The notes under the pieces were generated by a model. That model ran no database searches. It was not told where the DNA came from and saw only the letters and a program-made list of their open reading frames with translations. From Azonexus sp. (lineage in GTDB: Bacteria; Pseudomonadota; Gammaproteobacteria; Burkholderiales; Rhodocyclaceae): a DNA stretch of 64,000 bases. A program made the position numbers and the translations under genes. Every line of letters starts with the position of its first letter. Position 1 is the stretch's first letter. The stretch lies in assembly GCA_030691385.1 (NCBI GenBank), contig JAUYEI010000007.1, forward strand, positions 1 through 64,000. Direction: 5' to 3'. Below are positions 1 through 64,000 of this stretch, piece by piece.

Positions 1-1
1 G

Positions 2-118
2 GTGGCGCTTCGCGTGGCTGGCAATGCCTGTAGTTGGTGGCGCAATGCTGATCGACTGCTGAAGACGGTACTGACCATCGCCTACTTTGATCGACTCGGG
101 GTGCCTCGCCTCTCATAA
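2..118 (+). pseudogene. 3' end of an ORF truncated by the window edge, possibly group II intron reverse transcriptase/maturase C-terminus
   Basis: Frame 2 reads ...VALRVAGNACSWWRNADRLLKTVLTIAYFDRLGVPRLS*; resembles C-termini of intron-encoded RTs and is followed by strong RNA hairpins. Confidence 0.4.
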
Positions 119-130
119 CCTCAACTTCTC

Positions 131-206
131 GAACCGCCCGGCGCGGACCTGCATGCCGGGTGGTGCGGGAGGGGCCGGTCAGGTAATCTGGCCGCCCCTA
201 TCCCGA
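131..206 (+). ncRNA. Two consecutive strong hairpins, possible 3' part of a group II intron-like RNA
   Basis: ACCGCCCGGC(133-142)/GCCGGGTGGT(155-164) stem; AGGGGcCGGtCAG/CTGgCCGcCCCT stem around 170-200. Confidence 0.35.
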
Positions 207-223
207 TTCCCATCGGGGGAAAA

Positions 224-793
224 TCACAGGCGGGAAATACGCTTTTCCAGTCTCGCCACATCATCGCGCAAACCAAGCACAGCACTGCCAAATGCTGCCA
301 CATCGCGGCTTGCAGCCAGCATTCCCGACTCTTCAAGAGCGTACTCGGAAAAATTCTCGGCAACGCGACCGACGGCATCCTGAATTGATGCCGCCATCGT
401 CTGAGCGAGCCGGGCAAGGCGCCTGGCCGGAATGTCGCCAAGCAACTGAGCCAGGTCGGCCTCGGCATCCCAGTGCAGATTACGCAACACGAAGGCGAGG
501 CTTTCGGCGATATCGGCCGAACCCCCGAGTTTGACTGACGAAAACAGCGTATCGCGGTTGAAGAGCAAACGCGCCGGCAAATCCGATGGCAGGGTGATGG
601 TGACGTCGGGTTCAAGCGCCTTGTCACCGGCATGGAACAGACCTCGCTCGTCGATTCCCAGCCGGAAAACAAAAAGTCCGGAATCGATCAGGACCTGTGC
701 GCCGGAGTGCGCAACTAGCCGTGTCTGTGCCCAAGCTTCGCCTTCGATCAAATGATTCAAGGCAAGAATAGCCAGCGGATTGAGCGCTTCCAT
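224..793 (-). CDS. ubiJ: Ubiquinone biosynthesis accessory factor UbiJ (SCP2 domain)
   Basis: 189 aa, UbiJ-like sequence, adjacent to ubiE. Confidence 0.8.
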   Translation of the reverse strand: MEALNPLAILALNHLIEGEAWAQTRLVAHSGAQVLIDSGLFVFRLGIDERGLFHAGDKALEPDVTITLPSDLPARLLFNRDTLFSSVKLGGSADIAESLAFVLRNLHWDAEADLAQLLGDIPARRLARLAQTMAASIQDAVGRVAENFSEYALEESGMLAASRDVAAFGSAVLGLRDDVARLEKRISRL

Positions 794-804
794 AGAGAGT
801 AAGC

Positions 805-1542
805 CTAGAACTTGAATCCGCGATGCAGGGCAACGACGCCCAGAGCCAGATTGAAATATTCGACTTTTTCAAGGCCGACCTGCTCCATCATGGTTTTCAG
901 TTCCTCCTGCCCGGGATGGACACGAATCGACTCCGAGAGGTAGCGATAGCTGTCCGAGTCGTTGGTGACCAATTTGCCAACCTGCGGAATGACCTTGAAG
1001 GAATAGAAATCATAGAGCGGCGCCAGAGGCTTCCAAACCTGAGAAAACTCGAGTACCAGCAGGCGGCCACCTGGGCGCAGGACGCGTCGCATTTCGGCCA
1101 GCGCAGCATCCTTGTGCGTCATGTTGCGCAAGCCAAAGGCGACTGTAACGCAATCGAACCAGTCGTCAGGGAAGGGGAGTTTCTCCGCATCGCACTGCGC
1201 CACCGGCAGCATGTATCCCTTGTCGAGCAGGCGGTCGCGGCCACGGGCCAGCATCGCGTTGTTGATGTCGGTCAGCCACACCTGACCGCTTTTGCCGACG
1301 CGCTTGGCGAAGGCCAGCGACAGGTCGCCGGTACCGCCGGCAACATCGAGTACGCGTGAACCTTCGCGAACGCCGCTGCGCTGGATGGTGAAGGCTTTCC
1401 ACAGACGGTGCATGCCACCTGACATCAAGTCGTTCATCAGGTCGTAGCGACTGGCAACCGAATCGAATACGTCGGCGACACGCCGGGCCTTCTCCTGCTC
1501 GGCGACGGTTTCGTAACCAAAATGGGTTTTATCGTTGTTCAT
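805..1542 (-). CDS. ubiE: Ubiquinone/menaquinone C-methyltransferase UbiE
   Basis: 245 aa, [28 protein letters not shown]-binding [10 protein letters not shown]. Confidence 0.95.
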
Positions 1543-1546
1543 GATT

Positions 1547-1966
1547 TCAGTGATGGTGGCCGCAGCTTCCGGCGGCCGGACGTGATGAAGTGTCGATATC
1601 GCGCGACAGCCCCTGTTTTTCGATCTGGGTCAGGTATTCCTGCCAGAGCTCGTCATGGTGCATGCCCAGGTTATAGAGCAGGTCCCAGGAATAGAGACCG
1701 CTATCGTGGCCATCGGAGAAAACAAGGCGCAGGGCATAGGTGCCGACGGGTTCGATCCGCTCAATATCGACGTTGCGCTTTCCCGTTTGCAGGGTTTCCT
1801 GGCCGGGGCCATGACCGCGGGCTTCGGCCGAGGGCGTATAGACCCGCAGATATTCAAAATCCAGCGCAAAGCTTTCGCCCTCGGCGTAGATCAGCTCCAG
1901 CCGTCGGGATTTTTGGTGCAGCTTGATTTCGCTCGGTATCGGGGTGTCTCGATCAATACCAGCCAT
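1547..1966 (-). CDS. DUF971 (gamma-butyrobetaine hydroxylase-like N-terminal) domain protein
   Basis: [43 protein letters not shown]. Confidence 0.8.
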
Positions 1967-2028
1967 AGTTTTCTCCAGAATGAGGGCGCTAGTTTAGCGC
2001 ACTCATCGCCGGGCGATGCCGGGATAGG

Positions 2029-3633
2029 TCAAATCACCTGGTAGCTGATACGGTCGTAATCGGTGCCACGCTGAAGAATATGGTTCATCCGTAGTTGCCA
2101 GGGCGTTTCCTCCCCGGAAGAAACATCCAGTATCCGGCTTGCCTGATACATGCCCGGCGGCAGGACAATGGAACCTTCTTCCTTGATGGCCGGTACCGGC
2201 GGCAGCAGGAAAGCACGCACAAAACGCTCGTTGTTGCCGGCCTTCATCGACGCAACCCGCACGGCAATGCCAGCCGGCATGCCGGGCAGGGTGGCCACAC
2301 CGACGATCAATCCGCCGTCATCTTCCTGCATGAGCCAGGTCGCCTGGACCAGCAAAAAATGATCACCATCGTGCGGACAGACCACCATGAGCTGGCCATG
2401 CGATATGCGCATCCCGGCGCAGCTACGCCCCAGGCGAAAGCCGTTTGCCGAATGGTTGATGACTGACCATTCGTCGATCGGATAGCTGATCAGCGGCATG
2501 ATGGCGGGCGTCTGATCGGAATCCACACGCTCCCCGAAGGTGAACAACTGGTCGAATTCCCCGCGCGAGAAGGCGGCCGCCGAGTCCGGTTGCCCGAATT
2601 CCTTGCCGGTGATGTAAAAGTGGATCGCCTCGAAACCGACTGCCACCCTGGCGATTCCCTCGGTGGAGAAACGACGGAAACGACGGGGCGAGGCAGACTG
2701 TGTCCACGGCCGCGAAAGGTGGTCGAGCAGGCCGATGACATGGCCACTGGTTTCCTCGCCAAGCCCAAGCTGGGATGGCGTGATGCGCTGCCGAAGCTGG
2801 CTCAGCATGTGATTGATCTGCAGGCCCAGCCGGGTGGTGTCGAGACGCCGCGTATCGGCCGACGGCTCGTCGGCGACGGCCGTCGGATGCAGCGGCGCAT
2901 CCTTCATGAGCTCGATGACGTAGGCCGGAACCTCGAGGTCGTCATCAAGCTTGTGAATGGAGACCAGTGGTGCCCACATGCCGGCCCAGCGCCGGATCAG
3001 GTTGAGGTTGCGCACGCTGTTGCTGTAGGGGCTGGCGATGTCGATGAGCAGCAGGGTCGTGTAAGCGGCGGCGCAATGCGTCGCCTGCAGGCTGTTCTCG
3101 AGGGCATCCTCGAGCGGAGTGTAGGCGATGCCCCATTCTTCGGCTGTCTCATAGAAACCGTGCAGGTCCAGCCAGATACCGGGCGGCAGATCGCGGCGCG
3201 CGCGGTAGTGCTCAAGGATGACCATGCCTGTGTAATACAGGCAGCGATGCAGAATGGTGGCCATCATCGAGACGTATTGCGCATTCTCCGAATCCGGCTC
3301 CGCGAGTTGGGCGCACAGCGCGTAGGCCTTGCCCATCTTGCGCCAGGCGGTCACCACCTGCTGGAAATAGGACTCTTCTTCGTCAGCGAGGGGCAGCGCC
3401 CGGTTGTGATAGCGCCGGGCCATTTCCTCTTCGACGAAACACATCGGCGCCCGGGCTTGTTCGAGCAGCGCCAGCAAAACGCCAGATTCAGGCGGCGCCA
3501 AGAGCAGCGAGTCGATGAAGCTCATTAGCTGGCGCTCGGCGACAATCGGATTGGCCAGCGATAGCTGGGAGAGATAGTTCATCCCGCTTTGCAGATCTGA
3601 AATAACGGGCACTTCAACGGCAGTCGTGTTCAT
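2029..3633 (-). CDS. Conserved hypothetical protein, possible C-terminal PilZ-like domain
   Basis: 534-aa ORF; family not firmly recognised. Confidence 0.6.
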   Translation of the reverse strand: MNTTAVEVPVISDLQSGMNYLSQLSLANPIVAERQLMSFIDSLLLAPPESGVLLALLEQARAPMCFVEEEMARRYHNRALPLADEEESYFQQVVTAWRKMGKAYALCAQLAEPDSENAQYVSMMATILHRCLYYTGMVILEHYRARRDLPPGIWLDLHGFYETAEEWGIAYTPLEDALENSLQATHCAAAYTTLLLIDIASPYSNSVRNLNLIRRWAGMWAPLVSIHKLDDDLEVPAYVIELMKDAPLHPTAVADEPSADTRRLDTTRLGLQINHMLSQLRQRITPSQLGLGEETSGHVIGLLDHLSRPWTQSASPRRFRRFSTEGIARVAVGFEAIHFYITGKEFGQPDSAAAFSRGEFDQLFTFGERVDSDQTPAIMPLISYPIDEWSVINHSANGFRLGRSCAGMRISHGQLMVVCPHDGDHFLLVQATWLMQEDDGGLIVGVATLPGMPAGIAVRVASMKAGNNERFVRAFLLPPVPAIKEEGSIVLPPGMYQASRILDVSSGEETPWQLRMNHILQRGTDYDRISYQVI

Positions 3634-3646
3634 GATCCATCCAGCC

Positions 3647-4078
3647 TTATTCGATTTTTGCCAGCGCTACCGACACCGCTTGGGCCAGGGCCTCATCGCT
3701 GACTACAGGCCTTGGCGCCAGGCACTCCCGGCGGACGCTCCCCCAAACCGGTTCGGGAAAATGCCGGTCGTCCTGCCAGCGCGGGATGACGTGCCAATGG
3801 ACATGTGGAACCATGTTGCCGAAACTGGCCAGATTGATTTTATCCGGATTGAATAACTGCCGCACCACGGATTCGACGGCAAAGACGACGCGCATCAGCA
3901 TGGCCTGCTGGCCTGCCTCCAGATCGCTCATCTCGCGAACATGCTCATTCCAGATGATGCGGCAGAAACCCGGGTAATGCGGGTCGTCCACCCTGACGAC
4001 GCGGCAAAACGCCGACCACCAGAGAATGGCCCCGCCGGGGTTCATGCACAAATCACAGGACTGAGTATCGTTACCCAT
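3647..4078 (-). CDS. HIT family protein
   Basis: HVHWHVIPRW histidine-triad motif. Confidence 0.9.
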   Translation of the reverse strand: MGNDTQSCDLCMNPGGAILWWSAFCRVVRVDDPHYPGFCRIIWNEHVREMSDLEAGQQAMLMRVVFAVESVVRQLFNPDKINLASFGNMVPHVHWHVIPRWQDDRHFPEPVWGSVRRECLAPRPVVSDEALAQAVSVALAKIE

Positions 4079-4159
4079 GCCATCTCGCTCCGGATATCCG
4101 CGAAGGATTACACCGAAGAAGAAATATCACAAGCCGCCCCCGCAAAAGAAGCTGCTATT

Positions 4160-4213
4160 TCACGGTCAACCGGGTTTACGACGTGAAACGTAAAAAACGG
4201 GCAAAAATCAAAG
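4160..4213 (-). repeat. Dispersed TTTTTTCCGGTTGACCGTGG-type repeat, long form
   Basis: rc: ctttgatttttgcccgttttttacgtttcacgtcgtaaacccggttgaccgtg; includes the stop codon of the 4208-8083 gene. Confidence 0.85.
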
Positions 4214-7200
4214 AAGTACCCGCTCGATCCCGCCCGTATTGGCCTTGCCGACGTAATCTGCCATCCAGTTATCGCCGAGCAGATGCTTGGCCAGCTCGAC
4301 GACGATGTAATCGGCCTTGGTGCCGGCATCGTCGTCGTAACGGGAAAGCCCCTGCAGACAGGCCGGGCAGGAAGTCAGAATCTTGACATCGCCCGTGAAC
4401 CCGTCAGCGCGCAGCTTGGCAGCGCCGCTTTCAATTTCCTGCTGCTTGCGGAATTTGACCTGCGTCGCGACATCCGGCCGGGAATAGGCGAAGGAGCCGG
4501 CGTCGCCGCAGCAGCGGTCGGTCAGCGGTACTTCCTGGCCCATCAGCGCCTTGGTCACGGCCAGCGGCGCGTAGGCCTTCATCGGCGTGTGGCAGGGATC
4601 GTGATACATGTAGCGCGTGCCGCTGACGCCTTCGAGCTTGACGCCTTTTTCCATCAGGTACTCGTGGATGTCGAGCAGGCGGCAGCCGGGGAAGATCTTC
4701 TCGAACTGGTACTTCTGCAGTTGGTCCATGCAGGTACCGCAGGACACGATCACCGTCTTGATATCGAGATAGTTGAGCGTATTGGCGACACGGTGGAAGA
4801 GCACGCGGTTGTCGGTGGTGATCTTCTGGCCCTTGTCGTCATCGCCCGAGGCAGTCTGCGGATAGCCGCAGCACAGGTAGCCCGGCGGCAGCACGGTGGT
4901 GGCGCCGGTTTCGTAGAGCATGGCCTGGGTGGCCAGGCCGACCTGCGAGAACAGGCGCTCGGAACCGCAGCCCGGGAAGTAGAAGACGGCATCCGACTCC
5001 TCGGTCGTCTTGCGCGGATTGCGGATGACCGGGATGACCTTGTCGTCCTCGATATCGAGCAGGGCACGCGAGGTGCGCTTGGGCAGATTGCCCGGCATCG
5101 GCCGGTTGAGGAAGTGGATGATCTGCGTCTTGACGGTCGGCGCGCCGACCGTCGCCGGCGGATGTTTGCGGCTGTCCTGAACCAGGCCGAGTGCCTTGGC
5201 CGCCTTGTGGGCGAGGCGCTGGGCCTTGAAGCCGAAATCCATCATGCCGAAACGCATGAGCTTGATGGTCGCCGGATCTTTGAGGTTGAGGTAAGTCATC
5301 GCCGCAAAGGTGCCGGGGCTGAAGCGCTTTTTCTCCTGCTTGCGCAGGAAGTTGCGCATGGCGACCGAAACATCGCCGAAATCGATGTCGACCGGGCAAG
5401 GTTTCACACAACGGTGGCAGACCGTGCAATGGTCGGCGACATCGTTGAATTCGTCGAAATGCTTGAGCGAAATGCCGCGCCGGGTCTGTTCTTCGTAAAG
5501 GAAGGCTTCGACCAGCAGCGAGGTGGCGAGAATCTTGTTGCGCGGCGAGTAAAGCAGATTGGCCCGCGGCACGTGCGTCGAGCAGACCGGCTTGCATTTG
5601 CCGCAGCGCAGGCAATCCTTGACCATGTCGGAAATCTTGCCGATTTCGGACTGTTCCATGATCAGCGATTCGGTGCCGAGCAGGCTGAACGACGGCGTGT
5701 AGGCATTGCCGAGATCGCCGCCGGGCATCAGCTTGCCCTTGTTGAAGCGGCCTTCCGGATCGACCTTCTGCTTGTAGGCGCGGAAGGGGCCGAGTTCTTC
5801 TTCGGTCAGGAATTCGAGCTTGGTGATGCCGATGCCGTGTTCGCCGGAAATGACGCCATCCAGCCCGCGGGCGATGTGCATGATGCGTTCGACCGCCTTG
5901 TTGGCCGTCTGCAGCATTTCGTAATTGTCGGAATTGACCGGCAGGTTGGTATGCACATTGCCGTCGCCGGCGTGCATGTGCAGGGCGACGAAAACGCGAC
6001 CGCGCAGCACTTCCTTGTGGATGGCTTCGATGCGCTCGATGATCGGGCGATAGACGCCGCCGTCGAAAATCTTGGCCAGCCGGGCATGCAACTCCTGCTT
6101 CCACGACGTGCGCACCGAGTAATCCTGCAGGCGATGGAACAGCGTCGGGTTGTCAGCCCGGTTGCTCAGTTTGCCGGCCACCACGCCATACGAAGCGAAG
6201 CGCGATTCGGCTTCGGCCAGCGGCAGGTCGAGGTTGTCGAGCAACCATTCCCAGCGCAGGCGGACGGCATTGACGTAATCGAGCGCCGCCTGCTGGCGGT
6301 CGCCGATCAGCACATCGGTGTCGAGTGTCGTGTCACCGCGATGCAGCGGCAGGTCGCCCTTGAGGAATTCGGACAGCGCGTCGCACAGCGCCAGCTTGTT
6401 CTGCGTCGACAGCTCGATGTTGATGCGCTCGATGCCGTCGCAGTAGTCGCCCATGCGCGGCAGCGGAATGACTACGTCCTCGTTGAGTTTGAAGGCGTTG
6501 GTATGGCGCGAAATGGCGGCGGTGCGCGAACGGTCGAGCCAGAATTTCTTTCGTGTTTCGGCGTTGACCGCAATGAAACCCTCGGCGCCGCGCAGGTTGC
6601 ACATGCGGACGACTTCGGAAGCAGCGGCCATCACGGCGTTTTCGTCGTGACCGACGAGGTCGCCGATCAGCACCATCTTCGGCCGGCCGTGACGCTTGGC
6701 CTTGGTCGCGTAGCCGACGGCTTTCACGTAACGCTCGTCGAGGTGCTCGAGACCGGCCAGCTGCACGCCAGCGGCATGTCCGGCGCCGCCCGGCTTGAAG
6801 TAATCGGTGATTTCAACGATGGCCGGCACGGCTTCGCGGACCTGGCCGAAGAACTCCAGGCAAACGGTGCGCGCCACCGGCGGCATCTTGTGCAGCACCC
6901 AGCGCGCGGCGACGATGATGCCATCGGTGCCTTCCTTCTGGACGCCGGGAATGCCGCCGAGGAATTTGTCGGTGACATCCTTGCCCAGCCCGATCTTGCG
7001 GCAGGCGGCGCCCGGCAGGGTCAGGATTTCCTCGCCGAGCAGCTTCTTGCCGCTAGTGTCGAAGCGCTTGAGGCGGAATTCGACATTTTCCTGCTCGTGG
7101 ATCTTGCCGAAGTTGTGATTGACGCGTTCGATTTCCAGCCAGTTGCCGTCCGGATCGACCATCTTCCACCAAGCCAGGTTGTCGAGCGCGGTGCCCCACA

Positions 7201-8083
7201 ACACGGCTTTCTTGCCACCGGCGTTCATGGCGATGTTGCCACCGATGCAGGAGGCGGAGGCCGAAGTCGGATCGACGGCAAAGACACGGCCAGCCAGCGA
7301 AGCGGCTTCGGAAACCCGGTCGGTGACGACGCCGGCGCCGGTGCGAATGGTGGCGTAGGGCGTTTCATGGCCGGTCAGCACGAGTTCTTCGACCGGGCCG
7401 ATATCGATCAGTTTTTCAGTGTTGATGACAGCAGCATCGCGTGTCAGCGGCACGGCGCCGCCGGTGTAGCCGGTGCCGCCGCCGCGGGCGATGATGGTCA
7501 GGCCGGCTTCGATACAGCCGCGGACGAGGTGGCCAATTTCCTCCTCGGTGTCCGGATAGAGGACGACGAAGGGGTACTCGACGCGCCAGTCGGTCGCATC
7601 GGTGACGTGCGAGACGCGGGCCAGACCGTCGAAGGCGATGTTGTCCTTGCGCGTGTGCTTGCTCAGGATGCGCGTGACCTTGCGGCGCAGATCCCAGGTT
7701 TCGCCAAAACGTTCGGCAAAGCGGTTGACCGCGATGCGCGCCGCGTCGACCAGGCGCTTGACCTTGGCCGCCCGTTCGACGTCCTCGCCTTCGGTCGCTT
7801 CGCGCCGCTTTTCAACCTCGTTGAGCCGGTGGTGCAAGGCATTGACCAGCGCATCGCGCCGCTCGCGATTGTCGAGCAGGTCGTCTTCCAGATACGGGTT
7901 GCGCTGCACGACCCAGATGTCGCCCAGCACCTCGTAGAGCATGCGCGCCGAACGGCCGGTGACGCGCTCGGAACGGAGCTCGTCGAGCACCGCCCAGTTG
8001 TCGGCGCCAAGCAGGCGGATGACGATCTCGCGATCGGAAAACGAGGTGTAGTTGTAAGGTATTTCGCGCAAGCGGGCGGTCAT
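4208..8083 (-). CDS. FAD-linked oxidase / 4Fe-4S / cysteine-rich domain fusion dehydrogenase (D-lactate/glycolate dehydrogenase-like, DUF3683)
   Basis: FAD-binding [17 protein letters not shown]; 4Fe-4[12 protein letters not shown] and [14 protein letters not shown] motifs. Confidence 0.9.
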
Positions 8084-8174
8084 GGGAGCAGCCGGTGGTC
8101 CGTCAAAAGAGGAATTTTAGCGTATTGCGGGGCAGCACGCGGGGACAGGTAGACGTGCACCGCCGCTCAAAGGT

Positions 8175-9533
8175 TCAGCCTGCTTGAACGCCGCCGATCT
8201 TGAGCAGCAGCCCGAGCAGCGCACTGGCCGCGATAACCCGCATGACGCTCTGCTGGTAGCGAAAAAGGGCGAGAACGGCGAGCAGGGCAATAAGGGCCGA
8301 AATGCCATCGAAAGTGCCGGCAAAACCCTGCGGCCACAGCACGTGGTAGGCGAAGAACAGCGCCAGGTTGAGGATGACGCCGACCACGGCCGCCGTGATC
8401 GCCGTCAGTGGCGCCGTGAAATTGAGGTTGCCGTGCGTCGTCTCGACCAGCGGCCCGCCGAGCAGGATGAAGACGAAAGAGGGCAGGAAGGTGAACCACG
8501 TCACCAGACTGGCCGCCAGCGCCCCGGCCAGAAACAGGTTGTCCGGCCCGACCAGCGCTTGCATCTGCGCGGTCTGGTAGCCGCCGACGAAACCAACGAA
8601 GGCGACGACCATGATCAGCGGCCCGGGCGTCGTTTCGCCGAGGGCCAGGCCGGCTATCATCTGGGTCGGCGTCAGCCAGCCGAAATGCGTCACAGCGCCC
8701 TGATAGACGTAGGGCAGCACGGCGTAGGCGCCGCCGAAGGTGAGCAAGGCCGCCTTGGTGAAGAACCAGCCCATCTGCGTCAGCGTGTGGTCCCAGCCGA
8801 GCGTGGCGGTCAGCATGCTCATGGGCAGCGCCCAGAGCAGGGCACCGATGACCGCCACCGTGAGCAGGCGCGACCAGCGGAAACGGGCGTGTTCGGGCGT
8901 TGGCGTGTCGTCGTCGATGAGCGCCGGCATTTCGATTTTGGCCGATTTTTCCGGTTGACCGTGGGATTGGGGCTGAACCGGCTTGAATCGTCCGCCGACG
9001 TAACCAATCAGCCCGGCGGCCACGACAATGGCCGGAAACGGCGTGCCGAAGGCAAAAATGGCGACGAAAGCCGTCCCGGCAATCGCCCACAGCAGCTTGG
9101 TCTTGAGCGCCCGCGAGCCAATGCGCCAGGCCGCCTGCAGGACGATGGCGGTGACCGCCGGCTTGATGCCGAAAAACAGCCCGGCGACTAGCGTCGTATT
9201 GCCGTAGGCGATGTAGATCCACGACAGCGCAATGAGAATGAATAGCGAGGGCAGCACGAACAGCACGCCGGCGACGATGCCGCCCCGGGTCCGATGCATG
9301 AGCCAGCCGATGTAGGTGGCTAGCTGCTGCGCCTCCGGCCCGGGCAGCACCATGCAGTAATTGAGGGCATGCAGGAAACGGCCTTCGGACAGCCAGCGGC
9401 GCTTGTCGACGAGTTCCTGATGCATCATAGATATCTGCCCGGCCGGGCCGCCGAAGCTGATGAAACCAAGCTTGAGCCAGAAGCGGAAGGCTTCCCAGAA
9501 AGTAACTTTGGCGGGCAGGGTGGAATCGGGCAT
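8175..9533 (-). CDS. chrA: Chromate transporter ChrA family (CHR)
   Basis: LKLGFISFGGPAGQISMMHQELVDKRRW; probable start at 9533; ORF extends to 9770. Confidence 0.9.
   Translation of the reverse strand: MPDSTLPAKVTFWEAFRFWLKLGFISFGGPAGQISMMHQELVDKRRWLSEGRFLHALNYCMVLPGPEAQQLATYIGWLMHRTRGGIVAGVLFVLPSLFILIALSWIYIAYGNTTLVAGLFFGIKPAVTAIVLQAAWRIGSRALKTKLLWAIAGTAFVAIFAFGTPFPAIVVAAGLIGYVGGRFKPVQPQSHGQPEKSAKIEMPALIDDDTPTPEHARFRWSRLLTVAVIGALLWALPMSMLTATLGWDHTLTQMGWFFTKAALLTFGGAYAVLPYVYQGAVTHFGWLTPTQMIAGLALGETTPGPLIMVVAFVGFVGGYQTAQMQALVGPDNLFLAGALAASLVTWFTFLPSFVFILLGGPLVETTHGNLNFTAPLTAITAAVVGVILNLALFFAYHVLWPQGFAGTFDGISALIALLAVLALFRYQQSVMRVIAASALLGLLLKIGGVQAG
8931..8970 (+). repeat. Dispersed repeat copy inside chrA
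   Basis: ttcgattttggccgatttttccggttgaccgtgggattgg; encodes [12 protein letters not shown] on minus strand. Confidence 0.88.
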
Positions 9534-9958
9534 CAGGAACTCACGGCCGTCTGGGCGACCAGCCAGTAGCGCGCGAACTTGCCGATGACCATGAACAGAC
9601 AGCAAGGCAGCCAGTGCAGGCGCAACCAGCCAGCGGCAAGGCACAGCGCGTCGCCGATCAGCGGCGCCCAGGCGAGCAGCAGCGTGGGGCTGCCCCAGCG
9701 TTCGAGCCGGTCGCGATGCGGCAGGTTTTCGAGCCTTTGCCAGCGCGGCAGAAAGCGGCCACACCACCATGACGTCATGCCGCCGGCCGTATTGCCCAGC
9801 GTGGCGAGGGCCAGCGCCGAGCCGTACTCAGCCGGATGCTGACGCAAAAATCCCCACAACAGCGCCTCCGAGCCGCCGGGCAGCACCGTTGCCGAGAGAA
9901 AACTGGCCGCCAGCAGGCCCCAAAGCCCACTTTCCGCCGTGACGTTTAGCCACTCCAC
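9533..9958 (-). CDS. YqaA/DedA-like small membrane protein
   Basis: ESGLWGLLAASFLSATVLPGGSEALLWGFL. Confidence 0.75.
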   Translation of the reverse strand: MEWLNVTAESGLWGLLAASFLSATVLPGGSEALLWGFLRQHPAEYGSALALATLGNTAGGMTSWWCGRFLPRWQRLENLPHRDRLERWGSPTLLLAWAPLIGDALCLAAGWLRLHWLPCCLFMVIGKFARYWLVAQTAVSS

Positions 9959-9996
9959 CCGTAGAATCTCCCTTTTGCCTTAATGAATTGCGCGCA

Positions 9997-11529
9997 ATGC
10001 ACCCGGATTATCTCGAAAAAGTTCTCAACGCACAGGTTTATGACGTGGCCGTCGAAACGCCGCTCGACCTGGCCAGCAACCTTTCCGCCCGGGTCGGCAA
10101 CAAGATTATTCTCAAGCGTGAAGACATGCAGCCGGTCTTTTCCTTCAAGCTGCGCGGCGCCTACAACAAGATCGCCAGCCTCTCGGCGGAAAAACTCAAG
10201 CGCGGCGTCATCTGCGCCTCGGCCGGCAATCACGCCCAGGGCGTCGCCCTGTCGGCCAAGAAGCTGGGTTGCCGGGCGGTCATCGTCATGCCGACCTCGA
10301 CGCCGGGCATCAAGATCGATGCCGTCCGCTCGCGCGGCGGCGAAGTCGTGCTGCATGGCGATTCCTTTGACGAAGCCTACGCCCACGCCGTCGAACTCGA
10401 AAAAACCGAGAAGCTGACCTTCGTCCACCCCTTCGACGATCCGGAAGTGATCGCCGGGCAGGGCACCGTCGCCATGGAAATCCTCCGCCAGCATTCCCGC
10501 CACAATGGGCCGATCACCGCCGTCTTCTGCGCCATCGGCGGCGGCGGGCTGGTCGCCGGGGTGGCTGCCTACATCAAGCGCCTGCGCCCGGAAATCAAGG
10601 TCATCGGCGTTGAAACCTTCGACGCCGACGCCATGAAGCAGTCGCTGGCCGCCGGCAAGCGCCTTCGTCTCGATCAGGTTGGCCTGTTTGCCGACGGCAC
10701 CGCCGTCAAGTTCGTCGGTGAAGAAACCTTCCGTCTGTGCAAGGAATACCTCGACGAGGTCATCCTGGTCGACACCGACGCCATCTGCGCGGCGATCAAG
10801 GACGTCTTCGAGGACACCCGCTCGATTCTCGAACCGGCCGGCGCCCTGGCCGTGGCCGGGGCCAAGGAATATGCCCGCCAGCACAAGCTCAAGGACAAGA
10901 ACCTGATCGCCGTCACCTCCGGCGCCAACATGAATTTCGACCGCCTGCGCTTCGTTGCCGAGCGGGCCGAATTCGGCGAACAGCGCGAAGCCGTCTTCGC
11001 CGTCACGCTGCCCGAAAAGCCCGGCGCCTACAAGAAATTCCTGGCCCTGATCGGCAAGCGCAACGTCACCGAATTCAACTACCGCTACCACACCGCCAGC
11101 GAAGCCCACGTCTTCGTCGGCGTCCAGGTCGCCGACCGCAAGGAATCGCTGAAGCTGGTCGACAGCCTGCAAAAGCACGGCTACCCGACACTCGACCTGA
11201 CCGACGACGAAATGGCCAAGAACCATATCCGTCACATGGTCGGCGGCCACGCCGCGGCGGTCTGCGAAAAGGGCCTGCACGAACTGCTCTACCGCTTCGA
11301 ATTCCCCGAAAAGCCGGGCGCGCTGATGAATTTCCTGACCCAGATGAGCGCCGGCTGGAACATCAGCCTCTTCCACTACCGCAACCACGGCGCCGACTAC
11401 GGCCGCGTCCTGGTCGGCATGCAAGTGCCGCCGGGCGACATGGGGAAATTCAAGGAATTCCTGCAAAAGCTCGGCTACGCCCACTGGGACGAGAGCCAGA
11501 ATCCGGCTTACAAGCTGTTTTTGGGGTAA
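9997..11529 (+). CDS. ilvA: Threonine ammonia-lyase, biosynthetic
   Basis: PLP motif FSFKLRGAYNKI plus two C-terminal ACT-like regions. Confidence 0.95.
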   Translation: MHPDYLEKVLNAQVYDVAVETPLDLASNLSARVGNKIILKREDMQPVFSFKLRGAYNKIASLSAEKLKRGVICASAGNHAQGVALSAKKLGCRAVIVMPTSTPGIKIDAVRSRGGEVVLHGDSFDEAYAHAVELEKTEKLTFVHPFDDPEVIAGQGTVAMEILRQHSRHNGPITAVFCAIGGGGLVAGVAAYIKRLRPEIKVIGVETFDADAMKQSLAAGKRLRLDQVGLFADGTAVKFVGEETFRLCKEYLDEVILVDTDAICAAIKDVFEDTRSILEPAGALAVAGAKEYARQHKLKDKNLIAVTSGANMNFDRLRFVAERAEFGEQREAVFAVTLPEKPGAYKKFLALIGKRNVTEFNYRYHTASEAHVFVGVQVADRKESLKLVDSLQKHGYPTLDLTDDEMAKNHIRHMVGGHAAAVCEKGLHELLYRFEFPEKPGALMNFLTQMSAGWNISLFHYRNHGADYGRVLVGMQVPPGDMGKFKEFLQKLGYAHWDESQNPAYKLFLG

Positions 11530-11546
11530 GCACCTGATCCAATTGG

Positions 11547-11577
11547 TTTGTAGTAGACCTTTCGCGCCTACTACAAA
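11547..11577. promoter_or_regulatory. Palindrome TTTGTAGTAG-N11-CTACTACAAA (operator or terminator)
   Basis: Perfect 10-bp inverted repeat just upstream of the 11590 ORF and 18 bp after ilvA. Confidence 0.5.
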
Positions 11578-11589
11578 TCGAAGTTGGCG

Positions 11590-12651
11590 ATGTCTCCTCA
11601 AAGCCCGGTAAGCCAAACGCTCTACGCCCAACTGCTCGAAGAAGCCTCGGTTTTCAAGGCCACCATCTTCGAGCAGGGCATCGCCGGCAGCCCCTATTTG
11701 AACCACGCCAACGGCTACGCCTACTGGTACTGGCAGGTGACCACCCCCGACGGCAAGCTCAAGCGCCTTTCCCTCGGCCGCGACACCCCGGAAACCCAGG
11801 CGCTGGTCGACCGCCGCAAAACACGCAAGGCAGAAGCCGGCGACGCCATCACCGCGCTGCGCGCCACCACCAAGGCCTTTGTCGCCAGCGGCGGCATGAG
11901 CATGGAGTCGGCCCACTTCCGCGTCATGGAACACCTGGCCCAAGCCGGGCTTTTCCGCAAAGGCCTCGTCCTCGTTGGCTCGCACGCCTTTACCGCCCTC
12001 GGCAACCTGCTCGGCCTGCGCTGGGGCAGCCAGCTCAAAACCAGCGACATGGATTTCGCCCGCGCCCAGGGCATCAGTCTGGCCCTGCCGGGCAATGCTG
12101 AAGCCATCGACGTTCTGGCCGGCGCCCAGGAACTCGATCCGACTTTCTTCGCCGTGCCTCAGCTCGACCACCGCCAGCCATCGATCGCGATCATCAGCCG
12201 CAAGACCCGCATCAAGCTCGATTTTCTGACCACGCATGCCGCTACGGAGACCGATTTGCCGCGCAATTTCGACGATCTCGGCATCGCCGCCACGCCCTTG
12301 CGCTACATGGACTACCTGCTCGGCGGCCTCAACCGTCGCGGCCTGGTCATCGGCACCTACGCCTTCCCCATCAACCTGCCCGACCCAGCCCGCTTCGCCA
12401 TCCACAAGCTCATCATTGCCTAGTTGCGAAGCGGCGAGGGTGACGCCAAAAGGCAAAAGGACATACGCCAGGCCGATGAACTGCTGGCCGGCATGATTGA
12501 GGTCGGGCTGGCGCATGAAATCGAGGAAGCCCTAGTCGTTCTTACGGCGACCGGCCACCCCGGCACCCTTGCGCTCATCCGGCGTTCGGCGGAGCAGACA
12601 CAGCTTGCCCGTGGCTGGCTGCATCAGCAACTGGACAAATCGGCCTCCTGA
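11590..12651 (+). pseudogene. GSU2403-type nucleotidyltransferase-fold protein interrupted by in-frame TAG at 12421
   Basis: ORFs 11584-12423 and 12424-12651 are in the same frame; ...RFAIHKLIIA*LRSGEGDAKRQKDIRQADELL. Confidence 0.75.
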
Positions 12652-12691
12652 CGGCCAAACCTCCGGTGCTTACCGGAAACTGCCATCTCGC

Positions 12692-12821
12692 CGTTCGCCC
12701 TGAGTAGCGGGCCTTCCCGCGTATCGAAGGGCCTTGTCGACGGAGTGCTCCGAAAGGGGCCTGTCCAACGATCATCCGTGCTTCGATACGGCGCTACGCG
12801 CCTACTCGGCATGAACGGGAG
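12692..12821. repeat. Intergenic inverted repeat (about 40-bp imperfect arms)
   Basis: cgttcgccctgagtagcgggccttcccgcgtatcgaag ... cttcgatacggcgctacgcgcctactcggcatgaacggg. Confidence 0.7.
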
Positions 12822-12825
12822 GGGA

Positions 12826-13061
12826 AGTTTGCTGAGCATGCCAATTCAACCTTGGCCGATTGGTTGAAGGTCGAGCCGCAGATTCTGCGCTTCGGCGGCG
12901 AGGCGATCCGCTCGGTTCAGGAAAAGAAAAAGCGCTGGGACGAAGCCATCGCCGGCCCGGAGCGCGAAGTGCTGGACGTCTTCATCAATCTGCCGGCCGA
13001 GCAAAAAAAGGTGGCGCGCGAGGTGATCCTGGCGCTGGCCAAGGCCAGTCAAGCCGGCTGA
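12826..13061 (+). pseudogene. C-terminal fragment of an XRE/HTH-type regulator
   Basis: LADWLKVEPQILRFGGEAIRS resembles the end of an HTH domain; helix-turn-helix core missing. Confidence 0.45.
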
Positions 13062-13073
13062 GTCGCCCGCCGA

Positions 13074-13883
13074 TCAGACCACCGCCGGCCGGCGCGTCAG
13101 GCGCACCGCGGCGATAAAGCTCAGGGCGATGATCGCTACCAGCGAAAAGCCGAATATCAATTCCTTGCCTTCGCTCCAGACATCGACGGCCGGCGACAGC
13201 ATCTTGGCGGCGCCGAAGGCGGCGACCAGCAGGCTTACGCCCGACACCACCAGCCCCATGACGCGCGAAGCAATAAGCGCCACCTGATCAGCGCGGGCGA
13301 TGAGGCGCGCGATCCACAGGCCATTGATGCCATCGGTCAGCAACATGCCGAGCATGAAGAGCAGGGCGAGCACGAGGGCATGCTCCCAGCCGCCGAACTG
13401 GGTGGCGGTCAGGGCGAAAAAAGCGGCTTGCGACAGGGTATCGAAGGAGAGGGCGAACAGGGCACCGACCAGCGCGATGAGCACCGGATGCGAAACATGG
13501 CGAAGGTTGCCGAGCAGGCGGCCCTTGAGGCCGACCGGCTGGACGACTTCGTGCGGTTCGGCCGCCAGTACGGCGGCCAGATTGAGGCTGCCCAGGGCGA
13601 CGAGAAAGGCGATGGAAATCACGGCGCCCAGCGTGCCGAACCATTCCGGCACTTCCCATTGCCCGGCCAGCGCCGAGACACCGAGGGCGATGGCCATGAC
13701 CACAGCACCGTGGCCGAGCGAGAACAGCGTGCCGCAGTAGCGCGCCAGACCGGGCCGGGTACGCGCGTTGTAGCGGGTCAGGCCGTCGATGGTAGCCAAG
13801 TGGTCGGCATCAAAACCGTGTTTCATGCCAAGGACGAAGGTCAGTATCAGCAGTGACAACCAGTCGTTGGGCAGGGTTTCCAT
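13074..13883 (-). CDS. NiCoT-family nickel/cobalt permease
   Basis: LGMKHGFDADHLATIDGLTRYN, GTLFSLGHGAVV signatures. Confidence 0.9.
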   Translation of the reverse strand: METLPNDWLSLLILTFVLGMKHGFDADHLATIDGLTRYNARTRPGLARYCGTLFSLGHGAVVMAIALGVSALAGQWEVPEWFGTLGAVISIAFLVALGSLNLAAVLAAEPHEVVQPVGLKGRLLGNLRHVSHPVLIALVGALFALSFDTLSQAAFFALTATQFGGWEHALVLALLFMLGMLLTDGINGLWIARLIARADQVALIASRVMGLVVSGVSLLVAAFGAAKMLSPAVDVWSEGKELIFGFSLVAIIALSFIAAVRLTRRPAVV

Positions 13884-13892
13884 GATCGTCCC

Positions 13893-13919
13893 GTATGAAA
13901 GTTATAGCAATCTTCATAC
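13893..13919. promoter_or_regulatory. NikR-box-like palindrome GTATGA-N15-TCATAC
   Basis: GTATGAaagttatagcaatctTCATAC 10 bp upstream of the NiCoT start. Confidence 0.75.
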
Positions 13920-13998
13920 AAAGACCGTGCCAGATCAATAAGTCATTGTTCGTATTGAGTTCAAGACAAAATGGCTGCTGCCAAACCCGAGCAAATGG

Positions 13999-15345
13999 TC
14001 AGTGACTTTCCACCGGCAGTGCAAGGATGAATTCCGCCCCGCCGCCCGGAATGTTATGGGCGCTGAGTTTGCCGCCGTGCCGTTCGACGATGCTGTAGCT
14101 GATCGACAAGCCGAGACCGGTACCCTGACCGACCGGCTTGGTGGTGAAGAAAGGTTCGAACAGGCGGCCCAGATGTTCCTCGGAAATACCCGGTCCGTTG
14201 TCGGCAAAGCGCAGGATCACCATGCCATCTTCGATGCCGCCGCTGACGGTCAAGGCCGGTTCCGGCTGGCTGGCCGTGGCGTCGCAGGCGTTCTGGACGA
14301 GATTCATGATGACCTGCTGGAGTTGTCCCGATGAACCGGAACATTTCAGATTTGGCGATATTTTCGTGTTGACCGTGAAATTGGCCGCCGCGCTCTGCAC
14401 CACCCAGCGCACCGAACGCTCGACGACTTCGTTGAGGCTGACCTGCTCGGGCGTCATCTTGTCGACAGCCGAAAAACGTTTGAGTGCATCGACGATGTCG
14501 CGCGTGCGCTCTGCCCCTTCGATCATGCCGTCGATGAGGTGCGGCATGTCGGCCAGGATGCGGTCGATGCGCAGCTCCTGACGCATGGCCTGCAAGGCGC
14601 CGTCTTCGGCCGCATCGCTGGCGTGCACCGCGCCGAGGTAGCTTTCGAGGCGGCTGGCATAGCGCTTGAGCGACAGCACGTTGCCGAGCACGAAGCTGAT
14701 CGGGTTGTTGAGTTCATGCGCCACACCGGCGACCAGGCGGCCGAGCGAGACCATTTTTTCAGCGTGCAGCAACTGGCTTTGCGTCCGCTTGAGGTCGTCG
14801 TGCGCCTGGCGCAAGGCCGAATAGGCGCGGCGCAGTTCGCCGACCGGGCGGCCGGTGACGACCATGCCCATGAGTTTGCCGGTCTGCGACAGGCGCGGCG
14901 TGCAGTTCATCGACACCGGCACGGTCGAGCCGTCGCCGGCACGCAGGAAGAACTCGCAGTCGTGGACGCCTTGGCGGCCGTAGCGGGCAAAGATGTCGCG
15001 GGCCTTGGCGCGTTCGATGTCGTCGGCGAAGAGGTTGAAGACCGGTGTTTTTTCCAGCTCGGCCGCCGTTTTTCCGGAGAAATGCTGGAGCGAGGAATTG
15101 ACTTCCTCGATACCGCCGTTGCGGTCGCAAACGATCAGGATGTCCGACATCGAGGTGAGGACGCTCTCGATGAACTGGTGCGACTCTTCGAGCGCGGCGT
15201 TCTTCTCTTCGAGGGCGACTTCGTATTGCAGGAGGTCGTTGTAGACCTCGTCCATCTTCTGGATGACTTCGATCCACGCCTGCTCGCCGCCCGGCGGCAA
15301 GGGTGAATCAGCCGACAGGTCAGCGGGCGGGACGATAGTGGACAT
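13999..15345 (-). CDS. PAS sensor histidine kinase, probable HupT/HoxJ partner of the H2-sensing hydrogenase
   Basis: MDEVYNDLLQYEVALEEKNAALEES, PAS, H-box VAGVAHELNNPISFV, HATPase motifs. Confidence 0.75.
   Translation of the reverse strand: MSTIVPPADLSADSPLPPGGEQAWIEVIQKMDEVYNDLLQYEVALEEKNAALEESHQFIESVLTSMSDILIVCDRNGGIEEVNSSLQHFSGKTAAELEKTPVFNLFADDIERAKARDIFARYGRQGVHDCEFFLRAGDGSTVPVSMNCTPRLSQTGKLMGMVVTGRPVGELRRAYSALRQAHDDLKRTQSQLLHAEKMVSLGRLVAGVAHELNNPISFVLGNVLSLKRYASRLESYLGAVHASDAAEDGALQAMRQELRIDRILADMPHLIDGMIEGAERTRDIVDALKRFSAVDKMTPEQVSLNEVVERSVRWVVQSAAANFTVNTKISPNLKCSGSSGQLQQVIMNLVQNACDATASQPEPALTVSGGIEDGMVILRFADNGPGISEEHLGRLFEPFFTTKPVGQGTGLGLSISYSIVERHGGKLSAHNIPGGGAEFILALPVESH
14344..14384 (+). 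repeat. Dispersed repeat copy (diverged) inside the histidine kinase
   Basis: tttcagatttggcgatattttcgtgttgaccgtgaaattgg; encodes FTVNTKISPNLK. Confidence 0.6.
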
Positions 15346-15784
15346 GGGCTTCGCCGTGGTCGTCGTGGGCGTGATGATGTTCGGCCTCCAGCGCGATGAC
15401 GTTGAGCTTGCCGTGGCGGACGCCGCGTTCGGCCATGAGCGCATCGGCAAACTGGCGGACATCAGCCGTCGAGCCTTTCAAAATAACCGATTCGAGGCAA
15501 TTGTCGTGATCGAGGTGGCTATGCAGCGCCGCCACCGTCAGGTCGTGGTGGTCGTGCTGCAGGCCGGTCAGGCGCTCGGCCAGTTCGCGTTCGTGGTGGT
15601 TGTAAACATAGGACAGATTGGCGACGCAGTGGCCGGAGGGCGTTTCGCGCTGGCGGTCGCTCTCGATGGCGCCGCGGATCAGGTCGCGCACGGCTTCCGA
15701 GCGGTTGCTGTAACCGCGGGCTGCGATTAGCTGGTCGAATTCCTTGGCCAAAGCCTCATCCAGAGAAATTGTGAAGCGTTCCAT
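15320..15784 (-). CDS. nikR: Nickel-responsive regulator NikR
   Basis: RHH N-terminus MERFTISLDEALAKEFDQLIAARGYSNRSEAVRDLIR; HSHLDHDNCLE nickel site; His-rich tail. Confidence 0.9.
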   Translation of the reverse strand: MERFTISLDEALAKEFDQLIAARGYSNRSEAVRDLIRGAIESDRQRETPSGHCVANLSYVYNHHERELAERLTGLQHDHHDLTVAALHSHLDHDNCLESVILKGSTADVRQFADALMAERGVRHGKLNVIALEAEHHHAHDDHGEAHVHYRPAR

Positions 15785-15861
15785 GTTCTTTGCTCCGTGC
15801 TAAAGATGGCCTTTAAACGCGCTGCTAGGATGGCCGCAGCACATTCTAACGTCTGGCTCCG

Positions 15862-16188
15862 ATGACCGCTGCCCTCGATACCGAACAGATCCGCGCCGCC
15901 CTGCGCAAGGTGGTCGACCCCGAGGTCGGCGCCAATATTGTCGACCTCGGCCTGATCTACCGCATCGAGCTCGACGGCAACAAACTGCTCATCGAAATGA
16001 CCATGACCTCGCCGGCCTGCCCGATGGGCGAAATGATTGTCGATGACGCCTATGCCGAACTCGAGCGCATCCTGCCGGCCGACTGCCAACCGGAAATCCG
16101 CCTCGTCTGGGAGCCGCCCTGGGCGCCGTCGATGATGAGCGAGAAGTGCCGGTTGAGTCTGGGCTGGGACGAGGCGGACAGCGCTTAA
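15862..16188 (+). CDS. MIP18/DUF59 metal-sulfur cluster assembly factor
   Basis: LRKVVDPEVGANIVDLGLIY ... MTSPACPMGEMI. Confidence 0.9.
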   Translation: MTAALDTEQIRAALRKVVDPEVGANIVDLGLIYRIELDGNKLLIEMTMTSPACPMGEMIVDDAYAELERILPADCQPEIRLVWEPPWAPSMMSEKCRLSLGWDEADSA

Positions 16189-17255
16189 TGGCTGAGCTCA
16201 AACCCGGCGGCCGCTTGCCGCTGCTCTTTTTCGGCATGCTCTCGCTGCTCGGCGGCGTCATGGCCGGCCTCGCCCGCCTCGGCTGGGAGGTGCCCGCGCC
16301 CGCCATGCAGGCGGCCGGTGTGCATGGCCCGCTCATGATCGCCGCCTTTTTCGGCACGGTGATCAGCCTCGAACGCGCCGTCGCGGCTGGCCGGAACTGG
16401 GCCTACCTCGCCCCGCTGGCGGCCGGGGCCAGCGGTATTGCGCTGCTCGCCGGCGCCCCGTTGCTGCTTGGGCAGATACTTGGCAGCCTCGGCGCGTTTG
16501 GCCTGATCGCCGCCAGCGCCGTTGCCCTGCGCCGTCAGGTCGCCGTCTTCACCATCGTCCTGACCCTGGCTGCCGGCTGCTGGCTGGTCGGCAATCTGCT
16601 CTGGCTGGCCTCGGGTGACGTCAGCGCCGCCGTGGCGTGGTGGCTGCTTTTTCTCGTGTTGACCATTGCCGGCGAACGCCTCGAACTGACCCGTTTTCTG
16701 CCGACGCCACCGCTCGCCCAAAAGCTGTTCATCGGCATTGTCGGCGTGCTGCTGGTCAGCGCCATGACCACGGTCGACCGGCTTTTTGCCGCGGGGCTGA
16801 TCGCCCTCGCCCTCTGGCTGCTGCGTTACGACATCGCCCGCCGCAACATCGCTACCGAAGGGCTGACCCGTTTCATCGCGGCCTGCCTGCTTTCCGGCTA
16901 CGCCTGGCTCTTCGCCGCCGGCCTGCTCGGGCTGGCTGGCGCCTTCGCTCCCGGCCATGCATGGCGCGATGCGGCCTTGCATGCCATCGGCCTCGGCTTC
17001 GTTTTTTCGATGGTTTTTGGCCACGCGCCGATCATTTTCCCGGCCGTCACCCGCATCAGGATTCCCTACCACCCGGCCCTTTACCTGCCGCTCGCGCTGC
17101 TCCACCTGACGCTGGCGCTGCGCGTCTTCGGCGGGCTAGCCGACAATTTCGATCTGCGCCACAACGCTGCCCTGTTGAATGGTCTGGTGCTCATCGTTTT
17201 CATTGCAACGCTGGTGACTTTAGTCCGGCGTAACGCCAAACGAGGTGCCCGATGA
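16188..17255 (+). CDS. NnrS-like heme-copper membrane protein
   Basis: Multi-TM; HGPLMIAAFFGTVISLERAV, MVFGHAPIIFPAVTR. Confidence 0.75.
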   Translation: MAELKPGGRLPLLFFGMLSLLGGVMAGLARLGWEVPAPAMQAAGVHGPLMIAAFFGTVISLERAVAAGRNWAYLAPLAAGASGIALLAGAPLLLGQILGSLGAFGLIAASAVALRRQVAVFTIVLTLAAGCWLVGNLLWLASGDVSAAVAWWLLFLVLTIAGERLELTRFLPTPPLAQKLFIGIVGVLLVSAMTTVDRLFAAGLIALALWLLRYDIARRNIATEGLTRFIAACLLSGYAWLFAAGLLGLAGAFAPGHAWRDAALHAIGLGFVFSMVFGHAPIIFPAVTRIRIPYHPALYLPLALLHLTLALRVFGGLADNFDLRHNAALLNGLVLIVFIATLVTLVRRNAKRGAR

Positions 17256-17644
17256 AACGCCATGCCGCCCTGTTGCAACTCTCGCGCGAACACCACCAGG
17301 CCCTCAAGCTGTCCCGACTGGCCCGCTTCGCCAGCGATTCCGGACATGCGCTGGCCATCGCCGAGGCGGCGGAAAAGATTGTCGGAATATTTGCCAGCGA
17401 ACTCGAACCCCATTTCCAGACCGAAGAAAAAGACTTGCTGCCGGCACTGGCCGCTGCTGGCGCCAACGAACTGGTGGCGCGCACGCTGGCCGAACACGCC
17501 GAACTGCGCGACCTGAACCGGCGGCTGGCCGAACCGGACAGCGAGCTCCTCGCCCGCTTCGCCACCTTGCTCCACGACCATGTCCGTTTTGAAGAACGGG
17601 AACTGTTCGAAACAGCACAGGACTTGCTCTACCCGGAGCACTGA
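17252..17644 (+). CDS. Hemerythrin HHE-domain protein
   Basis: SREHHQALKL ... EPHFQTEEKDLLPAL ... HDHVRFEERELFE. Confidence 0.9.
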   Translation: MKRHAALLQLSREHHQALKLSRLARFASDSGHALAIAEAAEKIVGIFASELEPHFQTEEKDLLPALAAAGANELVARTLAEHAELRDLNRRLAEPDSELLARFATLLHDHVRFEERELFETAQDLLYPEH

Positions 17645-17672
17645 ACGCTCCAAACAGGGGCACAAATTGTCG

Positions 17673-17714
17673 GATTGCTACGGTCAACCGGAAAAAACCG
17701 CCAAATTTGAAATT
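17673..17714 (-). repeat. Dispersed repeat copy, intergenic
   Basis: rc: aatttcaaatttggcggttttttccggttgaccgtagcaatc. Confidence 0.88.
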
Positions 17715-17873
17715 GCCATTTCACCCGTCATCAAAGCCTAAAACCCGCTTCCACCAAGGATTTGCACACCTTCTCGATACCCGTCACCCGATACCGGGAA
17801 CGAAATATGCTCGACTGAAACCGTAGCACGCTGGATCCGTTAACCGGTCTAAGAGCGCATGGAGGAAGTCATC

Positions 17874-18839
17874 ATGGCACACAGTGAAATCCGACTCTCG
17901 GTCGCTGAAGAGCGCACCATCTACGACGTGGCGGCCATCGACCGCGCCATGGAGGAGGCAGCCGGCAATCGCAACGAAGCGCTGGCCAGCCTCTACGACA
18001 AGATGAAACAGCGCGGCGGCGGCCGTTTCCTGATCCGCCCGACCGGCGCCGACATGATCGACGAGCTCTACGACAGCTGCCCCAATTTCAGCGACGTCAT
18101 CGACGACCTCAAGAAGTACGTCGCCCTCTCGGTCGCCGGCAACGAGCCGATGAGCTTCACGCCCATCCTGCTGCTCGGCGAACCCGGCATCGGCAAGACG
18201 CATTTCGCCCGCGAACTGGCGAACCGGCTGGGCACCGGCCACGAATTCATCTCGATGAGTTCGCTGACCGCCGGCTGGGTGCTTTCCGGCGCCTCGTCGC
18301 AGTGGAACAACGCCAAGCCGGGCAAGGTGGCGCACACGCTGGTGCATGGCGACTACGCCAACCCGGTCGTGGTGCTCGACGAAATCGACAAGGCCGGCGG
18401 CGACTCGCGCTACGACCCGATGGGTTCGCTCTACGGCCTGTTGGAACATGACACGGCGCGCGCCTTCAAGGACGAGTTCATCGACATCGACATTGATGCC
18501 TCGCACATCCTGTGGGTGACGACGGCCAATGACGAACGTTCGATTCCCGAGCCCATCCTCAACCGCATGAACGTCTACGAAGTGCCGCGCCCCGACCACG
18601 ACGCCGCCATCAGCATCGCCGCCGCGCTGTACCGTGAAATCGTCGGCCAGCACGACTGGGGTTTCCCGCCGAAAGCCGACGAAGCGGTGCTCGAACGCCT
18701 CGGCTCGCTGCCGCCGCGCGACATGCGCAAACGCCTGCTTGCCGCCTTCGGCACAGCCAAGCTGGAGGGTCGCAACTGGCTGGAAGGGCGGGATTTCGAA
18801 CAGGCCAGAATGGGACGCAGCCGGAAGATCGGTTTCTAG
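17874..18839 (+). CDS. AAA+ ATPase (Lon-like ATPase domain)
   Basis: Walker A GEPGIGKT, Walker B VVVLDEIDK. Confidence 0.85.
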   Translation: MAHSEIRLSVAEERTIYDVAAIDRAMEEAAGNRNEALASLYDKMKQRGGGRFLIRPTGADMIDELYDSCPNFSDVIDDLKKYVALSVAGNEPMSFTPILLLGEPGIGKTHFARELANRLGTGHEFISMSSLTAGWVLSGASSQWNNAKPGKVAHTLVHGDYANPVVVLDEIDKAGGDSRYDPMGSLYGLLEHDTARAFKDEFIDIDIDASHILWVTTANDERSIPEPILNRMNVYEVPRPDHDAAISIAAALYREIVGQHDWGFPPKADEAVLERLGSLPPRDMRKRLLAAFGTAKLEGRNWLEGRDFEQARMGRSRKIGF

Positions 18840-18845
18840 GCAAAA

Positions 18846-18869
18846 GATCGGGCGCTACGGCGCCCGATC
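18846..18869. terminator. Bidirectional terminator-like hairpin
   Basis: GATCGGGCGC-TACG-GCGCCCGATC between convergent genes. Confidence 0.75.
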
Positions 18870-19899
18870 AAACCTCTTCGATGCGCACCGACACCGGGAA
18901 ATGATCGCTGTAGCCGTCGAGATTGACGTTCTCAGCGACGTCGCCGGCCGGCAGCCCGAAACGGATCGGCCCCTCGCCGACGCGATGGCTGACCATGGGC
19001 GGATAGGCCTCGATGCGCGCGCTGCCGCCAACCGTGCGCCAGCCGCTCTTGCCCGTCAGCAGGCCGCTTGAAATCAGGATCTGGTCGAACAGGCTGGCAT
19101 CGCCGCCGAAATACAGCGTGCCGTTGAGCGGACGCTGGTTGCCCTTGTGGTCCTGGGTCATCACCGTCAGATATTCCCAGCTCAGGTTGTAGAACTTGGC
19201 ACTCTTTGCCCGCGAAACATCGCCCTTGTTGCGCAGGCCCCGGGCGTGGATGGTGATCGACTTGTCGTAGGGTTCGTCGTTGAAATCGCCGAATGCAATG
19301 ACCGCAACGCTATCGCCCTTTATTTCCCGTATCCGCCCATGCCAGTAGGCCAGCGTCTCGCCCGCCGTGGCGCGGAAACCGGACGAATACTCGGCTCCAT
19401 CGCCGGTCGACGACGACCTTGACGGCCAGTGATTGGCCAGCATGACGACTTGCTTTCCGGACGGCGCGACGAAGGTGATCTGCGTGATGTCGCGCGTGCC
19501 GGTCTGGCGCATGACCCAGTGCGAAAACAGTTCATCCATCTTGGCCGTGAACTGGTTGGCGTCGAACAGGAAAGCGGTATCGATCCCGCGCTGATCGCGC
19601 GCCGAATCGACATGAACCAGCTGGTAGTTGCGCGCCGGCAGCGCCTGGTTGAGCTGGTCGGCCAGCGCCTGCAGGGCATAGCGGTTTTCAACCTCGCACA
19701 CGCCGAGAATGTCGGGGCCGGCGCCCTCCTTCATGCGGACGATGATAGCGCCGAGCTGGGCAATCTTTCGCCTGAACAGCGTCTCCGACCAGCCCTTGAG
19801 CTCCTTCTGCACGGCCTTGGCGAGCCACGGCTCGCGCCCCGGAAAGCCTTCGGGCGCGAAGAGGTTTTCAAGATTCCAGAAGGCAATGAGCGCGGGCAT
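18868..19899 (-). CDS. Endonuclease/exonuclease/phosphatase family protein
   Basis: MPALIAFWNLENLF ... DILGVCEVENR ... FGDFNDEP ... DGYSDHFPV. Confidence 0.9.
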   Translation of the reverse strand: MPALIAFWNLENLFAPEGFPGREPWLAKAVQKELKGWSETLFRRKIAQLGAIIVRMKEGAGPDILGVCEVENRYALQALADQLNQALPARNYQLVHVDSARDQRGIDTAFLFDANQFTAKMDELFSHWVMRQTGTRDITQITFVAPSGKQVVMLANHWPSRSSSTGDGAEYSSGFRATAGETLAYWHGRIREIKGDSVAVIAFGDFNDEPYDKSITIHARGLRNKGDVSRAKSAKFYNLSWEYLTVMTQDHKGNQRPLNGTLYFGGDASLFDQILISSGLLTGKSGWRTVGGSARIEAYPPMVSHRVGEGPIRFGLPAGDVAENVNLDGYSDHFPVSVRIEEV

Positions 19900-19995
19900 T
19901 TTTGGACTCCTTCGGCAGCGGTCGGGGTCGTTCCAGTCTAATGAGCGATCCGGAAAATCACCAAGTCATTTTTGACCGTCGGCGGAATGACACTG

Positions 19996-20037
19996 GATTT
20001 CAATTTTGGCCGTTTTTTCCGGTCGACCGTGGAAACG
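19996..20037 (+). repeat. Dispersed repeat copy, intergenic
   Basis: ggatttcaattttggccgttttttccggtcgaccgtggaaac. Confidence 0.88.
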
Positions 20038-20050
20038 GACGCCCAAGCTC

Positions 20051-21439
20051 TCAGTTCCCGCATTCCGTTGCTTTGCCAGCACGGTGCTTTCTCCGCAGCA
20101 GCAGCGTCAGCGCCGGCGGCGCGATCAAGGTGGTCAGAATCACCATGATAACGATGACCGAGAACATGGCCTCGCTCATCACCCCGAGCTGCTTGCCAAG
20201 CATGGCGAAAATCAGTCCCACCTCGCCGCGCGGCACCATGCCCCAGCCCACTACCCAGGCATTCGCGCCGCGCCCGGCGGCGAATCCGGCGAGCAGCTTG
20301 CCGGCCACGGCGGCAGCGGTTACCCCGAGCGCGACGGCGACGATGGCGGGGTCGGCCAGCGTGGACAGGTCGACCTGCATGCCGGTGAGTACGAAAAAAA
20401 CCGGCACGAAGAAATAGCCGATCGGCTCCAGCATGTGTTCGTGCTGGTGGCCCGAGTGGCGGGCGAGCGCCTCGCGCAGGCGTTCGGCGAGCGGGTGAAT
20501 GCCACTGGGCGTGCGATTCGGCAGCAGCGCCTCGACCTCGCGCACGATTCTGGGCGTCTCGAAGGTCTTGAAAAACAGCGGTTCGAACAAGAGCCCCGCC
20601 GCGAAGGCACCGATGATTGGCGCCAGGCCGGCCAGATGCGCCAGCCAGGCCATGAACAGGCCGGTAGCCAGCACCTGGGCGAACAACATGCTCTGCCCCT
20701 TGTCCAGTTGCGCCAGCCAGCGGCTGGAGTGGGGCGCGATGGCACGACCGATGGCGATGGAGCCAACCAGGAACAGCACCGCGTTAAGGATGATGCCGCC
20801 CACTTCGCCCAGGCTGACCGAACCCGCCTGCACCAGCCCGCTAAGCACCGCCAGGATGACCAGGCCCAGCACATCGTCGATCACCGCAGCGCCCAGCACG
20901 ATGCGCGCCTCCGGCGCGCCGAGTTGCCCCAAGTCGCGGAATACCCGTCCGGTGATACCTACCGAGGTGGCGGCGAGCGTGGCGCCCAGGAACAGATAGG
21001 CATTCGTTCCCAGGCCGGGCAGCAGCCACGGCCCGGCCACGAAAGCGCCCAGCACAAATGGGGTCACGATACCGACCATGCCGACGCCGGCGGCGCGCCC
21101 GCCGACCTTCACCAGGTCTGCCAGGCGCGTCTCCAGGCCGATCTGCAACATCAGGACGATGACTCCCAACTCGGCCATGAAGGCGATGATCGGGTCCTTC
21201 ACGATGCTATCGAAATACTGGACGCCGAACAGCGACAGGTTGCCCAGAGCCACCCCCAGCAGCAGTTCACCGAGCACGGCGGGAAAGCCGATTCTTTCGG
21301 CCAGCGGCGAAAACAGCCGCGCCGCCATCAGGATGATCGCCAGCCACAACAGGTTTTCAGCGACCACGCCCCCGCCCGCAGCCCAGGCGATAGCGGGGAA
21401 AAACGCCGCGACGGCGAACGTCCATCTGGATCGGCTCAT
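20051..21439 (-). CDS. CPA2 family cation:proton antiporter
   Basis: LLWLAIILMAARLFSPLAERIGFPAVLGELLLGVALG; start ambiguous up to 21487. Confidence 0.9.
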   Translation of the reverse strand: MSRSRWTFAVAAFFPAIAWAAGGGVVAENLLWLAIILMAARLFSPLAERIGFPAVLGELLLGVALGNLSLFGVQYFDSIVKDPIIAFMAELGVIVLMLQIGLETRLADLVKVGGRAAGVGMVGIVTPFVLGAFVAGPWLLPGLGTNAYLFLGATLAATSVGITGRVFRDLGQLGAPEARIVLGAAVIDDVLGLVILAVLSGLVQAGSVSLGEVGGIILNAVLFLVGSIAIGRAIAPHSSRWLAQLDKGQSMLFAQVLATGLFMAWLAHLAGLAPIIGAFAAGLLFEPLFFKTFETPRIVREVEALLPNRTPSGIHPLAERLREALARHSGHQHEHMLEPIGYFFVPVFFVLTGMQVDLSTLADPAIVAVALGVTAAAVAGKLLAGFAAGRGANAWVVGWGMVPRGEVGLIFAMLGKQLGVMSEAMFSVIVIMVILTTLIAPPALTLLLRRKHRAGKATECGN

Positions 21440-22335
21440 GGCTTTGCTATCTCTGCGGTAGCGGGGGCTAGCACCAGCACATCGCAATCGGCCGCATTGG
21501 TCACATCCTTGGCAACGCTGCCGAGCAGAAACTCCTGCATGCCGCTCTTGCCGCTGCGGCCCAGGACGATGAGTTCGGCGCGCAACGATGCGGCGCGCTC
21601 GACAATCGCGGCGGCCGGATAGCCCGCCGTGACATGGCGAGCGCAGACGCCTTCAGGCTGCGTGGCTTGCAGCCGGGTTTCCGCTTCCGCCAGGGCGCGA
21701 CGGCGGTAATCCTCGGCGAACGCCGCATCCAGGCCGGCCTGGCGCATCCGCTCGGCGATGGCTGTGTCGCAGACGTGCAGCAGCTCGATACGCGCATCCG
21801 GCGCGACCGCTCGGCACAGCGCCGGCATCGCCGCGAATCCGGGCGAGAAATCCAGCGCGACGAGGGCGTCGCGATAAGGCCCCTGCTGCGTCTGGAGCTT
21901 GACGATCAAGACCGGGCAGGTCGTCGTCCGCAGCACCCGCGCGGTGGTGGAACCGAGCAGCAGATCAAGCAGGCTGTTCTCGCCGCGCGCCCCCGCCACC
22001 ACCAGACCGGCCTCGACCACGCGCGCATAATCGGCGATTTGACTGTGGGCCCGGCCGATACGGGAGGCAGCGTGAGTCCTGATGCCGAATTGCGCTTGCA
22101 GCGTAGCCGCCAGAGCTTCCAGCCGGGTGCGCGCACCCTTGGCTGCAGCTTCGTCGTTGCAGGTGGCATCGGCCGGCCGGATGTCAGGGCCTGGATAGAG
22201 TGCCAGGGGATGCACCACGTGCAGCAGATGCAATTCGGCATGACATGCCTTGGCGATCAGGGCGGCACGGCGCACGGCCCGGCCAGCGGGGACGGAAAAA
22301 TCGGTGGCGGCGACGATGCAATGGACGGGAGTCAT
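21436..22335 (-). CDS. Tandem universal stress protein (UspA)
   Basis: CIVAATDFSVPAGRAVRRA ... VGARGENSLLDLLLGSTTARVLRTTTCPVLIV; probable start 22335. Confidence 0.9.
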   Translation of the reverse strand: MTPVHCIVAATDFSVPAGRAVRRAALIAKACHAELHLLHVVHPLALYPGPDIRPADATCNDEAAAKGARTRLEALAATLQAQFGIRTHAASRIGRAHSQIADYARVVEAGLVVAGARGENSLLDLLLGSTTARVLRTTTCPVLIVKLQTQQGPYRDALVALDFSPGFAAMPALCRAVAPDARIELLHVCDTAIAERMRQAGLDAAFAEDYRRRALAEAETRLQATQPEGVCARHVTAGYPAAAIVERAASLRAELIVLGRSGKSGMQEFLLGSVAKDVTNAADCDVLVLAPATAEIAKP

Positions 22336-22579
22336 AATCCTTGAAACCTCAGTTGGACGTGGCAGATGGTGCGCCTGGGCGGGATGGCCGGCGCGAAGCG
22401 ACGACGCAGCAGACTCATGCCTGCAAGGAGAAGCGACAAAACCGGGCGCCCGACCAGGCGTGCCAGCGGCCATGTAGCGCTGTCAGCCAAGGGGTGAATC
22501 GCCTCGAAGGCGCAAAGGCCTGTATTCATGCGGCTGGCCAAGGCTGGATAAGCGGTCAACTGAGGTTTCAAGGATAATG
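22333..22579. repeat. 23-bp inverted repeat pair flanking 201 bp
   Basis: cataatccttgaaacctcagttg (22333-22355) vs caactgaggtttcaaggataatg (22557-22579), 22/23 identical as inverted repeats. Confidence 0.85.
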
Positions 22580-22613
22580 TCTCTTTGGTTTGATTGCGGG
22601 TTCGGCAAATCGC

Positions 22614-23501
22614 TTAGCGCCAGGCGACCAGCACGTCGCCGCGCGCATGGGCCAGCACGTGCTTGGTAACGCTACCGAGCAACAGTTCCTCAGTCATACC
22701 CGCGCCATGCTTGCCGAGCACGATGAGATCGGCGCCTTGTACTTCCTCCTGCTCCAGGATGCGGGGCGCGGCACCGCCATGGACCGCGATGGCGCGTCCG
22801 TTTGTTTCGGCGAAGCCAGCCTCGGTGGCGGCCTGATGCAAACGGGCGAGCGCCTCCTGGCGGGCCTCGGCACGATGGCGCTGGATGGTCTCTTCCGCTA
22901 CCCCTGCAAAGCGCAGCTTGCCTTCGAAGGGTGCCTCAAAGGCATGCAGCAGGACGATCTCAGCCCGCGGCGCGACAGCCTGCGCCAGACGCATGGCGCC
23001 CTGCGACCAGGGTGAGAAATCCACCGGCACCAGCACGCTGCGGTACGCGTCGCGCGCGGGTTGTTTCACCACCAGGATCGGACGCCGGGTCTTGCGCAAC
23101 AGGCGCTCGGCGGTTGCCCCCAGCAGCCAGTGGCGCATGAAGTCCGCGCCGCGTGCGCCCACGATCAGCAGGCTCGCATCGAGGCGCTCCGCCTCAGTGG
23201 CGATGCCTTCGAGCACCGCGCCTTCCAGCAAATACTGGCCGGCGCTCACTCCAAGCGGCGCACCGATGTCGGCGGCCAGTTGCGCCAGCGCCTCGCGCGC
23301 CTGCGCGCGGATGCATTCCTGCAAGGTCTCGCCTTCCGCGCCGAACGCGCGGCGCAGTTCGTCGAGTGCGCTCTTCTCCAGGATATGCACGAGCTCCAGC
23401 CGCGCGCCAATATCGCGCGCGAGCAGCGCCGCGCGCTGTGCGGCGTGGTGCGCGGGGGCGGAAAAATCGGTGGCGGCAAGAATGCGGGCAAGCGGTTTCA
23501 T
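22614..23501 (-). CDS. Tandem universal stress protein (UspA)
   Basis: RILAATDFSAPAHHAAQRA; VGARGADFMRHWLLGATAERLLRKTRRPILVV. Confidence 0.9.
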   Translation of the reverse strand: MKPLARILAATDFSAPAHHAAQRAALLARDIGARLELVHILEKSALDELRRAFGAEGETLQECIRAQAREALAQLAADIGAPLGVSAGQYLLEGAVLEGIATEAERLDASLLIVGARGADFMRHWLLGATAERLLRKTRRPILVVKQPARDAYRSVLVPVDFSPWSQGAMRLAQAVAPRAEIVLLHAFEAPFEGKLRFAGVAEETIQRHRAEARQEALARLHQAATEAGFAETNGRAIAVHGGAAPRILEQEEVQGADLIVLGKHGAGMTEELLLGSVTKHVLAHARGDVLVAWR

Positions 23502-25213
23502 GAGCTTTTCTCCTTGCTCTGTTTCATCTCGAGCACGGGTGCGTAGTCCCAATCCCGCACCTCCTGTATCGTCTTGTCGATGTCGTCAGTGGATATGGAC
23601 AGCATCCGCAGCGCTGTCGCCCCCAGGCGCAGGCTGGCCTCAATGGTCTCCGGATAGGCGTGGCTTGCGCCGGCATCCATCAGTTGCGAGCTTGTATCGA
23701 GATCGCGCGCCCGCGCGATGACCGGTACTTGCGGGTAACTGCGGCGCAGAATTGCCACGGTGCGCAACGCGCTGGCGTGGTCATTCAATGTAACGACAAC
23801 CAGGGCGGCCCGCTCCGCATGCGCCGCCGCCAGCAATTCTGCATCGGAGATGTCGCCATACAACACCGGGTGCCCATCGGCGCGTCCCTGCACCACCTGT
23901 TTCTGGTCGGTGTCGAACGCCACGAACGGCACGCCGCTTGCCTTGAGAAGCACGGCGATGGTGTGGCCGACGCGGCCATAGCCGCCGATAATGACTTGCT
24001 GCTCCGGCGCCTCCGACAAGCTGTGGGCAATGCCCTGTTCCGCATCGCGTCGGATGCCTGTCAGTCGGGCTGCGATGACCTGATTGAAGCGGATCAGGAA
24101 TGCGCCCACGATCATCGAGAACAGGACGGCGGTCAGCGCGATCTGCCCTATGTCCGCGTCGATCACCTTGGCATCGAGCGCGATGGCCAGCAAGGCAAAG
24201 CCGAATTCTCCGCCCACGGCCAGCAGCAATCCGCTGCGCCATGCAGTTAACGTGTCGATGCCGCTTCTCTTCACCATTGCCGTGACAATCAGCAGCTTGC
24301 TGACTAACAGCAGCAGTGCGCCAAGTAGTGCCCAATGCCAGATGTGCAGGATGGTGGCCGGTTCGAGCAGCATGCCGATACCGATGAAAAACAGCCCGAG
24401 CAGCACATCGCGGAACGGACGGATGCTGGATTCGACCTGGTGACGGAATTCGGTTTCGCCCAGCATCATGCCAGCCAGAAATGCGCCAAACGCCAGCGAC
24501 AAACCGAGGCTGAATGTCGTCCAGGCGGCGAGCAAGGCAACCAGTAACACAGCCAGGGTGAACAGTTCGGCGGAACGGCGCCGCGTGACGAGGTGAAACA
24601 GCGGTCGCAACAACCAGCGCCCGACATAGAACACCAGCGCGAACGCCAGTAGGGCTTTGGTGATCACCCAGCCCAGTTCGCCGGCCAATAAATCGACACC
24701 GACCGCCAGACCCAGTACCGGAATCACCACCAGAAAGGGCACCGCCGTGACGTCCTGGAAAACCGACATCGCCAGTCCAAGACGACCGTGGGGCGTGTTT
24801 TCCTCGCCCTGCTCGGTTAACTGGCTGCTGACGAGGGTGGTGGATGACTGGGCAAACACCGCGCCGATCACAAAAGCCGCGGGGGCGGCCAGTCCGGCCA
24901 GCCACATGACGAGACCTACCGCGAGGGTTGTGAAGACCACTTGCCCGGTGCCGAGCCCCAGCACCAGGTGACGCAACGCGTGCAGTTGGGGCAAGGAGAA
25001 ATTGAGACCGATGGAAAACAGCAGGAAGACCACGCCAAACTCCGCCAGCGCCTTGAACTCGGGCACATTGACGGTCGGTCCCGCCGTATGTGGGCCGAGG
25101 ATCACGCCAACCAGAAAATAACCAAGGCCCGTGGGAATATGCAGGTGCTGAAAAGCGAGCACCACGACGACCGCAACGCCCAGCAGCAAGAGAATTTGCG
25201 TGAGATGTTCCAT
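23498..25213 (-). CDS. KefB/KefC-like CPA2 antiporter with C-terminal RCK/TrkA-N domain
   Basis: Multi-TM then VIIGGYGRVGHTIAVLLKASGVPFVAFDTD. Confidence 0.92.
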   Translation of the reverse strand: MEHLTQILLLLGVAVVVVLAFQHLHIPTGLGYFLVGVILGPHTAGPTVNVPEFKALAEFGVVFLLFSIGLNFSLPQLHALRHLVLGLGTGQVVFTTLAVGLVMWLAGLAAPAAFVIGAVFAQSSTTLVSSQLTEQGEENTPHGRLGLAMSVFQDVTAVPFLVVIPVLGLAVGVDLLAGELGWVITKALLAFALVFYVGRWLLRPLFHLVTRRRSAELFTLAVLLVALLAAWTTFSLGLSLAFGAFLAGMMLGETEFRHQVESSIRPFRDVLLGLFFIGIGMLLEPATILHIWHWALLGALLLLVSKLLIVTAMVKRSGIDTLTAWRSGLLLAVGGEFGFALLAIALDAKVIDADIGQIALTAVLFSMIVGAFLIRFNQVIAARLTGIRRDAEQGIAHSLSEAPEQQVIIGGYGRVGHTIAVLLKASGVPFVAFDTDQKQVVQGRADGHPVLYGDISDAELLAAAHAERAALVVVTLNDHASALRTVAILRRSYPQVPVIARARDLDTSSQLMDAGASHAYPETIEASLRLGATALRMLSISTDDIDKTIQEVRDWDYAPVLEMKQSKEKSS

Positions 25214-25629
25214 CAACAGGACTATATCCTCGATGCCGATCAGGCGGCAACAAAGCACTCAAGGGGTTTCATGGCCTGCTCTCCTGCGGACGAATGATCG
25301 CGGTCAGCGCAGGGTGGAGAAATCCAGCCGCGCGCCGAGGGCGTCGCAGAAATGCGTCGAAGCGAGCGAGATGTCCACCAGAAAAGCCCTCCTCTTCCTC
25401 GAAAAAGCCGGCCCACTCGCTGAGCGCCGCGAGCCTGCTCACCACGGAGGAAGATTGCACCAGTGGTCTGCAGAGCGCTCATATTGAATATATGTACCGT
25501 GCGCGAGCTAGAAATCAAAGGCTTGGCGGGTGATTTGGCAACCGGTGCACCACACTGACAATCGACACCTTGCCGCCCGTGGAGCTATCATGCGTCTTAC
25601 CAATCCGTCTTACCAAACAGAGGCCAAAC

Positions 25630-25902
25630 GTGGAAACCGTCAAAATGTCGAGCAAAGGGCAGATCGTCATTCCCAAGGCAATGCGCGATTCGCACCATCT
25701 GCACCCAGGTGTGGAGTTCATCATCATTGAGGAAGGAAACAGCCTGCGCCTCATGCCGGCCGCCAACATCAAACAAGCTACGGTTGATGAAGTCGGCGGC
25801 ATCCTTCACCGGGCTGGCCGGGTGCCCGTGTCCGATGACGACATGCGGGCCGCACTGAGGGCCAAGGCCAAGGCCAACGACGACGCCAGCAAACAAGCCT
25901 GA
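25630..25902 (+). CDS. AbrB/SpoVT-type antitoxin
   Basis: VETVKMSSKGQIVIPKAMRDSHHLHPGVEF; overlaps downstream PIN gene. Confidence 0.9.
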   Translation: METVKMSSKGQIVIPKAMRDSHHLHPGVEFIIIEEGNSLRLMPAANIKQATVDEVGGILHRAGRVPVSDDDMRAALRAKAKANDDASKQA

Positions 25903-26300
25903 TGATTGCCCTGGACACCAACGTTCTCGCCCGCTTCCTGCTGCGGGACGATGAGGCCCAGTACAAGGCCGCCGCTGCACTCCTGACGAAGGCTCGCCAC
26001 TACACCACCCCGCCGACCGTGTTGATTGAACTGGTGTGGGTGCTGGAATCCACCGACTGTGACCGGGCCACCATCGCCCATGCCCTCCGCCTGTTGTTCA
26101 ACCTGCCCAACTTTGAACCGCTCGAATTTGATGCCGTGTTGCGGGCGCTCAACGGGTACGAAGCAGGGATGGATTTCGCCGACGCCATGCACCTGGCACT
26201 GAGCGGCAAGGCCAAGGCCGAGAGTTTTATCACCTCCGACAAGGCCTTTGCCAAACGCGCCAAGAAGGAAGAGGCATACCCGCCGATCGAACTCCTTTGA
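25902..26300 (+). CDS. PIN-domain toxin (VapC-like)
   Basis: MIALDTNVLARFLLRDD; conserved acidic residues DFADAMH. Confidence 0.9.
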   Translation: MIALDTNVLARFLLRDDEAQYKAAAALLTKARHYTTPPTVLIELVWVLESTDCDRATIAHALRLLFNLPNFEPLEFDAVLRALNGYEAGMDFADAMHLALSGKAKAESFITSDKAFAKRAKKEEAYPPIELL

Positions 26301-26371
26301 GCCATTTTCCGGCCTGACCATCACATTGACGAGCGAGTGGATTCGAAGGCCATAGTGGCGGCCTGTCCAGG

Positions 26372-27790
26372 CTAATGCACGGTACACACCATGCACGGAT
26401 CGAAGGAGCGCACCACATGCTGCACGGTCGGCGGCGCGCCTTCGCCGGCCGGCAGGCCGACCAGGGCCTGTTCGAGCGGGCCGGGCCGGGCGTTGCCGTC
26501 GCGTGGCGAGAAATTCCAGGTGGTCGGGGCGATGATCTGGTAGCGCTCGATGCGGCCGCGCCGGATGCTCAGCCAGTGGCCGAGGCTGCCACGGGCGGCT
26601 TCGACGAGGCCGGTACCGCTGGCGTCGTCGGGCATCTCGCCGTGGGTGCAGAAGGGTTCGCCGGGTTGCAGCGCCTGCACCCAGCTTTCCATGGTGGGCA
26701 GGACGAGCGCCAGTTCGAGCAGGCGGGCGGCGACGCGGGCCATGACGCTGGCGCCGTCGCGCTGCACCAGATCGAGCGCCAGCGGGTGGCCGGCGATGAG
26801 TTGCCGGGCCAGCGCGCCGACTTCGTAAGGCTGGCCGGCATAGCGCGGCGCCTTGCACCAGGTATAGGCGTCGGGTTTATTGGCATCGACGATGGTTTCG
26901 CCCTGCGCCGGATGGCGGGCCTTGCCGGCCGCCAGCCAGGCGCTGGTGGTGTCTTCGTCGATTTTGGCTGCGTCGAGCACGGCCGATTGACCGGCTTGCC
27001 ACGTGCCCGCCGGGAAGAGGTCGTAGGCCCCGTAGGACAGGAAGGCGTCGTCGGCGCGGCCGAGTTTGTCGAGGCCGAGATCGCTGGCGGCGTGCAGGAA
27101 GGCGGGGAAGTCGGCGGGCCGGCCATCGGCCCAGGCCAGTAGCTGATCCTTGCTGGCCAGTTGGGCAACAGCGGCGAGCGAGTCGCCGAACAGGCGTTTT
27201 TCGAGAAAGCCACGAAATTCGCGGAGCTGCGCGAGCAGGCGGATGCGCTCGCCGACCGTGATCGCCCGCGTGCTGCCACCGGGCTGGATGGCCAGCGTGT
27301 GCGGCCAGCGGCCGGCGAGAAAACCCATCATCCGGAGGAAGCCGGCACGGGCTGGCAACACCTCGGCAGCGGCGTCGCCGGTAACCGCTGTAAAACGCTT
27401 CGCTACGGCGTCGTGCCAAGGCCGGTCGACGTAGGCCGGGCGGGCAAAATCGGGCATGAAAAAGAGGTAAAAGTGGGTCAGGTGATCGGCCAGGTTTTCG
27501 GTGGCACATATCAAATTTCGCGATATTTTCCCGTTGACCGTGGGAATGACGCCCATCGCCTCGGCCAGCGCCGAGGCCGCCGCCGCCGACTGGGCAACCG
27601 AGCAGATGCCGCAGATGCGCGGCACGATGGCCAGCGCGTCGAGCGGAGCGCGGCCGATCATGATCTGCTCGAAGCCGCGGAAGAGCGGCGAGTTGACCTG
27701 GGCCGAGCGGATAAGGCCGTTATCGAGGTCGAGGGCGACTTCAAGATCGCCTTCGACGCGGTTGAACGGCCCGACGACGATCCGGCTCAC
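26372..27790 (-). CDS. hupV: Regulatory (H2-sensing) [NiFe] hydrogenase large subunit
   Basis: PRICGICSVAQS; ends DPCMVCTVH* with no C-terminal cleavable extension. Confidence 0.9.
   Translation of the reverse strand: MSRIVVGPFNRVEGDLEVALDLDNGLIRSAQVNSPLFRGFEQIMIGRAPLDALAIVPRICGICSVAQSAAAASALAEAMGVIPTVNGKISRNLICATENLADHLTHFYLFFMPDFARPAYVDRPWHDAVAKRFTAVTGDAAAEVLPARAGFLRMMGFLAGRWPHTLAIQPGGSTRAITVGERIRLLAQLREFRGFLEKRLFGDSLAAVAQLASKDQLLAWADGRPADFPAFLHAASDLGLDKLGRADDAFLSYGAYDLFPAGTWQAGQSAVLDAAKIDEDTTSAWLAAGKARHPAQGETIVDANKPDAYTWCKAPRYAGQPYEVGALARQLIAGHPLALDLVQRDGASVMARVAARLLELALVLPTMESWVQALQPGEPFCTHGEMPDDASGTGLVEAARGSLGHWLSIRRGRIERYQIIAPTTWNFSPRDGNARPGPLEQALVGLPAGEGAPPTVQHVVRSFDPCMVCTVH
27511..27548 (+). 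repeat. Dispersed repeat copy inside hupV
   Basis: tcaaatttcgcgatattttcccgttgaccgtgggaatg; encodes IPTVNGKISRNLI. Confidence 0.7.
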
Positions 27791-28788
27791 TTGCCGCCGC
27801 CTTTTTTGCGGATTGGCGGCATGACTACCGGATGATCTTCAACGGCGTTGTTGCGCACCCGCTTCGGCGTCGCCGATTTGGACAGCGCGGCGAGCGCGAC
27901 GAACCAGGCTTTCGGCATGTCGGTCGGCAGGCCGATCGGGATGCCGGCCAGCTTCGGCGTTTCCTGGAAGGCGTGGCCGGGCGACTCGAAACCCGGCTCG
28001 GTGCAGGCGATGCAGGCGAAGCCGCCGCGCAGGCAGGAGCCGCTGCCGTTCCACGGCCGCAGGTTGCAGTCGGCGTGGGCCTGGGTGCCCTTGCAGCCGA
28101 GGTTTTCCATGAGGCAGCCGAGGTCGGACTGCTTCTGGGCGCTGGCCTTGAATTCGTAGAACTCGTTGCGGGCGCAGCCGTGATGGACCAGTTCGCCGGC
28201 ATAGAGGAGCGGCCGCCCGAATTCGTCGAGGTCGGCGCCGCTCATCCCTTCCAGGGCGGCTTTTTCCAGCGTGTCGACGACCCAGCCGGGATGCGTCGGG
28301 CAGCCGGCGATATTGATCACCGGCAGGCCGGCCGCCGACTGGAAGCCGGCGCCGAGCAGGCCGCCCGGCGTCTGTTCGTCGAACTGCAGGCCGCAGGCTT
28401 CGAGCGGATTGCCCGGCGTGTTGGCCGAAAAGCCGCCGTAGGCCGTGCACGAGCCGATGGCGAAAACCCATTTGGCGTGGCGGGCCAGGCGGGCGACCCA
28501 TTCGGTCAGCGGCCGGCCGCTGCCGGCCATCAGGTGGAACTTGCCGGTGCCGTTCGGGCCGCGCAGCATGGCTCCTTCGATGCATAGCGCATCGAAAGAA
28601 AGCCAGCCTTCGGCGCAGTCTTCGAGGATGGTAAGCGCTTCTTCACCGCTCTCGATCGAGAGCGCCGGGTGCCAGAGAAATTCGATGCCGGCGTCGCGCA
28701 ATTCGTCGAACAGCGAGCGCGGCTCCGAGCACAGCATCGACTGCGTGCAGCCGCCGCAGCCGCCGCTTTGCAGCCAGAGCACTTTCAT
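27787..28788 (-). CDS. hupU: Regulatory [NiFe] hydrogenase small subunit
   Basis: MKVLWLQSGGCGGCTQSMLC, no Tat signal peptide. Confidence 0.9.
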   Translation of the reverse strand: MKVLWLQSGGCGGCTQSMLCSEPRSLFDELRDAGIEFLWHPALSIESGEEALTILEDCAEGWLSFDALCIEGAMLRGPNGTGKFHLMAGSGRPLTEWVARLARHAKWVFAIGSCTAYGGFSANTPGNPLEACGLQFDEQTPGGLLGAGFQSAAGLPVINIAGCPTHPGWVVDTLEKAALEGMSGADLDEFGRPLLYAGELVHHGCARNEFYEFKASAQKQSDLGCLMENLGCKGTQAHADCNLRPWNGSGSCLRGGFACIACTEPGFESPGHAFQETPKLAGIPIGLPTDMPKAWFVALAALSKSATPKRVRNNAVEDHPVVMPPIRKKGGGK

Positions 28789-28816
28789 GCTGCAAACCTC
28801 GATTGAATACAGGGAT

Positions 28817-28914
28817 TTTCACCGCAGAGACGCGGAGACTCGGAGAAAAGCAATACAGAGAAAATCCGGGTTTCTCTGTATTGACTCTGCGCCTCTGTGC
28901 CTCTGCGGTAAAGC
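28817..28914. repeat. Long imperfect hairpin built from CCGCAGAGxCGCxGAG repeats
   Basis: Inner perfect stem AATACAGAGAAA/TTTCTCTGTATT; outer caccgcagagacgcggaga vs ctctgcgcctctgtgcctctgcggt. Confidence 0.85.
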
Positions 28915-28930
28915 GCTTGCCGATTCGGGA

Positions 28931-30421
28931 TCATTCGGCCGGCTCCAGCCCGTGGCGGACCAGCTTGGCGCGCAGGCCGACGCGCGACAGGCCGAGTTCG
29001 CGGGCGGCCCGCGATTTGTTCCAGCGATGGCGGATCATCGCTTCCTTGAGGACGTGCATTTCCAGCTGATCCATGCGCTCCTTGAGGCAGCCGCCCAGGC
29101 CGGCCGCCCAGGCCGGCTCGTCGCCCGGCCGGCTGTCGTCGAAATCGCCGACCGGCGTGCGCAGCACGCGCGGCGACAGCAGGTCGGCACCGAGCAGCGG
29201 TGTGGTGGACAGCGCAACCATGCGCAGGATTTCGTTCTGCAGTTCGCGCACATTGCCCGGCCAGCGGTAGGCGGCGATGCAGGCGAGCGCCTCGTTGGTG
29301 AAGCCTTCGACCGGCTTGCCGAGGGCGTGGCAACTGCTGGCGAGCAGGCGGTGGGCGAGCAGCGGCAGGTCCATCGGCCGCTCGCGCAAGGGCGGCACGT
29401 GCAGGGCGATGGTCGCCAGCCGGTAATAAAGGTCTTCGCGGAAGCGGCCGGTACGCACATCGTCTTCGAGATCGCGGTTGGTCGCGGCAATGACCCGGAC
29501 GTCCACATGGACCGGACGATTGCTGCCGAGCGGGCGGAACTCGCCTTCCTGCAGCACGCGCAGCAGCTTGACCTGGAAAGCCGGGCTGGTTTCGCCGATT
29601 TCGTCGAGGAACAGGGTGCCACCGTCGGCCTGCTGAAACAGGCCGACACGATCTTCGACGGCGCCGGTGAAGGCGCCGCGTTTGTAGCCGAAGAGCTCGG
29701 ATTCGAGGAGGGTGTCGGGCAGGGCGCCGCAGTTTTCGGTGATGAAGGCCTTGCTCGCCCGGCGGCTTTCGTAGTGGATGGCGCGGGCGATCATTTCCTT
29801 GCCGGTGCCCGATTCGCCGGTGACCATGATCGACAGGTCGAACGGTGCAACGCGGCCGACCATGTCGCAGACGGCGTTGATCGGGCTGCCCGTGGCGCGG
29901 ATCAGGCCGGCCAGGCCGAAGCTGCTTTTGACCTTTTCCTGCTTGTGGTCGACCTGCCGTTTGAGCACCGGCTCGGCGGTGCGCAGGTCGAGCGACAGGC
30001 GCTGGTTTTCCTGCTGCAGACGCCACACTTCGGCGGCACGCTGCAGGGTTAACAACAACTGCTCGGGCTGCCAGGGCTTGAGCAGGTATTGCCAGATGCC
30101 GGCCTCGTTGACGCCGGTGATGATGTCTTCGGCGTCGGTATAGCCGGAAAGGATGATGCGGACGATGTCCGGCCAGCGGCTGCGTACTTCCTTGAGAAAC
30201 TGGACGCCGGTCGTCCCCGGCATGCGCTGGTCGCAGAGCACGATGCGGACGGCCTGCTCGCGCAGGAGGATTTCCATGCCCTCGTCGGCGCTGGAGGCGC
30301 AGAGCACCTCGAAATCTTCTTCCAGCGTCCGGCGCAAGGCTTCCTGCGAGCGCACCTCGTCGTCGATGACGAGAATGGCGGGCAGGCGGCGCAGGCTGCT
30401 GTGGGAAGACGGAAGGGTCAT
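28931..30421 (-). CDS. hupR: Sigma54-dependent response regulator HupR/HoxA
   Basis: REC domain, AAA+ [22 protein letters not shown]-terminal Fis HTH; next to hupUV. Confidence 0.9.
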
Positions 30422-32115
30422 GCCGGAACTTTCCAGTCGAGATCGCGATGGCGGGCGAGGTGGCGCGGCGTCCACGAATGCGCCGAGCGGGAGACGAAAT
30501 GATAGCGCGCGACATGGTACGAGGGATCGAAACCGTAGAAATTGCGGCGCATTTCGGCCAATTCCTCGGCGCGGTAGGCGGCCAACGGCTTGGCGGCTTC
30601 GTCGGCGTGGCGTCTGGCCTGCTTGACGGCGAGTTTTTCGGGGAAATCCGGGGCGGCGGCCAGTTCGGCGGCGCGCCGGGCGACATCGACGGCGAAGCCG
30701 GGAGCGGGCAGGCAGGCGTCGTAGAAGCCGAGCTTGACCGCTTCCGGCGCCGTCATCGGCAGGCGGTGGCGCATGATGGCCTTGGCCCCGTCATCACCGA
30801 CGCGTGGCGGCAGCAAGTAGGTCCAGAACTCCGAGCCGTACAGGTTGCCCATGTTCTTGTAATGCGGGTTGAGCATGACGCCATCGCGGACCCAGACGAA
30901 ATCGGCGGCGCGGGCCAGGAAGCAGCCGCCGGCACCGGCATTGCCGCCGATGGCGGCTACGGTCAACTGCGTTTCGCAGCGCAAAATGGCCTCGGCCAGA
31001 TCGTCGATGGCGTTGATGTTGGCCCACGACTCGTCGGCCGGGCTTTCGGCGGCCTCGATGGTGTTGAGGTGAATGCCGTTGGACCAGAAATCGCTGCCGC
31101 CGCGCAGCACGATGACCCGGGTCGGCCGCGTCGTTGCCCACTGGAAGGCTTCGGTCAGCCGCTGGCATTGGCCGGTGCTCATCGCGCCGTTGTAGAACTC
31201 GAAGCTCAGGAAGCCTACGCCGCCAGCCTCTTCGTAGGCGATGTCCTGCCAGGTCGGGGCCGGAGACTTCCAATAGCCGCCGGCTAGCGGCAACTCGGGC
31301 AATTCGGCAGCCATCGGGCAGGCCAGCGTCGCCGGCAGCTTGATGCCGCCGGCCGGCTTGACATGGCCGATCCACACGGCGCCATCGACCGTTGCTTGGC
31401 AGATGGCCGTCTCACGCCGGCCGAGCAGGCTGCCCGGCTCGCCTTTGAGTAATGCTTCCGGCCAGGCGTCGAACAAATGGCAGGGCTGGCCGAACAGTTC
31501 GTCAGCAACGCCGGGAAAGCCATCGGCGGCATTGAGTTTGGCCAGGATGGCGGCGCTCGTTTCGCTGCGCCAGGCTATGGCGCGGTCAGCGTGTTTCATC
31601 AATGCGTGAGCCCGCCCCGGTACGCGCTCCGGTTTGAAATTTGGCTCATTTTTACGTTTCACGTAGTAAACCCGGTTGACCGCAGCAATCACCGCCTGCA
31701 CGGCAGCCTCGGTGACTTCGTTGCGATAGATCGAGGCTTTCCGGGCCGAACGCATCGGAAAGCTCGCCGACGCCCAGACCGGACCCGCATCCATCTCGGC
31801 TTCGGCCTGTAACACTGTGACGCCCCACTCCCTGGCGCCCCCCTGAATCGCCCAGTCGAGCGCCGACGGCCCACGGTCGCCAACCGGCCCGGGATGGACG
31901 ATCAGGCAGCAATGGCGCGACCAGATCGATTCGGGAATCGCCCGTTTCAGGAAAGGGGCGATGACCAGATCGGGCTTGAACAGCGCCACCGCCTCCTCGC
32001 TCACCGAATCGGCGATGTCGAATTCGATGCTGACCCGGTGACCGCCCTCGGTCAGTTCGCAATACAGGCGCTGGGTCAGGCTGTTGAAACTGTGGGTGAT
32101 GAAAAGAATTCGCAT
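30418..32115 (-). CDS. hypX: Hydrogenase maturation factor HypX/HoxX
   Basis: Formyltransferase-like N-terminus MRILFITHSFNSLTQRLYCEL and enoyl-CoA hydratase-like C-terminus. Confidence 0.92.
   Translation of the reverse strand: MRILFITHSFNSLTQRLYCELTEGGHRVSIEFDIADSVSEEAVALFKPDLVIAPFLKRAIPESIWSRHCCLIVHPGPVGDRGPSALDWAIQGGAREWGVTVLQAEAEMDAGPVWASASFPMRSARKASIYRNEVTEAAVQAVIAAVNRVYYVKRKNEPNFKPERVPGRAHALMKHADRAIAWRSETSAAILAKLNAADGFPGVADELFGQPCHLFDAWPEALLKGEPGSLLGRRETAICQATVDGAVWIGHVKPAGGIKLPATLACPMAAELPELPLAGGYWKSPAPTWQDIAYEEAGGVGFLSFEFYNGAMSTGQCQRLTEAFQWATTRPTRVIVLRGGSDFWSNGIHLNTIEAAESPADESWANINAIDDLAEAILRCETQLTVAAIGGNAGAGGCFLARAADFVWVRDGVMLNPHYKNMGNLYGSEFWTYLLPPRVGDDGAKAIMRHRLPMTAPEAVKLGFYDACLPAPGFAVDVARRAAELAAAPDFPEKLAVKQARRHADEAAKPLAAYRAEELAEMRRNFYGFDPSYHVARYHFVSRSAHSWTPRHLARHRDLDWKVPA
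31632..31690 (+). repeat. Dispersed repeat copy, long form, inside hypX
   Basis: gtttgaaatttggctcatttttacgtttcacgtagtaaacccggttgaccgcagcaatc; encodes AVNRVYYVKRKNEPNFK. Confidence 0.82.
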
Positions 32116-32279
32116 GTTTTACAGTTCTTTACAATTCATGCCAGCGACCTGAGCGCAGATGGGCGAAGGCTTTGCGGGGCCTGCGTTTCCATGCCGCATA
32201 ACTCTATAACTTTGGCGATATTTTTGATGTAACAGGCCTTGGCTACGATGCACTGCAACAAAAAACAAGGGGAATAACC

Positions 32280-32486
32280 ATGCAAGCGCAACGAAAAGCT
32301 GCCAAGCAGCGAAACTCGCCGCCATCCCGCGCCCCGCGCCCGGAGTACATCGCCGCCATCCGCTACCCGGACGGTCGTCGCGACCTGTTTCACATCCGCA
32401 ACGCCGACAATCTGGCCGACGCGCGCAACCTCGTCATTTCCGAGGTGGGCGACGTGCAGTCCGTGATGATCGCGCTGCGCCACTGA
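32280..32486 (+). CDS. Small conserved hypothetical protein
   Basis: 68 aa, RPEYIAAIRYPDGRRDLFHIRNADNLADARNLV. Confidence 0.55.
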   Translation: MQAQRKAAKQRNSPPSRAPRPEYIAAIRYPDGRRDLFHIRNADNLADARNLVISEVGDVQSVMIALRH

Positions 32487-32490
32487 TCGC

Positions 32491-33543
32491 TTAGCAAATC
32501 CGCGGCAATTGCTCGCCGCTCAGCCAGTCGACAATGCGCCGTCCGCCGAAACCGGTCGTCATCTGGACAAAATGGTGCGAGTCCTCATGTACCGTGCCGA
32601 CCATGGCCGCCGCCACTCCCAGCGGATGGGCGCGCATCGCGGCCAATAATTTCTCCGCATCCGGTTCGGCGCAGATCGCCACCAGTTTGCCCTCGTTGGC
32701 GACATAAAGCGGGTCAAGCCCGAGGAATTCACAGGCCGCATCAACTGCCGGGCTTACCGGCAAGGCCTTCTCCTGCAGCATCATGCCGACGCCGGATTGC
32801 TTGGCGATTTCGTTGAGCGTCGTCGCCAGCCCACCACGTGTCGGGTCGCGCAGGACATGGATATCGGCGCCACTGGCCCGCATCGCTTCGATCAGGCCAT
32901 GCAGTGCCGCCGTGTCGGAGACGATGGGCGACTCGAAACCGAGGCTTTCACGCACCGCCATGATCGCCATGCCGTGATCGCCCAGCGTGCCCGAGACCAG
33001 AATGGCGTCGCCGGGCCTGGCGTAGCGACCGGATAGCTCATTTCCCGGCGCCACGACACCGACGCCGGTCGTCGTGATGAACACCCCGTCGCCCTTGCCG
33101 CGCTCGACGACCTTGGTATCGCCGGTCACCACCGGCACCCCGGCCGCCTTCGCCGCCGTCGCCATGCTTTGCACGATGCGCGCCAGATCGGCGAGCTTGA
33201 AGCCTTCTTCAAGGATGAAGCCGGCAGAAAGATAAAGCGGTTTGGCGCCCATCATGGCCACGTCGTTGATCGTGCCATGCACCGACAGGCAGCCGATATC
33301 GCCGCCCGGGAAGAACAATGGCGAGACGACGTGCGAGTCGGTCGCCATGACCAGCTTGCCCTCGCCCGGGTTCGGCAACAGCGCGCCATCGTCGCCCTGG
33401 GCCAGATATTCGTTGCCGAGGTATTTGGCGAACAGTTCCTCGATCAGTTGCGCCATCGCCCGGCCACCCGAGCCGTGAGCCATGTCGACATGGCCGTGCT
33501 TGATGTCGAGGGGGCGGACGTAGGTTTTGCGGGTTTCGGTCAT
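32491..33543 (-). CDS. hypE: HypE carbamoyl dehydratase
   Basis: HVDMAHGSGGRAMAQLIEELF; C-terminal PRIC*. Confidence 0.95.
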   Translation of the reverse strand: MTETRKTYVRPLDIKHGHVDMAHGSGGRAMAQLIEELFAKYLGNEYLAQGDDGALLPNPGEGKLVMATDSHVVSPLFFPGGDIGCLSVHGTINDVAMMGAKPLYLSAGFILEEGFKLADLARIVQSMATAAKAAGVPVVTGDTKVVERGKGDGVFITTTGVGVVAPGNELSGRYARPGDAILVSGTLGDHGMAIMAVRESLGFESPIVSDTAALHGLIEAMRASGADIHVLRDPTRGGLATTLNEIAKQSGVGMMLQEKALPVSPAVDAACEFLGLDPLYVANEGKLVAICAEPDAEKLLAAMRAHPLGVAAAMVGTVHEDSHHFVQMTTGFGGRRIVDWLSGEQLPRIC

Positions 33544-33564
33544 GGGGCTGGTTTCCATTCAATC

Positions 33565-33790
33565 GGCTTGGGGTTCCGCCTTGTTGGCGGGCGTACTTTC
33601 TTCTTGCTTCGCCAAGAAGAAAGTAGCCAAAGAAGAAGGCGACCCTGGGTCGGTGCCGGCTGCGCCGGTTCCCTGCGCTACTCGTGACTGGCGGGGGCTG
33701 CGGAACTCGGGCTTCGCCCTCAGACAGTCCTCGCCCTTTTCCCGCCAGCCCCTGCGTTGCTCGGCACCTCTCAAGGGGCCCGCTGAAACG
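33565..33790 (+). repeat. Repeat unit A, inverted with respect to 33900-34120
   Basis: ggcttggggttccgccttgttggcgggcgtactttcttcttgcttcgccaagaagaaagtagccaaagaagaaggcgaccc... Confidence 0.85.
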
Positions 33791-33821
33791 AGCCGTACTT
33801 GAGCTTGCGTGCCTGAATGGC

Positions 33822-33865
33822 AGATTTCATTTTTGGACTTTTTTTCCGGTTGACCGTGGGAATCG
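33822..33865 (+). repeat. Dispersed repeat copy between inverted repeats A and B
   Basis: agatttcatttttggactttttttccggttgaccgtgggaatcg. Confidence 0.88.
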
Positions 33866-33899
33866 CTTTTTTGGGCACACCGGCTTAGCGTGGACGCTT

Positions 33900-34120
33900 T
33901 TCGGGTCCCCGTGGAAGGCGCTGAGCAACGCAGGACGGCCGGGGGCAGTCGGCTGGCGTTGTTTGAGCCGAAGGCGAGTTTAGCCAGCCGCCCGGCGTTC
34001 CGAGTAGCGCAAGGAACCGGCAAAGCCGGCGCCGCCCTCGGGGTCGCCTTTTCTTTGGCTACTTTCTTTTGGCGAAGCAAAAGAAAGTACGCCCGCCAGC
34101 AAGGCGGAACCCCAAGCCAA
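33900..34120 (-). repeat. Repeat unit B, inverted copy of 33565-33790
   Basis: ...ggggtcgccttttctttggctactttcttttggcgaagcaaaagaaagtacgcccgccagcaaggcggaaccccaagcc. Confidence 0.85.
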
Positions 34121-34141
34121 TTAAAAAGGAAATCCCCCACC

Positions 34142-35269
34142 TCAGGCCACATCCTTATACCGCCCATAGGTGTAATGCGCCGCACAAGCCCCCTCCGACG
34201 AAACCATGCACGACCCCACCGGATTCTCCGGCGTACACACCGTCCCGAAAATCTTGCAGTCCTGCGGCCGCTTGACGCCGCGCAGGATTGCCCCGCACTC
34301 GCAGGCCTTGTGATCCGCCACCGACTGATAACCGAGCGGAAAGCGCTTTTCAGCGTCAAATTCGGCGAACTGGCAGCGAATGCGCAAGGCCGAGTAGGGC
34401 AACACGTTCAGCCCCCGCCATTCGAAATTCTTCCGCATCTCGAACACCTCGGCGACCAGTTGCTGCGCCTTCTTGTTGCCGTCGCGGTCGACGGCCCGCG
34501 AAAACTCGTTTTCGACCTCGGCCCGCCCTTCGTTGACCTGGCGGATCAGCATTTTGATCGCCTGCATCACGTCGAGCGGCTCGAAACCGGCGATCACCAC
34601 CGGCTTCCTGTATTCCTCGGCGAAGAATTCGTAGGGTCGGCTGCCGATGATCGTCGACACGTGGGCCGGGCCGATGAAGCCGTCGAGCGGCACAGTGCCC
34701 CACTGGCGCACCTCCGGCGATTCGAGGATGCTCGAAATGGCCGACGGGGTCAGCACGTGGCAGCACAGTACCGAGAAGTTCTTCAGGCCGAGCGCCGCCG
34801 CCTGCTTGATCGCCACCGCGGTCGGCGGCGTCGTCGTCTCGAAGCCGATGGCGAAGAAGACGACCTGCTTGTCCGGATTTTTCTGGGCCAGCGTCACCGC
34901 ATCGGCGCTCGAATAGACCATCCGGATATCGCCGCCACGCGCCCTGGCCTTCATCAGCGACAGCCCGTTGGAGGCCGGCACGCGCAGGCAGTCGCCGTAG
35001 GTGCACAAGGTGACGCCCTGCTCCAGCGCCAGCCTGATGGCCTGATCGACGCGGCCGATCGGCAGGATACAGACCGGGCAACCCGGGCCGTGGATCATTC
35101 TGACATTGGCCGGCAGCAGGTCGGAAACGCCATAGCGCGAAATGGCATGGGTATGGCCGCCGCAGAATTCCATGAAATGGTAGTTGCGCGCCGGGTTCGC
35201 CTCGCGCCGGATGACTTCGGCCAGGCTCTTGGCGACCTCGCCGTCGCGGAATTCGTCGATGTACTTCAT
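34142..35269 (-). CDS. hypD: HypD
   Basis: MEFCGGHTHAISRYG ... GPGCPVCILP. Confidence 0.97.
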   Translation of the reverse strand: MKYIDEFRDGEVAKSLAEVIRREANPARNYHFMEFCGGHTHAISRYGVSDLLPANVRMIHGPGCPVCILPIGRVDQAIRLALEQGVTLCTYGDCLRVPASNGLSLMKARARGGDIRMVYSSADAVTLAQKNPDKQVVFFAIGFETTTPPTAVAIKQAAALGLKNFSVLCCHVLTPSAISSILESPEVRQWGTVPLDGFIGPAHVSTIIGSRPYEFFAEEYRKPVVIAGFEPLDVMQAIKMLIRQVNEGRAEVENEFSRAVDRDGNKKAQQLVAEVFEMRKNFEWRGLNVLPYSALRIRCQFAEFDAEKRFPLGYQSVADHKACECGAILRGVKRPQDCKIFGTVCTPENPVGSCMVSSEGACAAHYTYGRYKDVA

Positions 35270-35526
35270 CAGTGGACGGTCGGGTCGTCACCCAGCGCCA
35301 GTTCGCCCCGAATTTCACCCATTTCGGCAAACAGCTTCAGCGTCTTGGCCGCTTCTTCGGGATCGAGCTTGTTCAGCGCATAGCCGACATGGACGATCAC
35401 GTAGTCGCCGACCACCACGCCGTCGACCAGCGCCAGCGAGATCTCCTTCTTGACGCCGGCCAGATCGACCAGCGCATTGTCGCCGTCCCGCAACTCAACG
35501 ATTTGCGCAGGGATTGCCAGACACAT
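35269..35526 (-). CDS. hypC: HypC
   Basis: MCLAIPAQIVEL ... VGDYVIVHVGYALNKLDPEEA. Confidence 0.95.
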   Translation of the reverse strand: MCLAIPAQIVELRDGDNALVDLAGVKKEISLALVDGVVVGDYVIVHVGYALNKLDPEEAAKTLKLFAEMGEIRGELALGDDPTVH

Positions 35527-35572
35527 CCGATTTGCTCCTCTATTTTTATAGGCAGAGTCTACCTGCAGCGAA

Positions 35573-36124
35573 TCAATTGCGCTTGCCGGCCAAACGACGG
35601 AAAAACCCGCGTCGGGAAACCGCCGGTTTTTCTTCGGAAACCGGCGGCATTTCAGGCGCCTGCGCGATGGCTGGCTGGCCGAATACTGTCTTCAGGGCAT
35701 CGGCCGCCACCTGACGCGCCGTCGCCATGTCGGCCAGGTTGGAAACCGGGGCGATCAGCGGGCAATACTGGTAGGGACCGATATCCGGATCATCGTCGGC
35801 AAGAAACTGCATGGTGCCGCAGGGCAGGTTCAGGTAGCGCCGCTCGCCGGCCGGAATGTCGCCCCACAACTGGCCACCACCGGAAACCAGCAACAGGTTG
35901 AGGAACCACGGCGTGATCACGACGCCCAGCCAGTCGCCCTCGTAACGGGCGAAGCCGATGGCTTCGACGGCCAGCGCCGGGTTGACGAAAGGCAGGTCAT
36001 GCATGCGCGTCTGCCAGACATGGCGGTAATGCGCTTCGAGAAAGGCTGTCGGATCATCATCGCGCGGCATGGCCGGGCGGATCGGTGGTGGCGCCAGGGC
36101 GGGGGTGCGGATGCGTTCAGTCAT
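35573..36124 (-). CDS. HybE/HupJ-family hydrogenase chaperone
   Basis: RMHDLPFVNPALAVEAIGFARYEGDWLGVVITPWFLNLLL. Confidence 0.85.
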   Translation of the reverse strand: MTERIRTPALAPPPIRPAMPRDDDPTAFLEAHYRHVWQTRMHDLPFVNPALAVEAIGFARYEGDWLGVVITPWFLNLLLVSGGGQLWGDIPAGERRYLNLPCGTMQFLADDDPDIGPYQYCPLIAPVSNLADMATARQVAADALKTVFGQPAIAQAPEMPPVSEEKPAVSRRGFFRRLAGKRN

Positions 36125-36407
36125 GCGGGCGGTTCAAATCCTGAAAATGCTGTGCTGGATCGAAATCGCCTTCGAGTGAAGCGGCCAGTGCCGACAGCGC
36201 ATCTTCGATCAGAGCACGCTGGTCATCCTCGACCACCTCGCGGGCCAGACCGAGCGAGGTCAGCACCCAGGCACCAACCGGCTGCGGGCCGATCAGCATC
36301 ATGTTGATGCGCTCGCGCTCGCCGTCACGTTCGACCCAGGCGAAATCCCCGGCATTTTCTCCCGAACCTTCCCATTCGACAATGCGTTTTGGAATCGACA
36401 GGCACAT
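36117..36407 (-). CDS. HypC/HupF family chaperone
   Basis: MCLSIPKRIVEWEG ... GAWVLTSLGLAREV. Confidence 0.85.
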   Translation of the reverse strand: MCLSIPKRIVEWEGSGENAGDFAWVERDGERERINMMLIGPQPVGAWVLTSLGLAREVVEDDQRALIEDALSALAASLEGDFDPAQHFQDLNRPHD

Positions 36408-36889
36408 CAGTGGCGGACCTTCGCTTCAATCCCGAGTAGGCGCAGCTCAGTCAGCGTCATGGCCAGCAGTTCCGGTAGCCTGGCTGCGACTTCAGGTGAC
36501 AACTCCATGCCCAGCGTCATCGACACCGGCTGCATGCCAACGATGGCAACAGCCTTCGGCGCCCGGTCGGTAAATTCCAGGCTGGCCAGCACATCCGACA
36601 GGCTGACCTGATGCGGCGACAGCTTGGTCCTGAAGAAGACCGGCACGTCATCGCCCTTGAGCAAAACCGGCGTCGCTGGCGGTTGACCGCAGCGCACGCA
36701 GTCGACGACGACCAGGCCGTCGAGATCTTCGAGTTGCTCGAGCATTTCCATGCCGCAGGTGCCGCCGTCGATGACCTCGACCTCCGGCGGCAGTTCGTAG
36801 GCTTGCTCCAGCGCTTCGATGACGCGCACGCCGACGCCTTCATCGGTGAGCAGGATGTTGCCGATACCGAGTACTACGTACTTAGCCAT
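36407..36889 (-). CDS. Hydrogenase maturation endopeptidase (HybD/HyaD)
   Basis: VLGIGNILLTDEGVGVRVIEAL ... VIDGGTCGMEML. Confidence 0.92.
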   Translation of the reverse strand: MAKYVVLGIGNILLTDEGVGVRVIEALEQAYELPPEVEVIDGGTCGMEMLEQLEDLDGLVVVDCVRCGQPPATPVLLKGDDVPVFFRTKLSPHQVSLSDVLASLEFTDRAPKAVAIVGMQPVSMTLGMELSPEVAARLPELLAMTLTELRLLGIEAKVRH

Positions 36890-36964
36890 TAGTTGTTAGC
36901 CGCTAGTCAAAAACAAAAGCGGGGCCGGATAACCGACCCCGGGAGACTCGATTCTCGATCCTGC

Positions 36965-38677
36965 TCAGACCGCCGTCACCGTTACCACCGGGTTGTTCTC
37001 CTGATCGACGACATGCACGGCACAGGCCAGGCAGGGGTCGAAGGAGTGTACCGTACGCAGCACTTCCAGCGGCTTTTCCGGATCGGCCACCGGGTTGTCG
37101 ATCAGACAGGCCTCGTAGGCACCGGGCTGGTCCTTCTCGTTGCGCGGCGCGGCATTCCAGGTGGTCGGCACGACGCACTGGTAGTTCTTGATCTTGCCGG
37201 AATCGATGACCACCCAGTGCGACAGCACGCCGCGCGGCGCTTCGTGGAAGCCGACACCCATCTGCTCGCCCTTGGGGAAAACCGGCCGGTTGAAGGTCTT
37301 GAGGTCGCCCTTGACCATGTTGGCGAGCAGCAGATCCCACTGGTTGATCAGCTCATCGACCTGTACGGCGCAGCCGACGGCCCGCGCTGCGTGACGGCCG
37401 ATGGTCGAATGCAGCGCATCGACGCCGACCTTGGTGCCGGCGACCGTCGACACCAGATCGAGTGCCGCCGTCGCGTATTTCTTGGTCGGCTCGTGGCCAG
37501 CAGCCAGCATGCTCATGACGCGCGGCAACGGGCCGACCTGCATCGGCTTGCCGTAGAAGGTCGGTGACTTCAGCCAGCTGTATTTGCCGTCATCCTGGAA
37601 GTCGGTGTAGTTCGGCGTCGTTTCGCCCTTGTACGGGTGCAGCGACTTGTCGTTGCCGGCGCTGTAGTTGTACCAGGAATGCTTGATCGCCTCGGAAACA
37701 CCGTCGGTGAAGTACTTGTCGTTAAAGGTCGTGATCGGCTTGTAGCTGTCCAGCTTGCCGCCTTCGATGTAGCCACCGGGCAGGGCAAATTTTTCACCCT
37801 TGCCGTCGAGCGGGATGTCCGGCACCGACAGGTAGTCGGTGATGCCGCGGCCGTACTTCGTCCAGTCGGCGTAGAAGCCGCCGATGGCACCGACGTCGAC
37901 CAGATAGACGTTCTTGACGAAGTCTTCGAGCTTCAGCATCCATTCCTTGACCGCCAGCAGGCGTTCGACGGTCAGCACCGACTGAGCATCGACGGCCAGC
38001 GGGTTGGCGACGCCGCCGACCGCGACGTTCTGGATATGCGGCGACTTCGAGCCGAGCACGGCGACGATCTTGCTGGCGTAGCGCTGGACTTCCAGCGCCT
38101 GCAGGTAGTGCGAGACGGCCAGCAGGTTCACTTCCGGCGTCAGTTTCATCGCCGGGTGGCCCCAGTAGCCGTTGGTGAAGATGCCGAGCTGGCCGGTGCC
38201 GACGAAGCCGGTCAAGCGATCCTGCACCTTCTTGAACTCCTGCTTGCTGTTGCCGCTCCAGTTCGACAGGCTCTGCGCCAGACTCGCCGTTTTTTCCGGA
38301 TCGGCCTTCAGTGCCGAGACGACATCGACCCAGTCGAGCGCCGACAGGTGGTAGAAATGGACGATGTGGTCATGCACGGCGTGGGCCAGGATGATCATGT
38401 TGCGGATGTACTGCGCATTGACCGGGATTTCCAGCTGCAGCGCATTCTCGACGGCGCGCACCGAGGCGATGGCATGGACGGTCGTACAGACGCCGCAGAT
38501 GCGCTGGGTGATCGCCCAGGCGTCGCGCGGATCGCGGCCGATCAGGATGGTCTCGACGCCGCGCCACATCTGGCCGGAGGCCCAGGCCTTCTTGACGCGG
38601 CCGCCATCCACCTCGACGTCGACGCGCAGGTGGCCTTCGATGCGGGTGACCGGGTCGATGGTTACTCGTTTAGTCAT
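36965..38677 (-). CDS. hybC: [NiFe] hydrogenase large subunit (HybC-like)
   Basis: RICGVCTTVHAIASVRAVE; C-terminal DPCLACAVH with cleavable extension. Confidence 0.93.
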   Translation of the reverse strand: MTKRVTIDPVTRIEGHLRVDVEVDGGRVKKAWASGQMWRGVETILIGRDPRDAWAITQRICGVCTTVHAIASVRAVENALQLEIPVNAQYIRNMIILAHAVHDHIVHFYHLSALDWVDVVSALKADPEKTASLAQSLSNWSGNSKQEFKKVQDRLTGFVGTGQLGIFTNGYWGHPAMKLTPEVNLLAVSHYLQALEVQRYASKIVAVLGSKSPHIQNVAVGGVANPLAVDAQSVLTVERLLAVKEWMLKLEDFVKNVYLVDVGAIGGFYADWTKYGRGITDYLSVPDIPLDGKGEKFALPGGYIEGGKLDSYKPITTFNDKYFTDGVSEAIKHSWYNYSAGNDKSLHPYKGETTPNYTDFQDDGKYSWLKSPTFYGKPMQVGPLPRVMSMLAAGHEPTKKYATAALDLVSTVAGTKVGVDALHSTIGRHAARAVGCAVQVDELINQWDLLLANMVKGDLKTFNRPVFPKGEQMGVGFHEAPRGVLSHWVVIDSGKIKNYQCVVPTTWNAAPRNEKDQPGAYEACLIDNPVADPEKPLEVLRTVHSFDPCLACAVHVVDQENNPVVTVTAV

Positions 38678-38698
38678 GTTGTTCTCCTATCCCTGAAT

Positions 38699-39859
38699 TC
38701 AGTGGGCAACTTCTTCCCGTGGCAGCACGGGGAAGCGGCGGGTGATGATGATGTAGGCGAGCACTTCGAGCGCGAACATGCCGAGGGTGACCAGTATTTC
38801 GGCGATGCTCGGGAAGTAGTTCCAGCCGTGGTCGACGCCGAGGCCGGTGTCGTAGCCGATCAGGAAGCCGTTGATGCGGAGCAGGATGCCGCCCATCATG
38901 ATGGCGACGCCGGCCAGGAACAGCCGGGCCGGATTGCGCCGGGCGCCGGGCGTACCGGCGATCGCAAAAGGCGCCACGAAACAGCCCATTTCCAGCCAGA
39001 AGAAGAAGGCTTCAAGGCTGGGCGCAAAGGCATGGTCGAGAGCGCCACGAACGAGCAGATCGCCAACCCGGACCGCCAGGTAGACCGCCAGCACGCCGAG
39101 CATGATCCTGGACATCGGCTGCAACAGGTGCATTTCGATCTCGCGCCGGTAGGCCGAGGCGGCGACGCAGGATTCGAAGAGCACGATGCCGTAACCGATG
39201 GTGATCGCCGACAGCAGGTAGAGCAGCGGCACGATCGGCGTCTGCCACAGCGGATTGACCTGCGGCCCCATGACCACGAGCAGGGTACCGAGCGAGGACT
39301 GGTGCATCATCGGCAGCAGCGTGCCGAGGGCGATGAAGAAGAACAGCACCTTCTCCAGCTTCTGCTTCTGCACCTTCAGGCCCCACTGCTCCAGGAAGAC
39401 CGGCGAGAACTCGATCCACATCACGATGATGTAGGCCGAGATGCAGACCGCCACCTCGAACATCACCGAATTGGGATTGGCGTAGCCCGGCCACAGGATG
39501 TGCCAGAAGTTCCACCAGCGGCCGAGGTCGAACAGCACGCCGACGCCGGCCAGCGTGTAGCCGAACAGCGAGGCGAGCAGCGCCGGGCGGACCAGCGGGT
39601 GATAGTGGCCGCGGTTGAAGATATAGACCAGCATGGCCACCGCGAAGCCGCCGCAGGCGAAGGCCGAGCCGATGACGACGTCGACGACGACCCAGATACC
39701 CCACGGGTAGCCGTCATTGAGGTTGGTCACCGCGCCGAGGCCGAAGATGAAGCGAACGAAGAGCACGGCGATCATCGCTGCGACCAGCACACCACAAACC
39801 AGCGTCGCAGTATTGAACAGCTTGCCGCCAACCGGGGCGGCAGGATGATGGGCGCTCAT
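38699..39859 (-). CDS. hybB: HybB, NrfD-like membrane subunit
   Basis: Multi-TM, between HybC and HybA-like genes. Confidence 0.9.
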   Translation of the reverse strand: MSAHHPAAPVGGKLFNTATLVCGVLVAAMIAVLFVRFIFGLGAVTNLNDGYPWGIWVVVDVVIGSAFACGGFAVAMLVYIFNRGHYHPLVRPALLASLFGYTLAGVGVLFDLGRWWNFWHILWPGYANPNSVMFEVAVCISAYIIVMWIEFSPVFLEQWGLKVQKQKLEKVLFFFIALGTLLPMMHQSSLGTLLVVMGPQVNPLWQTPIVPLLYLLSAITIGYGIVLFESCVAASAYRREIEMHLLQPMSRIMLGVLAVYLAVRVGDLLVRGALDHAFAPSLEAFFFWLEMGCFVAPFAIAGTPGARRNPARLFLAGVAIMMGGILLRINGFLIGYDTGLGVDHGWNYFPSIAEILVTLGMFALEVLAYIIITRRFPVLPREEVAH

Positions 39860-40881
39860 GGCTGATCTCCCTTCTTTTCCTCAGCTTCGGGCACGACGTT
39901 GCGCCTGGCGACCCAGGTCAGGCCGGCGAGTACGGCGATCGGCATGATCAGCCCGCCGTACAGCGTGTGCTGGATGGTTTCCGACGTCGCCGCCGACGAT
40001 TTCGGTGGCAGGTCGGGCTGGCCGGCCTTCTGGAAATTGACCGCCGACAGCTTGAGTACCTGCGTGCCGCCGTATTCGGTTTCGCCATAGACGTGCTGCA
40101 GGTAGTTGCCGACCTGCGCCTGGTAGCCCTGGTCGACCAATCCTTTCCATTTGGCGGCCTCTTCTGCGTTTTCGCCCTGTTTGGGTAGTCGACCGCGCGG
40201 AATTGTCGTCCATTCGCCCGGTTTCAGCGCGAGGCGCCGTTTGGCTTCGGCCAGCAAATCCTCGGTGCGGCCGAACAGCGTTGCCCCCGTCGGGCAGACC
40301 TCGGCGCAGGCCGAATAGTGGCCGTCCTGGTGGCGATGCCGGCACAGTTCGCACTTGCCGATCTTGCCGGTCGGCGAGTCGTACTGGTATTTCGGGATGC
40401 CGAACGGGCAGGCGGCGACGCAGTAGCGGCAGCCGATGCAGGCATCTGCGTCGTAACCGACGACGCCGGTCACCGGGTCCTTGATCATCGCTGATACCGG
40501 GCAGGCCGAAACGCAGGACGGATCGGCGCAATGCATGCACGAGGTCTTCATGAAGGAGAAGCCGTTCAGCTCGCTGTCCTTCGTTTCCATCGTGCCGTGG
40601 CGGTACATCTTGATCAGGTTGAAGGTGTGACCACTGGTATCGAGCGGGGTGTCCCAGAGCTTGTCCACCGCCGTGAATTCGGCCGGGTTCTCGTTGGTCT
40701 GCTTGCACGCCGCCACGCAGGCCTGGCAACCGACACACAGGGTCGCGTCGTAGAGCAGGCCGAGGCCTTCCGGCGGACGTTGCAGGGTGTCGCGGGCACA
40801 GGCCGCCTCGGGCAGCACGGCAGTTGCCACCGCTGTGCCGCCGGCCAGGCAGCCCCTCAGAAAATCGCGTCGTGTGGTCAT
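39856..40881 (-). CDS. hybA: HybA, periplasmic 4Fe-4S electron transfer subunit
   Basis: Tat TTRRDFLRG; CVGCQACVAACK, CIGCRYCVAACPFG. Confidence 0.93.
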   Translation of the reverse strand: MTTRRDFLRGCLAGGTAVATAVLPEAACARDTLQRPPEGLGLLYDATLCVGCQACVAACKQTNENPAEFTAVDKLWDTPLDTSGHTFNLIKMYRHGTMETKDSELNGFSFMKTSCMHCADPSCVSACPVSAMIKDPVTGVVGYDADACIGCRYCVAACPFGIPKYQYDSPTGKIGKCELCRHRHQDGHYSACAEVCPTGATLFGRTEDLLAEAKRRLALKPGEWTTIPRGRLPKQGENAEEAAKWKGLVDQGYQAQVGNYLQHVYGETEYGGTQVLKLSAVNFQKAGQPDLPPKSSAATSETIQHTLYGGLIMPIAVLAGLTWVARRNVVPEAEEKKGDQP

Positions 40882-40882
40882 C

Positions 40883-42067
40883 TCAAACCTCCGTCGATTC
40901 GGTGGCTTTGCTGCCTTCCTTCTTGGCCTTTTCCATTTCCTCGGCCCGGTGCGACAGGCCGAGATTTTTCGCCATCATCGCCCCGGCCCCGGCGGCGGCA
41001 CCGGCCACGGCGGCCAGCACGGCAGCCGAACCAAGCGTTGCGCCGACGCCCTTTTCCTCGACGATGCGCGGCAGGAAGGCGGAAGGTTCAATGTTCTTCA
41101 GCTTGGCCATGCTATGGATCGGTTTCTGGAAACCGACACCCTGCTCGGTACAACCAATGCACGGGTGGCCACAGGCGACTGGCCAGGTGCCGGCGCCGGC
41201 ATCGCCGAACATGATCACCGAACAATTGGCGTAGGTTTCCGGCCCCTTGCAGCCCAGCTTGTACAGGCAGTGGCCCTTGCGGTGGCCGTCGTCGCCGAAT
41301 TCCATGGCGAAGCGGCCGGCGTCGAAGTGGGCGCGGCGCTCGCAGTTTTCGTGGATCAGCCGGGAGTAGGCGAATTTCGGCCGGCCCAGATGGTCGACTG
41401 CGGGCAGCGCGCCAAAGGTCAGGAAATGGACGACCGTGGACAGGAAGTTGTACGGGTTGGGCGGACAGCCGGGGATGGTCACCACCGGCTTGCCGAGCAC
41501 CTTGTCCACGCCCTTGGCGCCGGTCGGATTCGGATCGGTCGACGGCATGCCGCCCCACGAGGCGCAGGAGCCGATGGCGATTACCGCCGCCGCATCGGCC
41601 GCACACTCCTTGAGCAGTTCAATTGCCGTCTTGCCGCCGATCTTGCAGTAGATGCCGTTGTCGCGGGTCGGAATCGCCCCTTCGACGACCAGGATGTACT
41701 TGCCCTTGTTTTCGGCCATCGCCGTCTTGCGCGCTGCCTCGACCTGATGGCCGGCCGCTGCGAACAGCGTCTCGTGGTAGTCGAGCGAAATGACGTCGAG
41801 GATCAGCTTCTCCAGCGTCGGATGCTCGGCGCGCAGGATCGACTCGGTGCACCCGGTGCATTCCTGGAAATGCAGCCAGATCACACTCGGCCGGCGCTTG
41901 GTCGCCACTGCCTCGGCGACCGCGGCATCCGCCCCTTGCGGCAGGCCCAGTGTCGTCGCCAGCGCGGCGCAGAATTGCAGGAACTCGCGCCGGCTCATCG
42001 ACAAGCGCGCGGCCGCAGCCTCGATACGGTCGTCCTGTTCCAGCGAAATCAGATTTTGGTTGGCCAT
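40883..42067 (-). CDS. hybO: [NiFe] hydrogenase small subunit (HybO-like)
   Basis: Tat SRREFLQF; proximal-cluster ECTGCTES (standard type). Confidence 0.93.
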   Translation of the reverse strand: MANQNLISLEQDDRIEAAAARLSMSRREFLQFCAALATTLGLPQGADAAVAEAVATKRRPSVIWLHFQECTGCTESILRAEHPTLEKLILDVISLDYHETLFAAAGHQVEAARKTAMAENKGKYILVVEGAIPTRDNGIYCKIGGKTAIELLKECAADAAAVIAIGSCASWGGMPSTDPNPTGAKGVDKVLGKPVVTIPGCPPNPYNFLSTVVHFLTFGALPAVDHLGRPKFAYSRLIHENCERRAHFDAGRFAMEFGDDGHRKGHCLYKLGCKGPETYANCSVIMFGDAGAGTWPVACGHPCIGCTEQGVGFQKPIHSMAKLKNIEPSAFLPRIVEEKGVGATLGSAAVLAAVAGAAAGAGAMMAKNLGLSHRAEEMEKAKKEGSKATESTEV

Positions 42068-42169
42068 TTGTCTCCCCCTTTTTATTCGACATCGGCCAAT
42101 GACGGCCAACACCTTGTCTCTGCTGGGAAGCGGCGTGTATTAGAAAATAGTTTTATTCGTTGTAATGTA

Positions 42170-42184
42170 GCAACAAGCGGGCCA
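42170..42184 (-). promoter_or_regulatory. Candidate sigma54 promoter for hybO
   Basis: Minus strand TGGCCC-gcttg-TTGCTA, about 105 bp upstream of hybO. Confidence 0.5.
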
Positions 42185-42309
42185 GATTTTAAAAACCATT
42201 TGATCCATAGACTTATGCAAATCAAGCAGTCGACATGGAAAAGGAAAAGCCACAATCAGTTTCCACTTGCGCAGACAAGGTGATCAGAAGCTTGTCAGGC
42301 CAATGAACT

Positions 42310-42471
42310 AGTACTCCGTTCCGTCAATGAGCTTGGAAATGAAATTGCTGCATTCGCGTGCCAGGCTAGGCGCAAACCGCAGCCATAGCCGTAGCTATGG
42401 CGAGGATTTGCAACGACGCATGGCGGGCGAAGGCGCGATTTCATGTAAGCGGTTTGGCGGAACGGAGTACT
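42310..42471. repeat. 162-bp near-palindromic MITE-like element
   Basis: Terminal AGTACTCCGTTCCG/CGGAACGGAGTACT and central CCATAGC-CGTA-GCTATGG with aligning internal arms. Confidence 0.88.
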
Positions 42472-42473
42472 GG

Positions 42474-44783
42474 TCACCCGGGCAAAACGGACTGGCGGGC
42501 GACCCAAGCCTGCCCCAGGGCCAGGCCGCCATCGTTGGGCGGCGCTTGGCGGGCTTCGAGCGGATCAATGCCGACGGCGTTGAAGTGGCTGCGTAACGCT
42601 GTCATGAGCACGGTGTTCATTGCACAACCGCCGCCGATGGCTATTTTTGCACCTTTCAATTTTGGCGCTTTTTTCCGGTTGACCGTGGAAACCACCCATT
42701 CGGCCAAGCCGGCCGCCACGGTGGCGTGGAACAGCGCCGCGCCGTGGGCCGCATCGTCCTTGCAGCCCATCAGAGCCGGCAACATTGGGGAAAAATCGAG
42801 GACCGTGCCGTCTTCGAGCAAGGCATAACCGTCGGGCAATGGATCGACCGGACCGTATTTGGCGGCCAGGCCTTCGAGTTCCATCGCGGCCTGTCCTTCG
42901 TACTGCATCAGATCGCGCACACCGAGCAGGCCGGCCGCGGCGTCGAACCAGCGGCCGAGGCTGGTCGTCGGCGGGCAGCGCAGATTGCGGGCGAGCATGG
43001 TGAGCAGCGGGCCGGGGTCGCGCGTCGGGTAATACTGCTTGATCCAGCCGCCGACGCGATAGCCGAGGCCGGCGTCGTGCAGGGCGGAGACGGCCATGCG
43101 CCACGGCTCTTTGGCCGCGCGGTCGCCGCCGGGCATGGCCAGCGGGCTGAGGTGGCCGAGGCGTTCGCAGTTTGCACCATCGAGGCGGAGCAGTTCGCCG
43201 CCCCAGGCGCCGCCGTCCGGGCCGAGGCCGACGCCATCGAGTGCCAGCCCGATAATCGGCTCGTTGATGCCATGTTCGGCGCAAATGGCGGCGAGATGGG
43301 CCTGGTGGTGGCCGACGGTGATGGCCGGAATGCCGAGTTTTTCGGCCAGGCGCACGGCCAGATGGGTGGACGGGAAATCGGGATGCAGGTCGTGGGCAAT
43401 CAGGTCGGGCCGGACGTCGAGGATGGTCAGCAGGTGACTGACCGTCTCTTCGAGAAAACCAATGGCGGCAACATTGTCGAGGCCGCCGATGTGCTGCGAC
43501 AGGAAGGCTTCCCGGTTTTTCATGATGCAAATGGTGTTCTTCAGGTAGCCGCCGAGCGCCAGCACGGCCGGGCCGTCGTCGGCCAAGGGAATCGGCAGCG
43601 GCACGTAGCCGCGGGCGCGGCGCAAGAAAATCGTGGTCTGTCCCCGGTTTTTCCGAACGACCGAATCGTCGCAGCGGATGATGATGTCGCGGTCGTGCAG
43701 CAGGTAGGCGTCGGCAATGCCGGCCAGGCGTTCAAGCGCTTCGGCGTTGGCGATGACCAGCGGTTCGCCGTGCGGGTTGGCGCTGGTCATGACCAGCAAC
43801 AGATCGCTTGGCGCCTTGAGCCAGTCGGTGCCGGCCGGGCGCCCGGCGGCTTCGTGCCAGAGCAAGAGGTGCAGCGGCGTGGCCGGCAGCATGGCGCCGA
43901 GCCAGGCGAGGCCGGGGGCGATTCCTTTCAGTTCGGCGTCGGCCTTGGGGCAGAGCACGATGGGCGCGGCGACGCTGTGCAGCGGGGCCAGTTCGGTCTC
44001 ACCAATCCGCGCATATTCGGCCAGCGAAGCGGCGTTGAGGCCCATCACGGCGAAGGGCTTTTCCTCGCGCTGCTTGCGTTCGCGCAGTTCGGCGACGGCC
44101 GTTGAATTACGCGCATCGCAGGCGAGGTGGAAGCCGCCGAGACCCTTGATGGCGACGATTTTGCCGTCGCGCAGCAGGCGCAGGGTTTCCGTGATGGAGT
44201 CGCCGGCCAGTGGCTGTCCGTCAGCCGAAAGCAGGCGCAGTTGCGGGCCGCAGTCCGGGCAGCAGGTGGTTTCGGCGTGAAAACGACGGTTGGCCGGGGT
44301 GTGGTATTCGTCGCTGCACGGCGTGCACAGCGGGTAGGCGGCGAGGCTGGTTTGCGCCCGGTCGTAGGGAATGCCACGGCTGACCGTGTAGCGCGGGCCG
44401 CAGTGCGTGCAGGTGGTGAAGGCGTAGCGCCAGCGCCGGCTGGCCGGGTCGCAGATGTCGGCGATGCACTCGGGACAGATGGCAGCGTCGGGGCCGATGG
44501 CGGTTTTGACTTCGCCCGGTTCGCTGTCGAGGATGACGAAGCCGTCGCCAACCACCTCTGCCGCTTCGTCCTCGATGGCGTCGATGCGCGCCAGACGCGG
44601 CGCTTCCAGCGGCAAACGGGATTTGAATTTTGGCCAATTTTTCCCGTTGACCGTGGCAATCACCCCGGCGCCGTCGTTGCGCACCCAGCCGGTCAGCCCG
44701 AGTTCATTGGCCAGCCGCCAGACGTAGGGCCGAAAGCCGACGCCCTGGACCAGACCGCGAATGCGGAACAGGCGGCCGGTCAT
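42474..44783 (-). CDS. hypF: HypF carbamoyltransferase
   Basis: Acylphosphatase domain [19 protein letters not shown]; zinc fingers; LRRARGYVP. Confidence 0.95.
42654..42694 (+). repeat. Dispersed repeat copy inside hypF (C-terminal part)
   Basis: tttcaattttggcgcttttttccggttgaccgtggaaacca; encodes [13 protein letters not shown]. Confidence 0.88.
43624..43654 (+). repeat. REP-like ggggacagaccacg motif inside hypF
   Basis: Minus strand AAAAACCGGGGACAGACCACGATTTTC encodes KNRGQTTIF before the conserved LRRARGYVP. Confidence 0.5.
44620..44663 (+). repeat. Dispersed repeat copy inside hypF (N-terminal part)
   Basis: gatttgaattttggccaatttttcccgttgaccgtggcaatcac; encodes [13 protein letters not shown]. 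Confidence 0.82.
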
Positions 44784-45853
44784 TTTCCGGCCTGCATCTG
44801 CTCCATCTGACGCTCCAGTTCAGCGACGCGCTGCTTCAGGGCATCGACCGTTTCGGTACAGTGGCCGCGCTGCGTTTCGAGGCCGGATTGAATCCAGTCC
44901 AGCCAGGCGGAAAGGCCGTCGCCGCTGCTTGCCGAGACGCGGAAAATGGTCAGGTGCGGATTGACCCGGCGGGCGTTGGCTTCGGCCAGGTCGGCGTCGA
45001 ATTCAAGATAAGGCAGCAGGTCGCACTTGTTGAGCAGCATGACGTCGGCCGCCCGGAACATGTCCGGGTATTTGAGCGGCTTGTCCTCGCCTTCGGTGAC
45101 CGAGAGGATGGCGACCTTGTGATGTTCGCCAAGATCGAAGGCGGCCGGGCAGACGAGGTTGCCGACGTTTTCGATGAGGAACAGCGATTCATCGGCCGGC
45201 TTCAGGCGCTCCAGCGCGTGGCCGACCATGTGGCCGTCGAGATGGCAGCCCTTGCCAGTGTTGATCTGCAGCGCCTGAACGCCGGTGGCGCGGATGCGCT
45301 CGGCATCGTTGGAAGTCTGCTGGTCCCCCTCGACAACGCTGATGGCGACCTTGTCCTTGAGCAGTTCGATGGTTTTGACGAGCAGCGTCGTCTTGCCGGA
45401 ACCGGGGCTGGAGACGAGGTTGAGCGCGAAAATGCCGCGCTCGTCGAACCAGCGACGATTGGCCGCGGCATAGGTGTTGTTCTTCGACAGGATGTCCTGC
45501 TCGATCTGCACCATGCGGGCCTGCGACATGCCCGGCACATGGGCGCCGGCCGGGCCGGTGCCGTAGTCGAGATCGCCGGCGATGCCGTGTTCGTGATGAT
45601 GATGCTCGTCGCCATGGCTGTGGGTGTGTTCACCCGAATGAACATGATCGTGGCTGTGTTCGCTGCCGTCGCCATGGTGATGGCTGTGCGAATGCGCGCC
45701 AACCGGCGCGGCGCCGTGGCCGTGGGCATGATCGTGGTCATGTCCGTGATCATGGGTGTGGGTATGCACCGTGCCGTCCTCGTGGACGTGGGTGTGTTCG
45801 TGCCCCCCTTCGATCTTCGTTTCCCCTGCGCCGCAGCCGCAAACTATACACAT
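44780..45853 (-). CDS. hypB: HypB GTPase with His-rich nickel-binding N-terminus
   Basis: [10 protein letters not shown]; long [18 protein letters not shown] tract; [11 protein letters not shown]. Confidence 0.96.
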
Positions 45854-45866
45854 ATCCGTCTCCTGA

Positions 45867-46208
45867 TTACTCGATCTCTATTTCCTTGACCCGCATTTCC
45901 GTGCCGCCGGTGGCCTGGACCTGGTGGCTGCCGCATGTCGGACAGGCACCGTAGAGCTCCTGCATCGGCACCGTTTCGGCACACAGCATGCACCAGCCGG
46001 CACCCGGCACGTCAACAATTTCCAGCGCGGCGCCCTGGGCGATGCTGCCATGCGTCACCGCCTCGAAACAGAATTTGATCGCCTCCGGCTCGACCGACGA
46101 CATGCGGCCGATTTCCAGCACGACCAGTTTCACCCGCCTGGCGTTCTCGCGCCTGGCCGTATCTTCGACCAGTTGCAGCACACCTTCGGCCAGCGACATT
46201 TCATGCAT
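45867..46208 (-). CDS. hypA: HypA
   Basis: [16 protein letters not shown]; zinc cysteines CMLC...CPTC. Confidence 0.95.
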
Positions 46209-47130
46209 CGAGCACCTCCGCGACGTAGGGTAGACAGGGATCGAGCGCCAGTATGGCCCGGTTCAAGCCCTGTCTGGCCTGATCGAGAGAGGCAAACCGG
46301 AGGTTACCGAGCAGGGATGACAGGGCCGTGGCATCGGCAAAATAACCGTCGGTCGGCGCCTGGACGCGGTAATTGGCGACCACACCCTCAACCACATGCA
46401 CCGCATGGGTCAACACGCCGCGTGCCGTCAGTGTTTGCCCGACACCCCAACCGCCCTCGCCGGCACTGGCCACCGGAAACGGTGTGCCGCTGGCCAGGGC
46501 ATCGACGGCGGCCAGGGTTTCGGCCAGGCGCGCCAGAAAAGCCGAGCGAATCGAAGTCGGCACAAGCAGCGCCGGCATTTGCGCCGCCGTGCCCTGCCAG
46601 TACTCCAGCCATGCCTGTGGGGCGAGCGAAGGGGCGGCCGGAATCTCCAGTTCGCCATCGTCCGGCGCCACTTCATCGGTGCTACGGTCAAGCAGTATTT
46701 CGAGGCATTTTTCAGCCATGGGACCCAGGCTTTCGTGCAACAGATTTTGCGTTACGCCCAGGCAGTCTCCGCCCTGCCGCGTGTTGCGCCAGGCAATGAA
46801 GGCCTCCTTTTCCGGGCGCAGACCGAGCGCCGGCGGCCAGTCGAGCAGCAGGCGCCAGAGGTTTTCATGCAGCACTTCGAGCCACAGTTCCGTGCTGTCG
46901 AAGCTGCGTGGCGCTTCGCCGAGGGCCGCTGTCACTGCCGCTTGCGCCGCTGCCCGCTGGGCATGGGCGCACAGCGTGAATAAATAAGGTACGGTCTTGG
47001 TCACTGCATCGGGCAACTGACCGATGAACAGGCGGTTGACCGAAGGGCGCATCAGGTCGACGCGAATGTCGTGCAGGCCGCCATCCTTGAAGCGCGCCTT
47101 GACGGTGAGCAGGCCGGCACTGGTGGTCAT
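46201..47130 (-). CDS. hupK: HupK/HoxV hydrogenase accessory protein
   Basis: 309 aa, hydrogenase-large-subunit-like fragments, position between hupJ and hypA. Confidence 0.8.
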   Translation of the reverse strand: MTTSAGLLTVKARFKDGGLHDIRVDLMRPSVNRLFIGQLPDAVTKTVPYLFTLCAHAQRAAAQAAVTAALGEAPRSFDSTELWLEVLHENLWRLLLDWPPALGLRPEKEAFIAWRNTRQGGDCLGVTQNLLHESLGPMAEKCLEILLDRSTDEVAPDDGELEIPAAPSLAPQAWLEYWQGTAAQMPALLVPTSIRSAFLARLAETLAAVDALASGTPFPVASAGEGGWGVGQTLTARGVLTHAVHVVEGVVANYRVQAPTDGYFADATALSSLLGNLRFASLDQARQGLNRAILALDPCLPYVAEVLDA

Positions 47131-47594
47131 CGCCCCAACCCGAGAAAGACCCGACGACTGGTCGCCTTGGCCGCTGGCGGCTCAGCCAGCGGGTCGGCAA
47201 ACAGCGCATGCGCCGCGGCCAGCGCAGTCAGGCGGGCGGCCTCGTGACTGTCGAATTCAAGCGCCGGCGAGAACAGCGAGCAGAGGTGGTAAATGCCGAT
47301 GCTGTCTTCCTCGGCTACGGTGAATTCGTAGTCACCGGACGGAAAACGCCAGTCGTGCTTGCTGCAGGCAGCCAGCGCCGGCCAGCCTTCGGTCCGGCCG
47401 GGCAGGCAGAGCAGGTTGATCGCCCACGGCGTGATCATCGCCCCGGCCCAATGGCCATCCGGCCGCTGCTGAAAACCGACGGCCTCGACCTGGAGGTGCG
47501 CATTGCAGATCGGCACATCGTGCATCCGGGTCCGGGCAATGGTGGCGAAGGCGGCAACCAGGGCGGATGACGGGTCGGTCGTCCAGACTTTCAT
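47127..47594 (-). CDS. hupJ: HupJ/HoxT (HybE family) chaperone
   Basis: [20 protein letters not shown] ... [16 protein letters not shown]. Confidence 0.85.
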
Positions 47595-47788
47595 TCTGTC
47601 ACCATGAACTTGTGTTTCGGCGCATCGCAACCCGGGCAGCACCAGTCGTCGGGCAAATCGGCGAACGGCGTGCCGGGCGGAATGCCGCGCACGTCGTCAC
47701 CCTGCTCCGGGTCATAGACCCACCAGCAGATGCCGCATTCCAGCCGGTCGCCCGGCTGGACATTGAGAAACGAACCTTCGAAGCGCAT
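47591..47788 (-). CDS. hupI: Rubredoxin HupI/HoxR
   Basis: [41 protein letters not shown]. Confidence 0.95.
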
Positions 47789-47799
47789 GAAGGAGGAGA

Positions 47800-48663
47800 C
47801 TAGACCGGCTCCACCATCATGTCGAGATATTCGCGCAGGCGTTCGACGGAATCGGTGAAATCCTCATCGGCGGCCAGCGCCACTTCGGGCATGGCGATGA
47901 CTTCGATGGAGTTCAAAATCAGCGCATCCATGCTGTTGAAGTATTGCACCCACCAGACATTTTTGAGCCGCGTGCTGGTGATCCGGCAATTGCCGTAGCC
48001 GCGCGACAGGATGGAGACTTCGCGGTGGCCGAGCCAGCTGTAGAGCGTGTCGAGGTCGGCGTCGCTGACCGGCAAAAGGGTCAGGTTGATGACGTGGGCC
48101 GCCTCGCCCGGCTGCCAGGCTGCGGCCTGCATGCGGATTTCCTCGACCAGGGCCTGGGCGTTCATGCAGCCGACCGGGTAGTCGGGCGGCGGCAGATCGG
48201 CGGTCGCCGTGGCCAGCATGGTTTCGGTCAGGGCCGCCGGGATGTCGCCGGTTTCCAGGCGATCGACGACCATCGCGCCATCGTCGGCCACCTGCAGGAC
48301 GCGCCAGATGCCGGAAAACGCCGTCTCCTGCACCCGCCAGTGTTGCGGCGCCGTGGTGAAGGCGCTGACTTCGCCGAAGCCCATCGACTGGTTGATGACG
48401 TCGCGCATCGTTGCGTCGAGATCGCGCAGGTTGAGCGTGGCGCCGCCGGCGAAACCGACCTGCTCGGCCTGATCGACATAGGCGCCGAGCAGGCTGGCCG
48501 CACTATTGACCACCTCGGGCGCCACGTTGTCCGGCAGGCGCGGTTGCGAGAAGGTTTCCATGCCTTTCGGCATCGGCAGGTAATCCGGCGTTTCCTCGCC
48601 CTGCGAGCCGGGGCCCATGGCGACGACGGAAATCGGGAAGGGACGCATCGTGGACGGGTTCAT
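47800..48663 (-). CDS. hupH: HupH/HyaF/HoxQ
   Basis: [39 protein letters not shown]. Confidence 0.9.
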
Positions 48664-49118
48664 GCGCAGGCTCCTTGCGTGCTGGCGGCGCGGACGGGGA
48701 TGCCGATCGGCTTCGGTTGGGTCGGCCCGGTGAGCAGGCGGGCGACTTCGTTCTGGTATTCGCTCCAGTCGCGGATGCCGTTGAGGACGCCGACGAAAGC
48801 GCCATCGCGCAGGAAGACGACGGCCGGGGCGCGCGGCACGCCGTATTGCTGCATCAGCGGCGCGGAGAATTCGGGGCCGGCGACCCAGCGGGCGATCTGC
48901 CCGGCGACCGGCTTGAGGGCTTCGGGCAGGATGACGCAGGCATCGAGCACTTCAAGATTGCGCTGCGGGTCTTCGGTGAGGAGCAGGGCGGTCAGACCGG
49001 CCGGGAATTCGGGATCGCTACGGTCAACCGGAAAAAAGCCGTGTTTTTGCAAAAGGCGAGCGATGGCTGTTTCAAGTCTTTCGAGCGAGGTCGGGCCGGC
49101 TTTGAGTTCGAGGCTCAT
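48660..49118 (-). CDS. hupG: HupG/HyaE/HoxO thioredoxin-like chaperone
   Basis: Position and YGVPRAPAVVFLRDGAFVGVLNGIRDWSEY. Confidence 0.85.
   Translation of the reverse strand: MSLELKAGPTSLERLETAIARLLQKHGFFPVDRSDPEFPAGLTALLLTEDPQRNLEVLDACVILPEALKPVAGQIARWVAGPEFSAPLMQQYGVPRAPAVVFLRDGAFVGVLNGIRDWSEYQNEVARLLTGPTQPKPIGIPVRAASTQGACA
49013..49042 (-). repeat. Dispersed repeat partial copy inside hupG
   Basis: gatcgctacggtcaaccggaaaaaagccgt; encodes GFFPVDRSD (opposite reading strand). Confidence 0.75.
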
Positions 49119-49417
49119 GATTGTTGTGTCCTCAGAAATTCGGGAAGTTGGGGTTCGCGATCAAGATCGGCGAAGAAGGCAGAAAAATCGGTGGCGCCGG
49201 ATTGCGCGGCTTCGAGCGCATTGAGGGCGGCATCGATGGCGGCGGCGCGTTCGCTGTCGATCACCTCGCGCGCCGCGTCGAGAAAAGTCATGAGCCAGGT
49301 GCCCGGCTCTTGCTGGCCGACCAGGCTGAGATCGACCCGAACTTCGCCGTTGCGGCCGGCGCAGCGGGCGAAATGTTCGCCGCATTCGAGCACCTGGACG
49401 GGGATGCCGAGGCACAT
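49115..49417 (-). CDS. hupF: HupF/HoxL (HypC family)
   Basis: MCLGIPVQVLECGEHFARCAG. Confidence 0.88.
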   Translation of the reverse strand: MCLGIPVQVLECGEHFARCAGRNGEVRVDLSLVGQQEPGTWLMTFLDAAREVIDSERAAAIDAALNALEAAQSGATDFSAFFADLDREPQLPEFLRTQQS

Positions 49418-49418
49418 G

Positions 49419-50033
49419 TCAGGCAGTTTCCATATTCAGAAAGCGCGCATCGCCGAGGCGATAAGCCACTTCTGCCGGCGGCCGTTCGGACTCATAAACA
49501 TCCATCGCGAGCGCGCTGTCGGTGATGCTCTCGCTCTGCCCGTCACGCACCCGGCCCGCCGCGCCCCATTTTTCCAGCCAGTCGAGCGCGAGGTTGAGGG
49601 CCGGCACCATCTGCGCCTTGACGACATCGCGCAGGCTGCCGCCAAAATCTTCGAGTTGCTCGGCCTGAACGCCAACGAGGACGAGCTCGGCGGGCAATTT
49701 TTGTGTCAGTTCGGCCGCCATCAGCACTTCCTGAAAGCCGGTCTGGTGCAGACTCATTTTCTTGACGCCCATGAAGCGCGGCACCTGGTCGCCGACCACG
49801 ACGCGCAACTGGCCGGGCTCGTCGCCGTAATCGACGGCGTCGAAAACCAGCAGGCAATCGGCCTCCTGGACGTAGGGCAACAGGTAAAGGCCTTGCGTGC
49901 CGCCGTCCATCACGGTGACCTGTGGCGGGAATTCCCAGCCGGCGTTGAGCGCCTCGGCACAGCGCACGCCGAAACCTTCGTCAGCCCACAGGATGTTGCC
50001 GATGCCGAGGACCAGTATGCGTTTTGAAGTCAT
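49419..50033 (-). CDS. hupD: Hydrogenase maturation endopeptidase HupD/HoxM
   Basis: VLGIGNILWADEGFGVRCAEAL. Confidence 0.93.
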   Translation of the reverse strand: MTSKRILVLGIGNILWADEGFGVRCAEALNAGWEFPPQVTVMDGGTQGLYLLPYVQEADCLLVFDAVDYGDEPGQLRVVVGDQVPRFMGVKKMSLHQTGFQEVLMAAELTQKLPAELVLVGVQAEQLEDFGGSLRDVVKAQMVPALNLALDWLEKWGAAGRVRDGQSESITDSALAMDVYESERPPAEVAYRLGDARFLNMETA

Positions 50034-50097
50034 TGTTACCACCTGAAAAAGTGCCCCGGGGTACGGCTGTACGCCGGGGCGAACGCAAGTTGAAGCC

Positions 50098-50802
50098 TCA
50101 GTCCTTGAACATCCGCCAGCCACTGATCATCGTCGAAATCAGCGACTGCCGGCTCATGATGTCCTCGCGGATCGCCGCGTAGACATGCACCAGCACGAAA
50201 GTCATCATGATCCACATGCCCAGCCGGTGCAGGTTATGCACCTGCATCGAGCCGCCGAGGGCCGGAATGACCCAGCCGAACAGGCTGTCCTGCCAGCTCC
50301 CCAGCCCGGCGCCTTCGCTGTACAGCGCGAAGCCGGTGAACACCATGCCGACGGCCAGGATCGTGAAGAAAAAGAACATCATGAGCTGCGCCATCGGATT
50401 GTGGCCGACGTACTTTTTCGGCGTCTTTTCGAGGAACAGATACCAGCGCAGCTCGAAGAAGACTTCGCTCCACCACTGCGCATTGGTGATCGGCAGCCGG
50501 AAGATCTGCTTGGCGTGGTGATTGCCGACGAAGGCCCAGTAAACCCGGCCAAGCAGGCCGACAGCAAAGATGTAGGCCGCCGCGAAATGGGCGAAGCGGA
50601 TGTAGCCCATGAGGAAGTTGTCCGACGCTTCGCCGGGCATCGTCGGCAAGGGCTTGCCGATGAAATACCCGGTCACCGCCAGCACCACCATGGCCAGGGC
50701 GTTGATCCAGTGCCACAGGCGGACCGGCGCTTCGTAGACGTAGATCGAACGGACTTGTTTACCGTGCCGTTCGGCTTCCAGCATGTCCTGTTGAGAGAGC
50801 AT
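50098..50802 (-). CDS. hupC: Hydrogenase cytochrome b subunit HupC/HoxZ
   Basis: YEAPVRLWHWINALAMVVLAVTGYFIGKPLP. Confidence 0.93.
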   Translation of the reverse strand: MLSQQDMLEAERHGKQVRSIYVYEAPVRLWHWINALAMVVLAVTGYFIGKPLPTMPGEASDNFLMGYIRFAHFAAAYIFAVGLLGRVYWAFVGNHHAKQIFRLPITNAQWWSEVFFELRWYLFLEKTPKKYVGHNPMAQLMMFFFFTILAVGMVFTGFALYSEGAGLGSWQDSLFGWVIPALGGSMQVHNLHRLGMWIMMTFVLVHVYAAIREDIMSRQSLISTMISGWRMFKD

Positions 50803-50824
50803 GATTGCCTCCTTTCCGGCCCGC

Positions 50825-52615
50825 TTAGCGGACCTTGACCGACGTCATTTCCTGGCCGTCCGGGCTCATCACGTGCGTCGAGCAGGCCAGGCAGGGATCG
50901 AAGGAATGCAGCGTGCGCAGGATTTCCAGTGGCTCGTCAGCCTTGGCTACCGGGGTGTCCATCAAGGCCGCCTCGAAGGCACCGATCTGGCCCTTGTGGT
51001 CGCGCGGACCGCCGTTCCAGGTGGTCGGCACGACGCACTGGTAGTTGTCGATCCTGGTGTCCTTGATCTTGATCCAGTGACCGAGCGCGCCGCGCGGGGC
51101 TTCGGTGAAACCGGCGCCCATCGCCTCCTTCGGCCAGGTGCTCGGCTCCCACTTTTCGATATTGGCCGTGTTGAGATCGCCGGCCTTGAGGTTGGCCATC
51201 AGCTTGTCGAAGAAGTAGGACATCTTGTGTGCTGCCCAGCCGCATTCGAGGCCGCGTGCGGCGGTACGGCCGAGGGTCGAGAAGAGGGCGGTAACCGGTA
51301 CGTCCAGTTCCTTCAACAGGGCATCGACGGGCTCCTTGAATTCCGGGTTCTTCTGGGCATAGCCGATGATGTAGCGGGCCAGCGGGCCGACTTCCATGGC
51401 ATGACCACGCCAGCGCGGGGCCTTGATCCACGAGTACTTGCCGCCTTCGTCGATCTCCTTGATGTTGGTCTTGGTGCCCTTGGTGTTCGGGCCGAGCACG
51501 AAACTCGGCTCGGTGACGCCGTCGAAGGGGTGCAGGCCCTTGCTTTCGTCCGGGTACTTGTACCAGGAATGGTTAACGAATTCCTGAATCTGCTCCGGGT
51601 CCTTGAGGTCGATTTCATGGACCTTGGAGAGGTCGCCGTTGATGATGGCGCCGCGCGGCAACATCAGGTTGCCGGCCGAGTAATCGTTGGCCCTGTCCGG
51701 GATGTCGCCGTAGGACATGACGTTCTTCGACGACAAACCGCCGCCATGCAGCCAGCCCTTGTAGAACTTGGCGATGGCGATCAGGTCGGGGATGTAGACC
51801 TGCTCGGTGAACTCGATGGAGCGGTCGATGATGCTCTTGACCAGGTTCAGGCGCTCCATGTTGATGGCACCGACCGCCCCCGCGCCTTCCATGTTGATGG
51901 CACAGGGCACGCCGCCGACCAGCCAGTTCGGGTGCGGGTTCTTGCCGCCGAAGATGGTGTGCACCTTGACGATTTCCTTCTGGAAATCGAGGGCTTCGAG
52001 GTAGTGCGTGACGGCCATCAGGTTGGCCTCGGGCGGCAGCTTGTAGGCCGGGTTGCCCCAGTAGCCATTCATGAAGGGGCCGAGCTGGCCCGATTCGACA
52101 AACTTCTTGAGGCGGTTCTGGATGTCGCGGAAATAGCCCGGCGACGACAGCGGCCAGCTCGAAATGCTCTGGGCCAGCGCCGAGGTGGCTTTCGGGTCGG
52201 CCTTCAGGGCCGAGACGACATCGACCCAGTCAAGGGCATGCAGGTGGTAGAAGTGCACCAGATGGTCATGCACCTGCAGGTTGAGCTGCATGATGTTGCG
52301 GATGCTGTTGGCGTTTTCCGGGATCTTGATGTTCAGCGCATCCTCGACGGCGCGCACCGAGGTCAGCGCGTGGGTGCCGGTACACACGCCGCAGATGCGC
52401 TCGGTGAAGGCCCAGGCGTCACGCGGGTCGCGACCCTTGAGGATGACTTCCAGACCGCGCCACATGGTGCCGGTGGAAACAGCGTTGCGGATGACGTTCT
52501 TGTCGTCGAGATTGACTTCCACCCGCAGGTGGCCTTCGATGCGGCAGACCGGGTCGACGACGACGCGCTTGCCGGAGTTGTCGAGCTTGAAGCCCTGAGT
52601 TTCGTAAGCGGCCAT
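50825..52615 (-). CDS. hupL: Uptake [NiFe] hydrogenase large subunit
   Basis: [20 protein letters not shown] ... DPCLACSTH plus extension. Confidence 0.95.
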
Positions 52616-52616
52616 T

Positions 52617-53711
52617 TCAGTTTTCCTCTTGTTTTTCCGGTTGACCGTGGGAATTGGAATTCCGCGCCCGGGCCAGTGCCGAGACGGCGGCATGGGCGGC
52701 AATCGCCGCGCCGACCGTACCGGCGGCAGCCTTGCCGATGGTGTCGGCATTCGCTTCGACGCCGAAAGCCTTGATGTCGGTCACCCGGTCGTAGAAGCTG
52801 CCCTTGTCCCAGAAACCTTCCTCGGAACAACCGATACAGCCGTGGCCCGACTGCACCGGCCAGCTGACGCCACCGTTCCAGCGCATCGACGAACAGGCGT
52901 TGTAGGTCGTCGGCCCCTTGCAGCCCATCTTGTACAGGCAGTAACCCTTGCGCGAACCTTCGTCGTCCCAGGCTTCGGCGAACTGGCCGGCATCGAAGTG
53001 GCCGCGGCGATAGCACTTGTCGTGAATGCGCTGGCCGTAGAACATCTTCGGCCGGCCCTGGCGGTCGAGTTCGGGAATGCGGTCGAAGGTCAGCATGTAG
53101 GTGACGACACCGGTCATCACCTCGGCGATCGGCGGGCAGCCCGGCACGTTGATGATTGGTTTGCCGGAAATCACCTTGTGCACCGGCGTCGCGCGCGTCG
53201 GGTTCGGCTTGGCGGCCTGGACGCAACCGTAGGAAGCACAGGCCCCCCAGGAGATGATCGCCTTGGCATCGGCGCAGGTTTCCTTGAGCACCTCAACGAA
53301 CGGCCGGCCGCCGTGGATGCAGAACATGCCATCTTCGTTGAGCGGCGGATTGCCTTCGACGGCGACGATGTAATTGCCCTTGTACTTTTTCTTGACCTCT
53401 TCAATGATCGCCTCGGCCTGGTGGCCGGCGGCGGCCATCAGCGTGTCGTCGTAATCGAGCGAGAGCATCGAGAGCACGACATCCTTGGTCAGCGGATGCG
53501 CCGAGCGGATGAAGGATTCCGAGCAGCAGGTACATTCCAGACCGTGCAGCCAGATCACCGGCGTGCGCGGCTTGTTCTCCAGCGCATGGGCGATGCGCGG
53601 TGCGGCGGCGCTGCCGAGGCCAAGCGAAGTCGCGGTCAGGCTGCAGAATTTGAGAAAGCTGCGCCGGGTAATGCCCTGGCGGCGAAGCACTTCATAAAAG
53701 GTTTCGGTCAC
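52617..53711 (-). CDS. hupS: Uptake [NiFe] hydrogenase small subunit, O2-tolerant type
   Basis: Tat [24 protein letters not shown] and [17 protein letters not shown] (supernumerary Cys); GTG start. Confidence 0.95.
52629..52657 (+). repeat. Dispersed repeat partial copy at the 3' end of hupS
   Basis: ttgtttttccggttgaccgtgggaattgg; encodes [13 protein letters not shown]. Confidence 0.78.
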
Positions 53712-53757
53712 TGGTATGCCCCCCGTTGGTTTTGTTGCCGAGCAGGGGAGCTACTAC

Positions 53758-53772
53758 GCAAAGCGTGTGCCA
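53758..53772 (-). promoter_or_regulatory. Sigma54 -24/-12 promoter for hupS
   Basis: Minus strand TGGCAC-acgct-TTGC, about 47 bp upstream of the GTG start. Confidence 0.8.
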
Positions 53773-53969
53773 CACACCGACATTCATTGATTTACCGATT
53801 GGAATCAAGGTATTTCCCATGCTCGACGCGGCCATGGAAACAACGCCTGGTCAGGCACCGGATGGTTATTCTCAATCCATGGTGGAAGCCTGGCTTTCAC
53901 ATAACGGATTGGCCGATCGATTGACTCCCATCAAGCAGGAAACAGCAGGAATCGTTCTAGAATTCGAAG

Positions 53970-56900
53970 ATGACAAGAAAACGCGCGACCAGAATCGTCG
54001 AGCTGATATCCACCCAAAGTGATCGCGTCGAGCCCGGCCTCAGCCTGCGCGAGGTGACTACACGCATGCTGGCGGCGAAAATCTCGTCGGTCATCGTCGT
54101 CGACCAGGGCAAGGCGCTCGGCATCATTACCGAGCGCGACATCGTGCGCGTCATGCGCCAGCATTGCTCGCCGGATCAAACGGCCGGCGACACCATGAGC
54201 AGCCCGGTCCATAGCGTGCCGGCCGACATGCTGTTCCAGCAAGCCTACCGGGAAGCCGCCAGTCTGGGCATCCGCCACATCATCGTCACCGACGAGGCGG
54301 GATTGCCACTCGGCGTCGTCAGCGAATCGGATTTCCGCAAGCATCTCGGCCGCGATTTCTTCCTCCAGCTCAACAGCGCCGACACGCTGATGGAACGTAC
54401 TTTCCCCCGCCTGCCGGCCGACGCCCATCTCGAAGATGCGCTGACCGCCATGGCGGCAGTCAGCGTCAGTTGCGTCTTCGTCGTCGATGGCCGGCGGCCG
54501 CTCGGCATCGTCACCGAACACGACATTGTTCGCTTCTTCCTCGACGACCAGCCCAATCCGACCCTGGGCGCCATCATGACCCGGCCCGCCATCTGCATCC
54601 GGGCCGACCGCCCGCTGGCCGACGCCGCCCAGCAGATGCTCGATCGCGACATTCGCCACCTCGCCGTCGTCGATGACAAAGGCCTGCTCGTCGGCCTGCT
54701 CTCCGAACATACGCTGATGAGCCCGCTCAGCCTCGGCCTGGTGGACTGCGCGCTGGGCGAGCAACAATCAATCCTGCGCTCGCGCGAGCGGATGATCGAG
54801 GAAACCGCCCGCAACGAACGCTACCAGCGTGCCCTGCTCGACAACTTTCCCTATCTCGTCTGGCTCAAGGACACGGAGTCTCGTTTCCTTACCGCTAACC
54901 GGACATTTATCGAATCCATCGGGCTGCCGAACGTCGGTGCCATCGTCGGCAAGAGCGATCTCGACTTCTGGCCAGCCGACATGGCCGGGAAATTCCGCGC
55001 CGACGACGCCGAAGTGATGGCCTTGCGCCAGAACAAGGTCGTCGTCGAGCCGATCCTGATCGGGGACCAGGCCCTCTGGCATGAAACCTACAAGGCGCCG
55101 GTCGTCAGCGACGATGGCACCCTGCTCGGCACCGTCGGGTTCGCCCGCGACATCTCGGAGCGGATGTGCGCCGAAAAAGCCGTGCAGCTTCGCACGCAGG
55201 AACTGGGCAAGAGCCTGGAAACCTTCCAGGGCATTTTCAACAGCGTCAGCGAGGCGCTCTTCATCCAGGCCGAGGATGGCACCTTCCTCGACGTGAACGC
55301 GGGCGCCGAGGAGCTTTCCGGCCTTCCGCGCGACCGGCTCATCGGCCTCAGCCACGCCGCCTTCATGCAGCCCGGACTGACCGATGCGGCGATGGTCGAC
55401 GGCTACATTGCCGCCACCCTGGCCGGCACCCCGCACACCTTCGAGGTCCTGGCCAGGAACAGCGCCGGCCGCATCTTCCCGGTCGAGGTCCGCCTGCATG
55501 CCTCCCGCTATTTCGGCCGACCGGCCGTGATCGCCTCGGCGGTCGACATCTCGGGACGCATGAACACCGAGCTGCGCCTCGAAATCGAACACGACATCGC
55601 CCAGGCGCTGGCCGCCGGCCTGCAACGCGATGCCGTGCTGCAGGTGCTGCTCAAGGCCACCCTGCGCTTTCCCGACATCGATGCCGGCTGCCTGCACTGG
55701 CGGGAAGCCGACGGCAGTTACCGGCTCATCGCCCACGCCGGCGTGTCCGGCGAATTTGCCGAGACGCTGGCCTGCCTTGATGCCGACAGTGCGTTCGCCA
55801 GCTTCGCACTGGTCGGCGGCGCTGTCTGCAACTGCCAGGAGCCGAGCGATCACTGCGCCGACGCCAGCATTCTCGACAGCGCCGCCGTCGCCAAGGAGGG
55901 ACTGGGCTGTCTGGCCGTCCTGTCCATCATGCTGGCTGGCCAGCCGACCGCCTGCATCACGCTGGGCAGCCGGCGGGCCACCGGCATCCTGGCCTCCACG
56001 CTACGCTCGCTCGACATGCTGGGCAGTCACTTCAGCCAGGCCCTGCTCCAGTTGGCCGCCCAGGAAGAAGCCCGGCGCCTGCAGCAAAACCTGAGCGGCC
56101 TGTTCGACGCACTCAAGGATTTCATTTTCATCCTCGACGAAGACGGCCGCATCCTGCACTACAACCGTGCCGTAGCCGAAGGCCTCGGCTACGGGCCCGA
56201 CAGCCTGATCGGCAAGCCGATTGCCACGGTGCACCCGGAAAATCTGCAGAAAATCGCAACCGACAACATGATCGACGTCGTCGCCGGTCGTCGCCTCAAC
56301 TGCCCGCTGCCTGTCCTGCACGCCACTGGCGAACAGATCATGGTCGACATGCGCATCACCCATGGCTACTGGAATGGCCGCCCGGCGCTGATCGGCTCCT
56401 CGCAGGACATTACCGAGCGCCTGGCTGCCGAGGAACGCCAGCAACTGGCTGCCAGCGTCTTCGACAACGCCCACGAAGGCATCATGATCACCGACCCGAA
56501 AGGGCGGATCGTCGAGGTGAATGCCACTTTCACCGAACTGACCGGCTACACCCGCGACGAAGCCATCGGCCAGAGCCCCGACCTGCTCAAGTCGGGGCAT
56601 CACGACCCGGCTTTCTACCGCGAAATGTGGCAGAAGATCGCCGAGGACGGTTATTGGCGCGGCGAAATCTGGAACCGCAAGAAGTCCGGCGAAATATTCG
56701 TCGAACTGCTCACCATCTCCACCGTCCGTAACCGGAACGGCGAAATCGCCAACTTTGTCGCCATTTTTTCCGACATCACGGTCATCAAGCAGCATCAACA
56801 GCGTCTCGAGCATCTCGCCCATTACGATGCGCTGACCCAGCTACCCAACCGCATGCTGCTCAGCGACCGCCTCCAGCTGGCCATGGCGCAAACCGAACGC

Positions 56901-58514
56901 AGCGGGAAGATGCTGGCCATCTGCTATCTCGATCTCGACAATTTCAAGCCGATCAACGACCAGTTCGGCCATTCGGCCGGCGATTTCCTGCTCATCGAAG
57001 TCGCCCAGCGCCTGAAAACCTGCGTGCGGGCCGGCGACACGGTGTCACGACTGGGTGGCGATGAGTTCGTCCTGCTCGTCTCCAATCTGGACGACCTGCA
57101 CGAGTGCGATCACGCCGTTGGCCGCATCATTGGCGCGCTAAGCCAGCCCTTCCGCGTCTCCGAACACAGCGTTACGATTTCGGCGAGCATCGGCGTCACC
57201 CTCTACCCGCATGACGGCTCCGATGCCGACACCCTGCTCCGCCATGCCGACCAGGCGATGTACGCCGCCAAGCAGGGCGGCCGCAATCGCCATCATCTGT
57301 TCGACCCGGAAAACGACCGCCGCACCCGCATTCGCCGCGAGGAAATCGGGCGTATTCGTGAAGGCCTGGACAAGGGCGAGTTCCAGCTCTACTTCCAGCC
57401 CAAGGTGAACATGCGCAAGGGCCGCGTGACCGGCGCCGAAGCGCTGATCCGCTGGCAGCACCCGGAGGACGGCCTGCTCCTGCCCGGGCGTTTCCTGCCC
57501 GTCATCGAGGACAGCGAACTGGATATCGAAGTCGGCGACTGGGTCATCCGGGAAGCCCTGCGCCAGATGGACGAATGGCACGAACAGGGCGTCGACCTGC
57601 CGGTCAGCATCAACATTTCCGGCACCCACCTGCTGCATGAGGGGTTTTCCCGGCGCCTGGCCGAACTGCTCACCGCCCACCCGAATCTGGCCCCCGGCCT
57701 GATCGAGCTTGAAGTGCTCGAAACCGCTGCGCTTGAAGACATGGCCAAGGTCGCCGAGCTGTTCGCCGAATGCCGGCGCCTGGGCGTCAGCTTCGCCCTC
57801 GACGATTTTGGCACCGGCTATTCGTCGCTGACCTACTTCCGCCAGTTGCCAGCCGATGTGCTCAAGATCGATCAGTCATTCATCCGCAACATGCTCGACG
57901 ATGCCGACGACCTGGCCATCGTCGAAGGCGTCATCGGGCTGACCCAGGCCTTTCGCCGCCAGGTCATCGCCGAAGGCGTCGAGACGGTCGAACACGGCCT
58001 CGTCCTGCTTCTTCTTGGCTGCGACATGGCGCAGGGTTTCGGCATCGCCCATCCGATGCCGGCAGCACTGGTCCCCGACTGGATTCGAGACTTCAAGCCG
58101 GATGAACTGTGGAGTCTGGCCACGGCCTTCAAGTGGTCGCGCGAGGATTTGCCCATGCTCATCGCCGACGTCGACCACAACCGCTGGAAAAAATCCTTGT
58201 ACGCCTACCTCGACGACAGCACCGGCACCCTGCATCCCCCGGAACTCGACCATCATCAGTGCCGGTTCGGTCGCTGGTATTACAGCCAGGAAGGGCGGCG
58301 CTATGCCAGCGTCGAAGCCTTCCAGATGCTCGAAGACCTGCACCAGAACCTGCATGCCATCGGCAGCCAACTACTGCGTGGCCACGATTCGGGGGAAAGT
58401 GGTGTCGTTGAGGCGCTGAAACGGGAATTCGAGGAGCAGAATACCCGGCTGACCGAATGCATCCAGCAGATTCAGGCCGAAGTGCTCATGAACGCTCAGA
58501 CCAGCAAGCGATAA
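53970..58514 (+). CDS. CBS(x4)-PAS-GGDEF-EAL-CZB signalling protein
   Basis: Four CBS-like repeats, RLGGDEF, GAEALIRW, C-terminal HHQCRFGRWYYSQEG...LEDLHQNLH. Confidence 0.9.
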   Translation: MTRKRATRIVELISTQSDRVEPGLSLREVTTRMLAAKISSVIVVDQGKALGIITERDIVRVMRQHCSPDQTAGDTMSSPVHSVPADMLFQQAYREAASLGIRHIIVTDEAGLPLGVVSESDFRKHLGRDFFLQLNSADTLMERTFPRLPADAHLEDALTAMAAVSVSCVFVVDGRRPLGIVTEHDIVRFFLDDQPNPTLGAIMTRPAICIRADRPLADAAQQMLDRDIRHLAVVDDKGLLVGLLSEHTLMSPLSLGLVDCALGEQQSILRSRERMIEETARNERYQRALLDNFPYLVWLKDTESRFLTANRTFIESIGLPNVGAIVGKSDLDFWPADMAGKFRADDAEVMALRQNKVVVEPILIGDQALWHETYKAPVVSDDGTLLGTVGFARDISERMCAEKAVQLRTQELGKSLETFQGIFNSVSEALFIQAEDGTFLDVNAGAEELSGLPRDRLIGLSHAAFMQPGLTDAAMVDGYIAATLAGTPHTFEVLARNSAGRIFPVEVRLHASRYFGRPAVIASAVDISGRMNTELRLEIEHDIAQALAAGLQRDAVLQVLLKATLRFPDIDAGCLHWREADGSYRLIAHAGVSGEFAETLACLDADSAFASFALVGGAVCNCQEPSDHCADASILDSAAVAKEGLGCLAVLSIMLAGQPTACITLGSRRATGILASTLRSLDMLGSHFSQALLQLAAQEEARRLQQNLSGLFDALKDFIFILDEDGRILHYNRAVAEGLGYGPDSLIGKPIATVHPENLQKIATDNMIDVVAGRRLNCPLPVLHATGEQIMVDMRITHGYWNGRPALIGSSQDITERLAAEERQQLAASVFDNAHEGIMITDPKGRIVEVNATFTELTGYTRDEAIGQSPDLLKSGHHDPAFYREMWQKIAEDGYWRGEIWNRKKSGEIFVELLTISTVRNRNGEIANFVAIFSDITVIKQHQQRLEHLAHYDALTQLPNRMLLSDRLQLAMAQTERSGKMLAICYLDLDNFKPINDQFGHSAGDFLLIEVAQRLKTCVRAGDTVSRLGGDEFVLLVSNLDDLHECDHAVGRIIGALSQPFRVSEHSVTISASIGVTLYPHDGSDADTLLRHADQAMYAAKQGGRNRHHLFDPENDRRTRIRREEIGRIREGLDKGEFQLYFQPKVNMRKGRVTGAEALIRWQHPEDGLLLPGRFLPVIEDSELDIEVGDWVIREALRQMDEWHEQGVDLPVSINISGTHLLHEGFSRRLAELLTAHPNLAPGLIELEVLETAALEDMAKVAELFAECRRLGVSFALDDFGTGYSSLTYFRQLPADVLKIDQSFIRNMLDDADDLAIVEGVIGLTQAFRRQVIAEGVETVEHGLVLLLLGCDMAQGFGIAHPMPAALVPDWIRDFKPDELWSLATAFKWSREDLPMLIADVDHNRWKKSLYAYLDDSTGTLHPPELDHHQCRFGRWYYSQEGRRYASVEAFQMLEDLHQNLHAIGSQLLRGHDSGESGVVEALKREFEEQNTRLTECIQQIQAEVLMNAQTSKR

Positions 58515-59401
58515 GCCGGCGAACTTAGGCCGCGCACGGCATCGAGCAGCGCCTCGATGGCCTTCGGACGCACGAAGCCCGGCCGCCAGGCCAGCGCCAC
58601 GCGGCGGGCCGGAGCCGGTTCCTTGAAGGGAATGACACTGATCATGTCGTTGCTGTAAGGATGTCCCAGCGCGCTCTCCGGCAACACGGAAACCCCCAGG
58701 CCGGAGGCCACCATGCAGCGGATGGTGCCGATCGAATGACCGAGCCGGATATCGGTTTCCGGGCTGCTGACCTGCGGGCAGGCGCCCAGCACCTGATCGC
58801 GGAAACAGTTGCCGGCTTTCAGCAAGAGCACTTCGTCACCGGCCACATCCTCCGGCGCAATCCATTCCCGGTTTTCCCAGGGATGGCCGCGCGGCACGAT
58901 AACCTTGAAGGATTCATCATAGATGGCCCGGGTCAGCACCCCCGGCACATCAAAGGGCAGCGCGATGATGACGACATCGACCTCGTTGTCGTGCAGCATC
59001 TCGGCCAGATTGGCCGTCATGTTTTCCTCGATGGCCAGCGGCATGGCCGGCGCCACCTCCTTCAGGGAATGAATGAGTTGTGGCAGCAGATAGGGACCGA
59101 TGGTGTGAATGACGCCAAGCCGCAGCGGCCCCTCCAGTTGATCCCGGCCACGCATGGCCACCTGTCTGACCTTTTCGGCTTCGCCAAGGGCCAGTTTCGC
59201 CTGCTCGACCACCTTGAGGCCAACTGCGCTCGGACTGACAAAACCCTTGCCGCGCTCGAACAACTGCACGCCAAACTCGTCTTCCAGGCGTGCGATCGCC
59301 ACACTGAGCGTCGGCTGGCTGACCGAACAGTGCTCTGCCGCCCGGCTGAAATTACCTTCCTGAGCCAAAGCAACGATATAGCGCAACTCGGTCAAGGTCA
59401 T
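58496..59401 (-). CDS. oxyR: LysR-type peroxide regulator OxyR
   Basis: MTLTELRYIVALAQEGNFSRAA; redox motif KAGNCFRDQVLGACPQ. Confidence 0.9.
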   Translation of the reverse strand: MTLTELRYIVALAQEGNFSRAAEHCSVSQPTLSVAIARLEDEFGVQLFERGKGFVSPSAVGLKVVEQAKLALGEAEKVRQVAMRGRDQLEGPLRLGVIHTIGPYLLPQLIHSLKEVAPAMPLAIEENMTANLAEMLHDNEVDVVIIALPFDVPGVLTRAIYDESFKVIVPRGHPWENREWIAPEDVAGDEVLLLKAGNCFRDQVLGACPQVSSPETDIRLGHSIGTIRCMVASGLGVSVLPESALGHPYSNDMISVIPFKEPAPARRVALAWRPGFVRPKAIEALLDAVRGLSSPAYRLLV

Positions 59402-59447
59402 TTATTGCTCTCCATTTCACACACGAGGGCTCATGCCCCTCTCAGCT

Positions 59448-59484
59448 ATAGGGACTAACTATGGCCGCTATAACCAAAACCCAT
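59448..59484. promoter_or_regulatory. OxyR operator-like site
   Basis: ATAG-N7-CTAT-N7-ATAA-N7-CCAT in the oxyR-ccpA divergent intergenic region. Confidence 0.7.
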
Positions 59485-59492
59485 AAAAATCA

Positions 59493-59506
59493 TTGACTTG
59501 GATCAA
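59493..59506. promoter_or_regulatory. FNR/Anr box upstream of ccpA
   Basis: TTGAC-TTGG-ATCAA, 9/10 match to TTGAT-N4-ATCAA. Confidence 0.75.
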
Positions 59507-59569
59507 TACTAGCACACGCATCAAGGGGAGAATCGACCATCGATATTTTTTCACCGAAGGAGATAAACG

Positions 59570-60577
59570 ATGAAACGCACCACACTGTCTGTCGCCATTG
59601 CACTGCTTTCCGGCGCCATCATCAGCCAGTCTGTCATGGCTGCCAGCAATGAACCGATCCAGCCGATCGCCCCAGCCAAGGTCACCAACCCGGCCCTGGT
59701 CGAACTGGGCAAGAAGCTCTATTTCGATCCACGCCTCTCCAAATCCGGCTTCATCTCCTGTAACTCCTGCCACAACCTGTCGATGGGCGGCACCGACAAC
59801 ATCAAGACCTCGGTTGGCCACAACTGGCAGGAAGGCCCGATCAATGCGCCGACCGTGCTCAATTCCAGCCTGAACGTCGCCCAGTTCTGGGACGGCCGTG
59901 CCGCCGACCTCAAGGCACAGGCAGGCGGTCCGATCGCCAACCCGGGTGAAATGGGTTTCAGCCACACGCTGGCGGTCAGCATGCTGCAAACCATCCCCGG
60001 CTACGTTACTGAATTCAAAAAAGCCTTCGGCTCCGAGACAGTCGATATCGACAAGGTAACCAAGGCCATCGCCGCCTTTGAAGAAACGCTGGTCACCCCG
60101 AACTCGCGCTTCGACAAGTGGCTCAAGGGCAACAAGAAGGCCATCACCAAGGACGAACTGGCCGGCTACCAGTTGTTCAAGGACAGCGGTTGCGTCGCCT
60201 GCCATAACGGCCCTGCCGTCGGCGGCAACTCCTTCCAGAAGATGGGTCTGGTCGAAGCCTACAAGACCTCCAGCCCGGCCGAAGGCCGCTCTGCCGTGAC
60301 CGGCAAGGATGCAGACCGCTTCAACTTCAAGGTGCCGACCTTGCGCAACGTTGAAATGACCTATCCGTACTTCCACGATGGCGCAGCCAACACGCTGCCG
60401 GAAGCGGTCGACACCATGGCCCGCATCCAGCTCGGCAAGAAGTTTTCGCCGGAAGAAAACGCCAAGGTCGTCGCCTTCCTGAAGACCCTGACCGGCGACC
60501 AGCCGAGCTTCAAGATGCCTATCCTGCCGCCGTCCTCCGATGCGACACCGCGTCCGACACCGTTCGAAAAGAAATAA
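59570..60577 (+). CDS. ccpA: Di-heme cytochrome c peroxidase
   Basis: CNSCHNLSMGG and CVACHNGPAVGG heme motifs; signal peptide. Confidence 0.95.
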   Translation: MKRTTLSVAIALLSGAIISQSVMAASNEPIQPIAPAKVTNPALVELGKKLYFDPRLSKSGFISCNSCHNLSMGGTDNIKTSVGHNWQEGPINAPTVLNSSLNVAQFWDGRAADLKAQAGGPIANPGEMGFSHTLAVSMLQTIPGYVTEFKKAFGSETVDIDKVTKAIAAFEETLVTPNSRFDKWLKGNKKAITKDELAGYQLFKDSGCVACHNGPAVGGNSFQKMGLVEAYKTSSPAEGRSAVTGKDADRFNFKVPTLRNVEMTYPYFHDGAANTLPEAVDTMARIQLGKKFSPEENAKVVAFLKTLTGDQPSFKMPILPPSSDATPRPTPFEKK

Positions 60578-60598
60578 CAAGCGCTCCAGAGAATCGAT

Positions 60599-60620
60599 GG
60601 GGGCTGCGGCCCCCGTTTTT
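60599..60620 (+). terminator. Rho-independent terminator after ccpA
   Basis: GGGGGC-TGCG-GCCCCC-GTTTTT. Confidence 0.9.
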
Positions 60621-60635
60621 CTTGGCCGTTTTTGT

Positions 60636-60649
60636 TTGATGATCATCAA
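60636..60649. promoter_or_regulatory. Perfect FNR/Anr box upstream of ccmA
   Basis: TTGAT-GATC-ATCAA, 60 bp upstream of ATG. Confidence 0.85.
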
Positions 60650-60708
60650 TCTGTCTGTACACTTGCGCGTTCATAATTTGCGCCTGATTTCTTTCGGTTT
60701 TTTCACAG

Positions 60709-61317
60709 ATGCTTGAAGCTGACAATCTGGAATGCGTGCGCGGCGAGCGCCGCCTGTTCGCAGGCCTCGGCTTCAGGCTGGAAGCCGGAGAACTGCTTTA
60801 TCTGCAAGGCAGGAACGGCGCCGGCAAGACCAGTCTGCTGCGCATGCTGATCGGCCTTCTGCCACCGGAAGCCGGCGAAATCCGCTGGAAGGGCCAACCG
60901 ATCAGGTCCGACGAATTCCGTGCCGATCTCTGCTACCTGGGCCATCTGAACGCCATCAAGGAAGAGCTCACGCCCCTCGAAAACCTGCTCGCCGCTGCCC
61001 GCCTGGCCGATGAAGAGCTGTCCGAAGACGATGCCATCGATGCGCTGGAACAGGTCGGCCTGGCCGGCCGCGAAGACCTCGCCTGCAAGTACCTCTCGCA
61101 AGGCCAGAAGCGCCGCGTCGCGCTGGCACGGCTGGTCAAGGAGAAGCGTCCGCTATGGATACTCGATGAACCTTTCGTCGCCCTCGACGTTGCCGCGGTC
61201 GACTGGCTGGCCGGCATCATTTCCGGCCATCTGCAACGTGGCGGCCTGGCCGTCATGACGACGCACCAGCTAGTGAATATCCCGGCCGGCACCGTGCGCG
61301 AATTGCGGCTCGGTTGA
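60709..61317 (+). CDS. ccmA: Heme exporter ATPase CcmA
   Basis: GRNGAGKTSLLRMLIGLL; LSQGQKRRVALARL. Confidence 0.95.
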   Translation: MLEADNLECVRGERRLFAGLGFRLEAGELLYLQGRNGAGKTSLLRMLIGLLPPEAGEIRWKGQPIRSDEFRADLCYLGHLNAIKEELTPLENLLAAARLADEELSEDDAIDALEQVGLAGREDLACKYLSQGQKRRVALARLVKEKRPLWILDEPFVALDVAAVDWLAGIISGHLQRGGLAVMTTHQLVNIPAGTVRELRLG

Positions 61318-61330
61318 GAGCGAGGCGCTG

Positions 61331-61999
61331 ATGTTCAAGATCATTTCTGCGGTCATTGGCCGCGATCTCAAACTGGCCATGCGCCGGCAGGCTGACATCG
61401 TCTCGGCACTGTTCTTCTTCGTCATCGTCGTCAGCCTCTTCCCGCTCGGCATCGGGCCGGAGCCCGACCTGCTGCGCAAGCTGGCGCCCGGCGTGCTGTG
61501 GGTCGCCGCGCTGCTCGCCACCATGCTCTCCTTGCCCCGGCTGTTCGCCGACGACCATCGCGACGGCACGCTCGAACAACTGGCGCTGGCCCCGCACCCG
61601 CTCGGGCTGGTGGTGACCGGCAAAGTGATTGCTCACTGGCTGGTCTCCGGCCTGCCCCTGGCGCTGATCGCCCCGGTCCTCGGTATCCAGTTCGACCTCT
61701 CGGCCGACGCTCTGGTCGTGCTGACCTTCGCCATCCTGCTCGGCACCCCGGCGCTGTCCGGCATAGGTGCCATCGGCGCCGCGCTGACCCTGGGCCTGCG
61801 CGGTGGCGGCATACTGCTTTCACTGCTCGTTCTGCCGCTCTACATCCCGGTGCTAATATTCGGCGCTGGCGCAGTGGATGCGACGGTGGCCGGACTCGGG
61901 GGAGAGGGCCACCTGTCACTGCTCGCCGCACTTACTTTTGCCTCACTTGGCTTCGCCCCCTGGGCGTCGGCCGCTGCCTTGAAGATCGCCCTCGAATGA
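61331..61999 (+). CDS. ccmB: Heme exporter CcmB
   Basis: 222 aa multi-TM, between ccmA and ccmC. Confidence 0.95.
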   Translation: MFKIISAVIGRDLKLAMRRQADIVSALFFFVIVVSLFPLGIGPEPDLLRKLAPGVLWVAALLATMLSLPRLFADDHRDGTLEQLALAPHPLGLVVTGKVIAHWLVSGLPLALIAPVLGIQFDLSADALVVLTFAILLGTPALSGIGAIGAALTLGLRGGGILLSLLVLPLYIPVLIFGAGAVDATVAGLGGEGHLSLLAALTFASLGFAPWASAAALKIALE

Positions 62000-62751
62000 A
62001 AGATCGCTTCAATCTCTACCGCTTCGCCTCGCCCGCCACTTTCTACCCACTGGCCGGCACGCTGATTCCCTGGTTCGTCGCCCTATCGGTTGTCTTCGGC
62101 CTCGCCGGGCTATGGCTCGGCATGCTCGTCGCGCCGACCGACTTCCAGCAGGGCGAGGGCTACCGGATCATCTTCATCCACGTCCCGGCATCCTGGATGT
62201 CGATGTTCATCTATCTGATCATGGCCGGCTGGGCTGCCATCGGCCTGGCTTTCAACACCCGGCTGTCGGGCATGATGGCGCAGGCGCTGGCGCCGACCGG
62301 CGCGCTCATGGCCTTCCTCTCGCTATGGACCGGCGCCCTGTGGGGCAAGCCGATGTGGGGTGCGTGGTGGGTGTGGGATGCCCGCCTGACGTCCGAACTG
62401 ATCCTGCTCTTTCTCTACATCGGCTACATGGCCCTGACCGCCGCCATCGACGATGCCAAGCGGGCCGACAAGGCCGGTGGCCTGTTGCTGCTGGTCGGCG
62501 TCGTCAACATCCCGATCATCTATTTCTCGGTCAAATGGTGGAACACCCTGCACCAGGGCTCCAGCGTCAACCTGACCAAGTCCTCGATGGCTGAAACCAT
62601 GCTCTGGGGCATGCTGCTCATGGCCATGTGCTTCTGGATGTATTCGATTGCCATCGCCCTGATGCGCGTGCGGACCATCATGCTCGAACGCGAGCGCCAT
62701 ACCGACTGGGTCAAGGCCGAATTGCTGGGCAAGGCAGGGGAGGGGAAATGA
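61996..62751 (+). CDS. ccmC: Heme exporter CcmC
   Basis: WGKPMWGAWWVWDARLTSELILLFLYIGY. Confidence 0.96.
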   Translation: MKDRFNLYRFASPATFYPLAGTLIPWFVALSVVFGLAGLWLGMLVAPTDFQQGEGYRIIFIHVPASWMSMFIYLIMAGWAAIGLAFNTRLSGMMAQALAPTGALMAFLSLWTGALWGKPMWGAWWVWDARLTSELILLFLYIGYMALTAAIDDAKRADKAGGLLLLVGVVNIPIIYFSVKWWNTLHQGSSVNLTKSSMAETMLWGMLLMAMCFWMYSIAIALMRVRTIMLERERHTDWVKAELLGKAGEGK

Positions 62752-62936
62752 TCCACTGGAACAGTTTTGCCGACTTCATCGCCATGGGCGGCTATGGCTT
62801 TTACGTCTGGGGCTCGTTCGGTCTCACCGCGCTGATCATGATTGTTGAACCGATCGTCGTCGTCCGCAATCGAAAGAGCACCATCGCCCGTCTCAAGCGC
62901 CAGTTGCGCGCCGAAACAAGGAACACCGCAGAATGA
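62748..62936 (+). CDS. ccmD: CcmD
   Basis: [28 protein letters not shown]. Confidence 0.9.
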
Positions 62937-63418
62937 AATCCCGTCACAAGAAACTCGCCCTGATCGGCGGCGCTCTGGCCATCATCGGCATCATCGCCGC
63001 GCTGGTTTTGAACGCCCTGAACAGCAATATCGCGCTCTACATCACGCCGACTGATGTCGCTGCGGGCAAAGCACCCAAGGACAAGCTCTTCCGTATCGGC
63101 GGGCTGGTCAAGGAGGGCAGCATCAGCCGCCAGGCCGACGGGGTAACGATCAGCTTCGCGATTACCGACACCGAAAAGGAAATTCCGGTGCACTACAAGG
63201 GCATCCTGCCTGATCTCTTCAAGGAGGGCAAAGGCGCCGTTGCCCAGGGCAAGCTCAATGGCGAAGGTACCTTCATGGCCACCGAAGTGCTGGCCAAGCA
63301 TGACGAAAACTACATGCCGCCGGAAGCCGCCAAGGCCGTCGACGACGCCCAGGCACGCGCCGCCGGCAAGCACGTTTCCCCATCCTCCTCTGGCGACAAG
63401 CCGAAAGCGAGCTACTGA
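62933..63418 (+). CDS. ccmE: CcmE heme chaperone
   Basis: [27 protein letters not shown]-type motif; [12 protein letters not shown] heme histidine region. Confidence 0.96.
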
Positions 63419-63420
63419 GC

Positions 63421-64000
63421 ATGATTCCCGAACTCGGCCATTTCGCCCTGATCCTCGCCGCACTGGTGTCGCTCATTCTCGGCACCCTGCCGCTGCTCGG
63501 CGCCCACAACAACCGTATGGCCTGGGTTGCCGTCGCCCGTCCGGCCGCTTCGGCCATGGCGCTGCTCGTCACTTTCTCCTTCGCCTGCCTGACGCAGGCC
63601 TTCGTGAGCAACGATTTCTCCGTGGTCTATGTCGCCCAGCACTCCAACACGCTGCTGCCGCTGCAGTACCGCGTCGCTGCGGTATGGGGCGGGCATGAAG
63701 GCTCTCTGCTGCTGTGGATGCTGATGCTGACCTGGTGGGCCTTCGGCGTTGCCATGCTGTCGAAGCAGTTGCCGGAAACAATGGTGGCCCGCGTCCTCGG
63801 CACCCTCGGCTTGGTCGCCTTCGGCTTCCTGCTCTTCATCCTGATCACTTCCAGCCCCTTCGAGCGCCTGCTGCCGGCGGCGGCCGAAGGGCGCGACCTC
63901 AATCCGCTGCTGCAGGATTTCGGCCTGATCATCCATCCGCCGCTGCTCTACATGGGCTATGTCGGTTTCTCGGTCGCTTTTGCCTTCGCCATTGCGGCGC
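63421..64000 (+). CDS. ccmF: CcmF, truncated by window end
   Basis: MIPELGHFALILAALVSLILGTLPLLGAHN ... WGGHEGSLLLWMLMLTWWAFGVAM. Confidence 0.95.
   Translation, partial: MIPELGHFALILAALVSLILGTLPLLGAHNNRMAWVAVARPAASAMALLVTFSFACLTQAFVSNDFSVVYVAQHSNTLLPLQYRVAAVWGGHEGSLLLWMLMLTWWAFGVAMLSKQLPETMVARVLGTLGLVAFGFLLFILITSSPFERLLPAAAEGRDLNPLLQDFGLIIHPPLLYMGYVGFSVAFAFAIAA

Follow-up and report, generated by a model that had tools for sequence, protein, structure and literature searches.

A palindromic MITE beside hypF with IS630-like ends and an interior core shared with MITEs of other ends

A near-palindrome lies exactly between hypF and a hydrogenase operon that is read from the same strand. Does it serve these two operons, or is it a mobile element whose presence there needs no such service? 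The initial annotation combined both answers, taking it for a MITE that acts as terminator or insulator. We analysed the element within the window, that is, the whole 64,000-bp stretch of DNA to which all coordinates refer unless a contig or locus is named, and in related genomes.

The element and its insertion site

The near-palindrome occupies 42310-42471 (162 bp), exactly as first annotated. Its outer 14 bp are perfectly inverted (AGTACTCCGTTCCG at 42310-42323 pairs with CGGAACGGAGTACT at 42458-42471), and alignment of the element with its own reverse complement scores 184, compared with a mean of 55 (sd 11, maximum 104) for 500 shuffles. Folding of 42308-42473 predicts a nearly unbroken hairpin of about 160 nt in RNA of either strand (plus strand, -99.3 kcal/mol, z -11.1; minus strand, -82.1 kcal/mol, z -9.1). 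No Rfam family scores above its gathering score anywhere in the window. The initial annotation was also right that the element contains no transposase gene, that it starts 2 bp past the hypF stop codon (TGA at 42474-42476, minus strand) and that it lies upstream of the hydrogenase promoter, for which a sigma-54-type match is found; given the position of this match, the element leaves the promoter uninterrupted. The features are as follows.

42474-44783, minus strand: hypF, from the open reading frame list, with the gene name from the initial annotation and the sequence
42470-42473: right end CTGG, a mutated CTAG with the TA duplication (the copy on contig C76 has CTAG there)
42446-42471, minus strand: right terminal inverted repeat and subterminal segment, corresponding to the left end of an IS630 element
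42364-42422, plus strand: core hairpin GGCTAGGCGCAAACCGCAGCCATAGCCGTAGCTATGGCGAGGATTTGCAACGACGCATG, common to MITEs with different ends (covariance models R1 and R2; covariation)
42311-42470: MITE proper, 160 bp on the assumption of a TA target duplication (empty sites and the IS630 element of locus L063)
42310-42335, plus strand: left terminal inverted repeat and subterminal segment, corresponding to the right end of the IS630 element
42308-42311: left CTAG, with the target TA at 42309-42310 (CTAG is at both ends of the C76 copy)
42184-42169, minus strand: sigma-54-type promoter match TGGCCCG-N4-TTGCT of the hydrogenase operon, the only strict match in the window
40883-42112, minus strand: hydrogenase small-subunit gene, first of the downstream operon, from the open reading frame list

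The genome to which the window belongs (3.45 Mb in 129 contigs) was searched for other copies, as the initial annotation had proposed. One more full copy, which shows 5 differences over 166 bp, lies on contig C76, and there are two right-end fragments (C75:9877 and C106:3001). At least six other genomes have copies: full-length relatives are present in G142, G178 and G187 (87-91%) and in G408, G426 and G319 (85-91%). Nearly all copies start with (C)TAGTA and finish with its mirror image. Both flanking CTAGs are intact in the C76 copy; in the window copy the right one has mutated to CTGG.

Empty sites were found for both full copies. At the C76 site, the filled sequence CAAGGCAACTAG..element..CTAGGGAG corresponds to the orthologous empty site CAGGGGAACTAGGG in G319, G438 and G403, and to versions with small changes in G400 (CTGGGGAACTAGGG) and, similarly, in G439. 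The TAG of this site is the stop codon of an SCO1-like gene, and it was rebuilt after insertion because the element supplies a G after TA. At the hypF site, G438 has GACTAATCA where the element sits here; in context, G438 reads CAGACCAATTGACTAATCA and this genome CAGGCCAATGAACTA..element..CTGGTCA. The window copy is absent from all 13 orthologous hypF-hydrogenase intergenic regions (13/13).

The palindrome is a MITE: it is short and geneless, has dispersed copies, is flanked by a target duplication and is missing from empty sites. The empty sites show that insertion was precise, and they place it, as read from the sequences, at a TA inside CTAG. That TA is the duplicated unit is known for the IS630 family; the sequence alone fits CTAG equally. 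That the palindrome arose by chance, or is native intergenic sequence in decay, has a negligible probability, being ruled out by the shuffle tests, the further copies and the empty sites.

The window holds other repeats. One is palindromic, at 22329-22583 (255 bp, ends AATCCTTGAAACCTCAGTTGACC), with copies on C106 (locus L081) and C75, which adjoin the right-end fragments of the present MITE and cut them short. Another, at 33558-34125, is a 568-bp nested inverted repeat with arms of 45 nt (93%), 84 nt (76%) and 31 nt (81%).

Parent insertion sequence and CTAG targeting

When 399 genomes from the family were scanned for the end pattern, paired ends turned up at MITE spacing only, together with one outward end in G333, which lies 12 bp past the stop codon of an IS630-family transposase gene. 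The G333 transposase protein was used to reach an intact IS630 element in G024 (L063, 1463-2715), which is 1253 bp long, has a frame of 394 codons and encodes a transposase matching NF033545 (E 1.6e-59). Over about 30 bp each of its ends matches the opposite end of the MITE, left to right and right to left; in comparison with the MITE of G187, the matched pairing of ends gives 54 and 60 and the crossed pairing 45 and 48. An insertion sequence of the parent type, with the same ends as the initial annotation had envisaged, exists in another genome of the family (L063). None was found in the own genome, whose only candidate, a truncated IS630 remnant on C106 that is about 31-33% identical to the parent-type transposase, was rejected. 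The cognate transposase was likewise absent from seven of the seven MITE-bearing genomes examined, some of them drafts, so that the MITE is, as far as the drafts show, an orphan in its genomes.

The rejected remnant, a truncated IS630-type transposase at 1086-1670 of L081, lies between copies of the 255-bp palindromic repeat. Single end-pattern matches at L051 and L053 have no adjoining IS630 transposase, and are probably chance matches since a reversed control pattern also yields a few.

From the matching ends and the target we infer that the ends of the MITE derive from an insertion sequence of the IS630 family (Tc1/mariner-like), and that a transposase of this type, acting in trans, would have put the MITE at a TA within CTAG at the 3' end of hypF; the insertion event itself is shown by the empty sites. 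The first base of the element, the G after TA, also rebuilds a TAG stop codon on insertion, as in the C76 copy.

Such targeting bears on the position of the element. In the loci that surround related elements CTAG is depleted about 15-fold (0.21 per kb, where 3.2 would be expected), and 96 of 194 background CTAGs are in-frame stop codons of open reading frames of at least 60 codons. An in-frame stop codon of such a frame is present at an end of 26 of the 47 CTAG-bounded elements; a stop-codon preference beyond CTAG targeting was rejected, as this is no excess over background (P 0.52). These MITEs therefore gather at gene ends because CTAG is rare and about half of CTAGs are stop codons, and the position at the end of hypF, which matches this background, needs no function to explain it. 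CTAG targeting is a simple reason for gene-end siting that is easily mistaken for a terminator function.

Effects on neighbouring genes

The hairpin is very stable on both strands and sits exactly between two operons of the same strand, as would suit a terminator or insulator retained for that role between hypF and the hydrogenase operon. The analysis supports neither role: no T-tract follows the hairpin, and no terminator-like site was found in 41900-42900. Relatives without the element cope; they have the same gene order, and the closer ones also keep the sigma-54-type promoter. As the gene-end siting, too, equals that of background CTAG sites, we consider retention for either role very improbable.

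An effect on RNA is less remote. Read-through RNA from hypF would carry the almost continuous 160-nt hairpin, as would RNA from the other strand, and by analogy with the Correia elements of Neisseria (PMC2649163, PMC10969869), which can bind IHF and RNase III (PMC2649163), this hairpin could be cut by RNase III or could protect the 3' end from exonucleases. A probable relationship between the core of the element and the Correia core (below) points the same way. The argument is one from precedent, and that the element acts mainly in this manner is a speculative and rather doubtful proposal. Such an effect on RNA would in any case be a side effect, and is no competitor of the MITE reading.

Near the main hydrogenase cluster, at 49115-50123, the window has more hydrogenase maturation genes (a hypC-like frame and a maturation-protease-like frame).

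The shared core and its relation to known repeats

The interior of the element is also found within palindromes bounded by other ends. The window core, an imperfect hairpin of about 59 nt, scores 85.6 bits with covariance model R1 and 82.5 bits with R2. In the own genome, ten cores of this type lie in palindromic elements with four kinds of ends: CTAGTACTCCGTTCCG, the ends of the window element (2), CTAGTGGTCTGCTTCG-like (5), GTGCGGTGTTGCATGCTAT-like (2) and AGAGCCTGTGAATTTTTTG (1). A scan of named genomes with a core pattern found at least 120 stretches. Judged by their titles, nearly all of the 80 stretches listed are from Betaproteobacteria, the genera among them including Acidovorax, Extensimonas, Tibeticola, Ramlibacter, Comamonas, Simplicispira, Polaromonas, Aromatoleum, Formivibrio and others; a related end type is held, among these listed matches, by Aromatoleum and Formivibrio, which suggests that the window, too, comes from a betaproteobacterium. 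A crude cut sorts 65 of the listed elements, those whose ends are clear, into 17 clusters. Length is nearly constant: in the 47 CTAG-bounded cases it is 165-169 bp, measured from one CTAG to the other. With model R1, 29 of 276 genomes from the class contain the core; with R2, 56 of 398 genomes sampled across the phylum do (41 genera), often in many copies. No core was found in phage records. An IS5-family element on a plasmid of Polaromonas sp. JS666 matches one end type, TAGGGCAACGCTGAATAAGT, at both termini. A search of viral contigs for a full insertion sequence with the other end types gave nothing useful.

Several related sequences are set down here as observations. The IS5-type end also has a match on an IncP plasmid, near an IS1071 tnpA gene. 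In other Pseudomonadota, elements of about 265-277 bp (L452-L455) have two inverted cores each, and L471 belongs to this size class as judged by its inverted-repeat span only. Core copies at L282, L264, L317 and L329 have inner palindromes of 117-121 bp (GCGCGCCCGGGCGGG...), with no outer ends resolved.

In 104 aligned cores 96.4% of cells pair, and both sides have changed in 13 of 15 pairs. The covariation score is 0.331, against 0.091 for shuffles and at most 0.050 for slid partners; the margin is large, even allowing for the bias towards the structure that comes from fitting the alignment to the model. Palindromes undergo arm-to-arm correction by themselves during replication, and the covariation can reflect either this process or selection for the fold. 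Some unpaired letters are conserved as well (GCAG / GCGA, AAGGCG and GCAACG), beyond what correction alone explains, which suggests that they are recognised by a protein or form a specific fold.

How did one core come to lie between different ends? It might be mobile, or recombine, as a small module of its own and so get into MITEs already present, instead of going back to a single ancestor whose ends were exchanged. The presence of the same core in IS630-ended and IS5-ended MITEs, and the paired inverted cores of some elements of 265-277 bp, would fit such a module. The core is nonetheless central in elements of near-constant length (the 47 CTAG-bounded cases), the arm segments that flank it fall into few shared classes, and no core was seen standing alone between sharp borders. 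Constant length and shared arm classes are better explained by descent, or by recombination of whole MITEs, than by repeated insertion, and we regard a core that enters MITEs as unlikely.

On the evidence of the shared cores, one old MITE lineage most likely swapped its ends, and thus its transposase, several times, its core being kept by selection or by arm-to-arm correction; at hypF the element would be a tolerated insertion. Joined with the preceding sections this gives the reading that we favour, at a probability of about 0.87: an IS630-ended MITE of an end-exchanging core lineage inserted at a CTAG by hypF and was tolerated there. A further proposal is that the core of about 59 nt is a conserved functional module (folded RNA, single-stranded DNA or protein-binding site) spread by MITEs of unrelated transposases, with Correia elements as one branch. 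It would cover the repeated changes of ends across Pseudomonadota, for IS630 and IS5 at least, and we offer it tentatively, at somewhat less than even odds.

The element itself is an ordinary MITE; the notable result is a group whose members have the interior, rather than the ends, in common. Bacterial MITEs are usually taken as deletion remnants of one insertion sequence and grouped by their ends, with the interior ignored. Here conservation lies in the interior, with ends that differ, over many genera and two transposase families. Should the core have an activity, such as binding a host factor, influencing RNA decay or aiding transposition, this would explain the persistence of such small elements. 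A search of literature drawn largely from outside the subscription journals found no earlier description of the core or of MITEs that share an interior.

Among known systems, ERIC and REP/BIME sequences are also short palindromic intergenic repeats able to fold in RNA. According to the literature, REPs need RAYT transposases and are not delimited by terminal inverted repeats and a target duplication. With insertion sequences of the IS630 family and their MITEs the element shares matching termini on both sides, a TA target within CTAG and a lack of coding capacity; its interior differs in bearing no trace of a transposase, consisting instead of the conserved hairpin core seen with other ends. 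The IS5-type MITEs of Betaproteobacteria (ends TAGGGCAACGCTGAATAAGT) share this core and the length of about 167 bp, but their ends match an IS5 element, of a transposase family other than the IS630 of the MITE studied here.

The Correia elements (CREE) are the remaining comparison. They are of similar size (106 or 155 bp) and palindromic, with a TA target and a conserved core. The likeness of the cores had been noticed before it was tested on elements from viral contigs retrieved by their published end (PMC5039591; 102,657 bases). Model R2 gave 11 matches in these Correia-bearing contigs, 10 of which are Correia elements, at weak scores (best E about 0.001), and none of 20,000 Markov-shuffled sequences reached the half-motif score. 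With a plain sequence profile built from the strict cores, Correia matched only at E 0.08, and the broader covariance model was needed. R2 aligns to the Correia elements over positions 1-59, with the halves AAGGCG..GAA.CCGCAG and GGCAACGCYG in like order. In view of the low scores, and of a hypothesis that predated its test, we grade the relation as probable and distant. Correia elements differ in their own 26-bp ends (TATAGTGGATTAA...; PMC5039591), which are not on the element studied here (ends CTAGTACTCCGTTCCG), in a longer or different loop, and in that their cognate transposase, or any mobiliser, is not known (PMC2649163). If the relation is true, Correia elements, described as restricted to Neisseria (PMC2649163), gain relatives in environmental bacteria.
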